Of a DNA stretch of 64,000 bases, positions 1-64,000 are shown in pieces. The DNA is taken from assembly GCF_021739025.1 (NCBI RefSeq), contig NZ_JAKKOT010000008.1, positions 1 through 64,000 of the forward strand, given 5' to 3'. The stretch is from Gordonia liuliyuniae (GTDB lineage: Bacteria > Actinomycetota > Actinomycetes > Mycobacteriales > Mycobacteriaceae). A program made the translations under genes and the position numbers. Each line of letters starts with the position of its first letter. The first letter of the stretch is position 1. The notes beneath the pieces were generated by a model. That model did not search any database. It was not told the origin of the DNA and saw only the letters and a program-made list of their open reading frames with translations.

Positions 1-61
1 GCCCTCCAGCGCCGATGGTACTGCACCCTAACCAGTGTGGGAGAGTAGGACACCGCCGAAC
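1..61 (+). rRNA. rrf: 5S ribosomal RNA, 3' end (partial)
   Basis: The first 61 bases match the 3' third of an actinobacterial 5S rRNA. They include the GCGCCGATGGTACTGC stretch, the GTGGGAGAGTAGGACACC segment and the terminal CCGCCGAAC. The 5' part, and presumably the 16S and 23S genes, lie upstream of the window. A short open frame over these bases is not a gene. Confidence 0.9.
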
Positions 62-70
62 TAAACCCGA

Positions 71-107
71 GTTAGAGCCCCCAACACCACGTGTTGGGGG
101 CTCTAAC
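71..107 (+). terminator. Intrinsic terminator after the rRNA operon
   Basis: A perfect 17-bp stem starting GTTAGAGCCC, with loop CAC, begins 9 bases after the 5S end. It has no long T tract, as is usual in this group. It should end the rRNA transcript. Confidence 0.75.
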
Positions 108-172
108 CCTATCTCGGCGCTTACCTCCACCTCGGCGCTACCTCTATCCATATGCCTGGAGGCGGTGGCACG

Positions 173-204
173 ACGAGAGGCCCGCCTTCCGGCGGGCCTC
201 TCGT
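173..204. terminator. Terminator hairpin between the rRNA operon and ipdC
   Basis: A perfect 14-bp stem (ACGAGAGGCCCGCC) with loop TTCC, followed by GTTTGTG. It lies 21 bases beyond the end of the leftward ipdC gene and most likely ends the echA20-ipdABC transcript. Between the two hairpins (108-172) I see nothing recognisable. Confidence 0.7.
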
Positions 205-225
205 GTTTGTGAGTGTCGACGCGGG

Positions 226-1308
226 TCAGGTGAGAGCTGACAGCGCCGCCAGTCGTTCGTGCGCCTGGGTCATGATCGACTGCATCAGGTCGGCGCACGA
301 CGGTAGATCGTCGATCATGCCGACGACCTGACCCGACGCGAGGACGCCCGCGTCCGTGTTTCCCTCGACGAGGCCGGCCTTCAACAACATCGGCGTATTT
401 CCTGCCATGATGATCTGCTGCCAGGTCCGCTCGCCGGACTTGCGCATCGACACACCGTCGCGGAGCATCGTCGTCCAGCGCATGCCGGTCATCTGCTTGA
501 ACTCGTTGGCGTTGCGGGCTGCGGCGACCAACGCTTTGGCCCGGGACCCGCTCTCAAGTGCATCCACCAGCTGGGTGCGGAGCACACGGTGCGGCATACC
601 GTCGACCTTGGTGGAGACGACCGTGTCGTTCAACGTGCGTTCCAAGTACTCCTGCTTGACGCTGTCCGGAACAGCCGAGTCGGACGTCAGCAGGAAACGC
701 GTGCCCATCGCGACCCCGTCTGCGCCGTAGCCCAGTGCCGCGACGAGACCGCGCCCGTCGAAGAACCCACCCGCCGCGATGACCGGTATCGACGTGTTTC
801 CGGCGCCGCCGAGAGCATCGACGACGGACGGCAGCAGAAGCGTCGTCGCGACCGGCCCCGTGTGGCCGCCGCCTTCGCCACCCTGCACGATGACCGCGTC
901 GGCGCCCCACGACGCGACCTTGACCGCGTGCTTGGCTGCGCCGATCGATGGCACCACGACGAGACCGTGGTCCTTGAGCTTGGCGATGAGCTCCTGTTTC
1001 GGAGCGAGAGCGAACGACGCGACCTTGACGCCTTCACGAATCAACAGGTCTACTCGCTCTGCGGCGTCGGTGGCGTCTGCACGGAGATTGACCCCGAACG
1101 GCCTGTCGGTCAACGACTTCGTCTTCTTGATCGCGAACTCGAGCTCGTCGTAGGTCATCGTCGCCGACGCGAGGATTCCGAGCCCGCCGGCGTTCGCGGT
1201 CGCCGCGGTCAGCGACGGCCCCGACACCCAGCCCATACCGGTCTGCACGATCGGGTACTGGACGCCGACCATCTCGGTGAAGCGGGTGCTCAAGGTCGGA
1301 GCGGTCAC
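226..1308 (-). CDS. ipdC: IpdC-like flavin oxidoreductase (sterol ring C/D degradation)
   Basis: A 360-residue TIM-barrel protein of the nitronate monooxygenase (2-nitropropane dioxygenase) family. The N-terminal PIVQTGMGWVSGP and the glycine-rich VQGGEGGGHTG and AAGGFFDGRG segments are the FMN-binding signatures. In M. tuberculosis the equivalent, Rv3553 (IpdC), introduces a double bond into the bicyclic CoA thioester left after steroid rings A/B are removed, preparing it for EchA20. The GTG start overlaps the ipdB stop (GTGA) and follows a GAGGTGA ribosome site. It is the last gene of echA20-ipdA-ipdB-ipdC, so KstR2 control is expected from the shared promoter. The assignment rests on family and operon position. 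Confidence 0.9.
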   Translation of the reverse strand: MTAPTLSTRFTEMVGVQYPIVQTGMGWVSGPSLTAATANAGGLGILASATMTYDELEFAIKKTKSLTDRPFGVNLRADATDAAERVDLLIREGVKVASFALAPKQELIAKLKDHGLVVVPSIGAAKHAVKVASWGADAVIVQGGEGGGHTGPVATTLLLPSVVDALGGAGNTSIPVIAAGGFFDGRGLVAALGYGADGVAMGTRFLLTSDSAVPDSVKQEYLERTLNDTVVSTKVDGMPHRVLRTQLVDALESGSRAKALVAAARNANEFKQMTGMRWTTMLRDGVSMRKSGERTWQQIIMAGNTPMLLKAGLVEGNTDAGVLASGQVVGMIDDLPSCADLMQSIMTQAHERLAALSALT

Positions 1309-2060
1309 GACTTCACCTCGCGGTCACGGGCGCATTTCGGATCGATGACCTCGCGGATGATCTGGAGTTGCTCGGTGGTGGGCTCTGCGGTGACCGGCGC
1401 GGAGTCCAGTTCCGCGACGGGGAAGCTCGTGTTCTCGGTGACTTCGTCGGCCGTGACGCCGGGGTGCAGCGAGAGGGCGCGCATCGTGTGCTCGGGGCCG
1501 CCGAAGTCGAAGACTCCGAGGTTGGTGACCACGCGGTGGATGTTCAGCGAATCGAATGCAGGGTTGGCGCTGTCGACCTTATCGAAACCGACCCCGCACA
1601 CGATGTCGACGGCGTCGACGAACACGCGCTTCGAGTGACGAGCGACCCAGTAGCTGGTCGGATGACCGAGCGTGTTGCCCGGTGCTCCGCGTAGGCCGAA
1701 CATCTGTCGGGTCGGCTTCTGGAGCGGGCCGAACGCCGACAGGTTCTGATTGCCGAAACGGTCGATCTGGTTGGCCCCCATGACGACGTGGCGGCGTCCG
1801 CCGCCGATGACGTCGAAGACCTTCCGGAACGGCATCCAACCCTCCGCCGGTCCCGTCTTCCCGACCGCGGGGGTGTCCGCGAGGATGACGGCTTCACCGT
1901 CGGTGATGAGAAGATCGGGTTCGGTCGTCAACCGGGCCAGACGCGCACCGATCAACGGAGTCGTGGCCATCGGTGACGCCATGATCTCACCGGCACCGGT
2001 GAAGATGTCGGCGCACGAGGTGACGCAGTACTCGGCGCGGGTGATGTCGGTGATGCTCAC
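1305..2060 (-). CDS. ipdB: IpdB, beta subunit of the ring-C-opening CoA-transferase-like hydrolase
   Basis: A 251-residue class I CoA-transferase fold, close in length to M. tuberculosis IpdB (Rv3552). With IpdA it forms the enzyme that hydrolytically opens ring C of COCHEA-CoA, a step of cholesterol catabolism. It is a C-C hydrolase despite its CoA-transferase ancestry. The chosen GTG start (SITDITRAEYCVTS follows) overlaps the ipdA stop by 4 bases as GTGA. The frame remains open further upstream, but that part lies antisense to nothing useful and in the ipdA coding region, so the short form is preferred. The four-base overlaps on both sides indicate translational coupling of the operon. Confidence 0.93.
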   Translation of the reverse strand: MSITDITRAEYCVTSCADIFTGAGEIMASPMATTPLIGARLARLTTEPDLLITDGEAVILADTPAVGKTGPAEGWMPFRKVFDVIGGGRRHVVMGANQIDRFGNQNLSAFGPLQKPTRQMFGLRGAPGNTLGHPTSYWVARHSKRVFVDAVDIVCGVGFDKVDSANPAFDSLNIHRVVTNLGVFDFGGPEHTMRALSLHPGVTADEVTENTSFPVAELDSAPVTAEPTTEQLQIIREVIDPKCARDREVKS

Positions 2061-2950
2061 TTGTTCTCCTCTTGCTCGGCGTGCCAGCGGCTCACTTCGT
2101 TCTGGTACGTCGCCTCGTCGACGTCGAGGAAGCGCTTGCGGAACGCCGTCCACGGCTCGTCGTCGGCGGCGGACTCGGCGTAGAAGCGCTGGAACGACTC
2201 GTCCCGCCCGTACTCTCCGGCGAAGGTGAAGTGGGCGCCGTTCGGGGCATGCACCACGCGGTCGACGTCCATCCGATTCAGCAGCAGACGCTCGTTGGGC
2301 ACCTCGGCGACCAACTCTTCGGTCGAGACGATGCGGTCGGTCTCCAAGTAGCGGCGTTGCGCGGCAGCCATGTACATGTCGTCGAAGTACGGGTCGATTC
2401 CGGTGTAGCCTGCGTTGCCGTGCGCATCGGCGACGTCGAGGTGCACGAACGCGGCGTCCAAAGTCAGCGCGGGCATCGCGACCAACGTCTGAATGCGGCC
2501 GTCCGCGTCCGGGTACGGCGATTCGACGGTCTTGAGTTCGCCCTCCCAGAAGTCGAAGACCGCCGATCCGAGCCCGGCTCGGATCGGCATGAACGGCAGC
2601 CGGGCGGCCGCGGCCTGCAGGCCGCACTTGACCATGCCCTCGTCCATCTCGCGCGATTCGATCGCGCCCGCGGTGCGGGCCTTCGCGAACCACGGGTCGT
2701 AGAACGGTGCCGAATCGAGGGAGACGAAACCGTAGTAGGCGCGGCGGACCTTGTTCGCCGCGCAGAGCAGTCCGAGATCGGCTCCTCCGTACGTGACGAT
2801 CGTGAGATCCTTGACTTCACTGCGTGCGAGCGCCCGGACCAGAGCCATCGGCTTACGCCGAGAACCCCATCCGCCGATGCCGATGGTCATTCCATCGCTG
2901 AGCTCAGCGACGACGTCGTCGAGTGAGCTCGTCTTGTCTCGAAAACCCAT
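2057..2950 (-). CDS. ipdA: IpdA, alpha subunit of the ring-C-opening CoA-transferase-like hydrolase
   Basis: A 297-residue class I CoA-transferase alpha-subunit homologue with the glycine-rich IGIGGWGSRRKP near residues 23-34. An acidic ESREMDEGM segment lies around residues 98-106, close to where the essential glutamate of M. tuberculosis IpdA (Rv3551) is reported. It partners IpdB to hydrolyse the ring-C ketone of the cholesterol-derived CoA thioester. The ATG lies 3 bases after the echA20 stop, whose end (GAACTGAGGA) also serves as the ribosome site. Family and gene order make this a confident call; the catalytic residue match is my inference. Confidence 0.93.
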   Translation of the reverse strand: MGFRDKTSSLDDVVAELSDGMTIGIGGWGSRRKPMALVRALARSEVKDLTIVTYGGADLGLLCAANKVRRAYYGFVSLDSAPFYDPWFAKARTAGAIESREMDEGMVKCGLQAAAARLPFMPIRAGLGSAVFDFWEGELKTVESPYPDADGRIQTLVAMPALTLDAAFVHLDVADAHGNAGYTGIDPYFDDMYMAAAQRRYLETDRIVSTEELVAEVPNERLLLNRMDVDRVVHAPNGAHFTFAGEYGRDESFQRFYAESAADDEPWTAFRKRFLDVDEATYQNEVSRWHAEQEENK

Positions 2951-2953
2951 TCC

Positions 2954-3712
2954 TCAGTTCCCTTTCGGCTTGCCGGTGTCGACGAACGCATCGCGATGCT
3001 CGTCGGCCACGCCGGCCAGATTCAGTTCGTAGGTGTACCGCTGTTCGAGCAGGTAGCTGGTTTTCACATCGACCGGGTCGATGCCGTTGATCGCGGCCTT
3101 CGCGGCCCGGATCACCCGGGTGTCCTTGGCCGCGATCATGTCGGCGACTTCGAGCGCCGCGTCGAGCAGTTCATCGCGGGGGACGGCCCGATACACGGAG
3201 CCGAAGTGGACGAGTTGCTGCGCCGTGACGTTCTGCGCGGTGTAGTACAGCGTGCGCATCATGTGCTGTGGAACCAGACGGGAGAGGTGGGTGGCCGCCC
3301 CGAGCGCTCCGCGGTCGACCTCGGGAAGCCCGAACACCGCGTCGTCGGACGCGACGATCACATCGGCGTTGCCGACGAGACCGATGCCGCCGCCCACACA
3401 GAAGCCGTTGACCGCGACGATCACCGGGACCGCGCAGTCGTAGACGGCGGAGAACGCGGCCGCGCACCCCTTGTTGGCGGCGACGAGAGCGTCGAATCCC
3501 GACGTGGCCTGCATCTCCTTGATGTCGACGCCCGCGTTGAATCCCCGGCCTTCGGCGCGGAGGATCACGACGGTCGTCTCCGGATCGTCGCCGGCAGCGA
3601 GGATCTCGTCCGCCAGTTGGAACCAGGCAGCGCTCGGCAGCGCGTTGACCGGCGGGAAGTCGACGGTGACGGTGACGATGCCTGACTCGGTGCGGTTGGT
3701 GGTGATCGGCAC
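2954..3712 (-). CDS. echA20: EchA20, crotonase-family ring-D hydrolase
   Basis: A 252-residue enoyl-CoA hydratase/isomerase (crotonase) fold. It carries the oxyanion-hole segments EGRGFNAGVDI and NGFCVGGGIGLVGNAD. In M. tuberculosis EchA20 (Rv3550) opens ring D of HIEC-CoA hydrolytically, giving COCHEA-CoA, the substrate of IpdAB, which is encoded just downstream here. The GTG start is preceded by AAGGAGC at good spacing. It is the first gene of the leftward four-gene operon and is divergent from an SDR gene across a KstR2-type operator. The gene is full length with no oddities. Confidence 0.93.
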   Translation of the reverse strand: MPITTNRTESGIVTVTVDFPPVNALPSAAWFQLADEILAAGDDPETTVVILRAEGRGFNAGVDIKEMQATSGFDALVAANKGCAAAFSAVYDCAVPVIVAVNGFCVGGGIGLVGNADVIVASDDAVFGLPEVDRGALGAATHLSRLVPQHMMRTLYYTAQNVTAQQLVHFGSVYRAVPRDELLDAALEVADMIAAKDTRVIRAAKAAINGIDPVDVKTSYLLEQRYTYELNLAGVADEHRDAFVDTGKPKGN

Positions 3713-3737
3713 ACCTGCTCCTTACGTTCCGCAGTAC

Positions 3738-3755
3738 CCAAGCAAATGCTTGCTT
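3738..3755. promoter_or_regulatory. KstR2-type operator between echA20 and the SDR pair
   Basis: Positions 3741-3754 read AGCAAATGCTTGCT, one mismatch from the known KstR2 consensus AnCAAGnnCTTGnT. Two overlapping palindromes share this site: CAAGCA-AA-TGCTTG (3739-3752) and AAGCAA-ATGC-TTGCTT (3740-3755). KstR2 is a TetR-family repressor relieved by the HIP-CoA intermediate. The site is placed to control both divergent operons. Confidence 0.8.
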
Positions 3756-3761
3756 GTCCGG

Positions 3762-3767
3762 TAGACT
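3762..3767 (+). promoter_or_regulatory. -10 element TAGACT, probable leaderless promoter
   Basis: TAGACT ends 7 bases before the ATG at 3775, so transcription should start at or next to the start codon. No ribosome site precedes that ATG, which fits a leaderless mRNA. The KstR2-type operator lies immediately upstream, where it would block polymerase. Confidence 0.55.
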
Positions 3768-3774
3768 AGCACCC

Positions 3775-4563
3775 ATGAGTGAAACATTGCATGTGCCTGC
3801 CGATCTGGGGATCGCCGGCTCGACGATCCTGGTGACCGGAGGCGCTCGAGGTGTCGGAGCGGGAATCTCGGACGTGTTGGAGAGCCTGGGTGCGACGGTC
3901 GTGGTCTGTGCCCGCCGTGAGCCGGACGAGGCGGTCGACGGCCGCAGTTTCTATTCGTGCGACGTCCGTGACTCCGACGCGGTCGCGCAGATGATGGCGC
4001 AGATCGTCGACGAGCACGGCCGGATCGACGGGCTGGTCAACAATGCGGGCGGATCGCCGTTCGCCCTCGCTGCCGAGGCGTCGGATCGCTTCACACAGAA
4101 GATCCTCGAACTGAACCTTCTGGCCCCGATGATCGTCGCGCGCGCGGCGCGTACGGCGATGACCGCGCGCGGCGAGGGCGGCGCGATCGTCAACGTGTCG
4201 AGCGTCAGCGGACACCGGCCGTCGCCGGGAACCGCGGCCTACGGCGCGGCGAAGGCCGGCCTGGACAACCTGACGCGATCGTTGGCCGTCGAATGGGCGC
4301 CGTCCGTCCGGGTCAACTCGGTCGTCTGCGGGCCGGTCCAGACCGAACTGTCTCACCTGCACTACGGCGACGACGCTGGCCTCGACGCCGTCGGTCAGAC
4401 CATCCCGATGGGACGGCTGGCGCTTCCGGCCGATGTGGGACGCGCGGTCGCGTTCCTTCTGTCGCCATTGGCGTCGTACGTCACCGGATCGACCCTCACG
4501 GTCGACGGTGGCGGTGAGAAGCCCGCGTTCCTCGCGGCGGCGAACGCCGCCAACGCGACGTGA
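3775..4563 (+). CDS. Short-chain dehydrogenase/reductase, Rv3549c-like
   Basis: A 262-residue classical SDR with the cofactor motif TGGARGVGAG near residues 22-31, NNAGG, a catalytic serine in NVSSVSG and the Y-x3-K pair in YGAAKAG. It ends with the usual TGSTLTVDGGG. Gene order (divergent from echA20, followed by a second SDR) matches M. tuberculosis Rv3549c, a KstR2-regulon member of unproven substrate in steroid ring degradation. ATG 3775 is chosen because it sits just behind the -10 element and aligns with family N-termini; an in-frame start at 3754 would place the operator inside the gene. Confidence 0.88.
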   Translation: MSETLHVPADLGIAGSTILVTGGARGVGAGISDVLESLGATVVVCARREPDEAVDGRSFYSCDVRDSDAVAQMMAQIVDEHGRIDGLVNNAGGSPFALAAEASDRFTQKILELNLLAPMIVARAARTAMTARGEGGAIVNVSSVSGHRPSPGTAAYGAAKAGLDNLTRSLAVEWAPSVRVNSVVCGPVQTELSHLHYGDDAGLDAVGQTIPMGRLALPADVGRAVAFLLSPLASYVTGSTLTVDGGGEKPAFLAAANAANAT

Positions 4564-4600
4564 CCGAGATCGATGTGACTGGACCTCTGAGAAGAAAGTG

Positions 4601-5503
4601 ATGGAACAAGTGAGCAAGACGAATGAAGGCCGCGTCGTCATCGTGACCGGCGCAGGCCAGGGGATCGGACGCGCGCACGCGTTGGCGTTCGCCGCCGACG
4701 GGGCGAAGGTCGTCGTGAACGACTACGCGGCCGACTCGGCCTCGGCGGTGGTCGACGAGATCGTCGCGGCAGGCGGCGAGGCCGTCGTAGCGGCAGGCGA
4801 CGTCGCCGACTGGGAGACCGGTGCGGCGATCGTGCAGACCGCGGTCGACTCGTTCGGGCGCCTCGACGCGCTCGTCAACAACGCGGGCTTCCTCCGTGAC
4901 CGCATGCTGGTGTCGTTCAGCGAAGAGGAATGGGACTCAGTGGTGCGCGTGCACCTCAAGGGGCATTTCGTGATGCTCCGCCACGCGGCCGCCTACTGGC
5001 GCGGTGAAGCGAAGGCCGGTCGGACTCCGCGTGCGTGCATCGTCAACACCTCGTCGGGTGCGGGAATCTTCGGGTCGGTCGGCCAGGGCAACTATGCGGC
5101 AGCGAAGGCGGCGATCGCCGAACTGACGATTCAGGCCGCCGCCGAACTCGGCGGATACGGGATCGTCGTGAACGCGATCGCGCCCTCGGCCCGGACTCAG
5201 ATGACGATGGGCGCGGGCGATGCGATGGCCGCGCAGATGGCCGCACCCGACGACGGTTCGTTCGACGCGATGGATCCGGCCAACATCTCGCCGCTCGTCG
5301 TATGGCTGGCATCCGCCGAAGCCGGCGATGTCACCGGGCGGCTCTTCGAGGTGGAGGGCGGCACAGTCACGGTGCTCGACGCCTGGCAGCGCGCCGCCAG
5401 CACCGACAAGGGCGCCCGCTGGGAGCCGAGTGAACTCGGCCCGGTGGTGCGCGGGCTCCTCGCCGACTCGCCCGAGCAGGTCAAGGCGTACGGGGCGCGC
5501 TGA
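4601..5503 (+). CDS. Short-chain dehydrogenase, Rv3548c-like
   Basis: A 300-residue SDR with TGAGQGIGRAHA, NNAG and a Y-x3-K in GNYAAAKA. It has an extended C-terminus (about 50 residues after VEGGTV) typical of the hydroxysteroid or multifunctional-enzyme type II-like group. It follows the first SDR by 37 bases and is probably cotranscribed, as Rv3549c-Rv3548c are in M. tuberculosis. An in-frame GTG at 4610 (SKTNEG follows) is a possible alternative start. The substrate is unknown; a hydroxyacyl-CoA or ring-hydroxyl oxidation in steroid breakdown is the likely role. Confidence 0.87.
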   Translation: MEQVSKTNEGRVVIVTGAGQGIGRAHALAFAADGAKVVVNDYAADSASAVVDEIVAAGGEAVVAAGDVADWETGAAIVQTAVDSFGRLDALVNNAGFLRDRMLVSFSEEEWDSVVRVHLKGHFVMLRHAAAYWRGEAKAGRTPRACIVNTSSGAGIFGSVGQGNYAAAKAAIAELTIQAAAELGGYGIVVNAIAPSARTQMTMGAGDAMAAQMAAPDDGSFDAMDPANISPLVVWLASAEAGDVTGRLFEVEGGTVTVLDAWQRAASTDKGARWEPSELGPVVRGLLADSPEQVKAYGAR

Positions 5504-5535
5504 GCCAGGCGTGATGCCCGACTAGGGGCCGAACC

Positions 5536-6198
5536 TCAGGCGGTCGCGCCGGGGGCTCGGACAACCATCGGAACGCCGGGGAAGTACGCGGCGATCTCCG
5601 AGCGTGAACGGCGGAGTGCGGCGACGCCGTATCCGTGCTTCCGGTTCTCGGGCCGGATCCAGATGCGGACGTCCACTTCGCCGCCCGTGAGTTCACCGAA
5701 GACGATGCCGACCTTCTCGTCGTTCTCGACAGCGACCAGCCAGACCGCGTCCTCGTTGTCGACGCGGCCGACTCCCTGGGCGATCTCGTCGCCGATCTCG
5801 CCTGCAGGGGCACCCGAGCCGTCACCTGCGACGCCCTGCTCGGCGGTGCGCTCGGCGAAGATGTCGGCGTCGTCGTCCGCGGAGAAGGGGCGCAGGTCGA
5901 GCGTCTCGCCGGTGCTGGCCGGCCGTTCGGCAAGGGTGAATGTGATGGCCTTGTTGAGGTCGTCGAGTTCGCCCTGGTTCTTGCGGCGTTCGGCCTTGGT
6001 CAATTGATGCAGGGACATGTTGAGGACGGCTTCGGCTCCGAGCTTCGATTTGCCGAGCAGCTCGGCGATCGCGGTGGCGGCGGAGTCGCGGTCGTCGGCA
6101 TCGACGATCGTGTCCAGAACCTCGTGTCGCCGCTCGAGAGCGGTGAGCAGTGCGTCAGTGATGTCACGGCGGGTGGTGGCCTGGTCCAAATCAGTCAT
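5536..6198 (-). CDS. Hypothetical protein: GyrA-tower-like helices joined to a GNAT-like domain
   Basis: A 220-residue protein. Residues about 10-75 (ALERRHEVLDTIVDADDRDS, then LLGKSKLGAEAVLNMSLHQLT and ERRKNQGELDDL) resemble the helical tower of GyrA/ParC, where the phrase 'LL...SEIQAEAILDMRLQRLT' recurs. From about residue 95 the chain looks like an acetyltransferase: LRPFSADDDADIF, then GIVFGELTGGEVDVRIWIRPENRKHGYGVAAL, the last part resembling the acetyl-CoA loop. Similar hybrids occur in actinobacteria without an assigned role. ATG 6198 is chosen over more upstream in-frame codons because those run into the divergent promoter. It is divergent from a KstR-linked fadD; no steroid role is evident. 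Confidence 0.75.
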   Translation of the reverse strand: MTDLDQATTRRDITDALLTALERRHEVLDTIVDADDRDSAATAIAELLGKSKLGAEAVLNMSLHQLTKAERRKNQGELDDLNKAITFTLAERPASTGETLDLRPFSADDDADIFAERTAEQGVAGDGSGAPAGEIGDEIAQGVGRVDNEDAVWLVAVENDEKVGIVFGELTGGEVDVRIWIRPENRKHGYGVAALRRSRSEIAAYFPGVPMVVRAPGATA

Positions 6199-6310
6199 GA
6201 ACCGATCGTGGCACGACTTTCCGGTTACCGGCAGGTCTACCGATCGGTAATCTTCTGCGCCCGTTCCTACCGTGCGCGACAACGGGTTTCACGGAGCCCC
6301 TTCCACAAAT

Positions 6311-6329
6311 CTAGAACACGTTCTAGTGT
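6311..6329. promoter_or_regulatory. KstR operator overlapping the -10 box of fadD
   Basis: CTAGAACACGTTCTAG (6311-6326) is a perfect 16-bp palindrome fitting the KstR consensus TnnAACnnGTTnnA. Its right arm runs into TAGTGT (6324-6329), a likely -10 hexamer whose end lies 6 bases before the fadD ATG at 6336. That gives a leaderless transcript repressed by occlusion. Confidence 0.85.
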
Positions 6330-6335
6330 TGTCGT

Positions 6336-7961
6336 ATGAGTGGAGATGAGACTGTCCTGTCCGCCGAACGACTGCTGCACAACCCAGTGCACCTCGGTGA
6401 TCTGATGGTCGCGGCGCTCAAGCGTCACGCGAACAGCCCGGTGCTGCAGATCGGTGGAACTGAACTGACCGGCCGCGAGATGGCCGATGCCATCACGCGT
6501 TATGTGCAGGCGTGCGAAGGTCTGGGGTCGGGCACCGGGACGGCCGTCGGATTGCTCGCCCTGAATCGTCCCGAAGTGTTGTTCGTCGTCGGTGCCGGCC
6601 AGACCCAGGGGTGGCGCCGGACGGCGTTGCATCCGCTCGGTTCGGCCGACGACCACGCGTACGTCTTGTCCGACGCCGGTGTCAGCACGCTGATCATCGA
6701 CCCGGTTCCGATGTTCGTCGAGCGGGCCGTCACGTTGCTGGAGAAGGTCGACTGCCTCACCCAGGTCCTCACGCTCGGTCCGGTGCCGCCCGAGTTGGCC
6801 GACGTCGGAGTCGACCTGATCGCGGCCGCCGACCGCTGTGCGCCGCGGCCGCTGTCGGCGAAGGTGCTCGACCCCGAGCATGTCGTCTCGATCACGTACA
6901 CCGGCGGCACGACAGGCAAGCCGAAGGGCGTGATCGGCACCGCGCGCGCGATGTCGACGATGACGCAGATCCAGCTCGCCGAGTGGGAATGGCCCGAGCG
7001 TCCCCGCTTTCTCATGTGCACGCCGCTCTCGCACGCGGGCGCGGCGTTCTTCGTGCCGACGCTGATCAAGGGCGGCACCATGCTGGTGCTCGGCAAGTTC
7101 GATCCGGCAGAAGTGCTCGAGACCATCGAACGCGAGAGGATCACCGCGACCATGCTGGTTCCGTCGATGATCTACGCGCTCATGGACCACCCGGACTCAC
7201 GTACGCGTGACCTGTCGTCGCTGGAGACCGTCTACTACGGTGCGTCCGCGATCAACCCGGTCCGGCTCGCCGAGGCGATCGACCGGTTCGGGCCGATCTT
7301 CGCGCAGTACTACGGCCAGTCCGAGTCGCCGATGGTGATCTCCTACCTCCGAAAGGACGAGCACGACGCGGCCAGGCTCGGCAGTTGCGGCAGGCCGTCG
7401 GCGTTCCTGCGGACCAAACTCGCCGGACCGGACGGCGAGCCCGTCGCCCAGGGCGAACCCGGAGAGATCTGCGTGTCCGGGCCGCTCCTGGCCGGTGGCT
7501 ATCTCGGGCTGCCCGAGCAGACCGCCGAGACGTTCGCGGACGGATGGCTGCATACCGGCGACGTCGCGCGGGAGGACGAGGACGGATTCTGGTTCATCGT
7601 CGACCGCACCAAGGACATGATCGTGACCGGTGGGTTCAACGTGTTTCCCCGTGAGGTCGAGGACGTCGTCGCCGAGCATCCGGCCGTCGCTCAGGTCGGT
7701 GTGATCGGGGTGCCCGACGAGAAGTGGGGCGAAGCGGTCACCGCCGTCGTCGTGCTGCGGTCCGACACCGGTGAGTCCGACGACACCAGGGATCGGATCA
7801 TCGAGGAGATCCAAGCGTCGGTCAAGGAGCGCAAGGGCGGCGTACAGTCGCCGAAGCGAGTCGTCTTCGTCGATTCGCTGCCGCTCACGGCTCTCGGTAA
7901 GCCGGACAAGAAAGCTCTGCGCGCTCAGTTCTGGGAGGGTCTCGAGCGCTCAGTGGGGTGA
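6336..7961 (+). CDS. Acyl-CoA synthetase (FadD family), KstR-linked
   Basis: A 541-residue adenylate-forming enzyme of the acyl-CoA/benzoate-CoA ligase type. It has the P-loop [22 protein letters not shown] (A5 motif), GWLHTGDVA (A7), the RTKDMIVTGGFNVFPREVE hinge and a C-terminal lysine in LTALGKPDKKALR. It activates a carboxylic acid as its CoA thioester through an acyl-AMP. The KstR operator directly upstream suggests a sterol side-chain or ring-derived acid as substrate. It is not the FadD17 or FadD19 homologue, both of which are elsewhere in the window; a FadD8-like identity is possible but unproven. It has no ribosome site and is probably leaderless. Confidence 0.88.
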   Translation: MSGDETVLSAERLLHNPVHLGDLMVAALKRHANSPVLQIGGTELTGREMADAITRYVQACEGLGSGTGTAVGLLALNRPEVLFVVGAGQTQGWRRTALHPLGSADDHAYVLSDAGVSTLIIDPVPMFVERAVTLLEKVDCLTQVLTLGPVPPELADVGVDLIAAADRCAPRPLSAKVLDPEHVVSITYTGGTTGKPKGVIGTARAMSTMTQIQLAEWEWPERPRFLMCTPLSHAGAAFFVPTLIKGGTMLVLGKFDPAEVLETIERERITATMLVPSMIYALMDHPDSRTRDLSSLETVYYGASAINPVRLAEAIDRFGPIFAQYYGQSESPMVISYLRKDEHDAARLGSCGRPSAFLRTKLAGPDGEPVAQGEPGEICVSGPLLAGGYLGLPEQTAETFADGWLHTGDVAREDEDGFWFIVDRTKDMIVTGGFNVFPREVEDVVAEHPAVAQVGVIGVPDEKWGEAVTAVVVLRSDTGESDDTRDRIIEEIQASVKERKGGVQSPKRVVFVDSLPLTALGKPDKKALRAQFWEGLERSVG

Positions 7962-7979
7962 TCGCGAGATCACAAGAAG

Positions 7980-8026
7980 AATCGTGTTGCACAACGGTCG
8001 CCTCACGGCCGTTGTGCAACACGATT
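7980..8026. terminator. Bidirectional terminator between fadD and the Ddn-like gene
   Basis: A perfect 18-bp stem, AATCGTGTTGCACAACGG, with an 11-base loop. It lies between convergent genes and can serve both. Confidence 0.75.
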
Positions 8027-8032
8027 CGTCTG

Positions 8033-8512
8033 TCAGGCGGGGTCGCAGATGACGACCGGGATGGTTCGCTCCGTCCAGGCCGCGTAGGTGTCGAAATCCG
8101 CATAGAGTTCGACGAGGCTCGGCCACAGCTTGGTCCGCTCGGCATCGTCCGCGATCCGGGCCGCGTAGTCTCCCTCGTCCGAATCGATCTGGATCCTCAC
8201 CGACGGGTCGGCCTTCAGATTGTGGTACCAGGCGGGATTCGCAGGCAGGCCGCCCTGCGACGCGACGAGCACGATGGACTCGCCGTGTCGCAGGTACAGC
8301 AGCGGAACGGTGCGCGCCTCGCCGGACTTGCGTCCAGTGGTCGTCAAGAGGCAGACCGGCACGGGTTTGCGCATGGCTGCACCGACCCTCCACCGGTTGC
8401 CCAGGCGTCCGCCGGTCAGTCGATACAGCCTCGTGTTCAGCCGCGACCCGTACTTGATGACTCGCCCGACGGCCGACGAATCGAGTTGCGACGGCCGGTT
8501 GTTCGGATCCAT
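8033..8512 (-). CDS. Deazaflavin (F420)-dependent nitroreductase family protein, Ddn/Rv3547-like
   Basis: A 159-residue split-barrel protein of the F420-binding nitroreductase family. Signatures are LLTTTGRKSGEARTVPLLYLRHG (the typical GRKSG F420-phosphate loop), ASQGGxPxNPAWYHNL and a C-terminal RTIPVVICDP. The M. tuberculosis neighbour of fadA5 is Ddn (Rv3547), a quinone reductase that also activates nitroimidazole prodrugs. The same position here, 4 bases after fadA5, supports orthology and cotranscription. Whether it has a steroid substrate is unknown. Confidence 0.88.
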   Translation of the reverse strand: MDPNNRPSQLDSSAVGRVIKYGSRLNTRLYRLTGGRLGNRWRVGAAMRKPVPVCLLTTTGRKSGEARTVPLLYLRHGESIVLVASQGGLPANPAWYHNLKADPSVRIQIDSDEGDYAARIADDAERTKLWPSLVELYADFDTYAAWTERTIPVVICDPA

Positions 8513-8516
8513 CGGG

Positions 8517-9731
<1,215 letters not shown>

Positions 9732-9772
9732 TCACGTCTATCCAGTGTGGCAGAGTGTGATCTACGACAAAT

Positions 9773-9786
9773 TGTAACGGGTTCTC
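9773..9786. promoter_or_regulatory. Second KstR-type site, upstream of cyp125
   Basis: TGTAACGGGTTCTC contains the AACnnGTT core with a good left arm (TnnAAC) and a mismatch at the last base. It lies 43 bases before the cyp125 GTG and 43 bases from the fadA5 site, so each divergent gene may have its own operator. Confidence 0.55.
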
Positions 9787-9828
9787 GTTTTGAGACGAAG
9801 CCCGCGACCTTTGAAATGAGGTGATGAC

Positions 9829-11115
9829 GTGACCCAAGCGCAGAGCGTTGAGGCAGGTGCGTCGCAGGAATCTGCGGGCAGTTGCCCGTTCATGCATCAG
9901 GAGGGCTGGGATTTCACGAGCCCAGACCTGTTGGTGCATGGAATCCCGATGAAGGAGTTCGCCGAACTCCGCAAGACCGCTCCTGTCTGGTGGAACGCAC
10001 AGCTCCCCGGCAAGGGTGGCGGCTTCCATGACGGCGGCTACTGGGTGGTGTCGAAGCTCGACGACATCCGTGAGATCTCGAAGAACGCCGACGACTGGTC
10101 GGCGAACGAGAACGGCGTCATCATGCGGTTCGAAGACGACATGAACCAGGAGCAGCTCGACGTCACCAAGGCGCTCCTGATCAACCACGATCCGCCGGAG
10201 CACACGCGTATGCGCAAGATCGTCTCGCGGGCGTTCACCCCGAAGGCGGTCCACGCTCTGGAGGAGAAGCTCGACGAGGCGGCACGCCGCATCGTCTCCG
10301 AGGCCGCCGCAGCGGGCAAGGGCGACTTCGTCGAACAGGTCGCCGTCGACCTGCCTCTGCTCGCGATCGCCGACCTGCTCGGCGTCCCCGAGGAGGATCG
10401 CGCCAAACTGTTCCACTGGTCCAACGCGATGATGAACTACGACGACCCGGACTTCGAGCCGGACCCGCTGACCGCCAACATGGAGATCCTCGGCTATGGG
10501 TACAACATCGCCGAACAGCGTCGTAAGTGCCCGGCCGACGACATCATCACCACGCTCACCGAAGCCGACATCGACGGCCAGGCCCTTGACGAGACCGAGT
10601 TCGGGTTCTTCTTCATCCTGCTAACCGTCGCGGGCAACGAGACCACCCGGAACGCGATCTCGCACGGCATGAACGCCTTCCTCGACAACCCCGACCAGTG
10701 GGAACTGTTCAAGAAGGAGCGGCCTGCAACGGCCGTCGACGAGATCGTCCGCTGGGCGACTCCCGTCAACTGCTTCCAGCGGACCGCCAAGCGAGACACC
10801 ACTATCGGCGGCGTCGAGATCAAGCAGGGGCAGCGGGTCGGCATGTTCTACGGCTCAGCCAACTACGACGAAGACATCTTCGACGACCCGTACTCGTTCA
10901 ACATCATGCGCGACCCCAACCCGCACGTCGGATTCGGCGGAAACGGCACGCACTTCTGCATCGGCGCCAACCTGGCCCGCATGGAGATCAATCTGATGTT
11001 CAACGCCATTGCGGACCTCGTGCCGGACATCACCAAGCTGGGCGCCCCCGACCGTCTCCGCCACGGCTGGATCAACGGCATCAAGGAACTTCAGGTCGAC
11101 TACGGAACGAAGTGA
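9829..11115 (+). CDS. cyp125: CYP125, steroid C26 (C27) monooxygenase
   Basis: A 428-residue soluble cytochrome P450. Motifs are the I-helix AGNETTR, the K-helix ExxR in DEIVRW and the haem loop FGGNGTHFCIGANLARME with the thiolate Cys377. CYP125 (Rv3545c) oxidises the terminal methyl of the cholesterol or cholestenone side chain through alcohol and aldehyde to the 26-oic acid. That acid is then activated by FadD enzymes for beta-oxidation. The GTG start follows GAGGTGAT at proper spacing. It is likely cotranscribed with the following isomerase-like gene, 6 bases downstream. A KstR-type site lies upstream. Confidence 0.94.
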   Translation: MTQAQSVEAGASQESAGSCPFMHQEGWDFTSPDLLVHGIPMKEFAELRKTAPVWWNAQLPGKGGGFHDGGYWVVSKLDDIREISKNADDWSANENGVIMRFEDDMNQEQLDVTKALLINHDPPEHTRMRKIVSRAFTPKAVHALEEKLDEAARRIVSEAAAAGKGDFVEQVAVDLPLLAIADLLGVPEEDRAKLFHWSNAMMNYDDPDFEPDPLTANMEILGYGYNIAEQRRKCPADDIITTLTEADIDGQALDETEFGFFFILLTVAGNETTRNAISHGMNAFLDNPDQWELFKKERPATAVDEIVRWATPVNCFQRTAKRDTTIGGVEIKQGQRVGMFYGSANYDEDIFDDPYSFNIMRDPNPHVGFGGNGTHFCIGANLARMEINLMFNAIADLVPDITKLGAPDRLRHGWINGIKELQVDYGTK

Positions 11116-11121
11116 GGGACG

Positions 11122-11565
11122 ATGGCTGACGAGGTACCGTCGTATCTCGACCTCGACCGGGAGAATCATCCGGCAGTACTCGCCGGACGGCGTTCCCGCG
11201 ACGCTGTGCAAGCGCGCGACAAACAAGCGTGGCTCGCCAACTTCGCTGCCGACGCCGTAGTCGAAGACCCGGTCGGTCCATCGATGTTCGACGAAGAGGG
11301 TGTCGGACACCGCGGAGCCGAAGGGCTGTCCGCATTCTGGGACAAGACCATCGGTACCACGGAGAAGCTCGACTTCGTGTTCGACAAAGAGATCATCTGC
11401 GGCAACGAAGTGGCGTATGTGGGCAAGATCGTCACCCACATCGCAGGGCACATCTCCGAAGCGAACGGGGTCTTCACGTACAAGGCCGACAGCAACGGCG
11501 ACCTGGTGGCGTTGCGGGCATTCTGGGAGGTCGGGGAGACGGTGGCATCTCTCCGCCCCGCGTGA
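11122..11565 (+). CDS. Ketosteroid isomerase-like protein (SnoaL/NTF2 fold)
   Basis: A 147-residue cone-fold protein. FAADAVVEDPVGP near residues 40-52 matches the DATVEDPFG segment of bacterial delta5-3-ketosteroid isomerase, including the Asp that acts as its general base. Later segments (HRGAEGLSAFW and ALRAFWEVGE) also line up with that enzyme. The second catalytic Asp is not obvious: the matching strand reads EANGVFTYKAD. Its place 6 bases after cyp125 points to a steroid role, plausibly delta5-to-delta4 isomerisation of 3-ketosteroids. Another SnoaL-type activity cannot be excluded. Confidence 0.8.
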   Translation: MADEVPSYLDLDRENHPAVLAGRRSRDAVQARDKQAWLANFAADAVVEDPVGPSMFDEEGVGHRGAEGLSAFWDKTIGTTEKLDFVFDKEIICGNEVAYVGKIVTHIAGHISEANGVFTYKADSNGDLVALRAFWEVGETVASLRPA

Positions 11566-11575
11566 GATCCGCTCT

Positions 11576-11622
11576 ACGACAACGAGCCCGGCGACCTTCC
11601 AGGTCGCCGGGCTCGTTGTCGT
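11576..11622. terminator. Bidirectional terminator after the cyp125 operon
   Basis: A perfect 22-bp stem starting ACGACAACGAGCCCGG with loop TCC, between convergent genes. It is one of the strongest hairpins in the window. Confidence 0.8.
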
Positions 11623-11626
11623 TGGT

Positions 11627-12046
11627 CTACTTCTTGAAGCGTTTGGCGACGTGAGAGTCGACAGAGGCCACGCCCTGGTCGGCGATGGCGATGGCGATCA
11701 AGCCCGCGATGAGGGCGAGGGGGAGTTCGTAGCCGCCGTCAGACGCCCAGAATCCGGCATCGATGTGGGCGATGAAGATCGCTCCGATCATGTCGAAGAT
11801 CAACAGCAGCGCGACGAGCGGGACGGCGATGCCCGCGATCAAGGCGATACCGCCCGCGAACTCGAGGATCGCGGCGACCCAGGCCGACAGGGTCGGAGCC
11901 GGAGCGCCCATCATCTCGAAGCCCGCGGACGTCGCGTCCATGCCGTTGACGAACAACTTCTGGCAGCCGTGCGCGAGAAAGATGATGCCGAGAATGATGC
12001 GGGCGACGGTCGTCGACAAGCCCTGCGCGTGCTTGAGCGGGTTCAT
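11627..12046 (-). CDS. DoxX-family membrane protein
   Basis: A 139-residue protein with four predicted membrane segments: about 15-33 (ARIILGIIFLAHGCQKLF), 55-72 (WVAAILEFAGGIALIAG), 74-95 and 106-124. It has the DoxX/DoxD hallmark N-terminal HGCQK. DoxX proteins sit in the cytoplasmic membrane; in mycobacteria one works with superoxide dismutase and thiol oxidation, but this paralogue's role is unknown. AGGAG precedes the ATG. It is divergent from an HxlR regulator across a palindrome, so regulation by that protein, perhaps in response to redox or aldehyde stress, is likely. Confidence 0.85.
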   Translation of the reverse strand: MNPLKHAQGLSTTVARIILGIIFLAHGCQKLFVNGMDATSAGFEMMGAPAPTLSAWVAAILEFAGGIALIAGIAVPLVALLLIFDMIGAIFIAHIDAGFWASDGGYELPLALIAGLIAIAIADQGVASVDSHVAKRFKK

Positions 12047-12111
12047 GTGCGGCTCCTGGAGGATGGGCGTTCGGCGTAGAACGCTCGGGTGAACGGACTA
12101 CATGATCGAAC

Positions 12112-12130
12112 CACTTACCTTTCGTAAGTG
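12112..12130. promoter_or_regulatory. Palindrome CACTTAC-N5-GTAAGTG, probable HxlR operator
   Basis: A perfect 7-bp inverted repeat separated by CTTTC lies between doxX and the HxlR gene, 13 bases before the likely -10 of the regulator. HxlR-type repressors usually bind such palindromes in divergent promoters. The binding itself is inferred. Confidence 0.6.
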
Positions 12131-12142
12131 CAAGCGGGGGCG

Positions 12143-12148
12143 TACATT
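12143..12148 (+). promoter_or_regulatory. -10 element TACATT of the HxlR gene (leaderless)
   Basis: TACATT ends 6 bases before the GTG at 12155, the spacing that places the transcription start on the start codon. No ribosome site is present. Confidence 0.5.
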
Positions 12149-12154
12149 GATGCT

Positions 12155-12499
12155 GTGTCCGAATCCTCCGTGCTGCCCTACGACGTGTTCGCCAAGAAGT
12201 GCCCGTCGCGGCAGGTCTTCGAGCACGTCACCGGCAAGTGGGGCGCGCTCGTGCTCGGAACGCTCGGCACCGGCCCGCAGCGTTTCGGCGAGATCCGGGC
12301 GCAGGTCGAGGGCATCAGCGACCGAATGCTCACCCAGACCCTGCGCACTCTGTGCGACGACGGACTCGCCGTGCGGGCCACGGCGTCGCCCGCACACCCC
12401 GTCTACCAACTGACCGACGCGGGGCAAGTCGTCGCCGACGCCGTTCGGACGCTGATCGTCGCGGTAGAAGCCGCGATGACCAGCGGTGCGGGCGCCTAG
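12155..12499 (+). CDS. HxlR-family transcriptional regulator
   Basis: A 114-residue winged-helix protein. CPSRQVFEHVTGKWGALVLGTLGTGPQRFGEIRAQ, then ISDRMLTQTLRTLCDDGLAVR and HPVYQLTDAG, is the standard HxlR domain, with the conserved early cysteine (Cys14) that senses electrophiles or oxidants in some relatives. It probably represses itself and doxX through the intervening palindrome. The GTG at 12155 is chosen because the protein then begins with SESSVLPYDVFAKKCP, the normal family N-terminus, and fits the leaderless promoter. Confidence 0.88.
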   Translation: MSESSVLPYDVFAKKCPSRQVFEHVTGKWGALVLGTLGTGPQRFGEIRAQVEGISDRMLTQTLRTLCDDGLAVRATASPAHPVYQLTDAGQVVADAVRTLIVAVEAAMTSGAGA

Positions 12500-12500
12500 A

Positions 12501-12530
12501 AGCCCAGACGAGAAGAGCCCAGACGAGAAG
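12501..12530. repeat. Two tandem 15-bp copies after the HxlR gene
   Basis: AGCCCAGACGAGAAG occurs twice in direct succession, starting 2 bases after the regulator's stop and ending in the following terminator stem. The copies are identical, which suggests a recent slippage event. Confidence 0.7.
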
Positions 12531-12562
12531 AGCGGAGGCGAGACCAGGTCTGCGCTCCGCTC
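12530..12562. terminator. Terminator between HxlR and ltp4
   Basis: GAGCGGAG pairs with CTCCGCTC and an inner AGACC pairs with GGTCT, giving an almost continuous hairpin between convergent genes. It is followed by TCCTCGT. Confidence 0.6.
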
Positions 12563-12580
12563 TCCTCGTATGAAGGGGCC

Positions 12581-13750
12581 TTACGGCTTGTCGGACCCCA
12601 CGACCCACATCGAGAAGTACTGCGAACCGCCACCGTAGGCGTGGCCGAACGCCTTGCGGGCGTCCGGGACCTGGTGGTCTCCAGCCTTGCCCATCACCTG
12701 GATCGCGGCCTCGGCGCAGCGAATCATGCCAGAGGCGCCGATCGGGTTGGACGAGAGCACGCCGCCGGAGGCATTGACCGGCAGCTTGCCGCCGATCGCG
12801 GTCTCGCCTGCCTCGGTGAGCTTCCAGCCCTCGTATTCGGGCATGAAGCCGAGGTTCTCCAGCCACATCGGCTCGAACCAGGAGAACGGGACGTAGATTT
12901 CGGCGGTGTCGATCTCCTCGAGCGGATTCGTGATGCCTGCGGCCTTCCAGAGTGCCGCGGACGCGTCGCGACCTGCCTCCGGACTCACAACGTTGCGGTG
13001 CGAGTACGAGAGCGGTTCGGTGCGCATCGCCGTCGCATGAATCCACGCGACCGGGCGGCCGTCGGCGACGGCGTCGTCGGCCGCGGCCTCGTCGCCGATC
13101 ACGACTGCGCAGGCCCCGTCCGACGACGGACACGTCTCGTCGAACCGGATCGGATCCCACAGCATCTGCGAGGCGAGGACCTTGTCGACGGTGATGTCGG
13201 GCTGCTGCAAGTGCGCCAACGGGTTGCGTGAGCCGTTGAGACGATCCTTGGTAGCGACCATCGCGCCGATGTGGTCCGGCGCCTGCGAGTTGTTGATGTA
13301 TGCGCGGACGTGTGGAGCGAAGAATCCACCCGCGCCCGCTCCGACCGGCATCGTGAACGGAACCGGGATCGACAGCGCCCACATGGCGTTCGACTCGGAC
13401 TGCTTCTCCCACGACAGCGCCAACACTCGTCGGTGCACGCCGCTGGTGACCAGCGATGACCCGACGACGGCTGTGGACGCGCCGACCGATCCGGCGGTGT
13501 GCACGCGGATGAGTCGCTTCCCGACGGCTCCGATCGCCTCGGCCATCGCGAGTTCGGGCATCATCGACCCCTCGAACAGGTCGGGAGCCTTGCCGATGAC
13601 GATCGCGTCGATGTCGTCCAGACTGACTTGTGCGTCGTCGAGCGCCCGGTCGATCGCTTCGCGGCACATCCCGGCCATCGTGACGTCGTGTCGTTTGGCG
13701 ACGTACTTCGTCTGCCCCGTGCCCAGCACGGCGGCGCGATTGCGGCCCAT
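12581..13750 (-). CDS. ltp4: Ltp4-like thiolase/lipid-transfer (SCP-x type aldolase) protein
   Basis: A 389-residue thiolase-superfamily protein of the SCP-x/lipid-transfer type (VLGTGQTKYVAKR at the N-terminus, NASGGVLSSNPIGASGMIR and KAFGHAYGGGSQYFSMWV near the C-terminus). Ltp3 and Ltp4 of Rhodococcus rhodochrous are reported to be needed for degrading C-24-branched sterol side chains, where they act as carbon-carbon lyases. M. tuberculosis Rv3522 has the same neighbours. The ATG overlaps the ltp3 stop as TGATG, so the two are translationally coupled. Likely partners are Ltp3 and the DUF35 protein encoded upstream in the same operon. Confidence 0.88.
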   Translation of the reverse strand: MGRNRAAVLGTGQTKYVAKRHDVTMAGMCREAIDRALDDAQVSLDDIDAIVIGKAPDLFEGSMMPELAMAEAIGAVGKRLIRVHTAGSVGASTAVVGSSLVTSGVHRRVLALSWEKQSESNAMWALSIPVPFTMPVGAGAGGFFAPHVRAYINNSQAPDHIGAMVATKDRLNGSRNPLAHLQQPDITVDKVLASQMLWDPIRFDETCPSSDGACAVVIGDEAAADDAVADGRPVAWIHATAMRTEPLSYSHRNVVSPEAGRDASAALWKAAGITNPLEEIDTAEIYVPFSWFEPMWLENLGFMPEYEGWKLTEAGETAIGGKLPVNASGGVLSSNPIGASGMIRCAEAAIQVMGKAGDHQVPDARKAFGHAYGGGSQYFSMWVVGSDKP

Positions 13751-14787
13751 CAGTTCTCGCCTTCCAATGTGAGCACCATGTTCTGTTGCAGCAGTGGCCC
13801 GCTCGTCGCGTGCGCCAGCGCTGTGCGCGCCTGCCCGGTGAGGATCGAGTGCGCGGCGTAGCCGATGCGCTGCAGTCCTGCGGAGAACAGTGCGTGGCCG
13901 CCCATCACTCCGCCGGACGGGTTGATCTGCGTGTCCTCGCCGATGCCGAGTTCGCGGCGCACGATCAGCTCCTGATGCGTGTACGGCGCGTGGATCTCGG
14001 CGACGTCGACGTTGCGGTCGCGGTCGCCGAATGCGGTGTCTGCCGCCAGCTTCGTGGACGGGGACCGAGTCAGGTCGCGCGAGCCGAAGTTGGGGGTGTC
14101 GATGCGGTGATCCCACCCGGTGACCCACGCGGGATTCTCGACGAGCTCACGTGCGCGTTCCTCGCTGGCGAGGACGACTGCGGCTCCGGCGTCGGCGTAC
14201 GGGGCGATGTCGCTCTGGCGCAGCGGATCACGGACGTAGTCGGCGGCCAGTAGATCGTCGACCGACGACCCGCCCGCGCGTGCCGCGACGGCGGCCATGT
14301 CCGCTTCGGTCCATGCACCGGAGTCGATCCCGGCGCGGGCTTGGAGGCCGGCGAGCGACGGCGCGTCCGGCCAGAGGGGCGCCACCGTGTACGGGTCGGT
14401 CTGGAGCGCGAGGACCTGGTCCATGTCGCCTGCGGACGACTTGCCGAAACCGTAGGCGAGCGCGATGTCGACCTCGCCGGTCGCGATCTTGACCCAGGCC
14501 TCGTACAGGGCCCACGCCGCGTCCATCTCGACGTGCGACTCGTGGATCGGGGGGACTGCGCCGATGGCGTCGATCGCCGAGATGAACGAGAACGCTCGTC
14601 CGGCGAGATAATCGGACGACCCGCTGCACCAGAAATCGACGTCGGTGCGGGTGAGGCCGAGGTCGGCGTACACCTTCTGGAAGCAGGGGATCAGCATCTC
14701 GACGCCGTTTGTGGTGCCGGTGCTTTCGGGGACGTTCGCGCTGTGGGCGAACCCGACCACGGCGATCCGCGGAAGACTCGTGCTCAT
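13750..14787 (-). CDS. ltp3: Ltp3-like thiolase/lipid-transfer (SCP-x type aldolase) protein
   Basis: A 345-residue SCP-x-type thiolase-fold protein (IAVVGFAHSANVPESTG at the start, FWCSGSSDYL around residue 52, INPSGGVMGGHALFSAGLQRIG near the end). It corresponds by order to M. tuberculosis Rv3523 and to Rhodococcus Ltp3, a putative carbon-carbon lyase for branched sterol side chains. The ATG at 14787 follows GAGAGGAG; the longer open frame upstream overlaps the DUF35 gene and is rejected. It sits 20 bases downstream of the DUF35 gene, in the operon DUF35-ltp3-ltp4. Confidence 0.88.
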   Translation of the reverse strand: MSTSLPRIAVVGFAHSANVPESTGTTNGVEMLIPCFQKVYADLGLTRTDVDFWCSGSSDYLAGRAFSFISAIDAIGAVPPIHESHVEMDAAWALYEAWVKIATGEVDIALAYGFGKSSAGDMDQVLALQTDPYTVAPLWPDAPSLAGLQARAGIDSGAWTEADMAAVAARAGGSSVDDLLAADYVRDPLRQSDIAPYADAGAAVVLASEERARELVENPAWVTGWDHRIDTPNFGSRDLTRSPSTKLAADTAFGDRDRNVDVAEIHAPYTHQELIVRRELGIGEDTQINPSGGVMGGHALFSAGLQRIGYAAHSILTGQARTALAHATSGPLLQQNMVLTLEGEN

Positions 14788-14807
14788 GTGTCGACTCCTC
14801 TCTCTGG

Positions 14808-15821
14808 TCACAGGTGGTTTCGGTACGACTCGAAGTCGGCGTCGGCCTCGCCGCTCGGAGCGAAATGGCTGACGTTGCGCAGGGTGTGGTCCCATTCGGC
14901 TTCCGGCCGCCAGACCGCCTTGACGCGCATGCCCATTCGAACGTCCTCGGCGGGGGTGTCGAGGATCAGATGCAGGAACGGGATGTCGGAGCCGTCGAGG
15001 AGGATGTAGGCGGCGACGTACGGGGGTTTGATCTGCTGCCCGAGGAATGGCACGTTGACGATGCAGAACGTCGTGATGGTGCCGGTGTCGGCGAGTTCGA
15101 CGCGCTCGACCGTTCGCGAACCGTCGGCGGGGCTCACGACGCGCGGCGGGAAGTAGACTTCGCCGGTCTCGACCCGGCCGCCGTACAGCTTGCCCGCCTT
15201 GAGTCCCTCCAAGTACCAGGACTCGTTCTCGGTGGCGACGTGCACGACGGTCATGCCGATCGGGGTGGTGATGACGACGTTGCCTGTCTCGTCGGCGATC
15301 GACTCCCCGTCGGCCGGGGACGCCGCGACGGGGGTGTCGCCGAGCGCGAAGTGATCGATGTCGTCGATCCGTCCGGTGCGGACCTCGCGCCAGACGGCGT
15401 GTACCCGGGCGCCGGTGCTCACCTGGTCGGGGGAGTCGGCCGCGACCGCGTGCAGCATCGCGGTGTCGGCGCCGTCGAGGCGGACCAACGCCCATGCGAA
15501 CGGTTCGTCGAGTGGTTGGGTCTGGGCCGGATGCGGCTGCCACGACCAGGTCTCGATCGTGCCGACCGACGCGACCTCGACGATGTCGGTCGTGGCGGCG
15601 CCGGTGGTCGGGTCGTACTCGGCGGGTGGCACCGTCACCCGGCCGTCGGATCCGCGGCTGCCGACGATGCGGCCGTCGCGCAACGCGAGGGCGAACTGGG
15701 ACAGCACGGGGCCGAGGGACCGCGTGTAGTCGAAGGAATTGGTCAGGTCCGCGGAGAGGATTGGCGACTCCGGAACGGGCACCGACACTTCGGGGCTCGA
15801 ATGTTGGGCACTAATAGTCAC
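14808..15821 (-). CDS. Double DUF35/OB-fold protein, Rv3521-like aldolase partner
   Basis: A 337-residue protein with two OB-fold (DUF35, ChsH2/acyl-CoA-associated) repeats, about residues 75-165 and 225-330. Each holds an ExWSWQPH or TFCIVNVPFL-type strand followed by AWALVRLDGAD / AAYILLDGSD. In the related Ltp2 system a DUF35 domain is required for the retro-aldol enzyme to fold and act, so this protein is the natural partner of Ltp3/Ltp4. The zinc-ribbon cysteines common in DUF35 proteins are absent here. The GTG start lies 8 bases from a perfect KstR operator shared with the divergent LLM gene. Confidence 0.85.
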   Translation of the reverse strand: MTISAQHSSPEVSVPVPESPILSADLTNSFDYTRSLGPVLSQFALALRDGRIVGSRGSDGRVTVPPAEYDPTTGAATTDIVEVASVGTIETWSWQPHPAQTQPLDEPFAWALVRLDGADTAMLHAVAADSPDQVSTGARVHAVWREVRTGRIDDIDHFALGDTPVAASPADGESIADETGNVVITTPIGMTVVHVATENESWYLEGLKAGKLYGGRVETGEVYFPPRVVSPADGSRTVERVELADTGTITTFCIVNVPFLGQQIKPPYVAAYILLDGSDIPFLHLILDTPAEDVRMGMRVKAVWRPEAEWDHTLRNVSHFAPSGEADADFESYRNHL

Positions 15822-15829
15822 CCATCAAA

Positions 15830-15843
15830 TAGAACACGTTCTA
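15830..15843. promoter_or_regulatory. KstR operator between the DUF35-ltp operon and the LLM gene
   Basis: TAGAACACGTTCTA is an exact match to TnnAACnnGTTnnA. On the plus strand it overlaps TAGTAT (15842-15847), a likely -10 hexamer for the LLM gene. On the minus strand it lies 8 bases before the DUF35 start, so both directions should be repressed. Confidence 0.87.
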
Positions 15844-15879
15844 GTATTGACGGCAAGGGTTCTGACGAAAGGTGCGCGA

Positions 15880-16914
15880 ATGAGACTCGGACTACAGCTC
15901 GGCTATTGGGGAGCCGGTCCCATCGAGAACGCTGCCGAACTCGTGGTCGCAGCCGAGCGTGCGGGCTTCGACTCCGTGTTCACTGCGGAGTCGTGGGGCT
16001 CGGACTGCTACACCCCGCTGGCCTGGTGGGGTTCACAGACTTCGCGTGTGCGGCTCGGCACCGCGGTGGCCCAACTGTCGGCGCGGCCTCCGACGTCGTT
16101 GGCGATGGCCGCGTTGACGATCGACCACCTCTCCGGCGGACGCCATGTGATCGGCCTCGGCGTCTCGGGTCCGCAGGTGGTCGAAGGCTGGTACGGCCAG
16201 CCCTTTGGGAAGCCCCTCGCCCGCACGCGCGAGTACGTTCGCGTAGTGCGTGAGGTTCTGGCCCGGGAAGCGCCGGTGACCAGTGACGGGCCGCATTATC
16301 GGCTCCCGCTCGTCGGCGGGGACGGCGTCACCGGTCTGGGCAAGGCGTTGAAGCCGATCACGCACCCGCTGCGCGCCGACATCCCGATCTGGTTGGGCGC
16401 CGAGGGGCCGCGCAACGTCGCGCAGACCGCCGAGATCGCCGACGGGTGGCTCGCAGTCTTCTACACGCCGCGTCTGGCCGACATGTTCAACGGCTGGCTC
16501 GACGAAGGGTTCGCGCGGGCGGGCGCTCGCCGGAGGAGGGGAGACTTCGAGATCGCCGCCAACGCGCAGTGCGTCATCACCGACGACGTCCCGGCCGCCA
16601 TCGAACGGTACCGGCCGTCGACCGCGCTGTACGTCGGCGGCATGGGTGCGGCGGAGAAGAACTTCCACGCAGATCTATACCGCCGCATGGGATACGGCGA
16701 TGTCGTCGACGAGGTCGGTCGTCTGTTCCGATCCGGCCGGAAGGCCGAGGCGGTGGCCGCGGTGCCCGACGAGATGGTCCGCGAGACCATGCTCGTCGGC
16801 ACCCGGGAGGAGGTCCGAGACCAGATTCGCGTGTGGGAGGCCGCAGGCGTCACGACCCTGATGGTCACCGCCCGGGACGTGGACACGATCGGCGAGCTGG
16901 CCTTGCTCGTCTGA
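15880..16914 (+). CDS. LLM-class F420-dependent oxidoreductase, Rv3520c-like
   Basis: A 344-residue luciferase-like monooxygenase-fold protein (MRLGLQLGYWGAGPIENAAELV...FDSVFTAESWGSD, then TAVAQLSARPPTSLAMAALTIDHLSGGRHVIGLGVSGPQVVEGWYG). Such enzymes use coenzyme F420 or FMN for hydride transfer. M. tuberculosis Rv3520c is a KstR-regulon member next to Rv3521-Rv3523, the same context. The substrate is unknown; reduction or oxidation of a sterol side-chain intermediate is a reasonable guess. AAAGGTG precedes the ATG. The start is downstream of the operator. Confidence 0.88.
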   Translation: MRLGLQLGYWGAGPIENAAELVVAAERAGFDSVFTAESWGSDCYTPLAWWGSQTSRVRLGTAVAQLSARPPTSLAMAALTIDHLSGGRHVIGLGVSGPQVVEGWYGQPFGKPLARTREYVRVVREVLAREAPVTSDGPHYRLPLVGGDGVTGLGKALKPITHPLRADIPIWLGAEGPRNVAQTAEIADGWLAVFYTPRLADMFNGWLDEGFARAGARRRRGDFEIAANAQCVITDDVPAAIERYRPSTALYVGGMGAAEKNFHADLYRRMGYGDVVDEVGRLFRSGRKAEAVAAVPDEMVRETMLVGTREEVRDQIRVWEAAGVTTLMVTARDVDTIGELALLV

Positions 16915-16918
16915 CCCG

Positions 16919-17512
16919 TCAGCGGGGCTCCGGCGGCGAGATCACCTCCCGTGCGGTCGCGGCGACCGAATCACGCAGCCACCGCCGTGGCGTCCCGCCG
17001 GGCAGATGCCTGCGCACTGCCCCGTATGGCAGATCGACCAACGCGTACATCGCGCGGTCGAACTGTTCTCGGCCCGCCTCGCCGAAGTGGCGCCGAGTCC
17101 AGTCGGCCAGTGCGGCCCGCGCTGCGGCGTTGTGCTCACGAAGTTCATCGATGACGGGTTGTGTTGCACGGCGGCCGATCTCGCCCTCGTTGAAGGTCAG
17201 CAGCAGTCGTGCCCTGTCGGGGTTCGCGGCGCACCAATCGAAGATGTACGCGATCGCATCGTCGGCTGCGGCAGTGGTGTCGTCGTGTGCCAGGGCGTCG
17301 ACAAGGCCCGACTGGAACTCGACGATCGTGCGGAGCCAGAGTCGTGCGAGGATCTCGTCGCTGCCCGCGAAACGGTGGTACACCGAGCCGGACGGTGCCC
17401 CGCTGGCTCGCGCGACGGCGGTGGCGGTGACTGCGGCCGGGCCGTCGTCGAGTGCGATCTGCATGGCGGTGTCGAGCAGGTCGTCGGTGGAGAACTTCGG
17501 GCGGCGCCCCAT
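16919..17512 (-). CDS. TetR-family transcriptional regulator
   Basis: A 197-residue TetR protein. The helix-turn-helix lies at about residues 22-50 (VTATAVARASGAPSGSVYHRFAGSDEILARLW). The ligand domain has no recognised signature. It follows a hotdog thioesterase gene by 18 bases in the same direction, so the pair is probably one operon under control of the palindrome upstream of the thioesterase. The ligand may be an acyl-CoA, given the partner and neighbourhood, but that is inference. It is neither KstR nor KstR2 by sequence impression. Confidence 0.87.
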   Translation of the reverse strand: MGRRPKFSTDDLLDTAMQIALDDGPAAVTATAVARASGAPSGSVYHRFAGSDEILARLWLRTIVEFQSGLVDALAHDDTTAAADDAIAYIFDWCAANPDRARLLLTFNEGEIGRRATQPVIDELREHNAAARAALADWTRRHFGEAGREQFDRAMYALVDLPYGAVRRHLPGGTPRRWLRDSVAATAREVISPPEPR

Positions 17513-17530
17513 TTCAGCCTCTCCGCTCGG

Positions 17531-17947
17531 TCAGGAGGTCGGCTCGGTGGCCAGGACGGTGCCCTGTGCGACCGCGCACAGCTTCACTGTGCCTTCGTCA
17601 TCGACCATTTCGATGCGGCAGCGGGTCGTCGCCTTGCGGCGACTCGAGTGGACGAGTTCGGCCGTCGACCGTACGACCGCGCCGTCACGGCCTGCTGATA
17701 CGTAATCGATGCTGAATCCGCTGGTCAGTACGTTCGGGCCGAGACCGAGCGCGGCCGCGTACGTGAGGCTGTTGTCGGCGAGGTAGGCCAGCACGCCTCC
17801 GTGGATGAGGCCGAACTGCTGGCGCAAGCGATCGTTCACCGGCACCTCGAGGACGGCGATGCCGTCCCCGAAGGATGCCAACCGTGCGTCGAGCAGTGCG
17901 CTGAACGGTTGGGCCTCGAGGACCTGACGGGCGAGTTCGAACTCCAT
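17531..17947 (-). CDS. PaaI-type hotdog thioesterase
   Basis: A 138-residue hotdog-fold protein with the PaaI signature QFGLIHGGVLAYLADNSLTYAAAL near residues 45-70. It should hydrolyse aryl- or acyl-CoA thioesters and release CoA. No clear ribosome site precedes the ATG at 17947. A TTG at 17983 would add 12 residues and swallow the palindrome, so the ATG is preferred. It is followed by a TetR gene. A role in freeing CoA from stalled sterol CoA esters fits the setting but is not shown. Confidence 0.8.
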   Translation of the reverse strand: MEFELARQVLEAQPFSALLDARLASFGDGIAVLEVPVNDRLRQQFGLIHGGVLAYLADNSLTYAAALGLGPNVLTSGFSIDYVSAGRDGAVVRSTAELVHSSRRKATTRCRIEMVDDEGTVKLCAVAQGTVLATEPTS

Positions 17948-17951
17948 GTAA

Positions 17952-17967
17952 TAGAGGTTTGTCTCTA
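17952..17967. promoter_or_regulatory. Palindrome TAGAG-N6-CTCTA upstream of the thioesterase
   Basis: TAGAGGTTTGTCTCTA lies 4 bases before the thioesterase ATG. It differs from the KstR and KstR2 motifs and is best read as the autoregulatory site of the downstream TetR protein. Confidence 0.5.
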
Positions 17968-18028
17968 ATAATTCTGGAGTCAAGGGTCGATGCTCAGCCG
18001 GCGGGGGCCGACCTCGTGGGTCTCGCTA

Positions 18029-18841
18029 TCATTCGCCGGTGAACTGGGGCTTCTCCTTGTTGGCGAACGCACGCGGTCCGATCTTCGCGTCGGCCGATTT
18101 GAAGACGGACGCACCGAGATCGGCGTCGATCTTGAATGCCTCCTCCTCGTGCAGTCCTTCGGAGTCGCGGATGGTCTTGAGGATCGCCTGGACGGCGAGC
18201 GGTCCGTTCGCCGCGATCTGCTCGGCGATCTCGAGGGCCTTCTCGAGTGCGGTGCCGTCGGGCACCACGTAGCCGACCAGTCCGTACCGTTCGGCTTCGG
18301 TCGCGGTGATGTGGCGGCCGGTCAGCAGGATGTCGGCGGCGACGGTGTACGGGATCTGTCGGACCAGGCGCACTGCGCTGCCGCCCAGCGGGAACAGGCC
18401 CCACTTGGCTTCTGACACACCGAACTTCGCGCTCTCGGCGGCCACTCGAATGTCGGTGCCCTGCAGGATCTCGGTGCCCCCTGCGATAGCGGGGCCCTCG
18501 ACCGCGGCGATCAGCGGTTTGGTGAGGCGGCGGCCCTTGAGGAGTGCGGGCAGCCGTGTCAGGTCCCAGCCGCCTTCGGCGAACTTGTCGCCGGGGGCCT
18601 TCTTGTTCATCGACTTGAGGTCGGCGCCCGCGCAGAAGTAGCCGCCCGCGCCGGTCAGAATCGCGACGCGGATGTCCGGATCGGCGTCCACCTGATCCCA
18701 CGCCTGCTCCATGATCGACATCATCTCCGTGGAGAGCGCATTGCGTGCCTCGGGACGGTTCATTGTGACGATCAGGACGTGGCCGCGTTTCTCGACGAGG
18801 CACTCCGGTGCGGCGGTGTCGACTGTGCTCTGTTCGGGCAT
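18029..18841 (-). CDS. echA19: EchA19, steroid side-chain enoyl-CoA hydratase
   Basis: A 270-residue crotonase with the oxyanion-hole segments [13 protein letters not shown] and [16 protein letters not shown] and a probable catalytic glutamate in the [12 protein letters not shown] region. M. tuberculosis EchA19 (Rv3516) hydrates enoyl-CoA intermediates of the cholesterol side chain. It is divergent from fadD19 across a KstR operator, as in M. tuberculosis. Start ATG 18841 follows CCGGAGG. Full length, no oddities. Confidence 0.9.
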
Positions 18842-18876
18842 GTTTCCTCCGGTCTGGCGAATCCCTTGCCACGAAC

Positions 18877-18894
18877 AGTAACACGTTCTAGTTT
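18877..18894. promoter_or_regulatory. KstR operator and -10 box between echA19 and fadD19
   Basis: AGTAACACGTTCTA (18877-18890) has the AACnnGTT core and the TTCTA right arm. TAGTTT (18889-18894) overlaps it and ends 6 bases before the fadD19 ATG at 18901, giving a leaderless start. One outer base of the left arm is off consensus. Confidence 0.8.
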
Positions 18895-18900
18895 TGACGT

Positions 18901-20547
18901 ATGGCCTTCACAATAGCCGACCTCATCGAGCATGCGGTCGACCTGATGCCCGACCGAATCGCTCTCGAATCGGGAGACGAGAGTCGGACCTACGCGCAGA
19001 TGGAGGAGCGATCCAACGCGATCGCTCACACACTCGCCGAACTCGGCGTTCGACCGGGTGACAGAGTGGGTCTGTACAGCAGGAACACCATCGAGTCCGT
19101 CGAGGCCATGATCGCGATCTTCAAGATTCGCGCGGTCATGGTCAACGTCAACTACCGGTACGTGGAATCCGAGCTGGAACACATCATCGCCGACTCCGGG
19201 ATGAAGGTCCTCATTCACGAGGAGCGGTACACCGGCCGGGTGTGCAACGTGTTATCGAAATCGGCATTCGACGTCACGGCTCGGATAGTGATCTCGACCC
19301 CGTTCGACCAGCAGGCGGCCGCGGTCGACCAGCCAGGTACACCGGCGCCCGGTGTCGCCGTCGTCGACTACGAGGACGCGATCGCCGACTCGTCGCACGA
19401 GCGAGACTTCGATCAACGCAGCGACGACGATCTCTACATCGTCTACACCGGCGGGACCACCGGAAAGCCGAAAGGCGTCGTCTGGCGTCAAGAGGACGTG
19501 TGGCGCGTCCTCGGCGGCGGCATCGACTGGTACACGGGCACACCCGTCGCCGACGAGTGGGAGCACGCCAAGACCGGAGCCGAAGGCGGACAACTCGTCC
19601 GCTTCCCGATCCCACCGTTCATCCACGGCGGCAGCCAGTGGGCCATCTTCCAATCGTTGTTCGCCGGCGGAAAGTCCGTCGTCTATCCGGACTTCGACCC
19701 CGCAGCCGTGTGGGAGGCCGTCGACAAGCACAAGGTGAACGTCATCTTCATCACCGGCGACGCCATGGGGCGACCGATGATCGAAGCGCTCGAAGCCGGT
19801 GAGTACGACACCTCGTCGATCGTGTCCGTGGCCTCGTCGGCCGCGCTGTTCTCGCCCGCGGTCAAAGAGCGGTACCTGGAGAAGTTCCCGAACGCGGTCG
19901 TTGTCGATGCCATCGGCTCCTCCGAGACCGGATTCGGCGGGATGGGCATGGCGGTCAAGGGCCAGAGCCGAGTGGGAGCGCCCACCGTGAAAGCGGACCC
20001 GAATACCCACGTGCTGCGTGCGGACGGCACCCGGATCCAGCCGGGCGACGACGAGACCGGCCGGCTCGCCCGCAGCGGCCACATTCCGCTGCGCTATCAC
20101 AATGCGCCGGCCAAGAGCGCCGAGACGTTCGTCGAGTACGACGGAGTTAGGTACTCGCTGCCCGGCGACTTCGCGCGCCTCGAGCCGGACGGGACCATCA
20201 CCATGCTCGGTCGCGGGTCGATGTCGATCAACACGGGCGGCGAGAAGGTGTTCCCGGAAGAGGTCGAGGCCGCGTTGAAGTCGCATCCCGACGTCTTCGA
20301 CGTGAGTGTCGTCGGCGTGCCCGACGAGCGGTTCGGCCAACGTGTCGCCGCCGTCGTGGCCGCTCGCAACGGCGCGCGGCCGACGCTGCCTGAGCTAGGC
20401 GAGGTCGTCCGCGTCGTCCTGGCCGGATACAAGGCTCCGCGCAGCATCTGGTTCGTCGACGAGTTGAAGCGTTCACCCGCCGGGAAGCCGGACTACCGCT
20501 GGGCGGCAGACGTCGCGTCCTCGCGCGAGCCAGACGAATCCCTCTAA
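18901..20547 (+). CDS. fadD19: FadD19, sterol side-chain acyl-CoA synthetase
   Basis: A 548-residue adenylate-forming ligase: P-loop [16 protein letters not shown]5 motif [43 protein letters not shown] hinge and a C-terminal lysine in [11 protein letters not shown]. FadD19 (Rv3515c) activates steroid C26-oic acids. In Rhodococcus it is reported to be specifically needed for C-24-branched sterols, in line with the nearby ltp3/ltp4. The usual WxxTGD motif is altered to SLPGD, as is normal for FadD17/FadD19 relatives. The leader is absent; the start codon follows the KstR-controlled -10 directly. Confidence 0.92.
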
Positions 20548-20585
20548 ACCCTGCAGACGCAGCCCAAGAACGGACAAGGACAGAA

Positions 20586-21725
20586 ATGAAGACGGATCTC
20601 AGTGAGAAGTTCGGTATCGAATACCCGATCTTCGGGTTCACTCCGAGTCAGCATGTAGCCGCCGCGATCAGCCGCGCAGGTGGCCTCGGGGTGCTCGGGT
20701 GCGTGCGGTTCAACGAAGCCGACGAGCTCGACGAAGTCCTCGAATGGATGCACGAGAACACCGATGGCAAGCCGTTCGGTGTCGATGTCGTGATGCCTGC
20801 CAAGATCCCGACCGAAGGCTCCAAAGTCGACCTGGACTCGATGATTCCGCCCGAGCATCGCGCGTTCGTGGAGCGGACGCTCGACGATCTCGGGGTGCCG
20901 CCCCTCCCCGGCGGGGGCGACCGCGTCAACACGGGGGTTCTCGGCTGGTTGCACTCGGTCGCGCGCTCGCACGTCGACATCGCGATGGAGCACGCCCGTA
21001 AGTACGGACAGATCAAGTTGATCGCGAACGCGCTCGGGTCGCCGCCGGACGACGTCATCGCGATCGCGCACGACAACGGTGTGCAGGTCGCGGCGCTGGC
21101 GGGTGCGAAGGAGCATGCACTCAGTCATGTGAACGCGGGCGTCGACATCGTGATCGCGCAGGGCTACGAGGGCGGCGGCCACACCGGGGAGGTCACGTCG
21201 ATGATCCTGTGGCCCGACCTCGTCGACGCGCTCGGTGATCGGGCGCCGGTCCTCGCTGCGGGCGGCGTCGGCAGCGGGAGGCAGATGGCCGCTGCCATCG
21301 CGCTCGGCGCGCAGGGCGTGTGGATGGGCACCTACTGGCTGACGGCGGCCGAGTACGACTTGGGTGCGACCGGCGACGGCCCGTCGACGGTTCAACAGGC
21401 GCTGCTCGCCGCGACCTCGCGCGACACCGTTCGACGTCGCATCTACTCGGGGAAGCCCGCACGTCTCCTCAAGACCAAGTGGACCGATGCGTGGGACGCG
21501 GCGAACGCGCCCGAGCCGCTGCCGATGCCGCTGCAGAACCTGCTCGTGGGAGAGGCGCACGCCCGCATCTCTCTCGCCGACGATCCCGGTGTCGTCGCGA
21601 TGCCCGCCGGCCAGATCGTCGGGCGGTGCAATGCGATCACACCGGTCGACGAACTGATCGACGGGCTGGTCTCCGAGTACAAGGAGGCGGCGGCTAGGAT
21701 CGCGGCGACGCTGTCCGACGGTTGA
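20586..21725 (+). CDS. Nitronate monooxygenase-family flavoprotein
   Basis: A 379-residue TIM-barrel flavoprotein: IEYPIFGFTPSQHVAAAISRAGGLGVLG at the N-terminus, then VIAQGYEGGGHTGEV and LAAGGVGSGRQMAAAIALGAQGVWMGT, the FMN phosphate site. It belongs to the same family as IpdC at the left edge of the window but is only a distant relative, with an insertion near residues 75-125. It lies 38 bases after fadD19 and may be cotranscribed with it. Its substrate is not known; an enoyl or nitro compound reductase/oxidase role is possible. Confidence 0.82.
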   Translation: MKTDLSEKFGIEYPIFGFTPSQHVAAAISRAGGLGVLGCVRFNEADELDEVLEWMHENTDGKPFGVDVVMPAKIPTEGSKVDLDSMIPPEHRAFVERTLDDLGVPPLPGGGDRVNTGVLGWLHSVARSHVDIAMEHARKYGQIKLIANALGSPPDDVIAIAHDNGVQVAALAGAKEHALSHVNAGVDIVIAQGYEGGGHTGEVTSMILWPDLVDALGDRAPVLAAGGVGSGRQMAAAIALGAQGVWMGTYWLTAAEYDLGATGDGPSTVQQALLAATSRDTVRRRIYSGKPARLLKTKWTDAWDAANAPEPLPMPLQNLLVGEAHARISLADDPGVVAMPAGQIVGRCNAITPVDELIDGLVSEYKEAAARIAATLSDG

Positions 21726-21735
21726 GCGAACTCGA

Positions 21736-21981
21736 CTACTGCATGCCGTAGCGGCGCCTGAACCGCTCGACGCGGCCCTCCGAGTCCATGACGCGCTGCG
21801 CGCCTGTCCAGAACGGGTGCGAATCGCTCGTCACATCGACGACGATGAGCGGATGGCTGTTTCCATCCGACCAGTCGACGGTGTTCTCGGAGGTCGCCGT
21901 CGACCGCGTCAGGAACTCTTTGCCGGTCGCCGCGTCACGGAAGACGACCGGGTGGTAATCGGGGTGGATTCCGGATTTCAT
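21736..21981 (-). CDS. rpmE2: Zinc-independent ribosomal protein L31 (type B)
   Basis: An 81-residue L31 of the C-minus type ([23 protein letters not shown]...SHPFWTGAQ...[11 protein letters not shown]). The zinc-binding cysteines of primary L31 are absent and the protein has no cysteine at all. Such paralogues replace the zinc form in ribosomes during zinc starvation and release zinc. The ATG overlaps the stop of the upstream mrf-like gene (ATGA), so the two form a leftward operon under the Zur-like box at 23334. Confidence 0.95.
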
Positions 21982-23303
21982 AGTTGCTCTCCTTCTGGTC
22001 TCGACTCCGCTCGAGAGGCGGATGACGATTCGGTTCGGTCGGTCGGGGATTCCATGTCGTCGCACGGGTCGCGGTGGGCGTGCCCGAACGGCGAGGGCAG
22101 TGACGTGATGTAGGCCTGGCCGCGTGCGAGTTCGTCGTCGGTCACCAGCGCATCTGCGAGTGCGCGACGAACGTCGCCAGGATCGGCGCGGTGGCACAGG
22201 ACGGTCAGCGCGGTGTGTCGGTCGCCGTGCTCACGATCCCATCGCAGCGAGGCCAGGACCCGGTGCTCGGGGTCGATGTTCGAATGGTCGTCGACGCACG
22301 CCAACCAGGTGCCGACGTGCCGGATCGACAGTCCGCCGCCCGCTGACTCGAGCCACATGACGTCGTCCGGGTCGGACGCGAACCACATCCGTCCGCGGGC
22401 GGTCACCACGCCCTCGAGCAGTACGTCGAGGCTGTCGTGGAGCCGTTCGGGATGGAACGGGCGGTCGGCCTCGAACGACACGAGCTGTACGCCGCAGTCC
22501 TCGTCGAGGTCGGGTCCGCCGGCGAGCAACGGGTCGAAAGGCTGCGTCGGACGACCATGCGGCGTGCCCGGGGTCATGGCGTCGATCGATCCGTCGACGA
22601 CCGCCCGTGTGAGCGCCTGCTGGCTGTTGAGTGTGCGCATGCCCGCCGCAGGTGCGAGCCGCAGCAGCACGGCGTGCAGACGCGCGAGATCGTATGCGCT
22701 CTCGACTCCGTCGGCGCCGTCGATGACGATCGCGTCCGCGAAGCGGACCTGTGCGACGGCGATCTGGGACAGCGTCCGCTCATCGTCGGGTTCGGTCGCA
22801 CCCTCCTCGATCACACCCGCTTCGGCGAGTGTCGCGTCGCCGGTCGCGTCGTCGAGCCAACTCCTCGCGTCGATCCCGCACAGCGTCGCAGATATCTCTA
22901 CGTCCGCAGACGCCGGGCCGGGGGCGACGTCGGGCGCCTCGACGACGGTACTGCCGATCTCGACGGCCAACCGCTCGGGTTCGACCATGGGATCGAGCAG
23001 GACGACGATCTGTCGAACGTCGGGGTCGCGGTGCAGGGTGCGCAACATCGGCAGCAGATCCAAGCGCAGCGTGCACGACACACAACCGTGCTCGAGATCG
23101 ATGTCGTCGATGCTGAGCGTGTCGACGCCGTCGAGCGACATGCGGTGCTCGACGCGTGTCACTCGCCCCGCGGCGACGTCACGCAAGTCGTGCGAGACGA
23201 CCGTCGTACCTGCGCTCAACATCGTGTAGGCGATGCGTGCGCTGATGGTCCGGTCCAGGCCTGCGACCAGCGTCACCGGGGTGCGGTGCGTCGCGTCGGA
23301 CAT
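21978..23303 (-). CDS. mrf: CobW/COG0523-like protein, homologue of Rv0106/Mrf (hibernation factor recruiter)
   Basis: A 441-residue protein. The N-terminal [18 protein letters not shown] occupies the Walker A position of COG0523 GTPases, but the GKT is missing. A Cys74-x2-Cys77 pair in [10 protein letters not shown] is kept where COG0523 has its metal site. The C-terminal half ([64 protein letters not shown]) strongly resembles M. tuberculosis Rv0106. In M. smegmatis the related Mrf, encoded with the alternative ribosomal proteins, recruits the hibernation factor MPY to ribosomes when zinc is low. GAAGGAG precedes the ATG at 23303. The functional name is by homology and context. Confidence 0.82.
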
Positions 23304-23333
23304 GTGGACTCCTTCGTCTCGATCCCGTACTAA

Positions 23334-23348
23334 TGAACACGATTTCCG
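23334..23348. promoter_or_regulatory. Zur-like box upstream of the mrf-rpmE2 operon
   Basis: TGAACACGATTTCCG matches 12 of 15 positions of the TGAAAACGATTTTCA form of the mycobacterial Zur palindrome, as I recall it. It lies 30 bases upstream of the mrf start. Zur with zinc would repress the gene; zinc depletion would release it. Confidence 0.65.
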
Positions 23349-23387
23349 TTTGAATAATTCCGACTGTAGCGTGGCGAACGCATTTAA

Positions 23388-23402
23388 TGCGAATCGTTTT
23401 CG
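23388..23402. promoter_or_regulatory. Zur-like box upstream of the rpmB2 operon
   Basis: TGCGAATCGTTTTCG matches 12 of 15 positions of the same palindrome in the other orientation (TGAAAATCGTTTTCA). It lies 16 bases before the rpmB2 GTG and just ahead of the AAGGAG ribosome site, so it probably covers the transcription start. Confidence 0.65.
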
Positions 23403-23418
23403 ATAAGAAGGAGTGCAT

Positions 23419-23649
23419 GTGTCCGCCGAATGCCAAGTCACCGGGAGGGTTCCCGGGTTCGGGAAGCAGGTCTCGCACTCGCATCGACGCACGTCACGGC
23501 AGTGGCGGCCGAACATCCAGCGCAAGACGTACTGGGTTCCGTCGCTCGGACGGCGCGTCACGCTGCGAGTGTCCGCGGCCGGAATCAAGACGATCGACCG
23601 CGATGGGATCGACGCCGTCGTCGCACGCGTCAAAGCTGCGGGGCACTAG
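23419..23649 (+). CDS. rpmB2: Zinc-independent ribosomal protein L28
   Basis: A 76-residue L28 ([33 protein letters not shown]...[21 protein letters not shown]), very close to M. tuberculosis RpmB1 (Rv0105c). It has a single cysteine, so the zinc ribbon is absent. The GTG at 23419 is chosen because AAGGAG sits 5 bases ahead and the protein then starts like its relatives; the frame extends two codons further upstream. First gene of rpmB2-rpmG2-rpsN2-rpsR2. Confidence 0.93.
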
Positions 23650-23817
23650 ATGAGCAAGAGCACCGACATACGGCCCATCGTGAAGCTCAAGTCCACTGCC
23701 GGGACCGGCTACACGTATGTGACTCGCAAGAACCGTCGGAACGACCCGGACCGACTCGTGTTGCGCAAGTACGACCCGGTGGTCCGCCGCCACGTCGAAT
23801 TCAAGGAGGAGCGCTGA
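23650..23817 (+). CDS. rpmG2: Zinc-independent ribosomal protein L33
   Basis: A 55-residue L33 ([20 protein letters not shown], then [20 protein letters not shown]) without any cysteine, whereas zinc-type L33 has two CxxC pairs. The ATG directly follows the rpmB2 stop (TAGATG) and its TGA overlaps the rpsN2 ATG. It is part of the ribosome that replaces the zinc-containing one in zinc starvation. Confidence 0.94.
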
Positions 23818-23933
23818 TGGCCAAGAAGTCCAAGATCGTGAAGGAGCAACGACGCCGCGGAGTCTCCCGTGTTCGATTCCGGTCCATGGCCCACCGCGGC
23901 GAACTCCCCGGCATCACGAAGGCGAGCTGGTGA
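23817..23933 (+). CDS. rpsN2: Zinc-independent ribosomal protein S14, internally deleted (38 codons)
   Basis: The frame encodes only 38 residues: [13 protein letters not shown], the S14 N-terminus, runs directly into [22 protein letters not shown], the S14 C-terminus. Cys-free S14 paralogues in this order are about 101 residues long, so some 60 central residues (roughly 14-75) are missing without a frameshift. Start and stop overlap both neighbours (TGATG at each junction), so the operon architecture is intact. Whether this miniature can enter the 30S subunit is doubtful. It may be a decayed gene kept for translational coupling, a real miniaturised protein or an assembly error. Confidence 0.8.
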
Positions 23934-24169
23934 TGGCGAAACCGAAGAAGCCGAACAGGACTGGTAATCCGAACAGGGTTGGAGTCAAGCGTCGCACGGC
24001 CGATCCGACTCTGACGTTCGACTACAAAGACACCGCGACGCTGCGCCGCTTCCTCACTGAACGCGGCCGCATCCGTGCGCGTGCCCTCACCGGGCTGACA
24101 CCGCAGCAGCAACGGCAGCTCGCGACGGCCGTCCGGAATGCGCGGGAGATGGCTCTGCTCCCATTCTGA
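23933..24169 (+). CDS. rpsR2: Zinc-independent ribosomal protein S18
   Basis: A 78-residue S18 ([62 protein letters not shown]) lacking the cysteines of zinc-type S18. The ATG overlaps the rpsN2 stop as TGATG. It is the last gene of the alternative ribosomal protein operon; 22 bases later the convergent fadD17 ends. Translation depends on coupling, as there is no separate ribosome site. Confidence 0.95.
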
Positions 24170-24191
24170 TCGAGCGGTGCGACGCGGCTCG

Positions 24192-25694
24192 TCAGGCGTG
24201 CCAGGTCGGATCGCCCAGCGATGTGACCAGGGCTGAACGGGCGGTCTTGAAGGTCGCGGTCTGCGGGAGGGTGGCGACGAGCCAGACGCGGGTCGGCCGC
24301 TGTTTGGGGCTGAGATCGGTCTGAGCGTCGAGGAACGACTCGAACTCGGCACGGTCGAGTCCGTCGGCGACGAGGACGGCTCCGACGGCGTCGCCGATCT
24401 CCGTGGGGACACCGATCACGACGGCATCGCAGACGCACGGATGCCTGCGGAGGATCGTTTCGATCGGACGCGTGCCGAGATTCTCGCCGTCGACGCGCAG
24501 CCAGTCGCCGATGCGTCCGGCGAAGTGAACGTAGTCGGCGTCGTCCACCCAGCCGAGGTCTCCGGTGCGGTACACGCCGCCGCGCATGCGTTCGGCGGTC
24601 GCCGCATCGTCACCGTAGTAGCCGTCGAACAGGCCGGGCCCCGACGTGTTCACGATCTCGCCGACCACGCCGGGGGCGACCGGGTCGAGCGTGTCGGGGT
24701 CGACCACCGCGACCGGAGCGGTCAGCGGGCCGAGCGCATCGTCCGGGGTGTCCGGTGTCCGCGAGATCGAGACACCGGATTCCGTCGACCCGAAGCCGTC
24801 GACGACGCGCGCACCGAAACGGCGCGCGAACTCGGCGCGGTCGACGGCCGACGCCTCGTTGCCGTACATGATGCGCAGCGACGTCGTCGCGTCGTCGGGG
24901 CGCTCGGCAGTGGCGAGAATGTAGTGCAGCGGCTGGCCGACATAGTTGGCGAAGGTGACACAGTAGCGGCGGACGTCGTCGCCGAACCCGCGTGCGGAGA
25001 AGCGCGGCGCTATCGCGAGCGAGCATCGCGCCGCCGCGGCGACCGACCATCCGGCGATCAGTGCGTTCGAGTGGAACATCGGCATCGACACATAGGCGAC
25101 GTCCTCGGGGCCCATCGTGAACCGGTGGGCGAGCATGGCGCCTGGTGCCGCGAACTTCCGTTGACTGCATCGGACCGCCTTCGGGTCGCCGGTGGTGCCC
25201 GAAGTGAAGATGAGCATCACCAGGTCCTGCGGGTGGGTCTCGACCGGTACGAAGTCGTCCGGTGCGGCAGCAGCAACCGCGGACGTCCATTCGGCCGAGG
25301 ACACGTCGATCACGCGGGCGTCGGGAACATCGCCCAGCAGTGGCGCGGTCTCGGGAGAGACCAGGATCAGTTGGCAGTCGGCACGCACCGCGTCCGCGAC
25401 GAGAGGCTCGCCTCGTCGCGTCGAGTTGAGGCCGACGAGTACGAATCCGCCGAGCGCGGCCGCGGCGAACAGCCTCGAGAAGTCGATGCCGTTGCCCAGC
25501 AGGACGCCGACGTGGCGCGGCCGCTCATCGTCGAGCATCGAATCGGCGACCGCGGCGTACCGGCGGGCGTCGGCGAGATGGTCACGCCATGACGTGAACT
25601 CGCCGTGAAACCAGACGCCCTGGTCGTCGACCTCCGCCAACGGCGCGAGCAACCGGCCGAGCGTGACCGCATCGGTGACCGTCGGCGCAGTCAC
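24192..25694 (-). CDS. fadD17: FadD17, steroid side-chain acyl-CoA synthetase
   Basis: A 500-residue adenylate-forming ligase with the P-loop LIFTSGTTGDPKAVRCS, A5 motif DGFGSTESG, GVYRTGDLGWVDDADYVHFAGRIGDWLRVDGENLGTRPIE and a C-terminal catalytic lysine in TATFKTARSAL. FadD17 (Rv3506) activates C26 or C24 steroid acids for side-chain beta-oxidation. The GTG start overlaps the fadE27 stop (GTGA), forming the operon fadE26-fadE27-fadD17, the M. tuberculosis order. Confidence 0.92.
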   Translation of the reverse strand: MTAPTVTDAVTLGRLLAPLAEVDDQGVWFHGEFTSWRDHLADARRYAAVADSMLDDERPRHVGVLLGNGIDFSRLFAAAALGGFVLVGLNSTRRGEPLVADAVRADCQLILVSPETAPLLGDVPDARVIDVSSAEWTSAVAAAAPDDFVPVETHPQDLVMLIFTSGTTGDPKAVRCSQRKFAAPGAMLAHRFTMGPEDVAYVSMPMFHSNALIAGWSVAAAARCSLAIAPRFSARGFGDDVRRYCVTFANYVGQPLHYILATAERPDDATTSLRIMYGNEASAVDRAEFARRFGARVVDGFGSTESGVSISRTPDTPDDALGPLTAPVAVVDPDTLDPVAPGVVGEIVNTSGPGLFDGYYGDDAATAERMRGGVYRTGDLGWVDDADYVHFAGRIGDWLRVDGENLGTRPIETILRRHPCVCDAVVIGVPTEIGDAVGAVLVADGLDRAEFESFLDAQTDLSPKQRPTRVWLVATLPQTATFKTARSALVTSLGDPTWHA

Positions 25695-26797
25695 CGCGCG
25701 GCCAGCATTGCGCCGAGCTCGCCGAGAACCACCGGAGCAGCGCCGTAGGTGAACTCGTTCTGCTTGGCGCGCAGGAAGAATCGGTGCACAGGGTGGGAGG
25801 TGTCGAGTCCGACGCCGCCATGCACGTGCACCGTCGTATGTGCGACGCGGTGGCCCGCGTCCGCGGTCCAGAAGGCTGCCGTGTCGACCGCTGCGGTCGC
25901 CTCGGCGTCGTCCGTCTCGGCTGCGCCGGACAGCAGCCACGCGGCCTGGGTGACGGTCAACGAGAGTGCCTGCACGTCGATGTAGTCGTCGGCCAGGCGT
26001 TGCGCGACCGCCTGGAACGAACCGATCTTGCGTCCGAACTGTTCGCGTTCGCGGGCGTACTCGGCGGTCGCGGCGAGTGCACCCGCCACCACACCAGCCT
26101 GGTCTGCCGCCAGCCCGAGGCGCAGCAGGTCCCGAGCACGCGCCGCGGTGGTCGAACCACCGTCGAGGACGGTGCCTGCCGCGCCGTCGAAGACCACCGT
26201 GTACACCGGGGTCAGACCGCTCGTCGGGGTCTCGGTGACAGTGACGCCTGCCGTGCCGTCGACCACGACCACGACCGTGCCGTCCGCGCCCGCCGCGGTC
26301 ACCAGGAGAGCATCGGCGGCCTCCGCGTACGGCACGTTGAGCTTGGTTCCGGTCACCGCGCCATCCGCGGACACGGTGGTCGACGGTGCGAGCAGGTCGA
26401 AGCCCAGATCCTCTTCGACGGCCGCTGAGATCACCGCGTCGCCGGTGACCGCCTTGCCGAGCAGATCGCGCACGGCGTCGCCGCCGTACGCGGCCAGCAG
26501 CGGCACCGCTGCCACCGCGTGCTGCGGGTACGGCACCCGGGCCAGGGCGCGGCCGAGAGCGGTGGCGACCGCGGTGGTCTCCATCGTCGTCAGATCGGCT
26601 CCGCCGTCTCCGACGAGGTCGGACGGCGCCGCCAGTCCGAGCAGGCCCGCATTCGCGATCTCACGCCACAGGTCGGCGTCGATCGCCGCGTGAGCGGTCT
26701 CGAGTTCTGCGGTGCGCTCGCCGGTCGCGAGTCGTGTGGTGATGTCGGTGGTGAGGCCGGTCAGGTCGCTCGCGGCCTCGGTGAGAGTGAAGTCCAT
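25691..26797 (-). CDS. fadE27: FadE27 (ChsE5), acyl-CoA dehydrogenase subunit
   Basis: A 368-residue acyl-CoA dehydrogenase-fold protein with a diverged, alanine-rich sequence. The REQFGRKIGSFQAVAQRLAD segment near residue 260 and RVAHTTVHVHGGVGLDTSHPVHRFF near the end are recognisable. In M. tuberculosis FadE26 and FadE27 (ChsE4-ChsE5) form an alpha2beta2 enzyme that dehydrogenates the C26 sterol-CoA thioester; the FadE27 subunit does not carry the catalytic base. It follows fadE26 by 19 bases and overlaps fadD17. Confidence 0.91.
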   Translation of the reverse strand: MDFTLTEAASDLTGLTTDITTRLATGERTAELETAHAAIDADLWREIANAGLLGLAAPSDLVGDGGADLTTMETTAVATALGRALARVPYPQHAVAAVPLLAAYGGDAVRDLLGKAVTGDAVISAAVEEDLGFDLLAPSTTVSADGAVTGTKLNVPYAEAADALLVTAAGADGTVVVVVDGTAGVTVTETPTSGLTPVYTVVFDGAAGTVLDGGSTTAARARDLLRLGLAADQAGVVAGALAATAEYAREREQFGRKIGSFQAVAQRLADDYIDVQALSLTVTQAAWLLSGAAETDDAEATAAVDTAAFWTADAGHRVAHTTVHVHGGVGLDTSHPVHRFFLRAKQNEFTYGAAPVVLGELGAMLAAR

Positions 26798-26816
26798 GTC
26801 GATGTTCCTTTGAGGG

Positions 26817-28037
26817 TCAGCGTCGGGCGGGCGGAAGGCCGAGGGCGAGCATGCCGATGATGTCGCGTTGGATCTCGTTGGTTCCGCCGCCGAACGTGAG
26901 GATCAGCGACGTCCGCGCGAAGCGTTCCAGGCGGCCTTGCAGATGTGCGCCGACCGAGCCCTGGCGCAGAGTCGCCGCCGGGCCGGTCACCTCCATCAGC
27001 AGGCGGTACGCCTCGGTGGCGAACTCCGTGCCGAACACCTTCGTTGCCGATGCGTCCGCGGGCGAGGGCGAGCCGCCCTGCGCGGCGATCGAAGCGATCT
27101 TCCAGTTGACGAGCTTGAGGAACTCGACCTTCGCATGCACGCGCGCCAGGTTCGACTGAACCCAACTGACGTCGATGAGCTTGCCGCCGCCGTACGGTTG
27201 CTGCCGCGCGAACGCCAGGGTCTCGTTGAGCGCGGTCTGGATCGGAGCGGCGCTGCACAGTGCGACCCGCTCGTGGTTGAGCTGGTTGGTGATGAGCGAC
27301 CAGCCTCCGCCTTCCTCGCCGACGATCGAACTCGTCGGAACGCGCACGTCCTGGTAGTAGGTAGCGCTCGTGTCGACACCGGACATCGTGTGGACCGGGG
27401 TGTACGAGAACCCCTGTGCCGCAGTCGGGACCACCAGCATCGAGATGCTCTTGTGCTTGCTCGGGCGCTTCCCCGACTCGCTGTCCGCGTTCGCATCGGC
27501 GCCCGAATCGGTTCGGCAGGCCAGCCACACGTAGTCGGCGTAGGGAATGAGGCTCGTCCACATCTTCTGGCCGTTGATGACGTACTCGTCACCGTCGCGC
27601 ACCGCGGTGGTGCGCAGTGACGCGAGATCGGTGCCCGCGCCCGGCTCCGAGTATCCGATCGAGAAGTGCAGTTCCCCCGCAGCGATCTTCGGCAGGAAGA
27701 ACTCCTTCTGCTCGGGCGTCCCGTAGTGCATGATCGTCGGCGCCACCGAATTGATCGTGAGGAACGGGACCGGCGCACCCGCGATCGCCGCTTCGTCGGT
27801 GAAGATCAACTGGTCCATCATCGACCGGTTCGCGCCGCCGAACTCGGTCGGCCAGCCGAGCGCGAGCCACCCGTCGGCGCCCATCTGGCGGACGACGTCG
27901 CGGTAGGCGTCTCCTTCGCCGATCTCCCCGTCTCCGCCGGTCAGGGCCGCACGGCGTTCCGGAGTCATGAGGTCGCTAAAGTAGGAGCGCAACTCGCGGC
28001 GCAGCTCCTCCTGCTCGGCTGTGTACGCGATGCGCAT
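26817..28037 (-). CDS. fadE26: FadE26 (ChsE4), acyl-CoA dehydrogenase catalytic subunit
   Basis: A 406-residue acyl-CoA dehydrogenase: FSIGYSEPGAGTDLASLRTTA (substrate and FAD contact), INGQKMWTS, a probable catalytic Glu256 in NHERVAL, and LILTFGGGTNEIQRDIIGMLALGLP at the C-terminus. With FadE27 it oxidises steroid C26-CoA to the enoyl-CoA, the first beta-oxidation step of the cholesterol side chain. AGGAG lies before the ATG. It is divergent from fdxD across a perfect KstR operator. Confidence 0.93.
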   Translation of the reverse strand: MRIAYTAEQEELRRELRSYFSDLMTPERRAALTGGDGEIGEGDAYRDVVRQMGADGWLALGWPTEFGGANRSMMDQLIFTDEAAIAGAPVPFLTINSVAPTIMHYGTPEQKEFFLPKIAAGELHFSIGYSEPGAGTDLASLRTTAVRDGDEYVINGQKMWTSLIPYADYVWLACRTDSGADANADSESGKRPSKHKSISMLVVPTAAQGFSYTPVHTMSGVDTSATYYQDVRVPTSSIVGEEGGGWSLITNQLNHERVALCSAAPIQTALNETLAFARQQPYGGGKLIDVSWVQSNLARVHAKVEFLKLVNWKIASIAAQGGSPSPADASATKVFGTEFATEAYRLLMEVTGPAATLRQGSVGAHLQGRLERFARTSLILTFGGGTNEIQRDIIGMLALGLPPARR

Positions 28038-28093
28038 GGGTAGTTCTCCTGCGATCCTCGAGACGCTTGCGCGCCGGTATGGTTGGCTACTTC

Positions 28094-28107
28094 TGTAACA
28101 CGTTCTA
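28094..28107. promoter_or_regulatory. KstR operator between fadE26 and fdxD
   Basis: TGTAACACGTTCTA fits TnnAACnnGTTnnA exactly. It is followed on the plus strand by TAACGT (28106-28111), a possible -10. It is positioned to control fadE26-fadE27-fadD17 leftward and fdxD rightward. Confidence 0.85.
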
Positions 28108-28162
28108 ACGTGAAAGTGCCGAGCCCGTCAACCAGCGGGCAGGGGACCTCGAGGAGGATGCA

Positions 28163-28351
28163 ATGCGAGTCAAGTGCGATTTCGACCTGTGCGAGTCGAA
28201 CGCGGTGTGTGTGGGCATGGCGCCCGACGTGTTCGACCTGGACGATCAGGATTACCTGGTGATTCTCGATGAGGATCTGCCTGAGTCCCGAGCGGAGGAG
28301 ATGCGGCAGGTTGTCGCGTCGTGTCCGCGCTCGGCGCTGTCGATCGAGTGA
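28163..28351 (+). CDS. fdxD: 3Fe-4S-type ferredoxin FdxD
   Basis: A 62-residue acidic ferredoxin. Cys10 and Cys16 in CESNAVC and a distal Cys in the SCPRSAL motif are the three ligands of a 3Fe-4S cluster; an extra Cys5 precedes them. M. tuberculosis FdxD (Rv3503c) is in the same place, at the head of the mce4 side of the KstR regulon. It probably passes electrons to a sterol-oxidising P450 such as CYP125. The GAGGAGG ribosome site is strong. Confidence 0.92.
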   Translation: MRVKCDFDLCESNAVCVGMAPDVFDLDDQDYLVILDEDLPESRAEEMRQVVASCPRSALSIE

Positions 28352-28401
28352 TCGAAGTCCGGTCTGCGTCAAGGTATTTCAAGAGATGCTGGCCGATTTG
28401 T

Positions 28402-28415
28402 TAGAACATGTTCTA
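28402..28415. promoter_or_regulatory. KstR operator upstream of hsd4A-mce4
   Basis: TAGAACATGTTCTA is an exact consensus match, and TAGTGT (28414-28419), a likely -10 hexamer, overlaps its end. This promoter probably drives hsd4A and the whole mce4 operon; the predicted leader is about 50 bases. Confidence 0.87.
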
Positions 28416-28477
28416 GTGTGAGTCGCGGTGTAAGACGATCGGCGCCGTCAGGCGCGACGCGGAGAAGGGTTTGCAGA

Positions 28478-29368
28478 GTGGGCGGAACGTTAGAGGGCAA
28501 GGTGGCTGTCGTCACCGGTGCCGGAGGTGGTCTCGGGCGGGCCGAAGCCATCGGGTTGGCGGCGGACGGGGCGACGGTCATCGTCAATGACCTCGACCGC
28601 GCACTGGATGCGAGCGACGTCTTCGACGTCATCTCGTCGGCGGGCGGCTCGGCCGTCCGTGTGGCGGGTGATATCTCCGACGCGGCGACAGCGCGGGAGA
28701 TCATGCGTACCGCCACTGAGGATCTCGGTGGGCTCGACGTCGTGATGAGCAATGCCGGGATCACGCGCGACACGATGCTCTTCAATATGTCCGACGACGA
28801 GTGGGACCTCGTACTGAACGTCCATCTGCGCGGTCACTTCCTGCTCAACCGGAACGCAGCCGCGCATTGGCGTGCGACGTCGAAGGCCGCGGGTGCGCCC
28901 GTCTACGGGCGACTCGTCAACACGTCATCGGAGGCTGGTCTTCTCGGCCCGGCCGGCCAGGCGAACTACGGTGCGGCTAAAGCGGGTATCACCGCGTTGA
29001 CTCTGTCGGCCTCGCGGGCGCTGTCGCGGTACGGGGTCACGGCCAACGCGATCTGCCCGCGCGCGCGTACCGCCATGACGGCGAGCGTCTTCGGTGACGC
29101 GCCAGACGGGGGAGTCGATCCGCTGTCGCCCGAGCATGTCGTCGCACTGGTGCGATACCTTGCGAGCCCGGAAGCGCAGAACGTCTCAGGACAGGTCTTC
29201 GTCGTCTACGGACCGAAAGTCACTCTGATGGCCGCGCCGACGATCCGCGAAGTGTTCGAGGCCGACGGTGACGAGTGGACTCCCGAGGCGCTCGCCGGAT
29301 CGTTGTCGCCGTACTTCGCCTCGCCCGCAGGGAAAGAGACATTCTCGGCGTCCGAGTTGATGGATTAG
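28478..29368 (+). CDS. hsd4A: Hsd4A-like 17-beta-hydroxysteroid / beta-hydroxyacyl-CoA dehydrogenase
   Basis: A 296-residue SDR with the cofactor motif VTGAGGGLGRAEA, SNAG, and the Y-x3-K of NYGAAKAG. The about 60-residue C-terminal extension is typical of type 4 hydroxysteroid dehydrogenases. M. tuberculosis Rv3502c, in the same position, is Hsd4A; mycobacterial Hsd4A oxidises both 17-hydroxysteroids and side-chain hydroxyacyl-CoA. The GTG at 28478 is chosen because GGAGAAGGG lies 8 bases ahead; an upstream in-frame GTG at 28418 would start inside the -10 box. Confidence 0.88.
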   Translation: MGGTLEGKVAVVTGAGGGLGRAEAIGLAADGATVIVNDLDRALDASDVFDVISSAGGSAVRVAGDISDAATAREIMRTATEDLGGLDVVMSNAGITRDTMLFNMSDDEWDLVLNVHLRGHFLLNRNAAAHWRATSKAAGAPVYGRLVNTSSEAGLLGPAGQANYGAAKAGITALTLSASRALSRYGVTANAICPRARTAMTASVFGDAPDGGVDPLSPEHVVALVRYLASPEAQNVSGQVFVVYGPKVTLMAAPTIREVFEADGDEWTPEALAGSLSPYFASPAGKETFSASELMD

Positions 29369-29461
29369 GGCGGATAGTCCGGTGAATCGTCGATGTCGAA
29401 TAGTGCCACTGAAGTGTCGGCCGCCCATGATAGGTTGCCTTCACCGGTGGGAGGAGGGGAC

Positions 29462-30226
29462 TTGCTAACCAGGCTGGCTGCTCCGATGAACGGCGTCGGC
29501 GACTTCGTGGCACTGGCTGTCGAAGCTGCTAGAGAGCTCTTCCGCCGACCATTCCAATTCCGCGAGACGGTCGAGCAGTCGTGGGCGATCGCCCGGGTCT
29601 CGTTGGTGCCGACACTTCTTGTTGCCATCCCGTTCACCGTTCTTGTCAGTTTCACGTTGAACATCCTGCTTCGCGAAATCGGGGCCCAAGACTTGTCCGG
29701 CGCGGGCGCAGCACTCGGCACCATCACGCAGATCGGGCCGATCGTGACGGTGCTCATCGTTGCCGGCGCCGGCGCCACCGCGATCTGCGCCGACCTCGGT
29801 GCGCGGACCATTCGCGAAGAGATCGACGCGATGCGCGTACTCGGCATCAATCCGATCCACCGGCTCGTCGTGCCACGTGTGGTCGCTTCGACCGGTGTCG
29901 CGCTGCTGCTCAACGGCCTGGTCTGCACGATCGGCATCGCGGGCGGCTTCGTGTTCTCGGTGTATCTGCAAGACGTGAACCCGGGTGCGTTCATCGCCAA
30001 CTTGACTCTGCTCACCGGACTCGGCGAACTCGTCATCTCAATGATCAAAGCCGCGCTGTTCGGCCTGTTCGCGGGCCTCGTGGGCTGCTATCGCGGACTG
30101 AATGTGAAGGGCGGAGCCAAGGGTGTCGGCGACGCGGTGAACGAGACGGTCGTCTACTCGTTCATGGCGTTGTTCGTCGTCAACGTGGTTGTGACCGCGG
30201 TCGGACTGAAAGTGACGATGGGCTGA
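29462..30226 (+). CDS. yrbE4A: YrbE4A, permease subunit of the Mce4 steroid importer
   Basis: A 254-residue MlaE/YrbE permease with five to six membrane segments. The conserved core is AGAGATAICADLGARTIREEIDAMRVLGINPIHRLVVPRVVAS, the EExDA loop that contacts the ATPase MceG (not encoded here). The frame is open from ATG 29393. A TTG at 29462, preceded by GGAGGAGGGGA, gives exactly the 254 residues of M. tuberculosis YrbE4A and aligned N-termini, so I prefer it. With YrbE4B it forms the inner-membrane channel for cholesterol uptake. Confidence 0.9.
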   Translation: MLTRLAAPMNGVGDFVALAVEAARELFRRPFQFRETVEQSWAIARVSLVPTLLVAIPFTVLVSFTLNILLREIGAQDLSGAGAALGTITQIGPIVTVLIVAGAGATAICADLGARTIREEIDAMRVLGINPIHRLVVPRVVASTGVALLLNGLVCTIGIAGGFVFSVYLQDVNPGAFIANLTLLTGLGELVISMIKAALFGLFAGLVGCYRGLNVKGGAKGVGDAVNETVVYSFMALFVVNVVVTAVGLKVTMG

Positions 30227-30227
30227 G

Positions 30228-31079
30228 ATGGTACTTCCGGGAACTACACGACTCCTCACCGCTCGTGTCGCGATCAAGCGTGCGGGCGAGGACTGGAACA
30301 AGATCGGCGACCAGGCCCTCTTCTACTGGGATTCGATCATCTCGATCCCGCGGGCACTGCGCCTGTATAAGAAGGAGACGCTGCGCCTGATCGCCGAGAT
30401 CTCGATGGGCACCGGCGCGCTCGCCATGATCGGCGGCACCGTCGTCGTCGTCGGCTTCCTGACGCTGTTCACCGGCGGCACCATCGCCGTCCAGGGCTAC
30501 AGCTCGCTCGCCAACATTGGCGTGGAGGCGTTGACCGGCTTCTTCTCCGCGTTCATCAACGTCCGCATCGCGGTTCCCGTGATCGCGGGCATCGGGTTGG
30601 CGGCGACCATCGGCGCCGGTGCCACAGCGCAGCTGGGCGCGATGAGAGTGAGCGAGGAGATCGACGCGCTGGAAGTGATGGCCATATCGTCCATCCCGTT
30701 CCTGGTCAGTACGCGAATCGTCGCGGGCCTCGTCGCGATCATCCCGCTCTACTCGCTCGCCGCCCTCGCGTCGTTCATCGCGAGCCGGTTCGCGACCGTG
30801 TTCCTGTACGGACAGTCCGGCGGCGTCTACGACCACTACTTCTCGACGTTCTTGATCCCGTCGGACATCCTCTGGTCGTTCGTACAGGCCATCTGTATGG
30901 CGGTCGCGGTCATGCTGATCCACACGTACTACGGCTTCAACGCGTCCGGCGGCCCCGTCGGTGTCGGCGTAGCTGTGGGCAACGCGGTCCGGGCGTCGCT
31001 GGTCGTGGTCGTCGTCATCACCCTCCTCACGTCGCTCGCCATCTACGGCTCCGACGGCAACTTCAACTTGGCCGGGTGA
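30228..31079 (+). CDS. yrbE4B: YrbE4B, permease subunit of the Mce4 steroid importer
   Basis: A 283-residue MlaE/YrbE permease with AGIGLAATIGAGATAQLGAMRVSEEIDALEVMAISSIPFLVSTRIVAG as the ATPase-contacting core and several hydrophobic helices. It starts one base after yrbE4A ends and pairs with it as a heterodimer in the cytoplasmic membrane, powered by the genome's MceG. Full length, with normal codon use. Confidence 0.93.
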   Translation: MVLPGTTRLLTARVAIKRAGEDWNKIGDQALFYWDSIISIPRALRLYKKETLRLIAEISMGTGALAMIGGTVVVVGFLTLFTGGTIAVQGYSSLANIGVEALTGFFSAFINVRIAVPVIAGIGLAATIGAGATAQLGAMRVSEEIDALEVMAISSIPFLVSTRIVAGLVAIIPLYSLAALASFIASRFATVFLYGQSGGVYDHYFSTFLIPSDILWSFVQAICMAVAVMLIHTYYGFNASGGPVGVGVAVGNAVRASLVVVVVITLLTSLAIYGSDGNFNLAG

Positions 31080-32261
31080 GTGGACATGGCCTATAAAGCT
31101 CGTGGAAACGGTGTGCGCAAGCTAGCCGCGACGATCATGGTCGGTTCTCTCGTCGTCATCGTCGCGCTCGCCGCCGGACAGTTCCTCGGCTGGTTCCAGG
31201 ACACGAAATCGGTGACGTTGTTCGCGCCGCGCGCCGGGCTCGTGATGAACCCCGACGCTAAAGTGAAACTTCGGGGCGTCACCGTGGGGCGCGTCGCGAG
31301 TGTCCGAGAGGTCGGCGACCAGGCCGAGCTCAAACTCGACATGGACGCGGGGCAGTTGTCGTCGATTCCCGCGAACGTTCGCGCCGACATCAAATCGAAC
31401 ACCGTCTTCGGGGCCAAAGCGGTCAACCTGGTGGTTCCCGCGGACGGCGCGCGCGGCGCCCTCACCGCAGGCACCGAGATCAAAGCCGACCACGTCGTGG
31501 TCGAACTCAACACCGTGTACCAGCAGCTCGTCGGACTGCTCGCGAAGACCGAGCCCGACAAGATGAATGTGGTCCTCGGTGCGGTCGACGACGCTCTGTC
31601 CGGACGCGGCAAGCAGATCGGCGACGCACTCGTCCAGCTGAACCAGGTCCTCGGCAAGACCAACCAGAATCTGCCCGAACTGAACCGCCTGTTCGACGAG
31701 GCGGCCGGCGTGACGAACGTGTACGCAGACGTGATGCCCGACCTGATGCGGACCGTCGACAACGCGACCGTAGTCGGTAACACCCTGGTGGAGAATTCGT
31801 CGAACCTGGACAGTCTGCTGATCAACGTCACCGGTATGGCTCGCAGCGGCAACGGTGTGCTCAGCAAGAGCAAGAAGGATTTGATGAGCACGCTCAGCGA
31901 CCTGAACCCGGTCACCAAGCTGCTCGGCTATCAGGCTCCGGGTCTGCGGTGCTTCATCACCGCAGCCAGCGATGCCGCCGATGTGGCGGTACCGTTCCTC
32001 GGCGGCCGTAACGGGATGCTCCTGCTCGACGCGGCGATCATTCCCGGCCAGGACCCGTACCGGTATCCGCAGGATCTGCCCGAAGTCGGCGGCAACGGGC
32101 CGCCGACCTGCCAGGGCGGACTCTCCGACATCACCTCCAAGGAGAAGGTCCCGTTCTACGTGATCGACAACGCCGAGCAGCCCTACCAGCCGCGCACCAC
32201 TCCCAAGGTGCAGTCGGCGAAGCTTTTCGACCTGCTGTTCGGGGGTACACCTCGTGGATAA
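31080..32261 (+). CDS. mce4A: Mce4A, MCE-domain steroid transport protein
   Basis: A 393-residue protein: one membrane anchor (about residues 15-37), then an MCE/MlaD domain (VTLFAPRAGLVMNPDAKVKLRGVTVGRVASV, about residues 42-115) and a long helical region. It is one of six MCE subunits thought to form a hexameric tunnel across the periplasm for sterols. GTG 31080 directly follows the yrbE4B stop; an ATG at 31086 is an alternative. The C-terminal KVQSAKLFDLLFGGTPRG overlaps mce4B by 8 bases. Confidence 0.93.
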   Translation: MDMAYKARGNGVRKLAATIMVGSLVVIVALAAGQFLGWFQDTKSVTLFAPRAGLVMNPDAKVKLRGVTVGRVASVREVGDQAELKLDMDAGQLSSIPANVRADIKSNTVFGAKAVNLVVPADGARGALTAGTEIKADHVVVELNTVYQQLVGLLAKTEPDKMNVVLGAVDDALSGRGKQIGDALVQLNQVLGKTNQNLPELNRLFDEAAGVTNVYADVMPDLMRTVDNATVVGNTLVENSSNLDSLLINVTGMARSGNGVLSKSKKDLMSTLSDLNPVTKLLGYQAPGLRCFITAASDAADVAVPFLGGRNGMLLLDAAIIPGQDPYRYPQDLPEVGGNGPPTCQGGLSDITSKEKVPFYVIDNAEQPYQPRTTPKVQSAKLFDLLFGGTPRG

Positions 32262-33306
32262 ACGCGCACGCGCGTTCCGCGCGACAATCATCAAACTCGG
32301 TACGTTCGTCGTGGTCATGCTGCTGGTGATGGCCGGCCTGGTGATCGTGTTCAGCAAGTACCAGAGCGGTGGAAGCAATACGTATTCGGCGATGTTCGCG
32401 AGTGCGTCAGCGATGAAGTCGGGCAGTGCTGTGAAGATCGCGGGCATAGACGTCGGCACGGTGCAGGGCATCGACCTGACCGAGGACAACCTGGCTCATG
32501 TCGAGTTCACCGTGAACGAGAACTACCGGCTCCCCGAATCGGCGCGGGCACTCGTCCGCTACGAGAACCTCACCGGCGACCGATACCTTGAGGTTCAGCC
32601 GGGCGACGGCGACCTCAACTCGGCGATGGCCCCCGGGGGCGAGATCCCGATCGAACGGACCCAGCCGGCGCTCGACCTTGACAAACTGCTGGGTGGCTTC
32701 AAACCACTGTTCCGCACGATGAACGCAGACGAGGTCAACAAGCTCTCCTCGGCTCTCATCGCGGTGTTCCAAGGGCAGGGCGGCTCGCTCAACACACTGC
32801 TTGCGAACACGGCGTCGTTCACGAACGAGATCGCCGACCGCGACAAGCTGATCGGCAGTGTCATCGACAACTTGAACACGACGCTCGGCACGCTCGAGGC
32901 CGACCACCAGGGGCTCGACGAGAGCGTCGACCGGATGCAGCAGCTGATCAGCGGGCTGGCGGACGACAAGAGTGTGATCGGCCGGGCGATCGACGAGAGC
33001 GCCTCCGCCACCACCGGTCTCGCCGATCTGATGGGGGCGATCCGGCCCGACACGAAGAAGGCGCTGAGCGCACTCGGCACGACGTCCGGAAACGCGATGA
33101 AGGCCGAACCGTTCATCCGGGACCTGCTGTCCCGTCTGCCCGGCGACTTCAAGAAGCTGTCGAACCTCGGCAGTTACGGTTCGTGGCTGCAGATCTACTT
33201 CTGCCGGATCCGACTGCTGATGCCCGGGCCCGGCAATACCCAGTATTACTTCACCGCCATCGACGCGATGGGCGATAAGTCGCAGGGCGGGAGGTGTTCG
33301 GTATGA
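32254..33306 (+). CDS. mce4B: Mce4B, MCE-domain steroid transport protein
   Basis: A 350-residue protein with an anchor at about residues 12-32 (FVVVMLLVMAGLVIVF), an MCE domain (YSAMFASASAMKSGSAVKIAGIDVGTVQGIDL) and a helical C-terminal half ending with a GSYGSWLQIYFCRIRLLMPGPG signature common to Mce B proteins. Its length equals that of M. tuberculosis Mce4B. It overlaps mce4A by 8 bases and mce4C by 4 (ATGA). Confidence 0.93.
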   Translation: MDKRARAFRATIIKLGTFVVVMLLVMAGLVIVFSKYQSGGSNTYSAMFASASAMKSGSAVKIAGIDVGTVQGIDLTEDNLAHVEFTVNENYRLPESARALVRYENLTGDRYLEVQPGDGDLNSAMAPGGEIPIERTQPALDLDKLLGGFKPLFRTMNADEVNKLSSALIAVFQGQGGSLNTLLANTASFTNEIADRDKLIGSVIDNLNTTLGTLEADHQGLDESVDRMQQLISGLADDKSVIGRAIDESASATTGLADLMGAIRPDTKKALSALGTTSGNAMKAEPFIRDLLSRLPGDFKKLSNLGSYGSWLQIYFCRIRLLMPGPGNTQYYFTAIDAMGDKSQGGRCSV

Positions 33307-34496
33307 GTGAAGCGCAGACTCCGGATCGCCGGACCAAGCGGTCGAAGGCGTCGGTCGGCGTGATCGGTGTGCTGGTCGCCGCGATGCTCGTCATCAGCGC
33401 GCTCCAACTGGACCGCCTGCCGTTTCTGTCGCAGATCAGCACCTACGACGTGTACTTCGAGGATGCCGGCGGGCTGGGCTCCGGCGACGTGGTGATGGTC
33501 GCGGGCATCGAGGTCGGCAAGGTCGAGGGGCTGTCCCTGGAACACACCGACGAGGGCATGCGCGCGCGCATCAAGTTCCGTCTCAACGACACCGTGGTGC
33601 TCGGTGAGCGATCGCGCGCTGCGATCAAGACCGAGACGGTGCTGGGACGTCGCAACCTGACCTTGACCCCGCTCGGCGAGGGGCGCATCGAACCGGGCGA
33701 GTCGATCCCAGTGGAGGCCACCGAGTCGCCATACACGCTGACCGACGCGCTCGACGAGGCGACGAGCACCCTGCAGGAGACCGACACCGACCAGCTCAAC
33801 AAGGCGCTGTCGACCATGTCGGACACGTTCGCCAAAACTCCCGACAACGTGCAGGGCGCAGTCGAGGGGGTCGGCCGACTGTCCAAGGCGATGGCCGATC
33901 GCGATAATGCGCTCAACGAACTGCTCGATCGGGCTCGCGGCGTCACCGACATCGTCGGCAAACGAAGCAAGGAGATCCGACAGATGCTCCTCGACGCCAA
34001 CTCGCTGCTCGGCGAACTGCAGATGCGGCGAGCAGCGATCCGGGAACTGATCAGCGGCACCCGGGACGTCGCGGCCGAGATCACCGGGTTCGTCAACGAC
34101 AACGAGGAGCAATTGAGCCCGGTCCTCGACAAGTTCAACGGTGTACTCGACATCCTCAACGACAACGAGGACAACTTCAGCAAGGCCATCGACAACCTGG
34201 GGCCGTACGCGAACATCCTCGGTGAGGCAGTCAGCTCCGGGCCGTACTTCTCGTCGCTGGTCGGCCTGCCGACGTTCGGCGACTACATGGGCACGTTCAT
34301 GAAGGTGATGCAGCGCAAGTACCCGGAAGCCGCCAAGTACTTCTACGACTTCTCTGGAAACCCGATCTTCTTGAAGAACTGGAAGCAGGGGCCGAACGCG
34401 GGAGCGCCCGACATCCCGCGCGAGACGCCCAAGCGCACATATCCGACTCCGGCGGCGCCGACGACGTCGACGCCGAAGCCGAACGGAGGACGCTGA
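33303..34496 (+). CDS. mce4C: Mce4C, MCE-domain steroid transport protein
   Basis: A 397-residue protein: anchor at about residues 18-36 (VGVIGVLVAAMLVISAL), MCE domain (YDVYFEDAGGLGSGDVVMVAGIEVGKVEGLSLE), long coiled helices and a proline/threonine-rich tail (TPAAPTTSTPKPNGG). ATG 33303 overlaps the mce4B stop (ATGA) with GGGAGG upstream; an in-frame GTG at 33294 is too close to that ribosome site. Confidence 0.92.
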   Translation: MSEAQTPDRRTKRSKASVGVIGVLVAAMLVISALQLDRLPFLSQISTYDVYFEDAGGLGSGDVVMVAGIEVGKVEGLSLEHTDEGMRARIKFRLNDTVVLGERSRAAIKTETVLGRRNLTLTPLGEGRIEPGESIPVEATESPYTLTDALDEATSTLQETDTDQLNKALSTMSDTFAKTPDNVQGAVEGVGRLSKAMADRDNALNELLDRARGVTDIVGKRSKEIRQMLLDANSLLGELQMRRAAIRELISGTRDVAAEITGFVNDNEEQLSPVLDKFNGVLDILNDNEDNFSKAIDNLGPYANILGEAVSSGPYFSSLVGLPTFGDYMGTFMKVMQRKYPEAAKYFYDFSGNPIFLKNWKQGPNAGAPDIPRETPKRTYPTPAAPTTSTPKPNGGR

Positions 34497-34497
34497 C

Positions 34498-35754
34498 ATG
34501 AGTAACACCCGTCGTGTATGGGCGATCGTCGCCGCGATCGTCGTCCTGGTCCTAATCGCGGGCGGCGTCTGGTTCGGTGTGCAGCGCGCGACCACGCGCA
34601 CCGTGACCGCCTACTTCCAGACGGTGTCCAGCCTGTTCGAGGGCGACTCGGTGCGTGTCATCGGCGTCCCGATCGGAAAGGTCTCCTCCATCGAACCGCG
34701 GGAAGGTGACGTCAAGGTCGTGATGCGCTTGGACAACGACGTGCCGCTCCCGGAAGATGTGCGTGCGGTCATCGTCGCGCAGTCGTTGGTGTCGGGGCGC
34801 TTCGTCCAACTCAGCCCCGGATACTCGACGGGACCCGAGTTGAACGGCGACGCAGACATCCCGATGGAGCGGACCGCTGTCCCGATGGAATGGGACGATG
34901 TGAAGAAGCAACTGTCTGAGCTGACTGAGGCGATCGGCCCGGAGGGCGCCGACAAGGGGACTGCGGCGCGTGCCGTCGACGTGATCGGAGACAATCTCGA
35001 CGGCAACGGCGCGGCCATCGCAGAGTCGATCAAGCAGATGTCCTCGGTGATGGGCACCCTGTCGGAGAACCGGGGCGACGTGTTCAGCGCGGTCAAGAGC
35101 TTGCAGAAGTTGACTGAGGAACTGTCGACGAGCCACGAGCAGATCGTGCAGTTCAACGGCCGCATGGAATCGGTGAGCCAGGTGATCGCGGGCAGCAGCC
35201 GTGCGATGGGCGACGCGATGACCAACCTCAATGAAGCCATCGGTGAACTCGAAGGCTTCCTCGGCGAGAACAGCTCGACCGTCGTCTCGACCGTGGACCG
35301 GCTGTCCCAGCTGACCGCGACCCTCAAGAAGAAGGACGAGCAGGTACAGGGGCTGCTGCATTCGGCTCCGACCCAGTTGGCGAACTTCTTCAACATCTAC
35401 AACCCGTTGACCGGTGCGCTCGACGGCGTGTTCGGCCTCGGCATGGGCAACAACCTGATCTCTCTGCTGTGCGGCAGCCTGGAGGCGACCAAGCGTCCTG
35501 GTGACACCGCGGCCGACGTCGAGGAGTGTGTCGATCTCGTCGCGCCGATCATGAAGGAGGTCGTCGTCAACTTTCCTCCGTTCATGGCCAACCCGGTGAT
35601 CGGTCGGGCCGCGATGCCGGACCAGATCACCTATCAGAACGCGAGTGTCCGGGCCAGAGCACGGCAGGGCGTCGTCGAACGCGACGAGATCAGCCGCAAG
35701 GCTGCTCCCGACCCGCTCGCGAATCTGCTCGTACCGTTCGGAGGCGAACGATGA
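34498..35754 (+). CDS. mce4D: Mce4D, MCE-domain steroid transport protein
   Basis: A 418-residue protein with an N-terminal anchor (about residues 7-26), MCE domain (VTAYFQTVSSLFEGDSVRVIGVPIGKVSSIEP) and a helical body. CGSLEATKRPGDTAADVEECVDLVAP near residue 325 is the paired-cysteine region seen in Mce D proteins. The ACGGAGGAC ribosome site is good. It ends with an ATGA overlap into mce4E. Confidence 0.93.
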   Translation: MSNTRRVWAIVAAIVVLVLIAGGVWFGVQRATTRTVTAYFQTVSSLFEGDSVRVIGVPIGKVSSIEPREGDVKVVMRLDNDVPLPEDVRAVIVAQSLVSGRFVQLSPGYSTGPELNGDADIPMERTAVPMEWDDVKKQLSELTEAIGPEGADKGTAARAVDVIGDNLDGNGAAIAESIKQMSSVMGTLSENRGDVFSAVKSLQKLTEELSTSHEQIVQFNGRMESVSQVIAGSSRAMGDAMTNLNEAIGELEGFLGENSSTVVSTVDRLSQLTATLKKKDEQVQGLLHSAPTQLANFFNIYNPLTGALDGVFGLGMGNNLISLLCGSLEATKRPGDTAADVEECVDLVAPIMKEVVVNFPPFMANPVIGRAAMPDQITYQNASVRARARQGVVERDEISRKAAPDPLANLLVPFGGER

Positions 35755-37058
35755 CGCGCTCTCGCACACGGGTCACTGCGCTCGTCGCAGGCGTCCTCCT
35801 GCTCGCCCCCGTCACCGCGTGTGGGATGGAGCCGATCTCGACGCTCTCGTCGATCGGCGCCGCGGGCACCGGCGACGGCGCCTACACGATCACCGCGCTG
35901 ATTCCGACGGCGGCGGGGCTCGTCCGTAATGCGCCCGTCATGATCAAGGATGCGACAGTCGGCAGTGTCAGCGACATCGAGATCAAGGACTGGAGCGCCG
36001 AGATCACGCTGCGGCTGGAGAAGGGCGTCAAAGTCCAGACGGGTTCGCACGCGATGATCGGGATGACGAGCGTGCTCGGTTCCTCGCACATCGCGATCGT
36101 CGAGCCAGACGAGCCGACTGGCAAGTATCTCTCGGCGGGCGGACGTCTCTCGTTGCCGAACTGTCCCGAGCAGGACAACATCGCCGCGCCGAAGGGCAAG
36201 CCGGTCGCCGACATCAACTCGGCTCAGCAGGTCGATCCCTGCATGTACCCGACCACCGAGCAGGTGCTGAGTTCGCTGTCGGTCGTCCTCAACGGCGGCG
36301 GCCTCTCTCAGGTCGGCGACGTGGTGCACGAGCTGAGCCAGGTTTTCGGCGACAACGACGACGAATTGCGAACCCTGGTCCCGAGGTTGAACACTCTGGT
36401 CAAGGATTTGAACGGGCAGACCGGAAACATCATCTCGGCCATGGAGGGCATGGATCGGTTGACAGCTGCGATCAACGATCAGACTCCAACGGTGGAGCGC
36501 GCTCTCGATTCGGCGCCGGAGATCCTTCAACTCCTCGTAGACCAGCGGAAGAATCTGACGACGGCACTCGACAACGTCGGAAACCTCTCGTCGACGGTCA
36601 ACAGCATCCTCGACGAGAACAGCAAGGACATCAAGACGATCGTGCCGAATCTGCGCAAGGTGCTCGAGCAGTTGGCGCAGACTGGCCCCGCGCTGACGAA
36701 CTCGCTGCGGATACTGCTGACGTTCCCGTTCGTGGAAGAGAAGATTCCGCAGATCGTCAAGGGTGACTACGTCAACTCCGACCTCGTCCTCGACCTGACC
36801 TGGAGCCGACTCAACAAGACGATGGTCGCGTCGGTGACCACCGGCCCCGAAGGCGTCGTCGGCAAGCCTGCGGCGGGTGCGAAGCGGGGAACGAACCCGT
36901 TCACGTCGCCGTTGACGCCGGGGATCATGACGCCCAAGCGCAAGGATCCCGACAACCCGACGCCAGCTGAACTCAACCGGGGCACGACCAAGAAGACGCC
37001 GAGCAGCACGACGAAGAAGACGCCGAGCAGCACGACGAAGAAGAGTGGGGCCAACTGA
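35751..37058 (+). CDS. mce4E: Mce4E, MCE-domain lipoprotein
   Basis: A 435-residue protein and the only lipoprotein of the set: signal peptide with lipobox ending at Cys24 (PVTAC). The MCE domain (YTITALIPTAAGLVRNAPVMIKDATVGSVSDIEI) and helical body follow. The C-terminus is a Lys/Thr/Ser repeat (TTKKTPSS units) encoded by tandem 24-bp copies. Its ATG overlaps the mce4D stop, and its own stop overlaps mce4F (TGATG). It corresponds to LprN (Rv3495c). Confidence 0.93.
   Translation: MTRSRTRVTALVAGVLLLAPVTACGMEPISTLSSIGAAGTGDGAYTITALIPTAAGLVRNAPVMIKDATVGSVSDIEIKDWSAEITLRLEKGVKVQTGSHAMIGMTSVLGSSHIAIVEPDEPTGKYLSAGGRLSLPNCPEQDNIAAPKGKPVADINSAQQVDPCMYPTTEQVLSSLSVVLNGGGLSQVGDVVHELSQVFGDNDDELRTLVPRLNTLVKDLNGQTGNIISAMEGMDRLTAAINDQTPTVERALDSAPEILQLLVDQRKNLTTALDNVGNLSSTVNSILDENSKDIKTIVPNLRKVLEQLAQTGPALTNSLRILLTFPFVEEKIPQIVKGDYVNSDLVLDLTWSRLNKTMVASVTTGPEGVVGKPAAGAKRGTNPFTSPLTPGIMTPKRKDPDNPTPAELNRGTTKKTPSSTTKKTPSSTTKKSGAN
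36984..37046 (+). repeat. Tandem 24-bp repeat at the 3' end of mce4E
   Basis: Copies begin at 36984 and 37008, with a partial third at 37032 (unit begins ACGACGAAGAAGACGCC). They encode TTKKTPSS and give mce4E a basic tail. The near identity of the copies suggests recent slippage. Confidence 0.75.
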
Positions 37059-38482
37059 TGAAGATCACCGGCTTCGTCCGCATGCAGCTCATCATCTTCA
37101 GCATCGTCTCCATCGTCTCGCTGGTCGCTGTCGCGGTGTTCTACATCCGCATTCCGCAGATGTTCGGCCTCGGCTCGTTCGACGTGTCAGTGGCGATGCC
37201 GACGACGGGCGGGCTGTACCAGAACGCGAACGTCAGCTTCCGCGGCGTCAACGTCGGCAAGGTCAGCAGCGTGAAGCTGACCAGCGACGGTGTCGTCGCT
37301 GACCTGACGATCGACTCGGGTACCGAGATCCCGGAGAATTCGGCTGCCGCCATCCGCAGTGTGTCCGCGATCGGCGAGCAGTTCGTCGAATTCACCCCGC
37401 CGGAGGATCCGTCGGGCACCGTGTTGACGGGCGGCTCGAAGGTGAAGACCGACGACGTGCCGGTCGAGATCTCGACGATGCTCGATCAGGCCGACGCATT
37501 GCTCGCCGAGGTCGGGGACACCCGGATCCGCGAAGTCATGGACGAAGCGTTCACCGCGTTCAACGGAACCGCCGACGATCTGTCTCGACTGATGGACTCG
37601 ATGGTCTTGTTCGTCGGTGCGTTCCACAAGAATATCGATGTCGCCGTCGACCTGGTGAAGCAGGCCGGCCCGCTGCTCGCGACGCAGAACCGGACCGCGT
37701 CGCAGATCCGTGGCTGGACGACCGACCTCACGACGGTCACCGACCAGTTGCGGGCCAGCAAGCCGGATATCACCGACATTCTCGCCAAGGGGCCCGGCGT
37801 CGCGAACCAAGCGCAGGACCTGTTCGACGACATGGGCCCGAGCTTCATCTCCGGCATGGCGAATCTGAAGGTCTCCGCGCAGACGCTGCGCATCTATCTG
37901 CCGAATCTGCGACAGACCGTTGTGTTGTATCCGCGTGTGTTGTCGGCGCTGATCACGGCGGTCAACACCGGTTCCAGCAGGCATGGTGCGAATGTCAGTT
38001 TCGGGCTCGGATTCCAGGATCCGCCGACGTGCACCGTCGGTTTCGTGCCGCCGTCCGAATGGCGTTTCCCCTCGGCGACGACGGCGCAGGATCTGCCGCC
38101 GGGCATGCTCTGCCGGTTGCCGCAGGACGCGCAGTCCTCGGTCCGTGGTGCTCGAAACTTTCCGTGCGTGGAGTTCCCCGGTCGTCGTGCGCCGACGCCG
38201 GAAGAGTGTCGGACGGGGTATGTGCCGTCCGATCGCGACAACGTCGCACTTCCGAACGGCTTCCCGGGGACGGATCTGCCGAAGCAGCCGGCCGGCCACG
38301 TCGTCCCCGGCACCCCTGCCGATCATGACCCGACGCCCGCCACCTACGGCACGACGTACGATCCGGAGACGGGCAAGTTCATCGGACCCGACGGTAAGCA
38401 GTACTCGACGCAGTACGGCACCGACAACAGCAACCAGAAGAAGAAATGGTACGAACTGATCACGAAGACGGTGGAGTCCTGA
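37058..38482 (+). CDS. mce4F: Mce4F, MCE-domain steroid transport protein
   Basis: A 474-residue protein: anchor at about residues 9-30 (QLIIFSIVSIVSLVAVAVFYI), MCE domain (FDVSVAMPTTGGLYQNANVSFRGVNVGKVSSVKL), helical body, and a cysteine-containing C-terminal part (PPTCTVGFVPPSEWRFP, MLCRLPQDAQ, NFPCVEFPGRRAPTPEEC) typical of Mce F proteins. Translation is coupled to mce4E by TGATG. Confidence 0.93.
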   Translation: MKITGFVRMQLIIFSIVSIVSLVAVAVFYIRIPQMFGLGSFDVSVAMPTTGGLYQNANVSFRGVNVGKVSSVKLTSDGVVADLTIDSGTEIPENSAAAIRSVSAIGEQFVEFTPPEDPSGTVLTGGSKVKTDDVPVEISTMLDQADALLAEVGDTRIREVMDEAFTAFNGTADDLSRLMDSMVLFVGAFHKNIDVAVDLVKQAGPLLATQNRTASQIRGWTTDLTTVTDQLRASKPDITDILAKGPGVANQAQDLFDDMGPSFISGMANLKVSAQTLRIYLPNLRQTVVLYPRVLSALITAVNTGSSRHGANVSFGLGFQDPPTCTVGFVPPSEWRFPSATTAQDLPPGMLCRLPQDAQSSVRGARNFPCVEFPGRRAPTPEECRTGYVPSDRDNVALPNGFPGTDLPKQPAGHVVPGTPADHDPTPATYGTTYDPETGKFIGPDGKQYSTQYGTDNSNQKKKWYELITKTVES

Positions 38483-39300
38483 GGTCCCCGGGCTCAGGTC
38501 CAGACGAGGGCTCAGGTCCAGACGCGGGCCCAGGCCCAGACGACGACGCGCAGAAGGCCGCGGTCAAACGGACGAGTCCACTCGCTCGTCGGCGGAAGCC
38601 CGGCAAGAAGGACGCTGCCGAACCCGACGAGACGGCGCGCGCCGACGAGACGCAGGCAGACGCTGAGGCGTCCGAGGCCGATCCGGCGCCGAAACCGGCA
38701 GATGCCGCAGATGAACCCGCAGTGTCGGCCGATGACCGGACTCGGGGAGTCTCTTACCGGGACCGCCGTCCGTCCGTCAAGGCTCCGGTCGGGTCGGGGA
38801 GGTCATCGTCGAGCACGGTGATGATTGCCGTCGCCGGCGCGCTCGGGGTGATCGTTCTCGTCGCGGCCGTCGTCTTGAGCGCGGTCTTCGCGACGGCGTC
38901 GGCGAGTATCGACGACAAGCGTGAGCTACGTGCCGAGTACGACCAGTTCGCACAGCAGGTGGTCGTCAAACTGACCACGCTCAACAAAGACAATGCCGAC
39001 GACATGCTCGACTTCATGAACAAGCACACGAGTGGTCGTGCGCTGCAGGAGATGCGCGAGTCGATGAAACAAGCGACCGACCTGATCCGGGAAGACGATA
39101 TGAAGACGAAGACCACGGTCGTCGCGTCGGCAGTGGAGAAGGCCGACGAGGACACGGGGTCGGTACTCGTCGTGTTCGTGTGGGAGAGCACTGCGCCCGA
39201 AGCTCCGGACAAGCCCGTCATCGAGACGTTCCGATCGCGCATCGACATCACGCGGATCAACGACGACATGAAACTGACGAACTACGAGTGGGTGGGCTGA
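38446..39300 (+). CDS. Mce-associated membrane protein, Rv3493c-like
   Basis: A 284-residue protein: a disordered acidic N-terminus (residues 1-105) that begins with three GSGPDE-like repeats, one membrane helix (about residues 125-150, VMIAVAGALGVIVLVAAVVLSAVFA) and a periplasmic domain of the Mas/VirB8-like type ending in ITRINDDMKLTNYEWVG. Mas proteins stabilise Mce complexes. The only usable start codon in frame is ATG 38446, 37 bases inside mce4F. It is preceded by AGAAGAAGA; a CTG start is possible. Its stop overlaps the next ATG. Confidence 0.82.
   Translation: MVRTDHEDGGVLRSPGSGPDEGSGPDAGPGPDDDAQKAAVKRTSPLARRRKPGKKDAAEPDETARADETQADAEASEADPAPKPADAADEPAVSADDRTRGVSYRDRRPSVKAPVGSGRSSSSTVMIAVAGALGVIVLVAAVVLSAVFATASASIDDKRELRAEYDQFAQQVVVKLTTLNKDNADDMLDFMNKHTSGRALQEMRESMKQATDLIREDDMKTKTTVVASAVEKADEDTGSVLVVFVWESTAPEAPDKPVIETFRSRIDITRINDDMKLTNYEWVG
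38491..38544 (+). repeat. Three 18-bp tandem repeats at the start of the Mas gene
   Basis: Units begin at 38491, 38509 and 38527 (GGCTCAGGTCCAGACGAG and variants), encoding GSGPDE, GSGPDA and GPGPDD. They start 8 bases after the mce4F stop. Confidence 0.8.
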
Positions 39301-39938
39301 TGAGCGGGAAGTTGCGTTTGCTTCTGGCCGGTGCCGGGGTGCTGCTCGTGGCGGCCGTCGCAGCAGCCGTCTTCACCGGTGTCCGCTACTGGACCATGAA
39401 CGCCGAGGAGGATGCGCGCGAGTCCGCGCTCGCGTCCGCGCAGGAATACACCGTCACGATGTTTGGCCGCAATCCGAAGACGGTGTCGGACAACATCAAC
39501 GAGACGATGGGATTCCTGACGGGTTCGGCCAAGCAGGAGATGCAGAAGAACGTCACCGAGTACAAGATCGTCGACGGCGTGAAGAAGGACAAGATCGTCG
39601 CCGTCGCCAAGGTCGAGGGCGCGGGCGTAATGGAGAACACACGCGACACGGCGAAGGTCTTGGTCTATCTGAACCTGTCGACGTCGCGGAACACGAACGA
39701 GGAAGAAGTCCAGATCGACCAGAGCCGGATCGTCTACGACATGGTCAAACGGGACGGCAAGTGGTTGATCTCGGCCATCGACATCCTCACGGACGACTCG
39801 CTGTCCTCCCGGGTGCAGCAGTCCGACGGGGCGGCCCCGTCAGGGGCGGTTCCGATTCCGGCGCCGTCCAGCCCGGCGCCCCAGACTCAGGCGCCAGAGA
39901 CTCAGGCCCCAGGGACCCAGGACCCAGGGAGCCCGTGA
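39300..39938 (+). CDS. Mce-associated membrane protein, Rv3492c-like
   Basis: A 212-residue protein with one N-terminal membrane helix (about residues 6-28, LLLAGAGVLLVAAVAAAVFTG), a VirB8/SnoaL-like periplasmic domain (ALASAQEYTVTMFGRNPKTVSDNINETMGFLTGSAKQEM) and a Pro/Gln/Thr-rich tail of APETQ-like repeats. It is the last gene of the mce4 operon, coupled to the previous gene by TGATGA. A probable terminator follows 50 bases later. Confidence 0.87.
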   Translation: MSGKLRLLLAGAGVLLVAAVAAAVFTGVRYWTMNAEEDARESALASAQEYTVTMFGRNPKTVSDNINETMGFLTGSAKQEMQKNVTEYKIVDGVKKDKIVAVAKVEGAGVMENTRDTAKVLVYLNLSTSRNTNEEEVQIDQSRIVYDMVKRDGKWLISAIDILTDDSLSSRVQQSDGAAPSGAVPIPAPSSPAPQTQAPETQAPGTQDPGSP

Positions 39939-39988
39939 GTCGACAGCCCACGGGCTGAGGCAGTAGGGCGGTGGGCGCACGTAGAAAA

Positions 39989-40023
39989 GGAGCGTATCGA
40001 GACCGATGGTCTCGATACGCTCC
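39989..40023. terminator. Bidirectional terminator after the mce4 operon
   Basis: A perfect 16-bp stem, GGAGCGTATCGAGACC, with loop GAT between two convergent operons. A weaker AGCCCGTG/CACGGGCT hairpin lies at about 39929-39956. Confidence 0.75.
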
Positions 40024-40062
40024 CGGTGTCTTCCGGCCCGGAGGTGTTCTCTGGCCGAGAGG

Positions 40063-41511
40063 CTAACTGCTCGTGTAGCCCATCGGCATGACGACGGCCT
40101 TGTGCTCGAGGTAGCTCTCGAGGCCTTCCTTGCCGTTCTCGCGTCCGATGCCGGACTTCTTGTAGCCGCCGAACGGCGACGCCGGGTCGATCGAGTACCA
40201 GTTGATGCCGAAGGTGCCGGTACGCACCTGTCGGGCGACGTCGAGGCCCTTGTCGATGTCCTGCGTCCACACTGAACCGGCGAGACCGTAATCGGAGTCG
40301 TTGGCGATGGCGATCGCCTCATCGACGTCGTCGTAGGCGATGACGCTGATGACCGGCCCGAAGATCTCTTCGCGAGCGATCGTCATGTCGTTGGTGACTC
40401 CGGTGAAGATCGTCGGTCCGATGAAGTTGCCTGTGGGTGCGGGGACTTCGAGGACCGCGGTGGCGCCTTCCGCTTTCCCCTTGGCGATGTACCCGGACAC
40501 CTTCTCGTGCTGCTTGTCGTTGATGATCGGGCCGACCTTGGTCTCCGGATCGTCCGGCATGCCGGGGGTGAAGGTGGACGCGACGGCGACCATGGCGTCC
40601 ACGATCTCGTCATGGCGCGAGCGGGGGACGAGCACGCGAGTCTGAGCGACGCACGCCTGTCCCGCGTTGAGCAGACCGGAGAAGATCAACATGGGGGCAC
40701 TGGCTTCGATGTCGGCGTCGTCGAGGACGATGGCCGCCGACTTGCCGCCGAGTTCCAGCGAGTACCGCTTGAGCTGTTCGCCGCAGCGCGACGCGATCTG
40801 CTGGCCCGCCCTTGTCGATCCGGTGAACGTGATCTTGTCGACCTCCGGATGCTCGACGAGTGCCTGCCCGGTCTCGACACCGCCCGGAACGATCGAGATG
40901 ACGCCTTCGGGGACGCCCGCCTCGGTGAAGATCTCGGCGAGCACGTTCGCGTTGAGCGGTGTCTCGGGTGCCGGCTTGAGGACGATGGAGCAGCCGGCGG
41001 CGAGAGCGGGGCCGAACTTGTTACAGAAAAGGAAGAGGGGAACGTTCCAGGCGATGATGGCGCCGACGACCCCGACGGGCTCGTGGATGACCCGGGTCTC
41101 GCCGAAGATCCCCGTCCGGGTCTCCTCCCACGTGTACTGGTCGGCAGCGTCCGCGTATGCCGACAGGCACGCGGTGCCCGCGAACTGCTGGATGGTCGCT
41201 ACATCACCCGGGGTGGCGCCCATCTCGGCGGAGAGGAGCGTCGCCAGCTCGGTGCCGCGCTCGTTGATCAACTCGACGGCGCGCCGGATAACCGCAGCTC
41301 GTTGCGCTGGCGGAGTGTTGCGCCACACCCCGGAATCGAAGGATTCGCGGGCGGCGCGGACGGCGCTGTCGACGTCGGTCGCGTCGGAGTTCGGAACCGA
41401 CCCGACCTTATCCCCCGTTGCGGGCGAGAAGACGTCGAGCACTTCCGTGGAGTGCGGGTCCACCCACTTCCCGCCGATGTACAGCTTGGTGGTCTCGATC
41501 GGGTCGGTCAT
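40063..41511 (-). CDS. NAD-dependent aldehyde dehydrogenase, KstR-linked
   Basis: A 482-residue aldehyde dehydrogenase with the cofactor region TFTGSTRAGQQIAS, the catalytic glutamate in LELGGKSAAIVL, the nucleophile Cys in NAGQACVAQTRVLV, and EEIFGPVISVI. A perfect KstR operator lies 49 bases upstream, so oxidation of a sterol-derived aldehyde (side chain, or propionaldehyde-type product) is likely. M. tuberculosis has a KstR-controlled aldehyde dehydrogenase, Rv0223c; orthology is not established. AGGAGC precedes the ATG. Confidence 0.88.
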   Translation of the reverse strand: MTDPIETTKLYIGGKWVDPHSTEVLDVFSPATGDKVGSVPNSDATDVDSAVRAARESFDSGVWRNTPPAQRAAVIRRAVELINERGTELATLLSAEMGATPGDVATIQQFAGTACLSAYADAADQYTWEETRTGIFGETRVIHEPVGVVGAIIAWNVPLFLFCNKFGPALAAGCSIVLKPAPETPLNANVLAEIFTEAGVPEGVISIVPGGVETGQALVEHPEVDKITFTGSTRAGQQIASRCGEQLKRYSLELGGKSAAIVLDDADIEASAPMLIFSGLLNAGQACVAQTRVLVPRSRHDEIVDAMVAVASTFTPGMPDDPETKVGPIINDKQHEKVSGYIAKGKAEGATAVLEVPAPTGNFIGPTIFTGVTNDMTIAREEIFGPVISVIAYDDVDEAIAIANDSDYGLAGSVWTQDIDKGLDVARQVRTGTFGINWYSIDPASPFGGYKKSGIGRENGKEGLESYLEHKAVVMPMGYTSS

Positions 41512-41524
41512 GCGTGCTCCTGAG

Positions 41525-41547
41525 GTATCGAGGGTTTTCCTCGATAC
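41525..41547. promoter_or_regulatory. 23-bp palindrome near the aldehyde dehydrogenase start site
   Basis: GTATCGAGG-GTTTT-CCTCGATAC has perfect 9-bp arms. It lies between the KstR operator and the start codon. Just upstream, read leftward, is TAGTAT (41549-41544), a likely -10 that overlaps the arm. It could be a second operator or a 5'-leader hairpin. Confidence 0.55.
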
Positions 41548-41559
41548 TAGAGCACGATG

Positions 41560-41573
41560 TAGAACACGTTCTA
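41560..41573. promoter_or_regulatory. KstR operator of the aldehyde dehydrogenase gene
   Basis: TAGAACACGTTCTA is an exact consensus match within the larger palindrome from TAGAACAC to TTCTAGA. It lies 10 bases upstream of the likely -10 of the leftward dehydrogenase gene. Confidence 0.85.
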
Positions 41574-41595
41574 GAAGTTGTCGCTACGGATTGCC

Positions 41596-41901
41596 TCAGG
41601 CACTCGGTTTGACGTCGATCACGACGTCGAACTCGAGAAGGTCGGCACCCGTCGCGACGGGCTTCTTCTCACTCTTGTGGGCAGCACGTGCATCGCCGCC
41701 GGCCCACGCGTTGAAGCTCTCCTCGTCCTCCCACTGGGTGACGACGAAGTACCGGTCGTCGCCCTTCGTCGGACGTAGAAGCTGGAAGCCGAGGAATCCT
41801 GCGGCGCCGTCGACGGTGCCCGCGCGAGCACCGAAGCGCTTCTCGAGCTCGGCGCCTGCGCCTTCGGGGACACTGATTGCGTTGATCTTCACAATTGCCA
41901 T
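41596..41901 (-). CDS. mhuD: MhuD-like haem-degrading monooxygenase
   Basis: A 101-residue ABM-fold protein. Asn7, Trp66 and His75, the haem-binding and catalytic residues of M. tuberculosis MhuD (Rv3592), are all present at the same positions (VKINAI, FNAWAGG, AAHKSEKKPVATGA). MhuD opens haem to mycobilin, freeing iron without carbon monoxide. It sits next to Rv3591c- and mutY-like genes as in M. tuberculosis. No ribosome site better than weak purines precedes the ATG. Confidence 0.92.
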   Translation of the reverse strand: MAIVKINAISVPEGAGAELEKRFGARAGTVDGAAGFLGFQLLRPTKGDDRYFVVTQWEDEESFNAWAGGDARAAHKSEKKPVATGADLLEFDVVIDVKPSA

Positions 41902-41950
41902 GAACCCGAGGCTACGCGCGCACGGCGGGAAGCCGATAGGGTCGTTCGTT

Positions 41951-42751
41951 GTGACTCCGGACCCGACCGCCTCGTCGCCGACCTCAGACGTCGGGCTTCT
42001 CGATCACGGCGGCCTCGATGTCGCGGACGGTGGATTCGGCGCGATCGTCCTGGTGCACGGGCTGATGGGTCGCGGACGCACGTGGCGGCGACAGGTGCCG
42101 TGGCTGCGTCGATACGGCCGCGTGTTCACTTTCGACGCGGCGAACCATCAGGGGGCCGACGCGGTCGATCCCTCCGACGTGTCGACCGAGCGCTTCGTCG
42201 CCGACCTCGCCGAGACGATCACCTGGATCGACCGGGGACCCGCAGTCCTCATCGGGCACTCGATGGGCGGGCTGCATTCGTGGTGCACGGCGGCGGCGTA
42301 TCCGGAACTGGTGTCGGCTCTCGTCGTCGAAGACATGGCTCCGGACTTCCGTGGTCGGACGACGGGCGCGTGGACGCCGTGGTTCAGTACGTGGCCCGAC
42401 CAGTTCCCCGATGAGTCCGCCGCGGTGGAGATGTTCGGCGAGATCGCCGGCCGCTACTTCTACGAGGCGTTCGACGACGGCCGTCTGCACGGTTCGATCC
42501 CCGTGTGGGCAGACATCGCCGAAGAGTGGGGTGGCCGCCACTTCTGGGACGAATGGGATGCCGTCGAGGTGCCTGCGCTGCTGCTGGAGGCCGGTTTCTC
42601 GGTGACGCCGCCCGGGCAGATGGCCGAGATGGCCCGTCGTCGACCGGGGTCGGTGCACCTTCGGGTGGACGGTGCCGGGCATCTCCTGCACGACGACGCC
42701 CCGGGCGTCTTCCGTGGCGCCGTCGAAGCCTTCCTCAGCGAGTATGTCTAG
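41951..42751 (+). CDS. Alpha/beta hydrolase, Rv3591c-like
   Basis: A 266-residue alpha/beta hydrolase: oxyanion segment VLVHGLMGRGRTWRRQ, nucleophile Ser104 in GHSMGG, and catalytic His in DGAGHLLHDDAP near the C-terminus. The substrate is unknown. GTG 41951 is chosen; the frame stays open far upstream across the aldehyde dehydrogenase gene, but that is antisense noise. It is divergent from mhuD, as Rv3591c is from Rv3592. Confidence 0.87.
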   Translation: MTPDPTASSPTSDVGLLDHGGLDVADGGFGAIVLVHGLMGRGRTWRRQVPWLRRYGRVFTFDAANHQGADAVDPSDVSTERFVADLAETITWIDRGPAVLIGHSMGGLHSWCTAAAYPELVSALVVEDMAPDFRGRTTGAWTPWFSTWPDQFPDESAAVEMFGEIAGRYFYEAFDDGRLHGSIPVWADIAEEWGGRHFWDEWDAVEVPALLLEAGFSVTPPGQMAEMARRRPGSVHLRVDGAGHLLHDDAPGVFRGAVEAFLSEYV

Positions 42752-42775
42752 TGCGGGCTCGTCCGGGCCGAGTCC

Positions 42776-43675
42776 TCAGTTCGCCTCTCCCGCAAGGCAG
42801 AACAGCCCATCGTCGGTCACTTCGACGAGTCCGTCGACCAGCAGTGAGTCGAGGGCGCGGGCCCGCTGGCCGGGATCGCGTTCCCACGCCAGGTCGAGAG
42901 CGGTGCGTTCGACCGGTCCGTGCCTGCCGCGGAGCACATCGAGCAGTCGGCCGCGCGCTTGACGATCGGTGCCTTCGAACTTCTGGACACGGCGGGCGGG
43001 GCCGTCCTGCTGCGGCTTGTCGAGCCGCACCCACTCGCACGTCGACTCCAGCGGGCAGACGTCGCAGCGCGCTTCGCGAGCAGTGCAGACGAGGGCGCCC
43101 AGTTCCATCAACGCGGCGCTGAACGTCGGCGTCTCGGGCGCGGGCGAGCCGTCGGGGGCGAGGGGGAACAACGCCTGCGTCTCGTCGAGGTCTCGACGTG
43201 CCGGATTGCCCGGATGTTGGCGGCCGTGGACGGCGCGCGCGACGACGCGACGCACGTTGACGTCCACCACGGGCACGGACTGCCCGTACGCGAAGCATGC
43301 GACGGCGCGAGCGGTGTAATCGCCGATTCCGGGCAGTGTCAGGAGGGTGTCGACGTTCTGCGGGACGATGTCGTCGAACTGTTCGGCGAGCACCTTGGAG
43401 CATTCGTGCAAGCGCATCGCACGTCGCGGATAGCCGAGCTTTCCCCAGGCTCGGACCACTTCGCCCGCCGACTCCGCGGCCATCGTCGACGGCACCGGCC
43501 AACGCTCCACCCAGCGGGTCCACGGCTCGACGACACGCGAGACAGGCGTCTGCTGCAGCATGATCTCGCTGATCAGAATCTGCCATCCGCTGATGCCGGG
43601 TTCGCGCCACGGCAACTCTCTGTGGTTGACCCCGAACCAGGTGAGCACTGTGTCCGGTGGCACAATATCAGTCAT
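42776..43675 (-). CDS. mutY: A/G-specific adenine glycosylase MutY
   Basis: A 299-residue MutY: SEIMLQQTPVSRV (with catalytic Glu), the helix-hairpin-helix LPGIGDYTARAVACFAYGQSVPVVDVNVRRV with the catalytic Asp, and the 4Fe-4S cluster ligands C-x6-C-x2-C-x5-C in CTAREARCDVCPLESTC. It removes adenine mispaired with 8-oxoguanine. ATG 43675 is preferred, with GGGGTGAG upstream. This start codon overlaps the canB ATG on the other strand (CATG). Confidence 0.93.
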   Translation of the reverse strand: MTDIVPPDTVLTWFGVNHRELPWREPGISGWQILISEIMLQQTPVSRVVEPWTRWVERWPVPSTMAAESAGEVVRAWGKLGYPRRAMRLHECSKVLAEQFDDIVPQNVDTLLTLPGIGDYTARAVACFAYGQSVPVVDVNVRRVVARAVHGRQHPGNPARRDLDETQALFPLAPDGSPAPETPTFSAALMELGALVCTAREARCDVCPLESTCEWVRLDKPQQDGPARRVQKFEGTDRQARGRLLDVLRGRHGPVERTALDLAWERDPGQRARALDSLLVDGLVEVTDDGLFCLAGEAN

Positions 43676-44303
43676 GGAAAATCTCACCCCGGCTCAAGCG
43701 TGGACAGTTCTCAAGGAAGGCAATCAGCGTTTCGTTGACAGCCAGCCCATTCACCCGAGCCAGGGTATCGCCGACCGTGAGGCACTCGTCGACGGGCAGA
43801 CACCCCACGTCGTCCTGTTCGGTTGCGGCGACTCACGACTGGCCGCCGAGATCATCTTCGACCAGGGGCTCGGCGACATGTTCGTCGTCCGCACCGCGGG
43901 CCACGTCCTCGACTCGGCCGTCATGGGCACCATCGAATACGGTGCCGACCTCCTCAGCGTCCCGTTGATCGTCGTCCTCGGGCACGACCAGTGCGGAGCC
44001 GTCGGTGCGACGCTCGACGCGCTCGACAATCTCAACCTGCCCGGCGGCTACGTGCGTGACATCGTCGAGAAGGTCACGCCTAGTGTCCTCGCCGGCCGCA
44101 GCGAAGGGCTCACCGAGTACTTCGAGTTCGTCACCCGCCACGTGCAGGAGACGGTGCACGTCCTCATGCAGCGCAGCCGGATCATCGCCAACCGAGTCAA
44201 CGCGGGCGAGCTCGCGATCGTCGGCCTCAGTTACCGCCTGGACGACGGGCGGGTGAACGTCGTCGAGGTGGTGGGCGACATCGGCGAGCAGCCGCAGAGC
44301 TGA
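43674..44303 (+). CDS. canB: Beta-class carbonic anhydrase CanB
   Basis: A 209-residue beta-carbonic anhydrase. Zinc ligands are the Cys of FGCGDSR and the His and Cys of GHDQCGAV, with the Asp-Arg dyad in GDSR. It interconverts CO2 and bicarbonate in the cytoplasm. Order canB-mutY-Rv3591c matches M. tuberculosis (Rv3588c-Rv3591c). The start codon shares two bases with the divergent mutY start; the ribosome site is weak. Confidence 0.92.
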   Translation: MENLTPAQAWTVLKEGNQRFVDSQPIHPSQGIADREALVDGQTPHVVLFGCGDSRLAAEIIFDQGLGDMFVVRTAGHVLDSAVMGTIEYGADLLSVPLIVVLGHDQCGAVGATLDALDNLNLPGGYVRDIVEKVTPSVLAGRSEGLTEYFEFVTRHVQETVHVLMQRSRIIANRVNAGELAIVGLSYRLDDGRVNVVEVVGDIGEQPQS

Positions 44304-44413
44304 CGTCGCACCTCGGCGGGCGAGCACAATAGCTCGGTTCCCGCGAGAATAAACTTCCGACACGCCGACGACGTCGTCGTCCATCCCGTGGTGGCGGCGA
44401 TACCGTTGCACCT

Positions 44414-45151
44414 GTGATCGAACCACAGGGTCCTCTGCCCCCCGAGGTGTATTGGCGACGTCGACTCGTCGCGATCGTCGGCGGGGTCGTAGCCGTCGCT
44501 GTGGTGATCGCGCTCATCGTGTGGGCGGGGAATTCGTCCGACGACGAAGGCAATCCGGCGAACGCCGCCGCGACCTCGTCGGCGTCGACGACCCCGAAGG
44601 CTCCGGCACCCGCCGAGTCGTCGACGAGTGCCGCACCGAGCAGTGAAGCGCCCAGCGGGGGCGGCGAACACGGCGCAGGCGGCGACCCCAGCGCCCCGGC
44701 GTCCGAGCCCGCACCGACCAGCGATGCGACCGCGCCGATCGAGAACCCCTGTTCGGACCAGGGGCTCTCCGTGGTTCTGTACACGGACAAGCCGACGTAC
44801 ACGCAGGGCGACCAGCCAGTGTTCACCATCGTGACCACCAACGGCAGCCTCGCCGCCTGCAACCGCGACGTCGGAAAGAATGCGCAGAACGTGATCGTTC
44901 GCTCGCTCGACGGAGCCCGCACTCTCTGGTCGGCCCAGGACTGCGCACCGGACAAGGCCGTCAACGTCCAGCTGCTCGCACCGGGCCAGCAGGTCAGCGA
45001 CGACACGACGTGGTCGGGCACCACGAGCAGCCCCGGCTGTAAGAAGCCGCGTGTGCAGATCCCGGCAGGGGCCTACCAGGCGGTCGCCAAGGTCGGCGAG
45101 AAAGAGTCCGCGCCCATCACGTTCAACGTGGTGAAACCCGCGCAACAGTAA
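44414..45151 (+). CDS. Membrane-anchored extracytoplasmic protein, Rv3587c-like
   Basis: A 245-residue protein: cytoplasmic N-terminus, one membrane helix (about residues 17-38, LVAIVGGVVAVAVVIALIVWAG), a Ser/Pro/Ala-rich linker (residues 40-110) and a beta-sandwich-like domain with four cysteines (PCSDQGLSVVLYTDKPTYTQGDQPVFTI...PAGAYQAVAKVGEKES). It resembles M. tuberculosis Rv3587c by position and layout. The function is unknown. Confidence 0.83.
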   Translation: MIEPQGPLPPEVYWRRRLVAIVGGVVAVAVVIALIVWAGNSSDDEGNPANAAATSSASTTPKAPAPAESSTSAAPSSEAPSGGGEHGAGGDPSAPASEPAPTSDATAPIENPCSDQGLSVVLYTDKPTYTQGDQPVFTIVTTNGSLAACNRDVGKNAQNVIVRSLDGARTLWSAQDCAPDKAVNVQLLAPGQQVSDDTTWSGTTSSPGCKKPRVQIPAGAYQAVAKVGEKESAPITFNVVKPAQQ

Positions 45152-45197
45152 CGACCGACGTACCCGCCGACCGACGTACTCGCAGACAGGGGGGATC

Positions 45198-46295
45198 TCA
45201 GTCGAAGCGCTCGAGGCTGCTCTCGGCCAGCCTCGACAGTCCTTCACGGATGTGACGAGCCCAGATGCTGCCGATGCCTTCGACCGATTCCAGGTCGGCG
45301 GCGCTGCTGGCCAACAGCGACTGCAGGGTCCCGAAGTGCCGGACCAGGCGGTCGACGTGTGCGAACTGCAGACGCGAGATCCGGGCGAGCAGACGGTAGC
45401 CGCGCGGACTCATCGACGTGTCCTGGGCCTCAAGAGTCGTCGGATAACCGAACGCTCCGGCGAGCATGGTCAGATCGAGAAGATCTGCGTCCGACAGCGA
45501 TTCGACGGTCTCCAGGATCTGACGGACCTGTTCGGGCCCCGCGGGCTCGGGACTCGCGTGATAGTCGCGGACGAGCAGTTCCCGCATCGTGTCGTTGTCG
45601 CTGATCAACTCTTCCAACTGCAGCGCCACCTGGCGGCCGTTCACGCCGAGTTCGAGCACGTACTCCTCGATCTCCACGGACACTCGGCGCACCATCTCCA
45701 TGCGCTGCGCGGCACTCATCGCGTCACGCAACAGCACGTAGTCTTCGATCTCGGCGCGCGAGAGTTGGGCGCTCACTTCATCCAATCTCGACTTGTACCG
45801 CTCCAACGTCGACAACGCGACGTTCGCGCGCGAGAGGATCGCGTCGGGATTCTCGACCACTCGGCGCTGACCGTCCGCGTAGACGCTCACGATGGACATC
45901 GACGCGCTCACGGCGATCACCGGCACCCTCATCTGGATCGCGGTGCGCTCGGCCGCGCGGTGCCTCGTGCCCGACTCCTCGGTCGGGATCGACGGGTCAG
46001 AGACCAGCTGGACGTTGGCCCGGACGATCCGTCGACCGTCGGCGGAGAGCACGACGGCGCCGTCCATCTTCGCGAGCTCACGCAAGCGGGTCGGCGCAAA
46101 CTCGACGTCCAGGTCGAAGCCGCCGTCACAGATCCGCTCCATGTCGTCGTCGTAACCGAGGACTACGAGGGCACCCGTGCCGCCGCGCAGGATCCGCTCT
46201 AGGCCGTCACGGAGTGCCGTTCCCGGTGCGACGCGACGCAACGTCTCCCGCGTCATGTCGGCACGGACTGCATCGTTTGCCGATGTGTCGTTCAT
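45198..46295 (-). CDS. disA: DisA, DNA-scanning diadenylate cyclase
   Basis: A 365-residue protein: DAC domain with MDGAVVLS (Asp78-Gly-Ala) and [11 protein letters not shown] (Arg111-His-Arg), a central helical region, and a C-terminal helix-hairpin-helix ([24 protein letters not shown]). It makes c-di-AMP from two ATP and pauses at branched DNA. ATG 46295 follows GAGGTG; an in-frame GTG further upstream is less likely. It is separated from radA by an opposite-strand thioesterase gene. Confidence 0.94.
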
Positions 46296-46363
46296 CGCAC
46301 CTCGCATCTGTCGGCGGAAGTCGGCTACCGGTGGGCACCGGACCACGACTAGCGTAGCTGTGC

Positions 46364-46882
46364 GTGAAGCACGCTTTCGTCCCGCCCGCAGACCTCGAGC
46401 CGTTGACTCGCCACCCGAAGGCCGCGGCGCCCGGGCGTCACATCGCTCTGCACCACAGCACCTGCTTCGGGTGTGGTGACGACGTCCCGCTCGGATTGCA
46501 CCTTAAGGTCATGGCGGGCGAAGGACTCACCGTCGACGCGCAGATGCCCGTCCAAGACTGGATGCAGGGCGGCCCGGGCGTCATCCACGGCGGCGTGCTG
46601 TCGGCGGCGTTCGACGAGGTGATGGGCACGTCCCCGCTTCTCGTCGGCGCGCCGGTCGTCACCGTCCACCTCGAAGTCGACTTCGCGAAACCGATCCCAC
46701 TCGGTTCCGACCTTCAGTTCCACGCGCGAATCCTCGGCCGTCAGCGTCGCAAGATCTACATCGACGCGATCGCCCACCTCGGAGACCCGAACGCGCCGGT
46801 TGCCGGCGCGCACTCGGTGTTCGTCGTCATCGACGTCGAGAAGCATTTCGCGGAGCATTTCGACAAGCGCGTGGTGTTGTAA
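46364..46882 (+). CDS. Hotdog-fold thioesterase family protein
   Basis: A 172-residue PaaI-like hotdog protein ([16 protein letters not shown], then [19 protein letters not shown] and [19 protein letters not shown]). It probably hydrolyses an acyl-CoA; the CFGCG segment recalls actinobacterial thioesterases with that cysteine pair. GTG 46364 is the start. It lies in the opposite direction between disA and radA. Confidence 0.82.
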
Positions 46883-46905
46883 GGGGCCCGACCTGGGGCT
46901 GCGGA

Positions 46906-48288
46906 TCAGAAGGGGGCGTCGACGGGTTGCAGGCGTCGGCGTTCGAGGGCGTCGACGGCGTCGGCGAGGTTGGACACCTTCGTGATGCGGATGCCCGTGG
47001 GCAGTTCCTCGTCTGTGCCAGCCGGAATGATCGCGTGCCGGAAACCGAGCCGCTTCGCCTCAGCGACGCGGCGCGCCGTCGACGAGACGCGACGGATCTC
47101 GCCGGCCAACCCGACCTCACCGATCGCGACCGTCGTGGATGCGACAGGGCGGTCCGACGCCGATGAGCCGATAGCGAGGAAGATCGCCAGGTCGGCGGCG
47201 GGTTCGGTCACTTTCATGCCGCCGACAGTGGAGGCGTAGACCTCGTGTTTGCCGGTCGAGATCTTCGCATGCTTCTCCGCTACCGCCAGCATCATCGCGA
47301 CGCGGGCGCCGTCGAGGCCGGATACGGCTCGGCGCGGCGACGGCATCTCGCTCTTGTTGAGCAGCGCTTGAATCTGTCCGACCATCGCGCGGCGACCGTC
47401 CATCGCTACCAGCGCCACGCTGCCCGCGACATCGGTCGGATGCTCGTGGACGAAGATGCCGGACGGATCGGACACCTCGTGGATTCCGTCGGAGCGTTGC
47501 TCGAAGCAGCCGACCTCGTCGGACGGTCCGAAGCGATTCTTGATTCCGCGCACCATGCGCAGGGACGAGTGCCTGTCGCCCTCGAAGGCGAGGACCACGT
47601 CAACCAGATGCTCCAACGAACGGGGACCGGCGACATTCCCGTCCTTCGTCACGTGACCGACCAGGATCACCGCGACGCCGCTCGTCTTCGCAAGCGAGAC
47701 CAGCGCGGTGGTGACCGCACGGATCTGGGTTACGCCGCCGGTCACTCCGTCGACCCCGGTCGCGACGAGCGTCTGCACCGAATCGACGATCAGCAGGCTG
47801 GGACGGACCTCGTCGACGTGCCCGAGGACGGTCGCCAGATCGGTCTCCGCCGCGAGGAAGACGTTCTGGTGCACCGCTCCCGTGCGTTCGGCCCGCAACC
47901 GGACCTGCCCCGCTGACTCCTCGCCGGTCACGTACAGCGCGGTGCGCCCCTGGGCAGCCCACTGTTTCACGGTCTCCAACAACAGCGTCGACTTGCCGAC
48001 ACCCGGTTCGCCCGCGAGCAGGACGACCGACCCCGGGACGATGCCTCGCCCGAGTACCCGGTCGAATTCAGCGATGCCGATGGGCGTCGCGCTCGACGTA
48101 CCCGCATCGACCTCGGTGATACGCCGTGCCGGACTTCGCGGGACGACCGATGTGGTGCCTGCGGCGGCGGGCGCCGGAGCACCCTCCTCGATGGAACCCC
48201 ACTCGCCGCACTCCGGGCAACGACCGACCCACTTGGACACCTGGTGCCCGCAAGCCGTACACCGGAAGACCGCCTTCGCTTTCGCCAC
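46906..48288 (-). CDS. radA: DNA repair protein RadA
   Basis: A 460-residue RadA/Sms: N-terminal zinc finger (CTACG...CPECG), Walker A GEPGVGKSTLLLE, Walker B LLIVDSVQT, the RadA-specific KNRFG motif (near residue 256) and a C-terminal Lon-like domain (GGVKVT-type region). It is a RecA-like helicase that aids branch migration in recombination. The start is GTG 48288. Confidence 0.94.
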   Translation of the reverse strand: MAKAKAVFRCTACGHQVSKWVGRCPECGEWGSIEEGAPAPAAAGTTSVVPRSPARRITEVDAGTSSATPIGIAEFDRVLGRGIVPGSVVLLAGEPGVGKSTLLLETVKQWAAQGRTALYVTGEESAGQVRLRAERTGAVHQNVFLAAETDLATVLGHVDEVRPSLLIVDSVQTLVATGVDGVTGGVTQIRAVTTALVSLAKTSGVAVILVGHVTKDGNVAGPRSLEHLVDVVLAFEGDRHSSLRMVRGIKNRFGPSDEVGCFEQRSDGIHEVSDPSGIFVHEHPTDVAGSVALVAMDGRRAMVGQIQALLNKSEMPSPRRAVSGLDGARVAMMLAVAEKHAKISTGKHEVYASTVGGMKVTEPAADLAIFLAIGSSASDRPVASTTVAIGEVGLAGEIRRVSSTARRVAEAKRLGFRHAIIPAGTDEELPTGIRITKVSNLADAVDALERRRLQPVDAPF

Positions 48289-48314
48289 GCCCCGACTCTA
48301 TGTGCAGCCCCTGA

Positions 48315-48348
48315 CAATCAATACCCACGGTCAATCAATACCGACGGT
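48315..48348. repeat. Two tandem 17-bp repeats between radA and lpqE
   Basis: CAATCAATACCCACGGT (48315-48331) and CAATCAATACCGACGGT (48332-48348) differ by one base. They lie just upstream of radA. Confidence 0.7.
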
Positions 48349-48371
48349 CAGTCTCAGCCCGTGGATGAAGA

Positions 48372-48407
48372 ACGAGCGCCTCCCCGAGAAGACGGGGAGG
48401 CGCTCGT
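48372..48407. terminator. Terminator after lpqE
   Basis: A perfect 14-bp stem, ACGAGCGCCTCCCC, with an 8-base loop, 18 bases beyond the stop of leftward lpqE and upstream of radA. Confidence 0.7.
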
Positions 48408-48425
48408 GGTGGTCGAGATGGGAGG

Positions 48426-49127
48426 TCAGTGACCCCCGCCTTCGCCCTCGGCGTCGGCGACGACGTCGGCGCGCTGCTTGAGCCCTCCGGCATCGACCGG
48501 GGTGGTGATCGTCAGGCTCTTCTCGCCGATCTTCTTCCCGCCCAAGTCGAGCACGTCGAACTTGAACGTCAGCGGCGTGGTCAGGCCTGCGCGCACTGCC
48601 TTCGCGTTGGTCAGCGTGACGGTGAAGCGTTCGATGTCGGCGGCCTGTGCTGCCGAGGTGTCGACGTTCGCGGGAACGCCTGCGAGCAGGTTCGCGCCGG
48701 GAGCGAGCACGCGCGGATCGGCCTTGGTCCCGGCGGTCTGAGGCTTCGGGTCGGTGAGCGACACCGACGACCCATCGGGTCCGATGATTTCGACGAACTT
48801 GACCTTGCGGGTCACGCTGTCGTTGGAGATCAGGAACGAGATGTCGAACGGGCCGCCGTCGGCGAACGTCTTGTCAGTGTTCTCGACCGGGTACACGATC
48901 TGCGCGTTGCGCACCGTGATCTGCCCATTGCGCAGTTCATCGCCGTCGAGCACGTCCGGGTCGAGAGCCACTGAACCGCCCGCGCCGTTCACTGCGGGCA
49001 GCTGGTTGGTGGTCTGCGAGATCTTGCCTGCGCCGCAGGCCGTGGAGCCGAGGGCGATCGCGGCGCCGAGCGCACCGACGACGGCAGCCTTGGCCAGACG
49101 GCCGGTGGTCCGATTGAGCACTGACAC
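48426..49127 (-). CDS. lpqE: LpqE-like lipoprotein
   Basis: A 233-residue lipoprotein: signal peptide and lipobox LGSTAC with Cys31, then a beta-rich domain (VRNAQIVYPVENT...SFLISNDSVTRKVKFVEI...ERFTVTLTNAKAVRAGLTTPLTFKFDV). M. tuberculosis LpqE (Rv3584) lies between carD and radA in the same arrangement. The function is unknown. The GTG is preceded by CCCGGAGG, and a consensus -10 (TATAAT) lies about 110 bases upstream. Confidence 0.9.
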   Translation of the reverse strand: MSVLNRTTGRLAKAAVVGALGAAIALGSTACGAGKISQTTNQLPAVNGAGGSVALDPDVLDGDELRNGQITVRNAQIVYPVENTDKTFADGGPFDISFLISNDSVTRKVKFVEIIGPDGSSVSLTDPKPQTAGTKADPRVLAPGANLLAGVPANVDTSAAQAADIERFTVTLTNAKAVRAGLTTPLTFKFDVLDLGGKKIGEKSLTITTPVDAGGLKQRADVVADAEGEGGGH

Positions 49128-49236
49128 CTTTTCCTCCGGGTGGTCGTCGCGCTGTCCGCCGGATGCGAACGCTCACTACGCAGCGTAGTGGTGCCGACCC
49201 GGAAAAGTTCCCCCGGGTCCGCAGATAATCTTCCGA

Positions 49237-49242
49237 ATTATA
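49237..49242 (-). promoter_or_regulatory. -10 element TATAAT of lpqE
   Basis: Read leftward, the strand carries a perfect TATAAT in an otherwise GC-rich stretch. I see no clear -35 at 17 bases. It would give a leader of about 100 bases before lpqE. Confidence 0.5.
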
Positions 49243-49300
49243 GCGCGACCGCCGCGAATAGGTGTTGACCTGCACCGTTGGAAAAGCTGTCAGTGGGTGG

Positions 49301-49318
49301 GTGTTACACTGGTAACAC
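49301..49318. promoter_or_regulatory. Palindrome GTGTTAC-N4-GTAACAC upstream of carD
   Basis: Perfect 7-bp arms separated by ACTG lie 19 bases before the carD start. The sequence contains TACACT (49305-49310), a plausible -10, so a regulator bound here would cover the promoter. Confidence 0.5.
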
Positions 49319-49337
49319 TCGGAAGGGGCATGGAACA

Positions 49338-49826
49338 TTGAATTTCAAAGTTGGCGACACCGTTGTGTACCCCCATCATGGTGCTGCTCGGATTGACGAC
49401 ATCGTCGTTCGGACCATCAAGGGTGAAGAAGTAGAATACCTGGTCCTGAAAGTCGCAGATGGCGACATGACGGTGCAGATCCCCTCCAGCAAGCTCGACT
49501 ACGTCGGAGTTCGTGACGTAGTGGGCGAGGAGGGGCTCGGTGAGGTATTCCAGGTTCTGCGTGCTCCGAACGTCGAAGAGCCCACGAACTGGGCCCGTCG
49601 TTTCAAGGCGAACCAGGAGAAGTTGAACTCCGGCGACATCATCAAGGTCGCGGAGATCGTCCGTGACCTGTGGCGTCGTGAACAGGATCGCGGATTGTCG
49701 GCAGGTGAGAAGCGGATGCTGACCCGTGCGCGACGCGTACTGGTCGACGAACTCTCGCTCGCTCGGAACACCGACGACAAGAAGGCGGACAGCATCCTCG
49801 ACGAGATCTTGGCTGCAGCGTCCTGA
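49338..49826 (+). CDS. carD: CarD, RNA polymerase-binding transcription factor
   Basis: A 162-residue CarD: N-terminal RNA polymerase beta-binding domain ([20 protein letters not shown]) and a C-terminal helical DNA-binding domain ([40 protein letters not shown]). It stabilises the open promoter complex, notably at rRNA promoters, and is essential in mycobacteria. The TTG at 49338 gives exactly the family length; GGAAGGGG lies 9 bases ahead. It is followed by ispD. Confidence 0.94.
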
Positions 49827-49846
49827 CAGAGCACGGGCGGCCACGC

Positions 49847-50482
49847 GTGGCCGCATTGATTCCCGCCGCAGGCATGGGCACCCGCTTGGGTGAAGACCAG
49901 CCCAAGGCGTTCGTAGAGGTCGGCGGAGTGACGCTGCTGGAACGCAGCGTCGCCGCCGCCCGCGAATCCGGGGCGGTCGACGACATCGTCGTCGCCGTCC
50001 CCGAAGCACTCGTAGACAGCGCGCAACGGCTCGTCCCGGATGCGCGTGTAGTGGTGGGCGGGACGCAGCGCAGCGATTCGGTACGGGCTGCGCTCGCGGT
50101 CGCCGACGCCGAATTGATTCTCGTACACGACGCGGCCCGCGCGTTGACCCCGCCTGCGCTGTTCGCTGCGGTCGCAGCGGAATTGCACAGTGGGGCGCGC
50201 GCAGTAGTGCCCGGCACACCGGTCGCCGACACGCTCAAACGGGTCGATTCCGGCGACTGCGTTGTCGACACTCCCGATCGAAACGTGTTGCGCGCCATCC
50301 AGACCCCGCAGGGGTTCACCGCAGACGTGCTGCGGGCCGCGCACGCGGAGTCCGCCGACGCGACCGACGACGCCGGACTCGTCGAAGCCGCGGGCGTCAC
50401 CGTGAAGGTGATTCCCGGCGACGCGATGGCGTTCAAGGTCACCACACCGTTCGACCTGCGGTTGGCGCGGCTGCTCGCCTGA
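49847..50482 (+). CDS. ispD: 2-C-methyl-D-erythritol 4-phosphate cytidylyltransferase IspD
   Basis: A 211-residue enzyme of the MEP isoprenoid pathway: [26 protein letters not shown] (CTP site), VHDAARAL, and AIQTPQGF. It is slightly shorter than the usual 225-235 residues because it begins right at the nucleotide motif. The GTG at 49847 lies 20 bases after carD, so the two are probably cotranscribed. Confidence 0.93.
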
Positions 50483-50552
50483 GTGGCGGGCACGAGCAGG
50501 GGAACTGACACGAGACAGCAGTTGGCAGAAGAACGAAGAGGAGGCGCAACTC

Positions 50553-51017
50553 ATGCGCGTGGGTATCGGCACCGACGTCCACCCGATAGAACCGGGCCGT
50601 GACTGTTGGATGGTCGGGCTCCTCTTCGACGATGCGGACGGCTGCTCCGGTCACTCCGACGGTGACGTCGGCGTCCATGCGCTGTGTGACGCGTTGCTTT
50701 CGGCGGGCGGACTCGGAGACCTCGGCGTCGTGTTCGGCGTCGACCGACCCGAATGGGAGCACGTGACCGGCGCCGTCATGCTCACCCACGTCGCGTCCCT
50801 GCTCGACGACGCAGGTTTCACTCCGATCAACGCCGCCGTCCAGGTCATCGGGAATCGGCCTAAGATCGGTCCGCGTCGGGCGCAGGCACAGGACGTGCTG
50901 TCGGGACTGCTCGGCGCACCCGTGTCCGTATCGGCGACGACCACAGACGGTCTCGGCCTCACCGGCCGGGGCGAGGGTGTCGCCGCAGTGGCCACGGCCC
51001 TGCTGGGCCTCAAGTAG
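50553..51017 (+). CDS. ispF: 2-C-methyl-D-erythritol 2,4-cyclodiphosphate synthase IspF
   Basis: A 154-residue MEP pathway enzyme: metal ligands in GIGTDVHPI (Asp and His) and [18 protein letters not shown]. It is complete, with the C-terminal [24 protein letters not shown] precedes the ATG. It follows ispD, as in M. tuberculosis. Confidence 0.95.
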
Positions 51018-51028
51018 AATTTCAGGCC

Positions 51029-52420
51029 GTGACGCTCAACCTGTACGACACCGCATCGCGCGAGGTCCGCGAATTCGTTCCCCTGCAACCTGGGACGGTC
51101 GGCGTGTACCTGTGTGGCGCCACGGTGCAGGGCGTTCCGCACATCGGTCACGTCCGCAGCGGTATCGCATTCGACGTCCTGCGCCGCTGGCTCGCTTACC
51201 GCGGCTATGACGTGCTCTTCGTCCGCAATGTCACCGACATCGACGACAAGATCCTCCGCAAAGCCGCCGACGCGGGTCGCCCCTGGTGGGAGTGGGCGGC
51301 GACCCATGAGCGAGCGTTCACCAAGGCGTACACCGCGCTCGGCGTCCTGCCGCCGTCCGTGGAACCGCGGGCGACCGGCTTCATCACCCAGATGGTCGAG
51401 TACATGCAGCGGCTGATCGACCGCGGCCACGCGTACGTTGCAGACGGCAACGTCTACTTCGACGTGCAGAGCCTTCCCGAGTACGGCAGCCTGTCCGGAC
51501 ACAAACTCGACGACGTCCATCAGGGCGAGAGCGCGGGGACCGGTAAACGCGATCCGCGTGACTTCACGCTGTGGAAGGCGGCCAAGCCTGAGGAGCCGTC
51601 GTGGCCGACGCCGTGGGGCGACGGTAGGCCGGGCTGGCATCTGGAGTGCTCGGCGATGGCCACGTCACTACTCGGTAGCGAGTTCGACATCCATTGTGGC
51701 GGTATGGATCTGGTGTTCCCACATCACGAGAACGAGATCGCTCAGAGCCATGGTGCCGGCGACGCGTTCGCTCGATACTGGCTGCACAACGGCTGGGTGA
51801 CGATGAGTGGCGAGAAGATGAGCAAATCACTCGGCAACGTCGTCGCGATCCCTGCGATGCTGGAGAAGGTACGCGCCGTGGAACTGCGCTACTACCTCGG
51901 CAGCGCGCACTACCGTTCGATGCTCGAGTACTCCGACGGCGCGCTGTCGGAGGCCGCGGCGGGTTACCGACGCATCGAGTCGTTCGTGCACCGGGTGGCT
52001 GAGCGCGTCGGCGATGTCGCGGTCGGCGAGGTGTCGACGGACTTCGCGGCGGCCCTCGACGACGATCTCGCCGTGCCCGCCGCGCTCGCCGCCGTCCACA
52101 ACGCCGTCCGCGAAGGCAACACCGCTCTCGAATCCGGTGACTCGGCTACCGCGCTGGCGATCGCGGAGAAGGTGCGAGCGATGACCGCGATCCTCGGCAC
52201 TGACCCGCTCGACGAGCATTGGACGTCGGACGGGACAGACGACGCGTCGACCGCGGCACTGGACGTGCTGATCGGCGCCGAACTGGAACGCCGTGCCGCT
52301 GCACGCGCCGCGAAGGACTGGGCGGTCGCCGACGAAGTACGCGACCGACTCGCGGAGGCAGGCGTCGACGTGACCGATACCCCCGACGGCGCCCAGTGGG
52401 CGCTCAAGACGAAGGACTAG
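51029..52420 (+). CDS. cysS: Cysteinyl-tRNA synthetase
   Basis: A 463-residue class I synthetase: [14 protein letters not shown] (HIGH), the KMSKS loop [11 protein letters not shown], and the zinc-site cysteines in YLCGATVQ and LECSAMA. It charges tRNA-Cys. M. tuberculosis CysS1 (Rv3580c) is the neighbour of ispF in the same way. It has a GTG start, 11 bases after ispF. Confidence 0.95.
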
Positions 52421-52423
52421 CAG

Positions 52424-53386
52424 ATGGCCGGCAACTCGCAACGCAAGGGAGCTGTCCGGAAGTCGGGCAGCAAGAAGGGGCAGACCACCGGTTCCGGTGG
52501 CCAGCGTCGCCGTGGACTCGAAGGCCGCGGTGCGACCCCGAAAGCCGAGGACCGCGTCTACCACGCGAAACACAAGAAGGCGAAGGTCGCGGCGAAGGCG
52601 TCGAGCGGGCGCCCGCGCAACACGCGCAAGTCGGACGATGGCGGACCCGAGTACGTGCTCGGCCGCAATCCGGTCGTCGAATGCCTCCGCGCAGACGTTC
52701 CGGCGACGGCGCTCTACGTGCAGCTCGGCGTCGAAGCCGACGATCGTGTACGCGAGGCCGTGCACACCGCGGGCGACCGCGGCATCTCGATCCTCGAAGT
52801 CGGCAGGGGCGAACTCGACCGGATGTCGCCGAACGGCCTGCACCAGGGCCTCGCGCTGCAGGTGCCCGAATACCGGTACGCGCACCCGGACGATCTGATG
52901 GCCGACGCGCGGGCGTCGTCGACGCAGCCGCTGCTCGTGGCTCTCGACAACATCACCGATCCGCGCAACCTGGGTGCGGTGATCCGCTCGGTGGCCGCCT
53001 TCGGCGGGCACGGGGTGTTGATCCCGCAGCGTCGCAGTGCTGGCGTGACGGCTGTCGCGTGGCGGACGAGTGCGGGCGCAGCCGCGCGGCTGCCCGTGGC
53101 TCAGGCGCCGAATCTGACGCGCACGCTGGTCGACTGGGCCAAGTCGGGGGCGCAGATCGTCGGGCTCGACGCGGGCGGTGACGTCAGCCTCGACGAGTAC
53201 GACGGCACCGGACCGGTGGTCGTCGTGGTCGGATCCGAAGGCAAGGGTCTGTCGCGGCTGGTCCGTGAGACCTGCGACTCGATCCTGTCAGTTCCGATGG
53301 CAGGCGACGTCGAGAGTCTCAACGCGTCGGTCGCCGCCGGGGTCGTGCTCGGCGAGTTCGCGCGGCAACGTCGTCTCAGCGCGTAG
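52424..53386 (+). CDS. TrmH-family RNA 2'-O-methyltransferase, Rv3579c-like
   Basis: A 320-residue SpoU/TrmH methyltransferase: basic, disordered N-terminus (residues 1-70, [17 protein letters not shown]), substrate-binding domain ([13 protein letters not shown]) and the knotted catalytic domain ([59 protein letters not shown]). It resembles RlmB, which methylates a 23S rRNA guanosine. The coding start is 3 bases after cysS. Confidence 0.92.
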
Positions 53387-53430
53387 GTCTCAGCGCGTAG
53401 GTCTCGGCCGCACCGGCGACGGCAGCACCG

Positions 53431-54819
53431 TCACGGCCATCCCTCGACGGCGGGCACGTCGCCGTCGTCGACGGCTCTCGCGAACTGCGCGTGGTCGGCG
53501 TCGTTCTGATCGGCGTACGCGAACGCGAACGCAGCAAACGATTCGCCTGCCTTCGGCGACGATCCGAGGTAGTCGTCGATGGCCTTCGGGTCGCCGCCGC
53601 GTGAGTGCGCGCGAGCCAGGACGTGTCCGCACGCGGTGGCGAACTGCGCCAGACGCGGCGCGATGATCTCCCCTTTGGGGATCACCTTGCCGTCGCGGAA
53701 CTGGCGGACGTAGAAGTCCATCGGCTGCTCGGCCTGTTCGTGGGCGGAGATCGACGTCCACCCGACGAACACGTCGGTGGCGCTCTGGATCAACCGCTGG
53801 CCGTGAATCACGCGTGATCCGTGGTTGTCGTACGGGCTCGGGTCGAGGAACTGCTCGTACACCGACGGCCCGGCCTGCTTCACCTGCAGGAAGATCGGGT
53901 CGCCGGTGCGGCGTTCCTCGCTGAGGGTCAGAAACACGCGCATGCCGACGCTGCCGACCCCCACTACCTGCTGGACTGCGTCGACCAGGTCGTACCGCGA
54001 CCACAACGACGAGATGTGGTCGGGGACGGACTCCTGGTACTGGCGGATGATCGATTCGAGCTCGCCGTGATGGTTCGCGAGGGCGTGCGTACGGTACGGC
54101 GGATCTTCGACGATCCGCCGCTCGCCGTCGACGACGTCGGTCAACTTCTGGTAGACGCCCCTGCTCGATCGTTTCGCGGCTCGTTTCTCGATGATCGCGT
54201 CGAGGCGGTGGTCGTCGTCGATCGCCGTGTAATCGACGAGCTGCCCGGCGTTGACGGAGTCGTACCAGATGTCGAGCTCGGGCCAGGTCGCATACTTCTT
54301 GATCTGTTCGCGGTACCCGGAGTATCCGGCGGCGACGGCGGTATGCGCGCTGTCGGCGACGCCGTTTGCTCTGGCCAGGACCACCAGGCTGGTCAAGAAT
54401 CGTTTGACGTCCCACTCGAAGGGGCCCTGCAGAGTCTCGTCGAAGTCGCGGAGGTCGAACGCGAGGTTGCGTTCCGGTGTGTTCCAGAGGCCGAAGTTGA
54501 GGACGTGCGCGTCGCCGCACAGCTGCACCATGATCCCGGTGTGCGCCGCAGACGCGAGATCGGCGGCCATCACCGCTGCCGCCCCGCGGTAGTAGGTCCA
54601 CCCGGTCGCGGCCATCCGGCCGTGCCGCAGGGGGAGGAGTCCCGCGTCGCGGATGGTGTTCTGCGCGAGGACGGTCGCGAGCGGGTCATGGCCGCGCTGT
54701 GCCGGATCCCAACGGCCGAGAGCGCGGCGCCCGACCGTCTTCCGTTGGGCCGCACCGTCGATCGTGACGATCTTGCCCGGTCTCGACGCGAAGGCGGTCT
54801 CGCCTTGCCACAGGTTCAT
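53431..54819 (-). CDS. DUF2252 family protein
   Basis: A 462-residue protein of the DUF2252 group, which is kinase-like in fold: VQLCGDAHVLNFGLWNTPERNLAFDLRDFDETLQGPFEWDVKRFLTSLV carries the conserved GDAHxxNFG and DFDE motifs that recall aminoglycoside-kinase active sites. The function is unknown. ATG 54819 is chosen; the frame extends to 54894 but that part looks non-coding. It is convergent with the TrmH gene and divergent from the PAP2 gene. Confidence 0.87.
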   Translation of the reverse strand: MNLWQGETAFASRPGKIVTIDGAAQRKTVGRRALGRWDPAQRGHDPLATVLAQNTIRDAGLLPLRHGRMAATGWTYYRGAAAVMAADLASAAHTGIMVQLCGDAHVLNFGLWNTPERNLAFDLRDFDETLQGPFEWDVKRFLTSLVVLARANGVADSAHTAVAAGYSGYREQIKKYATWPELDIWYDSVNAGQLVDYTAIDDDHRLDAIIEKRAAKRSSRGVYQKLTDVVDGERRIVEDPPYRTHALANHHGELESIIRQYQESVPDHISSLWSRYDLVDAVQQVVGVGSVGMRVFLTLSEERRTGDPIFLQVKQAGPSVYEQFLDPSPYDNHGSRVIHGQRLIQSATDVFVGWTSISAHEQAEQPMDFYVRQFRDGKVIPKGEIIAPRLAQFATACGHVLARAHSRGGDPKAIDDYLGSSPKAGESFAAFAFAYADQNDADHAQFARAVDDGDVPAVEGWP

Positions 54820-54958
54820 GCGACCATCATCTCGCGTCCGCGCGCACACCGGGCATCGATGAGGTGATCGCCGGTGAATCGACGAAGACGACACGGCCGA
54901 ATGACAATCACGTCACACGATTCTGGAAATTCAGCGTTTGTTCATTAACCTGTAAGCC

Positions 54959-56314
54959 GTGTTGCAAGAACTTCAGCCGGGGTTCTTCGATCGTGTGCGT
55001 CGCCTGACGTCGCGACGTGTCGAACTCGGTACGCGCGGATGGTCTCTCGTCGTGCTCGCGCTCGTCGCATTCGTCCTGGTCATCGAGATCGTCGCGCAGG
55101 TGTACGACATCCGGGGACCGGTCGATCTGCTGGCGCACGACTTCGTCGGTCGCCCGGGCATCGGTGAGATCAAGTTGGCGGGTCTGGTGCTCGCCCTCGT
55201 CTGCATGCCCGCTCGCCTGCGCTGGTGGATGCTCGGCGCGGTCGTCCTGCTCGAAGGCGTCTGGAATCTGCAGCGGGTGATCGTCGGGAACCCGGGGACC
55301 GTCGGCAACGGCATCCTGTTCGGGCTCGTCGGCACCGGTCTCTACGCGTTCTGGAAGCTGCACGGCTCGGAGAAGTCGGCGACGTTGAAGGCCGTCGGCC
55401 TCGGTCTGATGATGCCGATCATGGGTCGCGTCGGCGACGCCTGGCTGGTGTTATCGGCCAAAGCGAACCCGAAGGTCCTCGACGAGTACGTCGAGGTGGC
55501 CGACCGGGCGCTCGGCTCGCCGTCGTGGGTGCTGGGCCGGATCGTGACCGACAACGCGTTCCTGACCGAAGTGTTGAGCACGGTGTACGTCTTCCTGCCG
55601 GTCGGTGCGGCGGTCATCGCGTTCTTCCAACTGCGGAACGTCGCGCGCGATGGCTTCCCGCGGCATCACATCATCCGTACCTTCCTGCTGATCGGCATGA
55701 TCGGCCCGATCGTCTACTTCATCTTCCCGGTGGTCGGCCCGGCCTACGCGTTCGGGCACGAACACCCCGGTGCAGGCTGGGTCGACGTGTGGCCGTGGGT
55801 GACACCCGACATCACCGAGCCGGTCGCCAGGTTCTTTGACCAGGGCATCGCCCGGAACTGCATGCCGAGTCTGCACACGGCTTGGGCGACGTGCATCCTC
55901 TTGCACGGTCTGCGCGGATCGAGGGCGTCGAGGATCTTCGGCATCGTGTGGTTCGTCTGTACGATCGCCGCGACCCTCGGCTTCGGCTACCACTACGCGA
56001 TCGACATCCTCGCGGGCATCGTGTTCACGCTGACCATCGAGGCCGCGTTGACTCGCCCGGAGACCGGATGGACGCGCTTCCGGATGGGAGTCGTAGCGGC
56101 AGGCTTCGTCGTCTTCGCCGGGCTGCTCCTGCTGACGCGTCTGGCCGCAGTCCCGATGTCGACCGGCGGCGCCGGAGCGGCCGTACTGCTGCTGGCGCCC
56201 GTGGGAATGATCGCGATCGCCTTCCTGTTCGTCGAGAGACCGGAACTGCTGTCGGTCGGGCAACGCCCCGGCGGTCCGACGACGCCGTCATTGCGCCAGC
56301 GCTCGCAGGCGTGA
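54959..56314 (+). CDS. PAP2-superfamily membrane phosphatase/transferase (Aur1-like)
   Basis: A 451-residue membrane protein with about ten hydrophobic segments. The PAP2 catalytic motifs are split across the C-terminal half: GPIVYFIFPVVGPAYAF, CMPSLHTAWATC (with catalytic His) and GFGYHYAIDILAG (His-Asp). It is typical of the PAP2_3 group related to inositol phosphorylceramide synthase, so a role in transferring phospho-inositol or dephosphorylating lipid pyrophosphates is possible. GTG 54959 is the start. Confidence 0.82.
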   Translation: MLQELQPGFFDRVRRLTSRRVELGTRGWSLVVLALVAFVLVIEIVAQVYDIRGPVDLLAHDFVGRPGIGEIKLAGLVLALVCMPARLRWWMLGAVVLLEGVWNLQRVIVGNPGTVGNGILFGLVGTGLYAFWKLHGSEKSATLKAVGLGLMMPIMGRVGDAWLVLSAKANPKVLDEYVEVADRALGSPSWVLGRIVTDNAFLTEVLSTVYVFLPVGAAVIAFFQLRNVARDGFPRHHIIRTFLLIGMIGPIVYFIFPVVGPAYAFGHEHPGAGWVDVWPWVTPDITEPVARFFDQGIARNCMPSLHTAWATCILLHGLRGSRASRIFGIVWFVCTIAATLGFGYHYAIDILAGIVFTLTIEAALTRPETGWTRFRMGVVAAGFVVFAGLLLLTRLAAVPMSTGGAGAAVLLLAPVGMIAIAFLFVERPELLSVGQRPGGPTTPSLRQRSQA

Positions 56315-56414
56315 GGCGACGCTAAGCGGGCTTGAGCCGTCCTCAGCCCCCAGGTCCCGTAGGCGGCGAAGCCTGCGAGGACTCCGCGCGTGGACTGGGG
56401 GACGACGCGTGCGC

Positions 56415-57158
56415 TCATCGGGCGCGCACGTCGATCCCTGCGTCGGCCAGCGCATCGCGTACGGCGCGCGCATGAGCGAGGGCGCCTGGCGTGTCGCCGT
56501 GCAGGCACACCGACGTCGCGTGCACGTCGAGCCGGGTCCCGTCGACGGCGACGATGTGTCCGCTGCGGGCGAGTGTCACGACGCGGTCGGCGATCGTGGC
56601 GGAGTCGTGCAGGAGCGCACCCGGTTCGGTGCGCGGCACAAGCGTTCCTCGCGACGTGTAACCGCGGTCGGCGAACGCTTCAGTGATGACCGGGATGTCG
56701 GCGGCGATCGCGATACGCGCAACCGTGGAGCCGGGCAGACACATCAACGGCAGTCCGGTGTGGGCGACGGCGTCGACCACGGCGCGCGCCTGCTGTTCGT
56801 GACTCACGACGGTGTTGTAGAGCGCCCCGTGCGGCTTCACGTATTCGACTGCGCCACCGACGGATTCGGCGAGCGTCCGCAGCGCCCCCACCTGGTAGAG
56901 GACGTCGGCGAGCAGATCGTCCGGCGCGACGTCCATGAACCGTCGACCGAAGCCCGCCACGTCCGGGTAGGAGACCTGCGCCCCGATGCGGACATCCGAT
57001 GCGACGGCCGCCGCGCAGGCTTCGCGGAGCACGGTCGGTGTGCCCGCGTGGAAACCGCACGCGATGTTCGCGCTGCTGATGAGCGGCATCATCGCGGCGT
57101 CGTCCCCGACGCCCTCTCCGAGGTCGGCGTTGAGGTCGATGACGGAGTGCGAGCGCAT
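56415..57158 (-). CDS. pxpA: 5-oxoprolinase subunit A (LamB/YcsF family)
   Basis: A 247-residue PxpA: IDLNADLGEG, NIACGFHAG and the EYVKPHGALYN motif. With PxpB and PxpC it hydrolyses 5-oxoproline to glutamate using ATP. No pxpB or pxpC is visible nearby, so this copy stands alone. ATG 57158; it is divergent from the carboxylesterase gene. Confidence 0.9.
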   Translation of the reverse strand: MRSHSVIDLNADLGEGVGDDAAMMPLISSANIACGFHAGTPTVLREACAAAVASDVRIGAQVSYPDVAGFGRRFMDVAPDDLLADVLYQVGALRTLAESVGGAVEYVKPHGALYNTVVSHEQQARAVVDAVAHTGLPLMCLPGSTVARIAIAADIPVITEAFADRGYTSRGTLVPRTEPGALLHDSATIADRVVTLARSGHIVAVDGTRLDVHATSVCLHGDTPGALAHARAVRDALADAGIDVRAR

Positions 57159-57229
57159 CCTGTCAAGGGTAGTCTCGCCCGTTTCGAGGTCGGCGACGCC
57201 GGTTTCCGTGTCGCCTATAGTGTGGGCGC

Positions 57230-58783
57230 ATGGCAGTGATGGACACGACGGTGACGACCGCCGACGGCGCAGTTCAGGGATACCGCGGCCGCGGCGGGCG
57301 CAAGGGAACGATCGCGTGGAAGGGCATCCCGTTCGCGGCGCCGCCGGTCGGTCAGCGTCGATGGCGTGCCCCCGAACCCGTAATGCCGTGGCCAGGGGTC
57401 CTCGACTGTGAGGATTACGGGAACGCGCCCGTCCAGGACAAGCTGTTCACCGCCCGCGGCGCCGGCCGCTTCCAGCCGCGCCATGAGGACTGCCTGACGG
57501 TCAACGTGTTCACACCCGACTCGGTGTCGTCGACGCCGCGACCGGTGATGGTGTTCAACTACGGCGGCGCATACATCCTCGGCAGCACGTCGACCCCGAT
57601 CTACGACGGCGCATACCTCGCACGTTCGCGGGACGTGATCGTGGTGACCGTCAACTACCGTGTCGGTCCGCTCGGGTTCCTCGACCTGTCCGACTACTCG
57701 ACGCCGGAGCGGCGATTCGACTCGAACCTCGGTCTACGCGACATGGTGGCCGGACTCGAGTGGGTGCAACGGAACATCGCCGCGTTCGGCGGCGACCCCG
57801 GCCGGGTCACCGTATTCGGGGAGAGTGCGGGCGGGTCGGCGGCGCTCACCCTGCTGTCGACTCCTGCCGCAGCCGGACTGTTCGCCGGCGCGATCTCGCA
57901 GAGTCCGGCTCCGGACCTGGTGGTGGACAAAGACAACGCGCGGATCTTCGCCGACGAGTTCGTACGACTGCTCATCGACCCGACGCGTCGTGACGGAGCC
58001 GAACGCACCGATCCGCCGATGGATCCCGACGTCGTCGCGCGCGTCGTCGACGCCGCCAGTGGGATGGACCTCGTGCGCACCGGCAACAGACTGCTGGGTT
58101 TCGCGCGGGCCGCCGGACTGTCGGATCCGATGCCGTTCGCGCCGACCGTCGACGGCGACTACCTGCCGCAGCGGCCGAACGACGCAGCGCGCGACGGCAA
58201 TACGCACCAGGTGCCGTTGATGATCGGGCACAACAAGGACGAGGGGGAGTTGTTCGCACGGTTCTGGAACATCCTGCCCGACGGTTCACAGGCGTTGGTC
58301 GGCGTCGACGACCCCGAGATCCGCACCGAACTGGAACTGCTCTACCCGGGCACACGAGACCATGTGCGCCTGTCCGCCGACGCGACGTTCTGGATTCCGA
58401 CCCAGATGTTCGCCGGATACCACAGCGTGCACGCGCCGACCTACGTCTACCGCTACGACTATGCGCCGACCGTGTTGAACGCGACGGGGATCGGCGCGAC
58501 CCATGCGACCGAACTGTTCGCCGTGTTCGGCATCTACCGTGACCCGATCGGTGCGGGGCTCGCCGCCGCGGGCAGTTGGGGCTCGACCAAGCGGATCACC
58601 GCGACGATGCAGTCGCATTGGAGTTGGTTCGCCCGCAAGGGGGTGCCGTCGCCGAGCTGGCCGCGCTACACGGTCGAGGACCGCCGCGTGATGATTCTCG
58701 ACGATCCGTCGCATGTCGCCGTCGATCCCGACGGTGCGCGGCGTCGCGCGTGGGAGCGCGTGCATCTGGCGGTCAGCGGGTGA
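57230..58783 (+). CDS. Type B carboxylesterase
   Basis: A 517-residue carboxylesterase/lipase: N-terminal GKGTIAWKGIPFAAPPVG-like region, PVMVFNYGGAYILGS (oxyanion hole), nucleophile Ser199 in GESAGG, and a C-terminal His in GATHATEL. It hydrolyses unknown carboxylic esters. No signal peptide is seen. Its TGA overlaps the GTG of the following lipoprotein gene (GTGA). Confidence 0.9.
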   Translation: MAVMDTTVTTADGAVQGYRGRGGRKGTIAWKGIPFAAPPVGQRRWRAPEPVMPWPGVLDCEDYGNAPVQDKLFTARGAGRFQPRHEDCLTVNVFTPDSVSSTPRPVMVFNYGGAYILGSTSTPIYDGAYLARSRDVIVVTVNYRVGPLGFLDLSDYSTPERRFDSNLGLRDMVAGLEWVQRNIAAFGGDPGRVTVFGESAGGSAALTLLSTPAAAGLFAGAISQSPAPDLVVDKDNARIFADEFVRLLIDPTRRDGAERTDPPMDPDVVARVVDAASGMDLVRTGNRLLGFARAAGLSDPMPFAPTVDGDYLPQRPNDAARDGNTHQVPLMIGHNKDEGELFARFWNILPDGSQALVGVDDPEIRTELELLYPGTRDHVRLSADATFWIPTQMFAGYHSVHAPTYVYRYDYAPTVLNATGIGATHATELFAVFGIYRDPIGAGLAAAGSWGSTKRITATMQSHWSWFARKGVPSPSWPRYTVEDRRVMILDDPSHVAVDPDGARRRAWERVHLAVSG

Positions 58784-59289
58784 CTCGTCGGCGACCGGCG
58801 CTGCTCGTATCGGTGTGTGCGGCGATACTGCTGGTCGGCGCGTGCAGTTCCGGCGTCGACATCGCCGAACCGACGATCTCGACAACTCTGCCGCAGACCG
58901 CCTCGGAGGAGAGTTCCCAGACTCCGACATCCCAGACTCCGACATCCCAGAAGTCAACATCCCAGACTCCGACGCTGCCGCCGCCCTACATCGAGGGTGC
59001 GGACTGGGTGGACACCGAAGTCGGGCCGAGCTTGCAGGTCCGGCCGACTCGCAACGGACGGGACGTCTCGGGCGGCACCGCGGGCGACGAAGCGTGGGGC
59101 GAGGTCCTCGCGCTGCATCCGGACGCCGACAGGCCGGGCATGCGTGCTCAGTTCGACTGCCATTGGACGTTCGCGCGCCTAGTCGACCCGGAGAAGACGA
59201 GTTGGAACCTCGAACCGCGGCGGCCAGTCGTCAGCGAGTCGGAGATGATCTCGACGCGGTGCAACCCGGGTTTTCCGGAAGAGAAGTAG
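58780..59289 (+). CDS. Small lipoprotein, DUF2599-like
   Basis: A 169-residue lipoprotein: signal peptide and lipobox LVGAC with Cys22, a Thr/Ser/Gln linker made of QTPTS repeats, and a C-terminal domain (WVDTEVGPSLQVRPTRNGRD...EAWGEVLALHP...MRAQFDCHWTFARL...SWNLEPRRPVVSESEMISTRCNPGF) with two cysteines that resembles DUF2599. GTG 58780 overlaps the esterase stop, so the two are coupled. The function is unknown. Confidence 0.8.
   Translation: MTRRRPALLVSVCAAILLVGACSSGVDIAEPTISTTLPQTASEESSQTPTSQTPTSQKSTSQTPTLPPPYIEGADWVDTEVGPSLQVRPTRNGRDVSGGTAGDEAWGEVLALHPDADRPGMRAQFDCHWTFARLVDPEKTSWNLEPRRPVVSESEMISTRCNPGFPEEK
58918..58974 (+). repeat. 15-bp tandem repeats in the lipoprotein linker
   Basis: Units begin at 58918, 58933, 58948 and 58963 (CAGACTCCGACATCC; the third is diverged), encoding QTPTS repeats. 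Confidence 0.75.
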
Positions 59290-59295
59290 CGCTGA

Positions 59296-60150
59296 TCAGT
59301 CCCGGCGTCGCGTCCCGACGAGTCGACAGATCACGTAAACGGCGAACGAGATGGTCGTGACTGCGACCGACACCGGGAGTTCGGGTGCGAGTGACAGGAT
59401 GAGGCCGCCGACCGCTGCCAGTTCGGCGAACACCACTGACAGCATCAGCACCTTGGTCGGGTCAGCCGTCAGCCGCGCGGCCGCCGCGGCCGGGGTGATC
59501 AGCAGGCTCATCACGAGTAGCGCTCCGATGATCTGCACACCCTGTGCCGCCGCGAGACCGACGAGGATCGCGAAGACCACTGACAGGAATCGGGTGGGGA
59601 CTCCAGCCGTCTCGGCGACTCTGGGGTCGAGGCTGGCGAACAGCAGCGGCCGGTAGATGATCGCGTAGACGACGAGAACGACGGCTGCGGTGACGCCGAC
59701 GGCGATCAGACCGTCCGTGCCGACACTGACCACCTGGCCGGTCAGCAGGGCGAACCCCTGCCCGACGCGACCGTGCAGCGACAGGAACAAGACGCCGAGG
59801 CCGAGCCCGAACGCCATGACGACGCCGATCACCGAATCGCGTTCGCGTGCGCGCTGACCGAGCAGACCGAAGACGGCGGCCGCGAGGACCGCGCCGATCA
59901 CGCCGCCGATGTTCACCCCGACCCCGGCGAGGAGCGCGGCGGCCGCACCGGTGAACGAGAGTTCGGCTGCGCCGTGCACCGCGAAGCTCATCTGGCGCGC
60001 GACGATCATCGGCCCCAGGACGCCGCCGATGAGACCGAGGAGGGCTATCGCAAGCAGCGACTGCTGCACGAACGTGTACGACAGCAGGTGGCCGGTCTCC
60101 GAGAACTGGAAGAACTGCCCCATGTTCGCTGCCAGGGGCGTCGAGGTCAC
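59296..60150 (-). CDS. znuB: ZnuB, zinc ABC transporter permease
   Basis: A 284-residue ABC-3 family permease with about eight membrane segments (YTFVQQSLLAIALLGLIGGVLGPMIVARQMSFAVHGAAELSFTGAA; LLITPAAAAARLTADPTKVLMLSV). It forms the membrane channel for zinc import with ZnuC and ZnuA. GTG 60150 overlaps the znuC stop (GTGA). The frame is open further upstream but overlaps znuC entirely. Confidence 0.92.
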   Translation of the reverse strand: MTSTPLAANMGQFFQFSETGHLLSYTFVQQSLLAIALLGLIGGVLGPMIVARQMSFAVHGAAELSFTGAAAALLAGVGVNIGGVIGAVLAAAVFGLLGQRARERDSVIGVVMAFGLGLGVLFLSLHGRVGQGFALLTGQVVSVGTDGLIAVGVTAAVVLVVYAIIYRPLLFASLDPRVAETAGVPTRFLSVVFAILVGLAAAQGVQIIGALLVMSLLITPAAAAARLTADPTKVLMLSVVFAELAAVGGLILSLAPELPVSVAVTTISFAVYVICRLVGTRRRD

Positions 60151-60941
60151 GAAGCCGCCTCGTCGGCGTAGCCGTGCTCGACGCAGTGGTGGGAGTCCTC
60201 GCCGCCCACCACGACCAGTCGCCCGCCGATGCGGACCACTTCGATCGGGCTGCCGTACAGATCGGACAGGGCCGCCGAGTTCATCACCTCGTCGACGGTC
60301 CCGATCCGGAATCTGCCGTCGGCGAGGTAGAGCACGCGGTCGACGAACGGCAGCACGGGGTTCAATTCGTGCGTGACGAACAGGACGGCGGTGCGCGCGC
60401 GTCGCCGTCGGGCGTCGAGAAGGTCCACGACCACCTGCTGACTGGTCAGGTCGAGGCTCGCGAGCGGCTCGTCGCACAACAGGATCGACGGGTCGCGCGT
60501 CAACGCCTGCGCGATCCGGAGGCGTTGCTGTTCGCCGCCCGACAGCAAGCCGACGGCGGTGTTCGCGTATCGGGTCGCGTCGACTTCGGCGAGCGCCGCG
60601 TCGACTCGGGTGCGGCGTGAGCGCAGGCCACGCAGGCCCATGCCCCAGGATCCGCCGTCAGCGCCGAAACCGACGAGGTCGCGGCCGCGCAGCATCATCG
60701 TGTCGGAGTCGTCTGCGTGCTGCTGCGGGATGTAGCCGATGCGTCCGTTCGCCGTCACGTCACCTTCGGTGAGCGCAACCTGTCCGAGGACCGAGCGGAG
60801 CAACGTCGTCTTCCCAGAACCGTTCGGGCCGAGCACGGCGATGAACTCGCCGGGTGCGACATCCAGATCCAAGTCACGCCACAGGGTCCGAGTGTCGAAC
60901 GACAGCCCGGACCCGGTGAAGCGCAGTACGGCCTCACTCAC
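60147..60941 (-). CDS. znuC: ZnuC, zinc ABC transporter ATPase
   Basis: A 264-residue ABC ATPase: Walker A GPNGSGKTT, Q-loop IPQQ, signature LLSGGEQQRLRIAQAL, Walker B ILLCDEP and the H-loop HEL. The C-terminus carries a His/Cys-rich segment (DSHHCVEHGYADE) that may bind metal. The GTG start overlaps the znuA stop (GTGA). Confidence 0.93.
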   Translation of the reverse strand: MSEAVLRFTGSGLSFDTRTLWRDLDLDVAPGEFIAVLGPNGSGKTTLLRSVLGQVALTEGDVTANGRIGYIPQQHADDSDTMMLRGRDLVGFGADGGSWGMGLRGLRSRRTRVDAALAEVDATRYANTAVGLLSGGEQQRLRIAQALTRDPSILLCDEPLASLDLTSQQVVVDLLDARRRRARTAVLFVTHELNPVLPFVDRVLYLADGRFRIGTVDEVMNSAALSDLYGSPIEVVRIGGRLVVVGGEDSHHCVEHGYADEAAS

Positions 60942-61864
60942 GCGTTCAGCGCCTTCTCCAGTTGTGCGATCTGTGCCGACTGCCAGGCCACGTAGCTGTC
61001 GGCGCCTTCGGGCAGCGACTCGGTGACCTCGACGACCGGCACGCCGGACGACTTCGCAGTGGCCAGCACCGATTCGGTCGCCGGGTCGACCGACTGCACG
61101 TTGTAGAGCAGGGCCGAGACCTGGTGAGCCCGCAACAGATCGTCGAAGGCGGCTCGGTCGGCGGCTGACGGTGACTGGCCCTCTTCGACAGCCGCCGTGA
61201 ATCCGGCGGGTGCGACATCGGTGATCCCGGCCTCGCTCAGCAGGGTCGTCGCGAGCGGCTCGGTCGCCGCGACCTCCGTGTTCGGGTGGTCGGAACCGAG
61301 CTTGGTCATCCGGGCGCGCAGCTGGTCGATCTCGGTACGGAACGCCTTGGCATTCGCGCGGTACTCGTCGGCGTGAGCCGGGGCCACCTCGGCGAGCGCG
61401 TCTGCGATGTCGTCGGCGGTGTCGGCGACGACGGGCAGCGTGTAGAACGCGTGCTCGGTGGCATCGTGGTCGTGACCCTCATGGTCCCCGTCCTCGTGTT
61501 CGTGCTCGTCGTCGAGGGCGCTGACCTGGTGGCCTTCGGCGTCGGCGGCGATGCGCTCCATGTAGGCGTCGTAGTGGCCGCCGTTCATCACGATCACGTT
61601 CGCGTCGAGAACGCGCGCGGCGTCGGCGTTGGTCGGCTCGAACTCGTGGGGATCGCCGTTGGGGGTGTCGAAGAGCGCGGAGACGTCGGCGTTGTCGCCT
61701 GCGACCGCGTCGGCGACCGACGCCCACACGCTGGTCGACGCCACCACAACGGGATGGTCGGTGTCCTGCGGTCCGGAATCGTCACCGCAGGCGGCGAGGC
61801 CTGCGGTCAGGACTGCGGCCGACGCGAGGGCGGCGGCCAGGCGGAAACGACGTGCAGAAGGCAT
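60938..61864 (-). CDS. znuA: ZnuA, zinc-binding lipoprotein
   Basis: A 308-residue cluster-9 solute-binding protein: signal peptide with lipobox LAAC (Cys26), ligand histidine in NGGHYDAYM, and the acidic His-rich loop from EHEHEDGDHEGHDHD that marks zinc-type proteins. It captures zinc outside the membrane. It is first in znuA-znuC-znuB. A Zur-like box lies upstream. Confidence 0.94.
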   Translation of the reverse strand: MPSARRFRLAAALASAAVLTAGLAACGDDSGPQDTDHPVVVASTSVWASVADAVAGDNADVSALFDTPNGDPHEFEPTNADAARVLDANVIVMNGGHYDAYMERIAADAEGHQVSALDDEHEHEDGDHEGHDHDATEHAFYTLPVVADTADDIADALAEVAPAHADEYRANAKAFRTEIDQLRARMTKLGSDHPNTEVAATEPLATTLLSEAGITDVAPAGFTAAVEEGQSPSAADRAAFDDLLRAHQVSALLYNVQSVDPATESVLATAKSSGVPVVEVTESLPEGADSYVAWQSAQIAQLEKALNA

Positions 61865-61895
61865 GCGGTGAGGGCTCCGGATTCAAGGCTGAAAT

Positions 61896-61914
61896 GTAAT
61901 GACAATCGTTACCG
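61896..61914. promoter_or_regulatory. Zur-like box upstream of znuACB
   Basis: GTAATGACAATCGTTAC (61896-61912) is an imperfect palindrome; the inner TGACAATCGTTACCG is close to the TGAAAATCGTTTTCA-type Zur box seen at the alternative ribosomal operons here. It lies 31 bases before the znuA ATG. Confidence 0.65.
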
Positions 61915-61998
61915 ACAATACTAAGGCTCGGACGAATCGTTTGTCGAAGCGATGCGTGAACGTGCATCTGTCACCGTCGCCGATCGCCGTATTCTCCG

Positions 61999-63336
61999 AT
62001 GGTTACGCTGGAGGACATGACGGGTCGACACCTCCCGCGGCGGCTGGCACTGATCTCCGTGCACACGTCGCCGCTCGCGCAGCCGGGGACCGGCGACGCC
62101 GGCGGACTCAACGTCTACGTGTGGCAGACCGCGACCCGTCTGGCGCGGCGCGGCGTGGAAGTTGAGATCTTCACGCGGGCAACGTCGTCGGCCGACGAAC
62201 CGAGCGTCGAGGCCGCTCCCGGGGTCACCGTGCGCCACGTGCCGGCCGGACCGTTCGACGGCCTCGACAAACGTGATCTGCCCGGACAGCTGTGCGCGTT
62301 CTCGGCCAATGTGCTGCGCGCCGAAGCGGCGCAGGATCCCGGTTACTACGACTTGATCCACTCTCACTACTGGCTGTCCGGTCAAGTCGGCTGGCTGGCC
62401 CGCGACCGGTGGGGCGTCCCGCTGGTGCACACTGCGCACACGCTCGCCGCGGTCAAGAACGCGTCGCTCGCGATCGGCGACACCGCGGAACCGATGCTGC
62501 GCGTCATCGGTGAGCAGCAGGTGGTCGACGAAGCTGACCGGCTGGTGGTGAACACGGCGACCGAGGGTTCGGAACTGGTCGACCTGTACGGAGCCGATCC
62601 GTCGCGGGTGGACGTCGTCGTCCCGGGGGCGGACCTGGACCGGTATTCGCCAGGATCCAAGCTCGCGGCGCGCGCGAAGCTCGGCCTCGACCCCGACGAC
62701 GTGCTCGTCACATTCGTCGGTCGCATCCAGCCGCTGAAAGCGCCCGACGTGCTCTTGCGGGCCATGGCGCCGTTGATCCACGCCGACCGCACCGGCCGAC
62801 TGCGGCTCCTCGTCGTCGGCGGACCGTCGGGCAACGGCGCCGGTCTGCCGGAGACACTCATCGAGCTGGCCGCCGAACTCGGCGTGACCGAACGGGTCAC
62901 GTTCCTGCCGCCCCAGGCGCCCGACGATCTCGCTCAGGTGTACCGGGCGTCCGATCTCGTCTCCGTCCCCAGTTACTCGGAGAGCTTCGGGCTGGTCGCC
63001 GTCGAAGCGCAGGCGTGTGGGATCCCCGTGCTGGCCGCCGACGTCGGCGGTCTGTGCGTGGCGGTCGCCGACGGCGTGACCGGACAACTCGTCGCCGGAC
63101 ACGGCATCGCGGAGTGGACCGAGTCGCTGGCGGGTCTGCTCGCGGACCCAGATCGGCTGCGCGCGATGGGGGTGCGGGCCGCGGTACACGCCGAGAAGTT
63201 CTCGTGGGAGCACACCACCGATGCGTTGCTGGCCAGCTACGACCGTGCTCTCGTCGGGTACCGCGGGGTCGGCGGGCGCGGAACCGGCCGGTTCGGTCTG
63301 CGCCGTCGGCGTGGGCGGACCCGGCTGACGGTGTGA
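61999..63336 (+). CDS. mshA: MshA, D-inositol-3-phosphate glycosyltransferase
   Basis: A 445-residue GT4 enzyme making the first step of mycothiol synthesis (UDP-GlcNAc plus inositol 3-phosphate). [66 protein letters not shown] and [17 protein letters not shown] are family signatures. ATG 61999 is used; a second ATG at 62017 follows GGAGG closely and could be the true start. It is adjacent to a YbjN gene as in M. tuberculosis (Rv0486-Rv0487). Confidence 0.94.
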
Positions 63337-63382
63337 GCATTCCCCGCACTTCGAGTGCAGCGGATCGACGGATGGAGACCAT

Positions 63383-63958
63383 ATGACCACGACCGACTAC
63401 ACCGCGACGTTGCGGGCCGCCCTCGACGAATCGGGGATCGACTACGCACGCAAGTCCTCCGGTGGCGCGAAATCCGAGCATCTCGTCGTCGAACTGCCCG
63501 GCGAGAAGAAGCTCAAGACGACGGTCCTGCTGACGGCGGGCATGCACGGGGTCCGAGTGGAGGCGTTCGTGTGCCGTCGCGCCGACGAGGAACTCGAAGC
63601 GGTCTACCGGTACCTACTCAAGCGCAACCGGCGGCTGTACGGCGTCGCCTACACCATCGACAATGCGGGCGACATCTACCTGGTCGGCCGGATCTCGGCG
63701 GACGCAGTCAGCCGCGACGAGATCGACCGCGTGCTCGGGCAAGTCCTGGAAGCCGCCGACGGCGACTTCAATCAGATCCTGGAGATCGGTTTCCTCACGT
63801 CGATCAAACGCGAGTGGGCGTGGCGATCCGCGCGCGGCGAGCCCATGAAGAACCTGGAGGCGTTCGCCCACCTGATCGACCCCGATGACCTGCCGGAGAT
63901 CCCGCCGCTAGCTGAATCGGGCGCACTCGACGACATAGGTGAGCCGTCCGGGGAGTGA
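63383..63958 (+). CDS. YbjN-domain protein, Rv0487-like
   Basis: A 191-residue YbjN-family protein (EHLVVELPGEKKLKTTVLLTAGMHGVRVEAFVCRRADEELEAVYRYLLKRNRRLYGVAYTIDNAGDIYLVGRI), structurally like a type III secretion chaperone; the role is unknown. ATG 63383 follows GGATGGAG. It is probably cotranscribed with mshA. In M. tuberculosis a phosphoglycerate mutase follows, so the next gene beyond the window may be gpm1. The last 42 bases of the window hold nothing recognisable. Confidence 0.9.
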   Translation: MTTTDYTATLRAALDESGIDYARKSSGGAKSEHLVVELPGEKKLKTTVLLTAGMHGVRVEAFVCRRADEELEAVYRYLLKRNRRLYGVAYTIDNAGDIYLVGRISADAVSRDEIDRVLGQVLEAADGDFNQILEIGFLTSIKREWAWRSARGEPMKNLEAFAHLIDPDDLPEIPPLAESGALDDIGEPSGE

Positions 63959-64000
63959 ACCGCCGACAGTGACAACAGGGATTGGTATGGTCGGGCGGAT

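Follow-up and report, generated by a model that had tools for sequence, protein, structure and literature searches.

A zinc-independent S14 gene of Gordonia shortened to 38 codons by an in-frame internal deletion, probably a decaying relic

Introduction

In Bacillus subtilis the zinc-free S14 protein RpsNB (S14*) replaces the essential zinc-containing S14 late in zinc starvation, and part of the report on it (PMC5007448) describes this protein as a fail-safe for de novo ribosome synthesis under conditions that prevent the production of zinc S14. According to the same part of that report, B. subtilis strains without RpsNB show linear instead of exponential growth when zinc is severely limiting. 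Zinc-free S14 of group A streptococcus (RpsN.2) aids survival in zinc-poor conditions (PMC12707111, from a portion of that paper). The altRP operon of mycobacteria is described in a portion of PMC5912738 as controlled by Zur; as recounted there, M. avium strains have an altRP operon of two genes and M. leprae is without alternative ribosomal proteins.

The Gordonia operon described here has the same four genes as the mycobacterial altRP operon (PMC5912738, in that portion). It was analysed in the window, a stretch of 64,000 nucleotides of Gordonia liuliyuniae (positions 1 to 64,000 of contig NZ_JAKKOT010000008.1, forward strand), where the S14 gene has undergone a single in-frame deletion of 189 bp and is probably a decaying relic. 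The intact RpsNB of B. subtilis contrasts with its deleted counterpart in the window, whose strain is predicted to be in the condition of the strains lacking RpsNB (PMC5007448, in part). Loss of parts of an altRP operon, Zur-regulated in mycobacteria, within a genus is a likeness to M. avium and M. leprae; however, the mycobacterial operon is cut to two genes or absent, whereas the internal in-frame deletion in Gordonia leaves a short open frame (PMC5912738, in that portion).

Results and discussion

The S14 gene of the window has lost 189 bp in frame

The operon, its divergent neighbours and the region between them were assigned as follows.

21736..21981, - strand: L31 type B, zinc-free (NCBIfam PRK01678, 131.1 bits, cut-off 86), located downstream of the GTPase gene, whose end it overlaps
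21978..23303, - strand: MRF-type GTPase (ribosome hibernation factor-recruiting), divergent neighbour (NCBIfam NF047431, 502.9 bits, cut-off 375)
23304..23412, no strand: divergent promoter region, with two stretches, ATGAACACGATTTCCGTTTGAAT and TGCGAATCGTTTTCGATAAG, which we take to be Zur-box-like from their likeness to mycobacterial Zur sites
23413..23649, + strand: L28, zinc-independent, rpmB2 type, intact (Pfam L28, E=4e-26)
23650..23817, + strand: L33, zinc-independent, rpmG2 type, intact (Pfam L33, E=3.9e-17)
23817..23933, + strand: S14 remnant, rpsN2 type, 38 codons, in which residues 1-14 of the 101-residue protein are joined in frame to its last 24
23856..23861, + strand: junction of the deletion (codons 14/15), placed to within a base or two, with 189 bp absent relative to relatives
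23933..24169, + strand: S18, zinc-independent, rpsR2 type, intact (Pfam S18, E=2.1e-21), its start overlapping the S14 stop

In the window sequence the S14 remnant is an open frame of 38 amino acids that runs from an ATG start to a TGA stop, and it is joined to each neighbour by a TGATG overlap. Upstream, the L33 stop TGA (23815-23817) shares a base with the S14 ATG (23817-23819); downstream, the S14 stop TGA (23931-23933) shares a base with the S18 ATG (23933-23935). The Shine-Dalgarno-like sequence AAGGAGG lies inside the 3' end of L33, ahead of the S14 start, whereas the Shine-Dalgarno belonging to S18 itself is apparently weak, with nothing comparable to AAGGAGG ahead of its start.

Alignment of the 38-mer with the S14 of seven intact relatives, a check that the preliminary description of this locus had proposed, revealed that 63 residues (189 bp) are gone and that residues 1-14 and the last 24 are kept. 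The alignment and the open 38-codon frame bear out the internal in-frame deletion reported in that description, and the window sequence confirms the intact TGATG junctions to both neighbours. Its account of the gene as retaining both ends also stands, although the extents it gave (the first 13 and the last about 22 residues) were slightly off. Missing from the 38-mer are most of the N-terminal region and an RNRDxxDGRPRG-like loop common to the intact relatives; this core loop reads RLRNRDAVDGRPRG in the nearest relatives. The region deleted here is the one by which S14 binds the 16S rRNA of the 30S head. Ser-23 of the 38-mer stands where most relatives have Glu, a difference of three adjacent bases, and it is the sole residue among the last 24 without a counterpart in any close relative.

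The Pfam profile Ribosomal_S14 (PF00253) matches residues 12-37 of the 38-mer at E=3.8e-9 (36.6 bits, cut-off 27), with only the C-terminal half of the profile aligned. Two NCBIfam S14 models scored 38.6 and 38.9 bits, about half of the cut-off of 77, because only the C-terminal part of S14 aligns. The best match in the PDB was a 101-residue S14 (8whx chain o, residues 75-101, E=2.6e-10). Residues 12-38 of the 38-mer align to this chain and to residues 74-100 of 6dzi chain 9, both of them mycobacterial C-minus uS14, and relative to that protein the window S14 is without 63 of 101 residues, the core loop among them. The 38-mer has the position expected of S14 within the L28-L33-S14-S18 operon and falls short of full length, which is about 101 residues and includes the N-terminal part as well as the core loop (38.9 against 77 bits, and the alignment). 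A chance open reading frame was ruled out: both ends align to S14, at the correct place in the operon, between flanking L28, L33 and S18 genes.

Other Gordonia operons have a full-length S14

The operon was used as query in a DNA search of 59 Gordonia genomes, one genome per species. It was found in 50, and all 50 loci (L005-L034, L048 and L105-L123) were examined. The search found no operon in the remaining nine, of which three (G021, G028 and G045) gave no match and six (G002, G014, G033, G035, G039 and G042) gave only a short match limited to about query bases 40-108, within L28. S14 is 101 codons long in 48 of the 50 operons, 38 codons long only in the window, and absent in G013. Intact copies of L28 are present in all 50 operons, of L33 in 48, of S14 in 48 and of S18 in 47. 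In the closest relatives, G016 and G058 (Gordonia zhenghanii), which share 87 and 86% DNA identity with the window over the first 445 query bases, S14 is intact. Among 40 named loci, S14 was picked up by a simple motif in 16, always with 101 amino acids; the S14 counts leave out the other 24 named loci and the family loci L052 and L054-L056.

Because 48 of the 50 operons, those of the closest relatives included, have a 101-codon S14, the deletion in the window is derived. On this sequence comparison it most likely arose on the window species' own branch. As would be expected of a pseudogene, the window S14 carries a derived lesion where its orthologues in the closest relatives are intact.

Only one assembly carries the short form, as would be the case if the true gene had 101 codons and 189 bp had been lost in sequencing or assembly, but several observations make an artefact very improbable. 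The assembly comprises 13 contigs and is 99.99% complete and 0.02% contaminated, and the site lies 23.8 kb inside a 236-kb contig, away from the contig end. Comparison with the closest intact relatives revealed breakpoint repeats of at most 4 bases in L007 and none of at least 4 bases in L006, and none are 189 bases apart. The change from Glu to Ser, with its three adjacent bases in the retained part, is left unexplained by a collapse, and other deletions are present in other Gordonia genomes.

A zinc-binding S14 remains elsewhere in the genome

Elsewhere in the genome, one S14 scores over the Pfam cut-off, a 61-residue zinc-binding form with four cysteines. Zinc-binding partners were also identified for S18 (one CxxC) and L28 (two CxxC). 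With the full-length S14 of a relative as query, there was no significant match in the genome beyond the two S14 genes, the next best having E=0.09; a split gene with its missing part elsewhere was ruled out by this search.

A second short S14 was sought across the family

The 38-mer peptide was searched in 401 family genomes, the matches listed being the best ones, and 398 of the 401 match it with an E of 0.01 or below. Among the matches listed, only that in the window's own genome extends over residues 1-38. All the others begin at residue 11, 12 or 13 of the 38-mer, in the C-terminal half of S14. No second mini-S14 was found among the matches listed for the 401 genomes, where one with very different breakpoints could escape; a contiguous mini-S14 like that of the window would be expected to outscore the matches that are unlisted. 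A conserved mini-S14 family is thus unsupported, and in the literature searched on Gordonia or on truncated zinc-free S14, a truncated zinc-free S14 was not found. A single S14 match is present in 8 of the 53 sampled Gordonia genomes, namely G013 and seven of the nine in which the DNA search found no operon; the remaining two of these nine, G039 and G042, lie outside the family protein sample.

These data bear on whether the 38-mer could be a functional miniature S14, a genuinely reduced ribosomal protein that serves in zinc shortage and still attaches to the 30S head by its C-terminal 24 residues. The conservation of those residues, Ser-23 excepted, would agree with such a role, as would their dN, which is not raised. 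However, the core loop of intact zinc-free S14s is deleted, the form is unique among the 50 operons, and the listed family matches hold no second case; we consider a working miniature extremely unlikely.

No raised dN over the 37 codons compared

Over the retained codons, the window S14 differs from those of the two closest relatives by dN of 0.081 and 0.068 and dS of 0.76 and 0.74. Between the two relatives themselves, dN is 0.087 over the retained codons and 0.155 over the codons deleted in the window. No raised dN was seen in the S14 remnant relative to intact S14, a comparison of 37 codons with little power, so that the raised amino-acid change in the remainder expected of a pseudogene was not found over these few codons. 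An un-raised dN fits a recent deletion and also fits continued constraint. For the window and the same two relatives, dN is 0.027 and 0.000 in L33 and 0.018 and 0.031 in L28. In the S18 core it is 0.049 and 0.069, against 0.019 between those relatives; by these figures, which carry no significance value, change in the window S18 somewhat exceeds that in theirs.

Lesions in other Gordonia operons

Damage was found in six of the 50 operons (those of the window, G013, G007, G004, G010 and G049), each time of a different kind; each lesion is described against the nearest intact relatives and not against ancestors. In G013 (L118, 618-680), S14 and most of S18 are deleted, and the S14 start codon is fused to the S18 tail to give a 20-codon open reading frame directly after L33. 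The L33 gene of G007 (L121, 555-620, minus strand of the locus) is cut in frame to 21 residues, compared with about 55, and retains the first 12 and last 9. Of S18 in G004 (L025, about 2232-2267), only the last 11 residues are left, preceded by a start codon; a join of two ATGG words apparently produced this form. G010 has an S18 with an internal frame-shifting deletion, and the L33 gene of G049 (L119, 835-996, minus strand of the locus) has a nonsense codon mid-gene, with a GTG next in the same frame. The G007 lesion is of the same style as that of the window S14, in another gene and another species.

With six of 50 operons damaged, Gordonia can probably often do without the spare zinc-free set. 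Among the five deletion lesions, a reading frame survives in four (window S14, G007 L33, G013 S14-to-S18 and G004 S18) and is lost in one, that of S18 in G010, the last gene. The chance of at least four in-frame deletions out of five, at one third each, is 0.045; the idea came after the data had been seen, and the bias is a hint rather than evidence for selection on coupling.

The frame count, the stop/start overlap at 23931-23935 and the AAGGAGG before the S14 start would all agree with a remnant without S14 function that selection maintains as a translated spacer for the coupled translation of rpsR2 (S18). This we regard as possible but doubtful. The count is post hoc and tiny, and one in three random deletions would be in frame anyway. 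An intact downstream gene to couple is present in only two of the five lesions (the window and G007), the frame in G013 crosses from S14 into S18, and the apparent ATGG join in G004 would recreate a start codon mechanically. Selection for a spacer is compatible with decay of the S14 gene, to which it adds only the claim of selection. It is unlikely that the zinc-free operon of Gordonia more generally tolerates, and selection retains, in-frame miniatures of its internal genes (the S14 of 38 and the G007 L33 of 21 residues) as ribosome carriers or small proteins.

The S14 remnant as a probable decaying relic

We conclude that the window S14 is most likely a zinc-independent S14 gene that was broken by a single in-frame 189-bp deletion and is now a decaying relic. 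The deletion is unique among the operons examined, a lone zinc-type S14 is left in the genome, and operon decay recurs in other Gordonia. The loss of function, the expression and the physiological consequence that we infer would run as follows. The deletion removed most of the N-terminal part of S14 together with the core loop, the frame of the remnant most likely being kept by chance or through the coupling of S18 translation. At low zinc, with the operon derepressed and a good Shine-Dalgarno in place, the 38-residue peptide would probably still be made, and the remnant would pass ribosomes on to the S18 gene. S18 translation is probably passed on in this way because AAGGAGG and the stop/start overlap are kept and S18 is without a comparable sequence. 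The 38-mer would most likely be unable to replace S14 in the 30S head, and the deletion would leave the zinc-binding S14 as the only S14. Under zinc shortage the strain would go zinc-free for L28, L33, S18 and L31, whereas S14 would stay zinc-dependent. By analogy with Bacillus lacking RpsNB, the window strain is predicted to show a similar deficit under zinc limitation.

Counted against a relic are the frame, start, stop and Shine-Dalgarno, all of which are intact, and the dN, which is not raised. Of the three explanations offered in the preliminary description, a relic is nevertheless the best supported. Its suggestion of a new miniature ribosomal protein is unsupported, in view of the destructive lesions in sister operons, the missing core and the lack of a second case among the listed family matches. 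The argument from intact junctions that selection on the operon continues was too strong, since the window's is one of six damaged operons among 50.

The kind of event is ordinary; the interest lies in a natural experiment on partial replacement of zinc ribosomal proteins. The lesions suggest that several Gordonia lineages can do without the zinc-free 30S proteins, and they point to natural mutants with an incomplete spare set. Such mutants could be used to test whether exchanging just a part of the four zinc-binding proteins suffices to survive zinc shortage, and also whether S14 is the fail-safe that it has been proposed to be in Bacillus. In genome annotation, a short open reading frame of this kind could pass for a small ribosomal or hypothetical protein and so mislead surveys of mini-proteins.

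Upstream region and neighbouring genes

The crude word AATCNTTT is present in 15 of the 36 upstream regions that were extractable from the 50 loci. For the divergent MRF-type GTPase, the nearest named loci are those of Gordonia zhenghanii (79% identity) and Gordonia spumicola (71%). The listed start of L28 is the GTG at 23413; the GTG at 23419 is more likely, as relatives such as G007 and G013 start at the equivalent of 23419.
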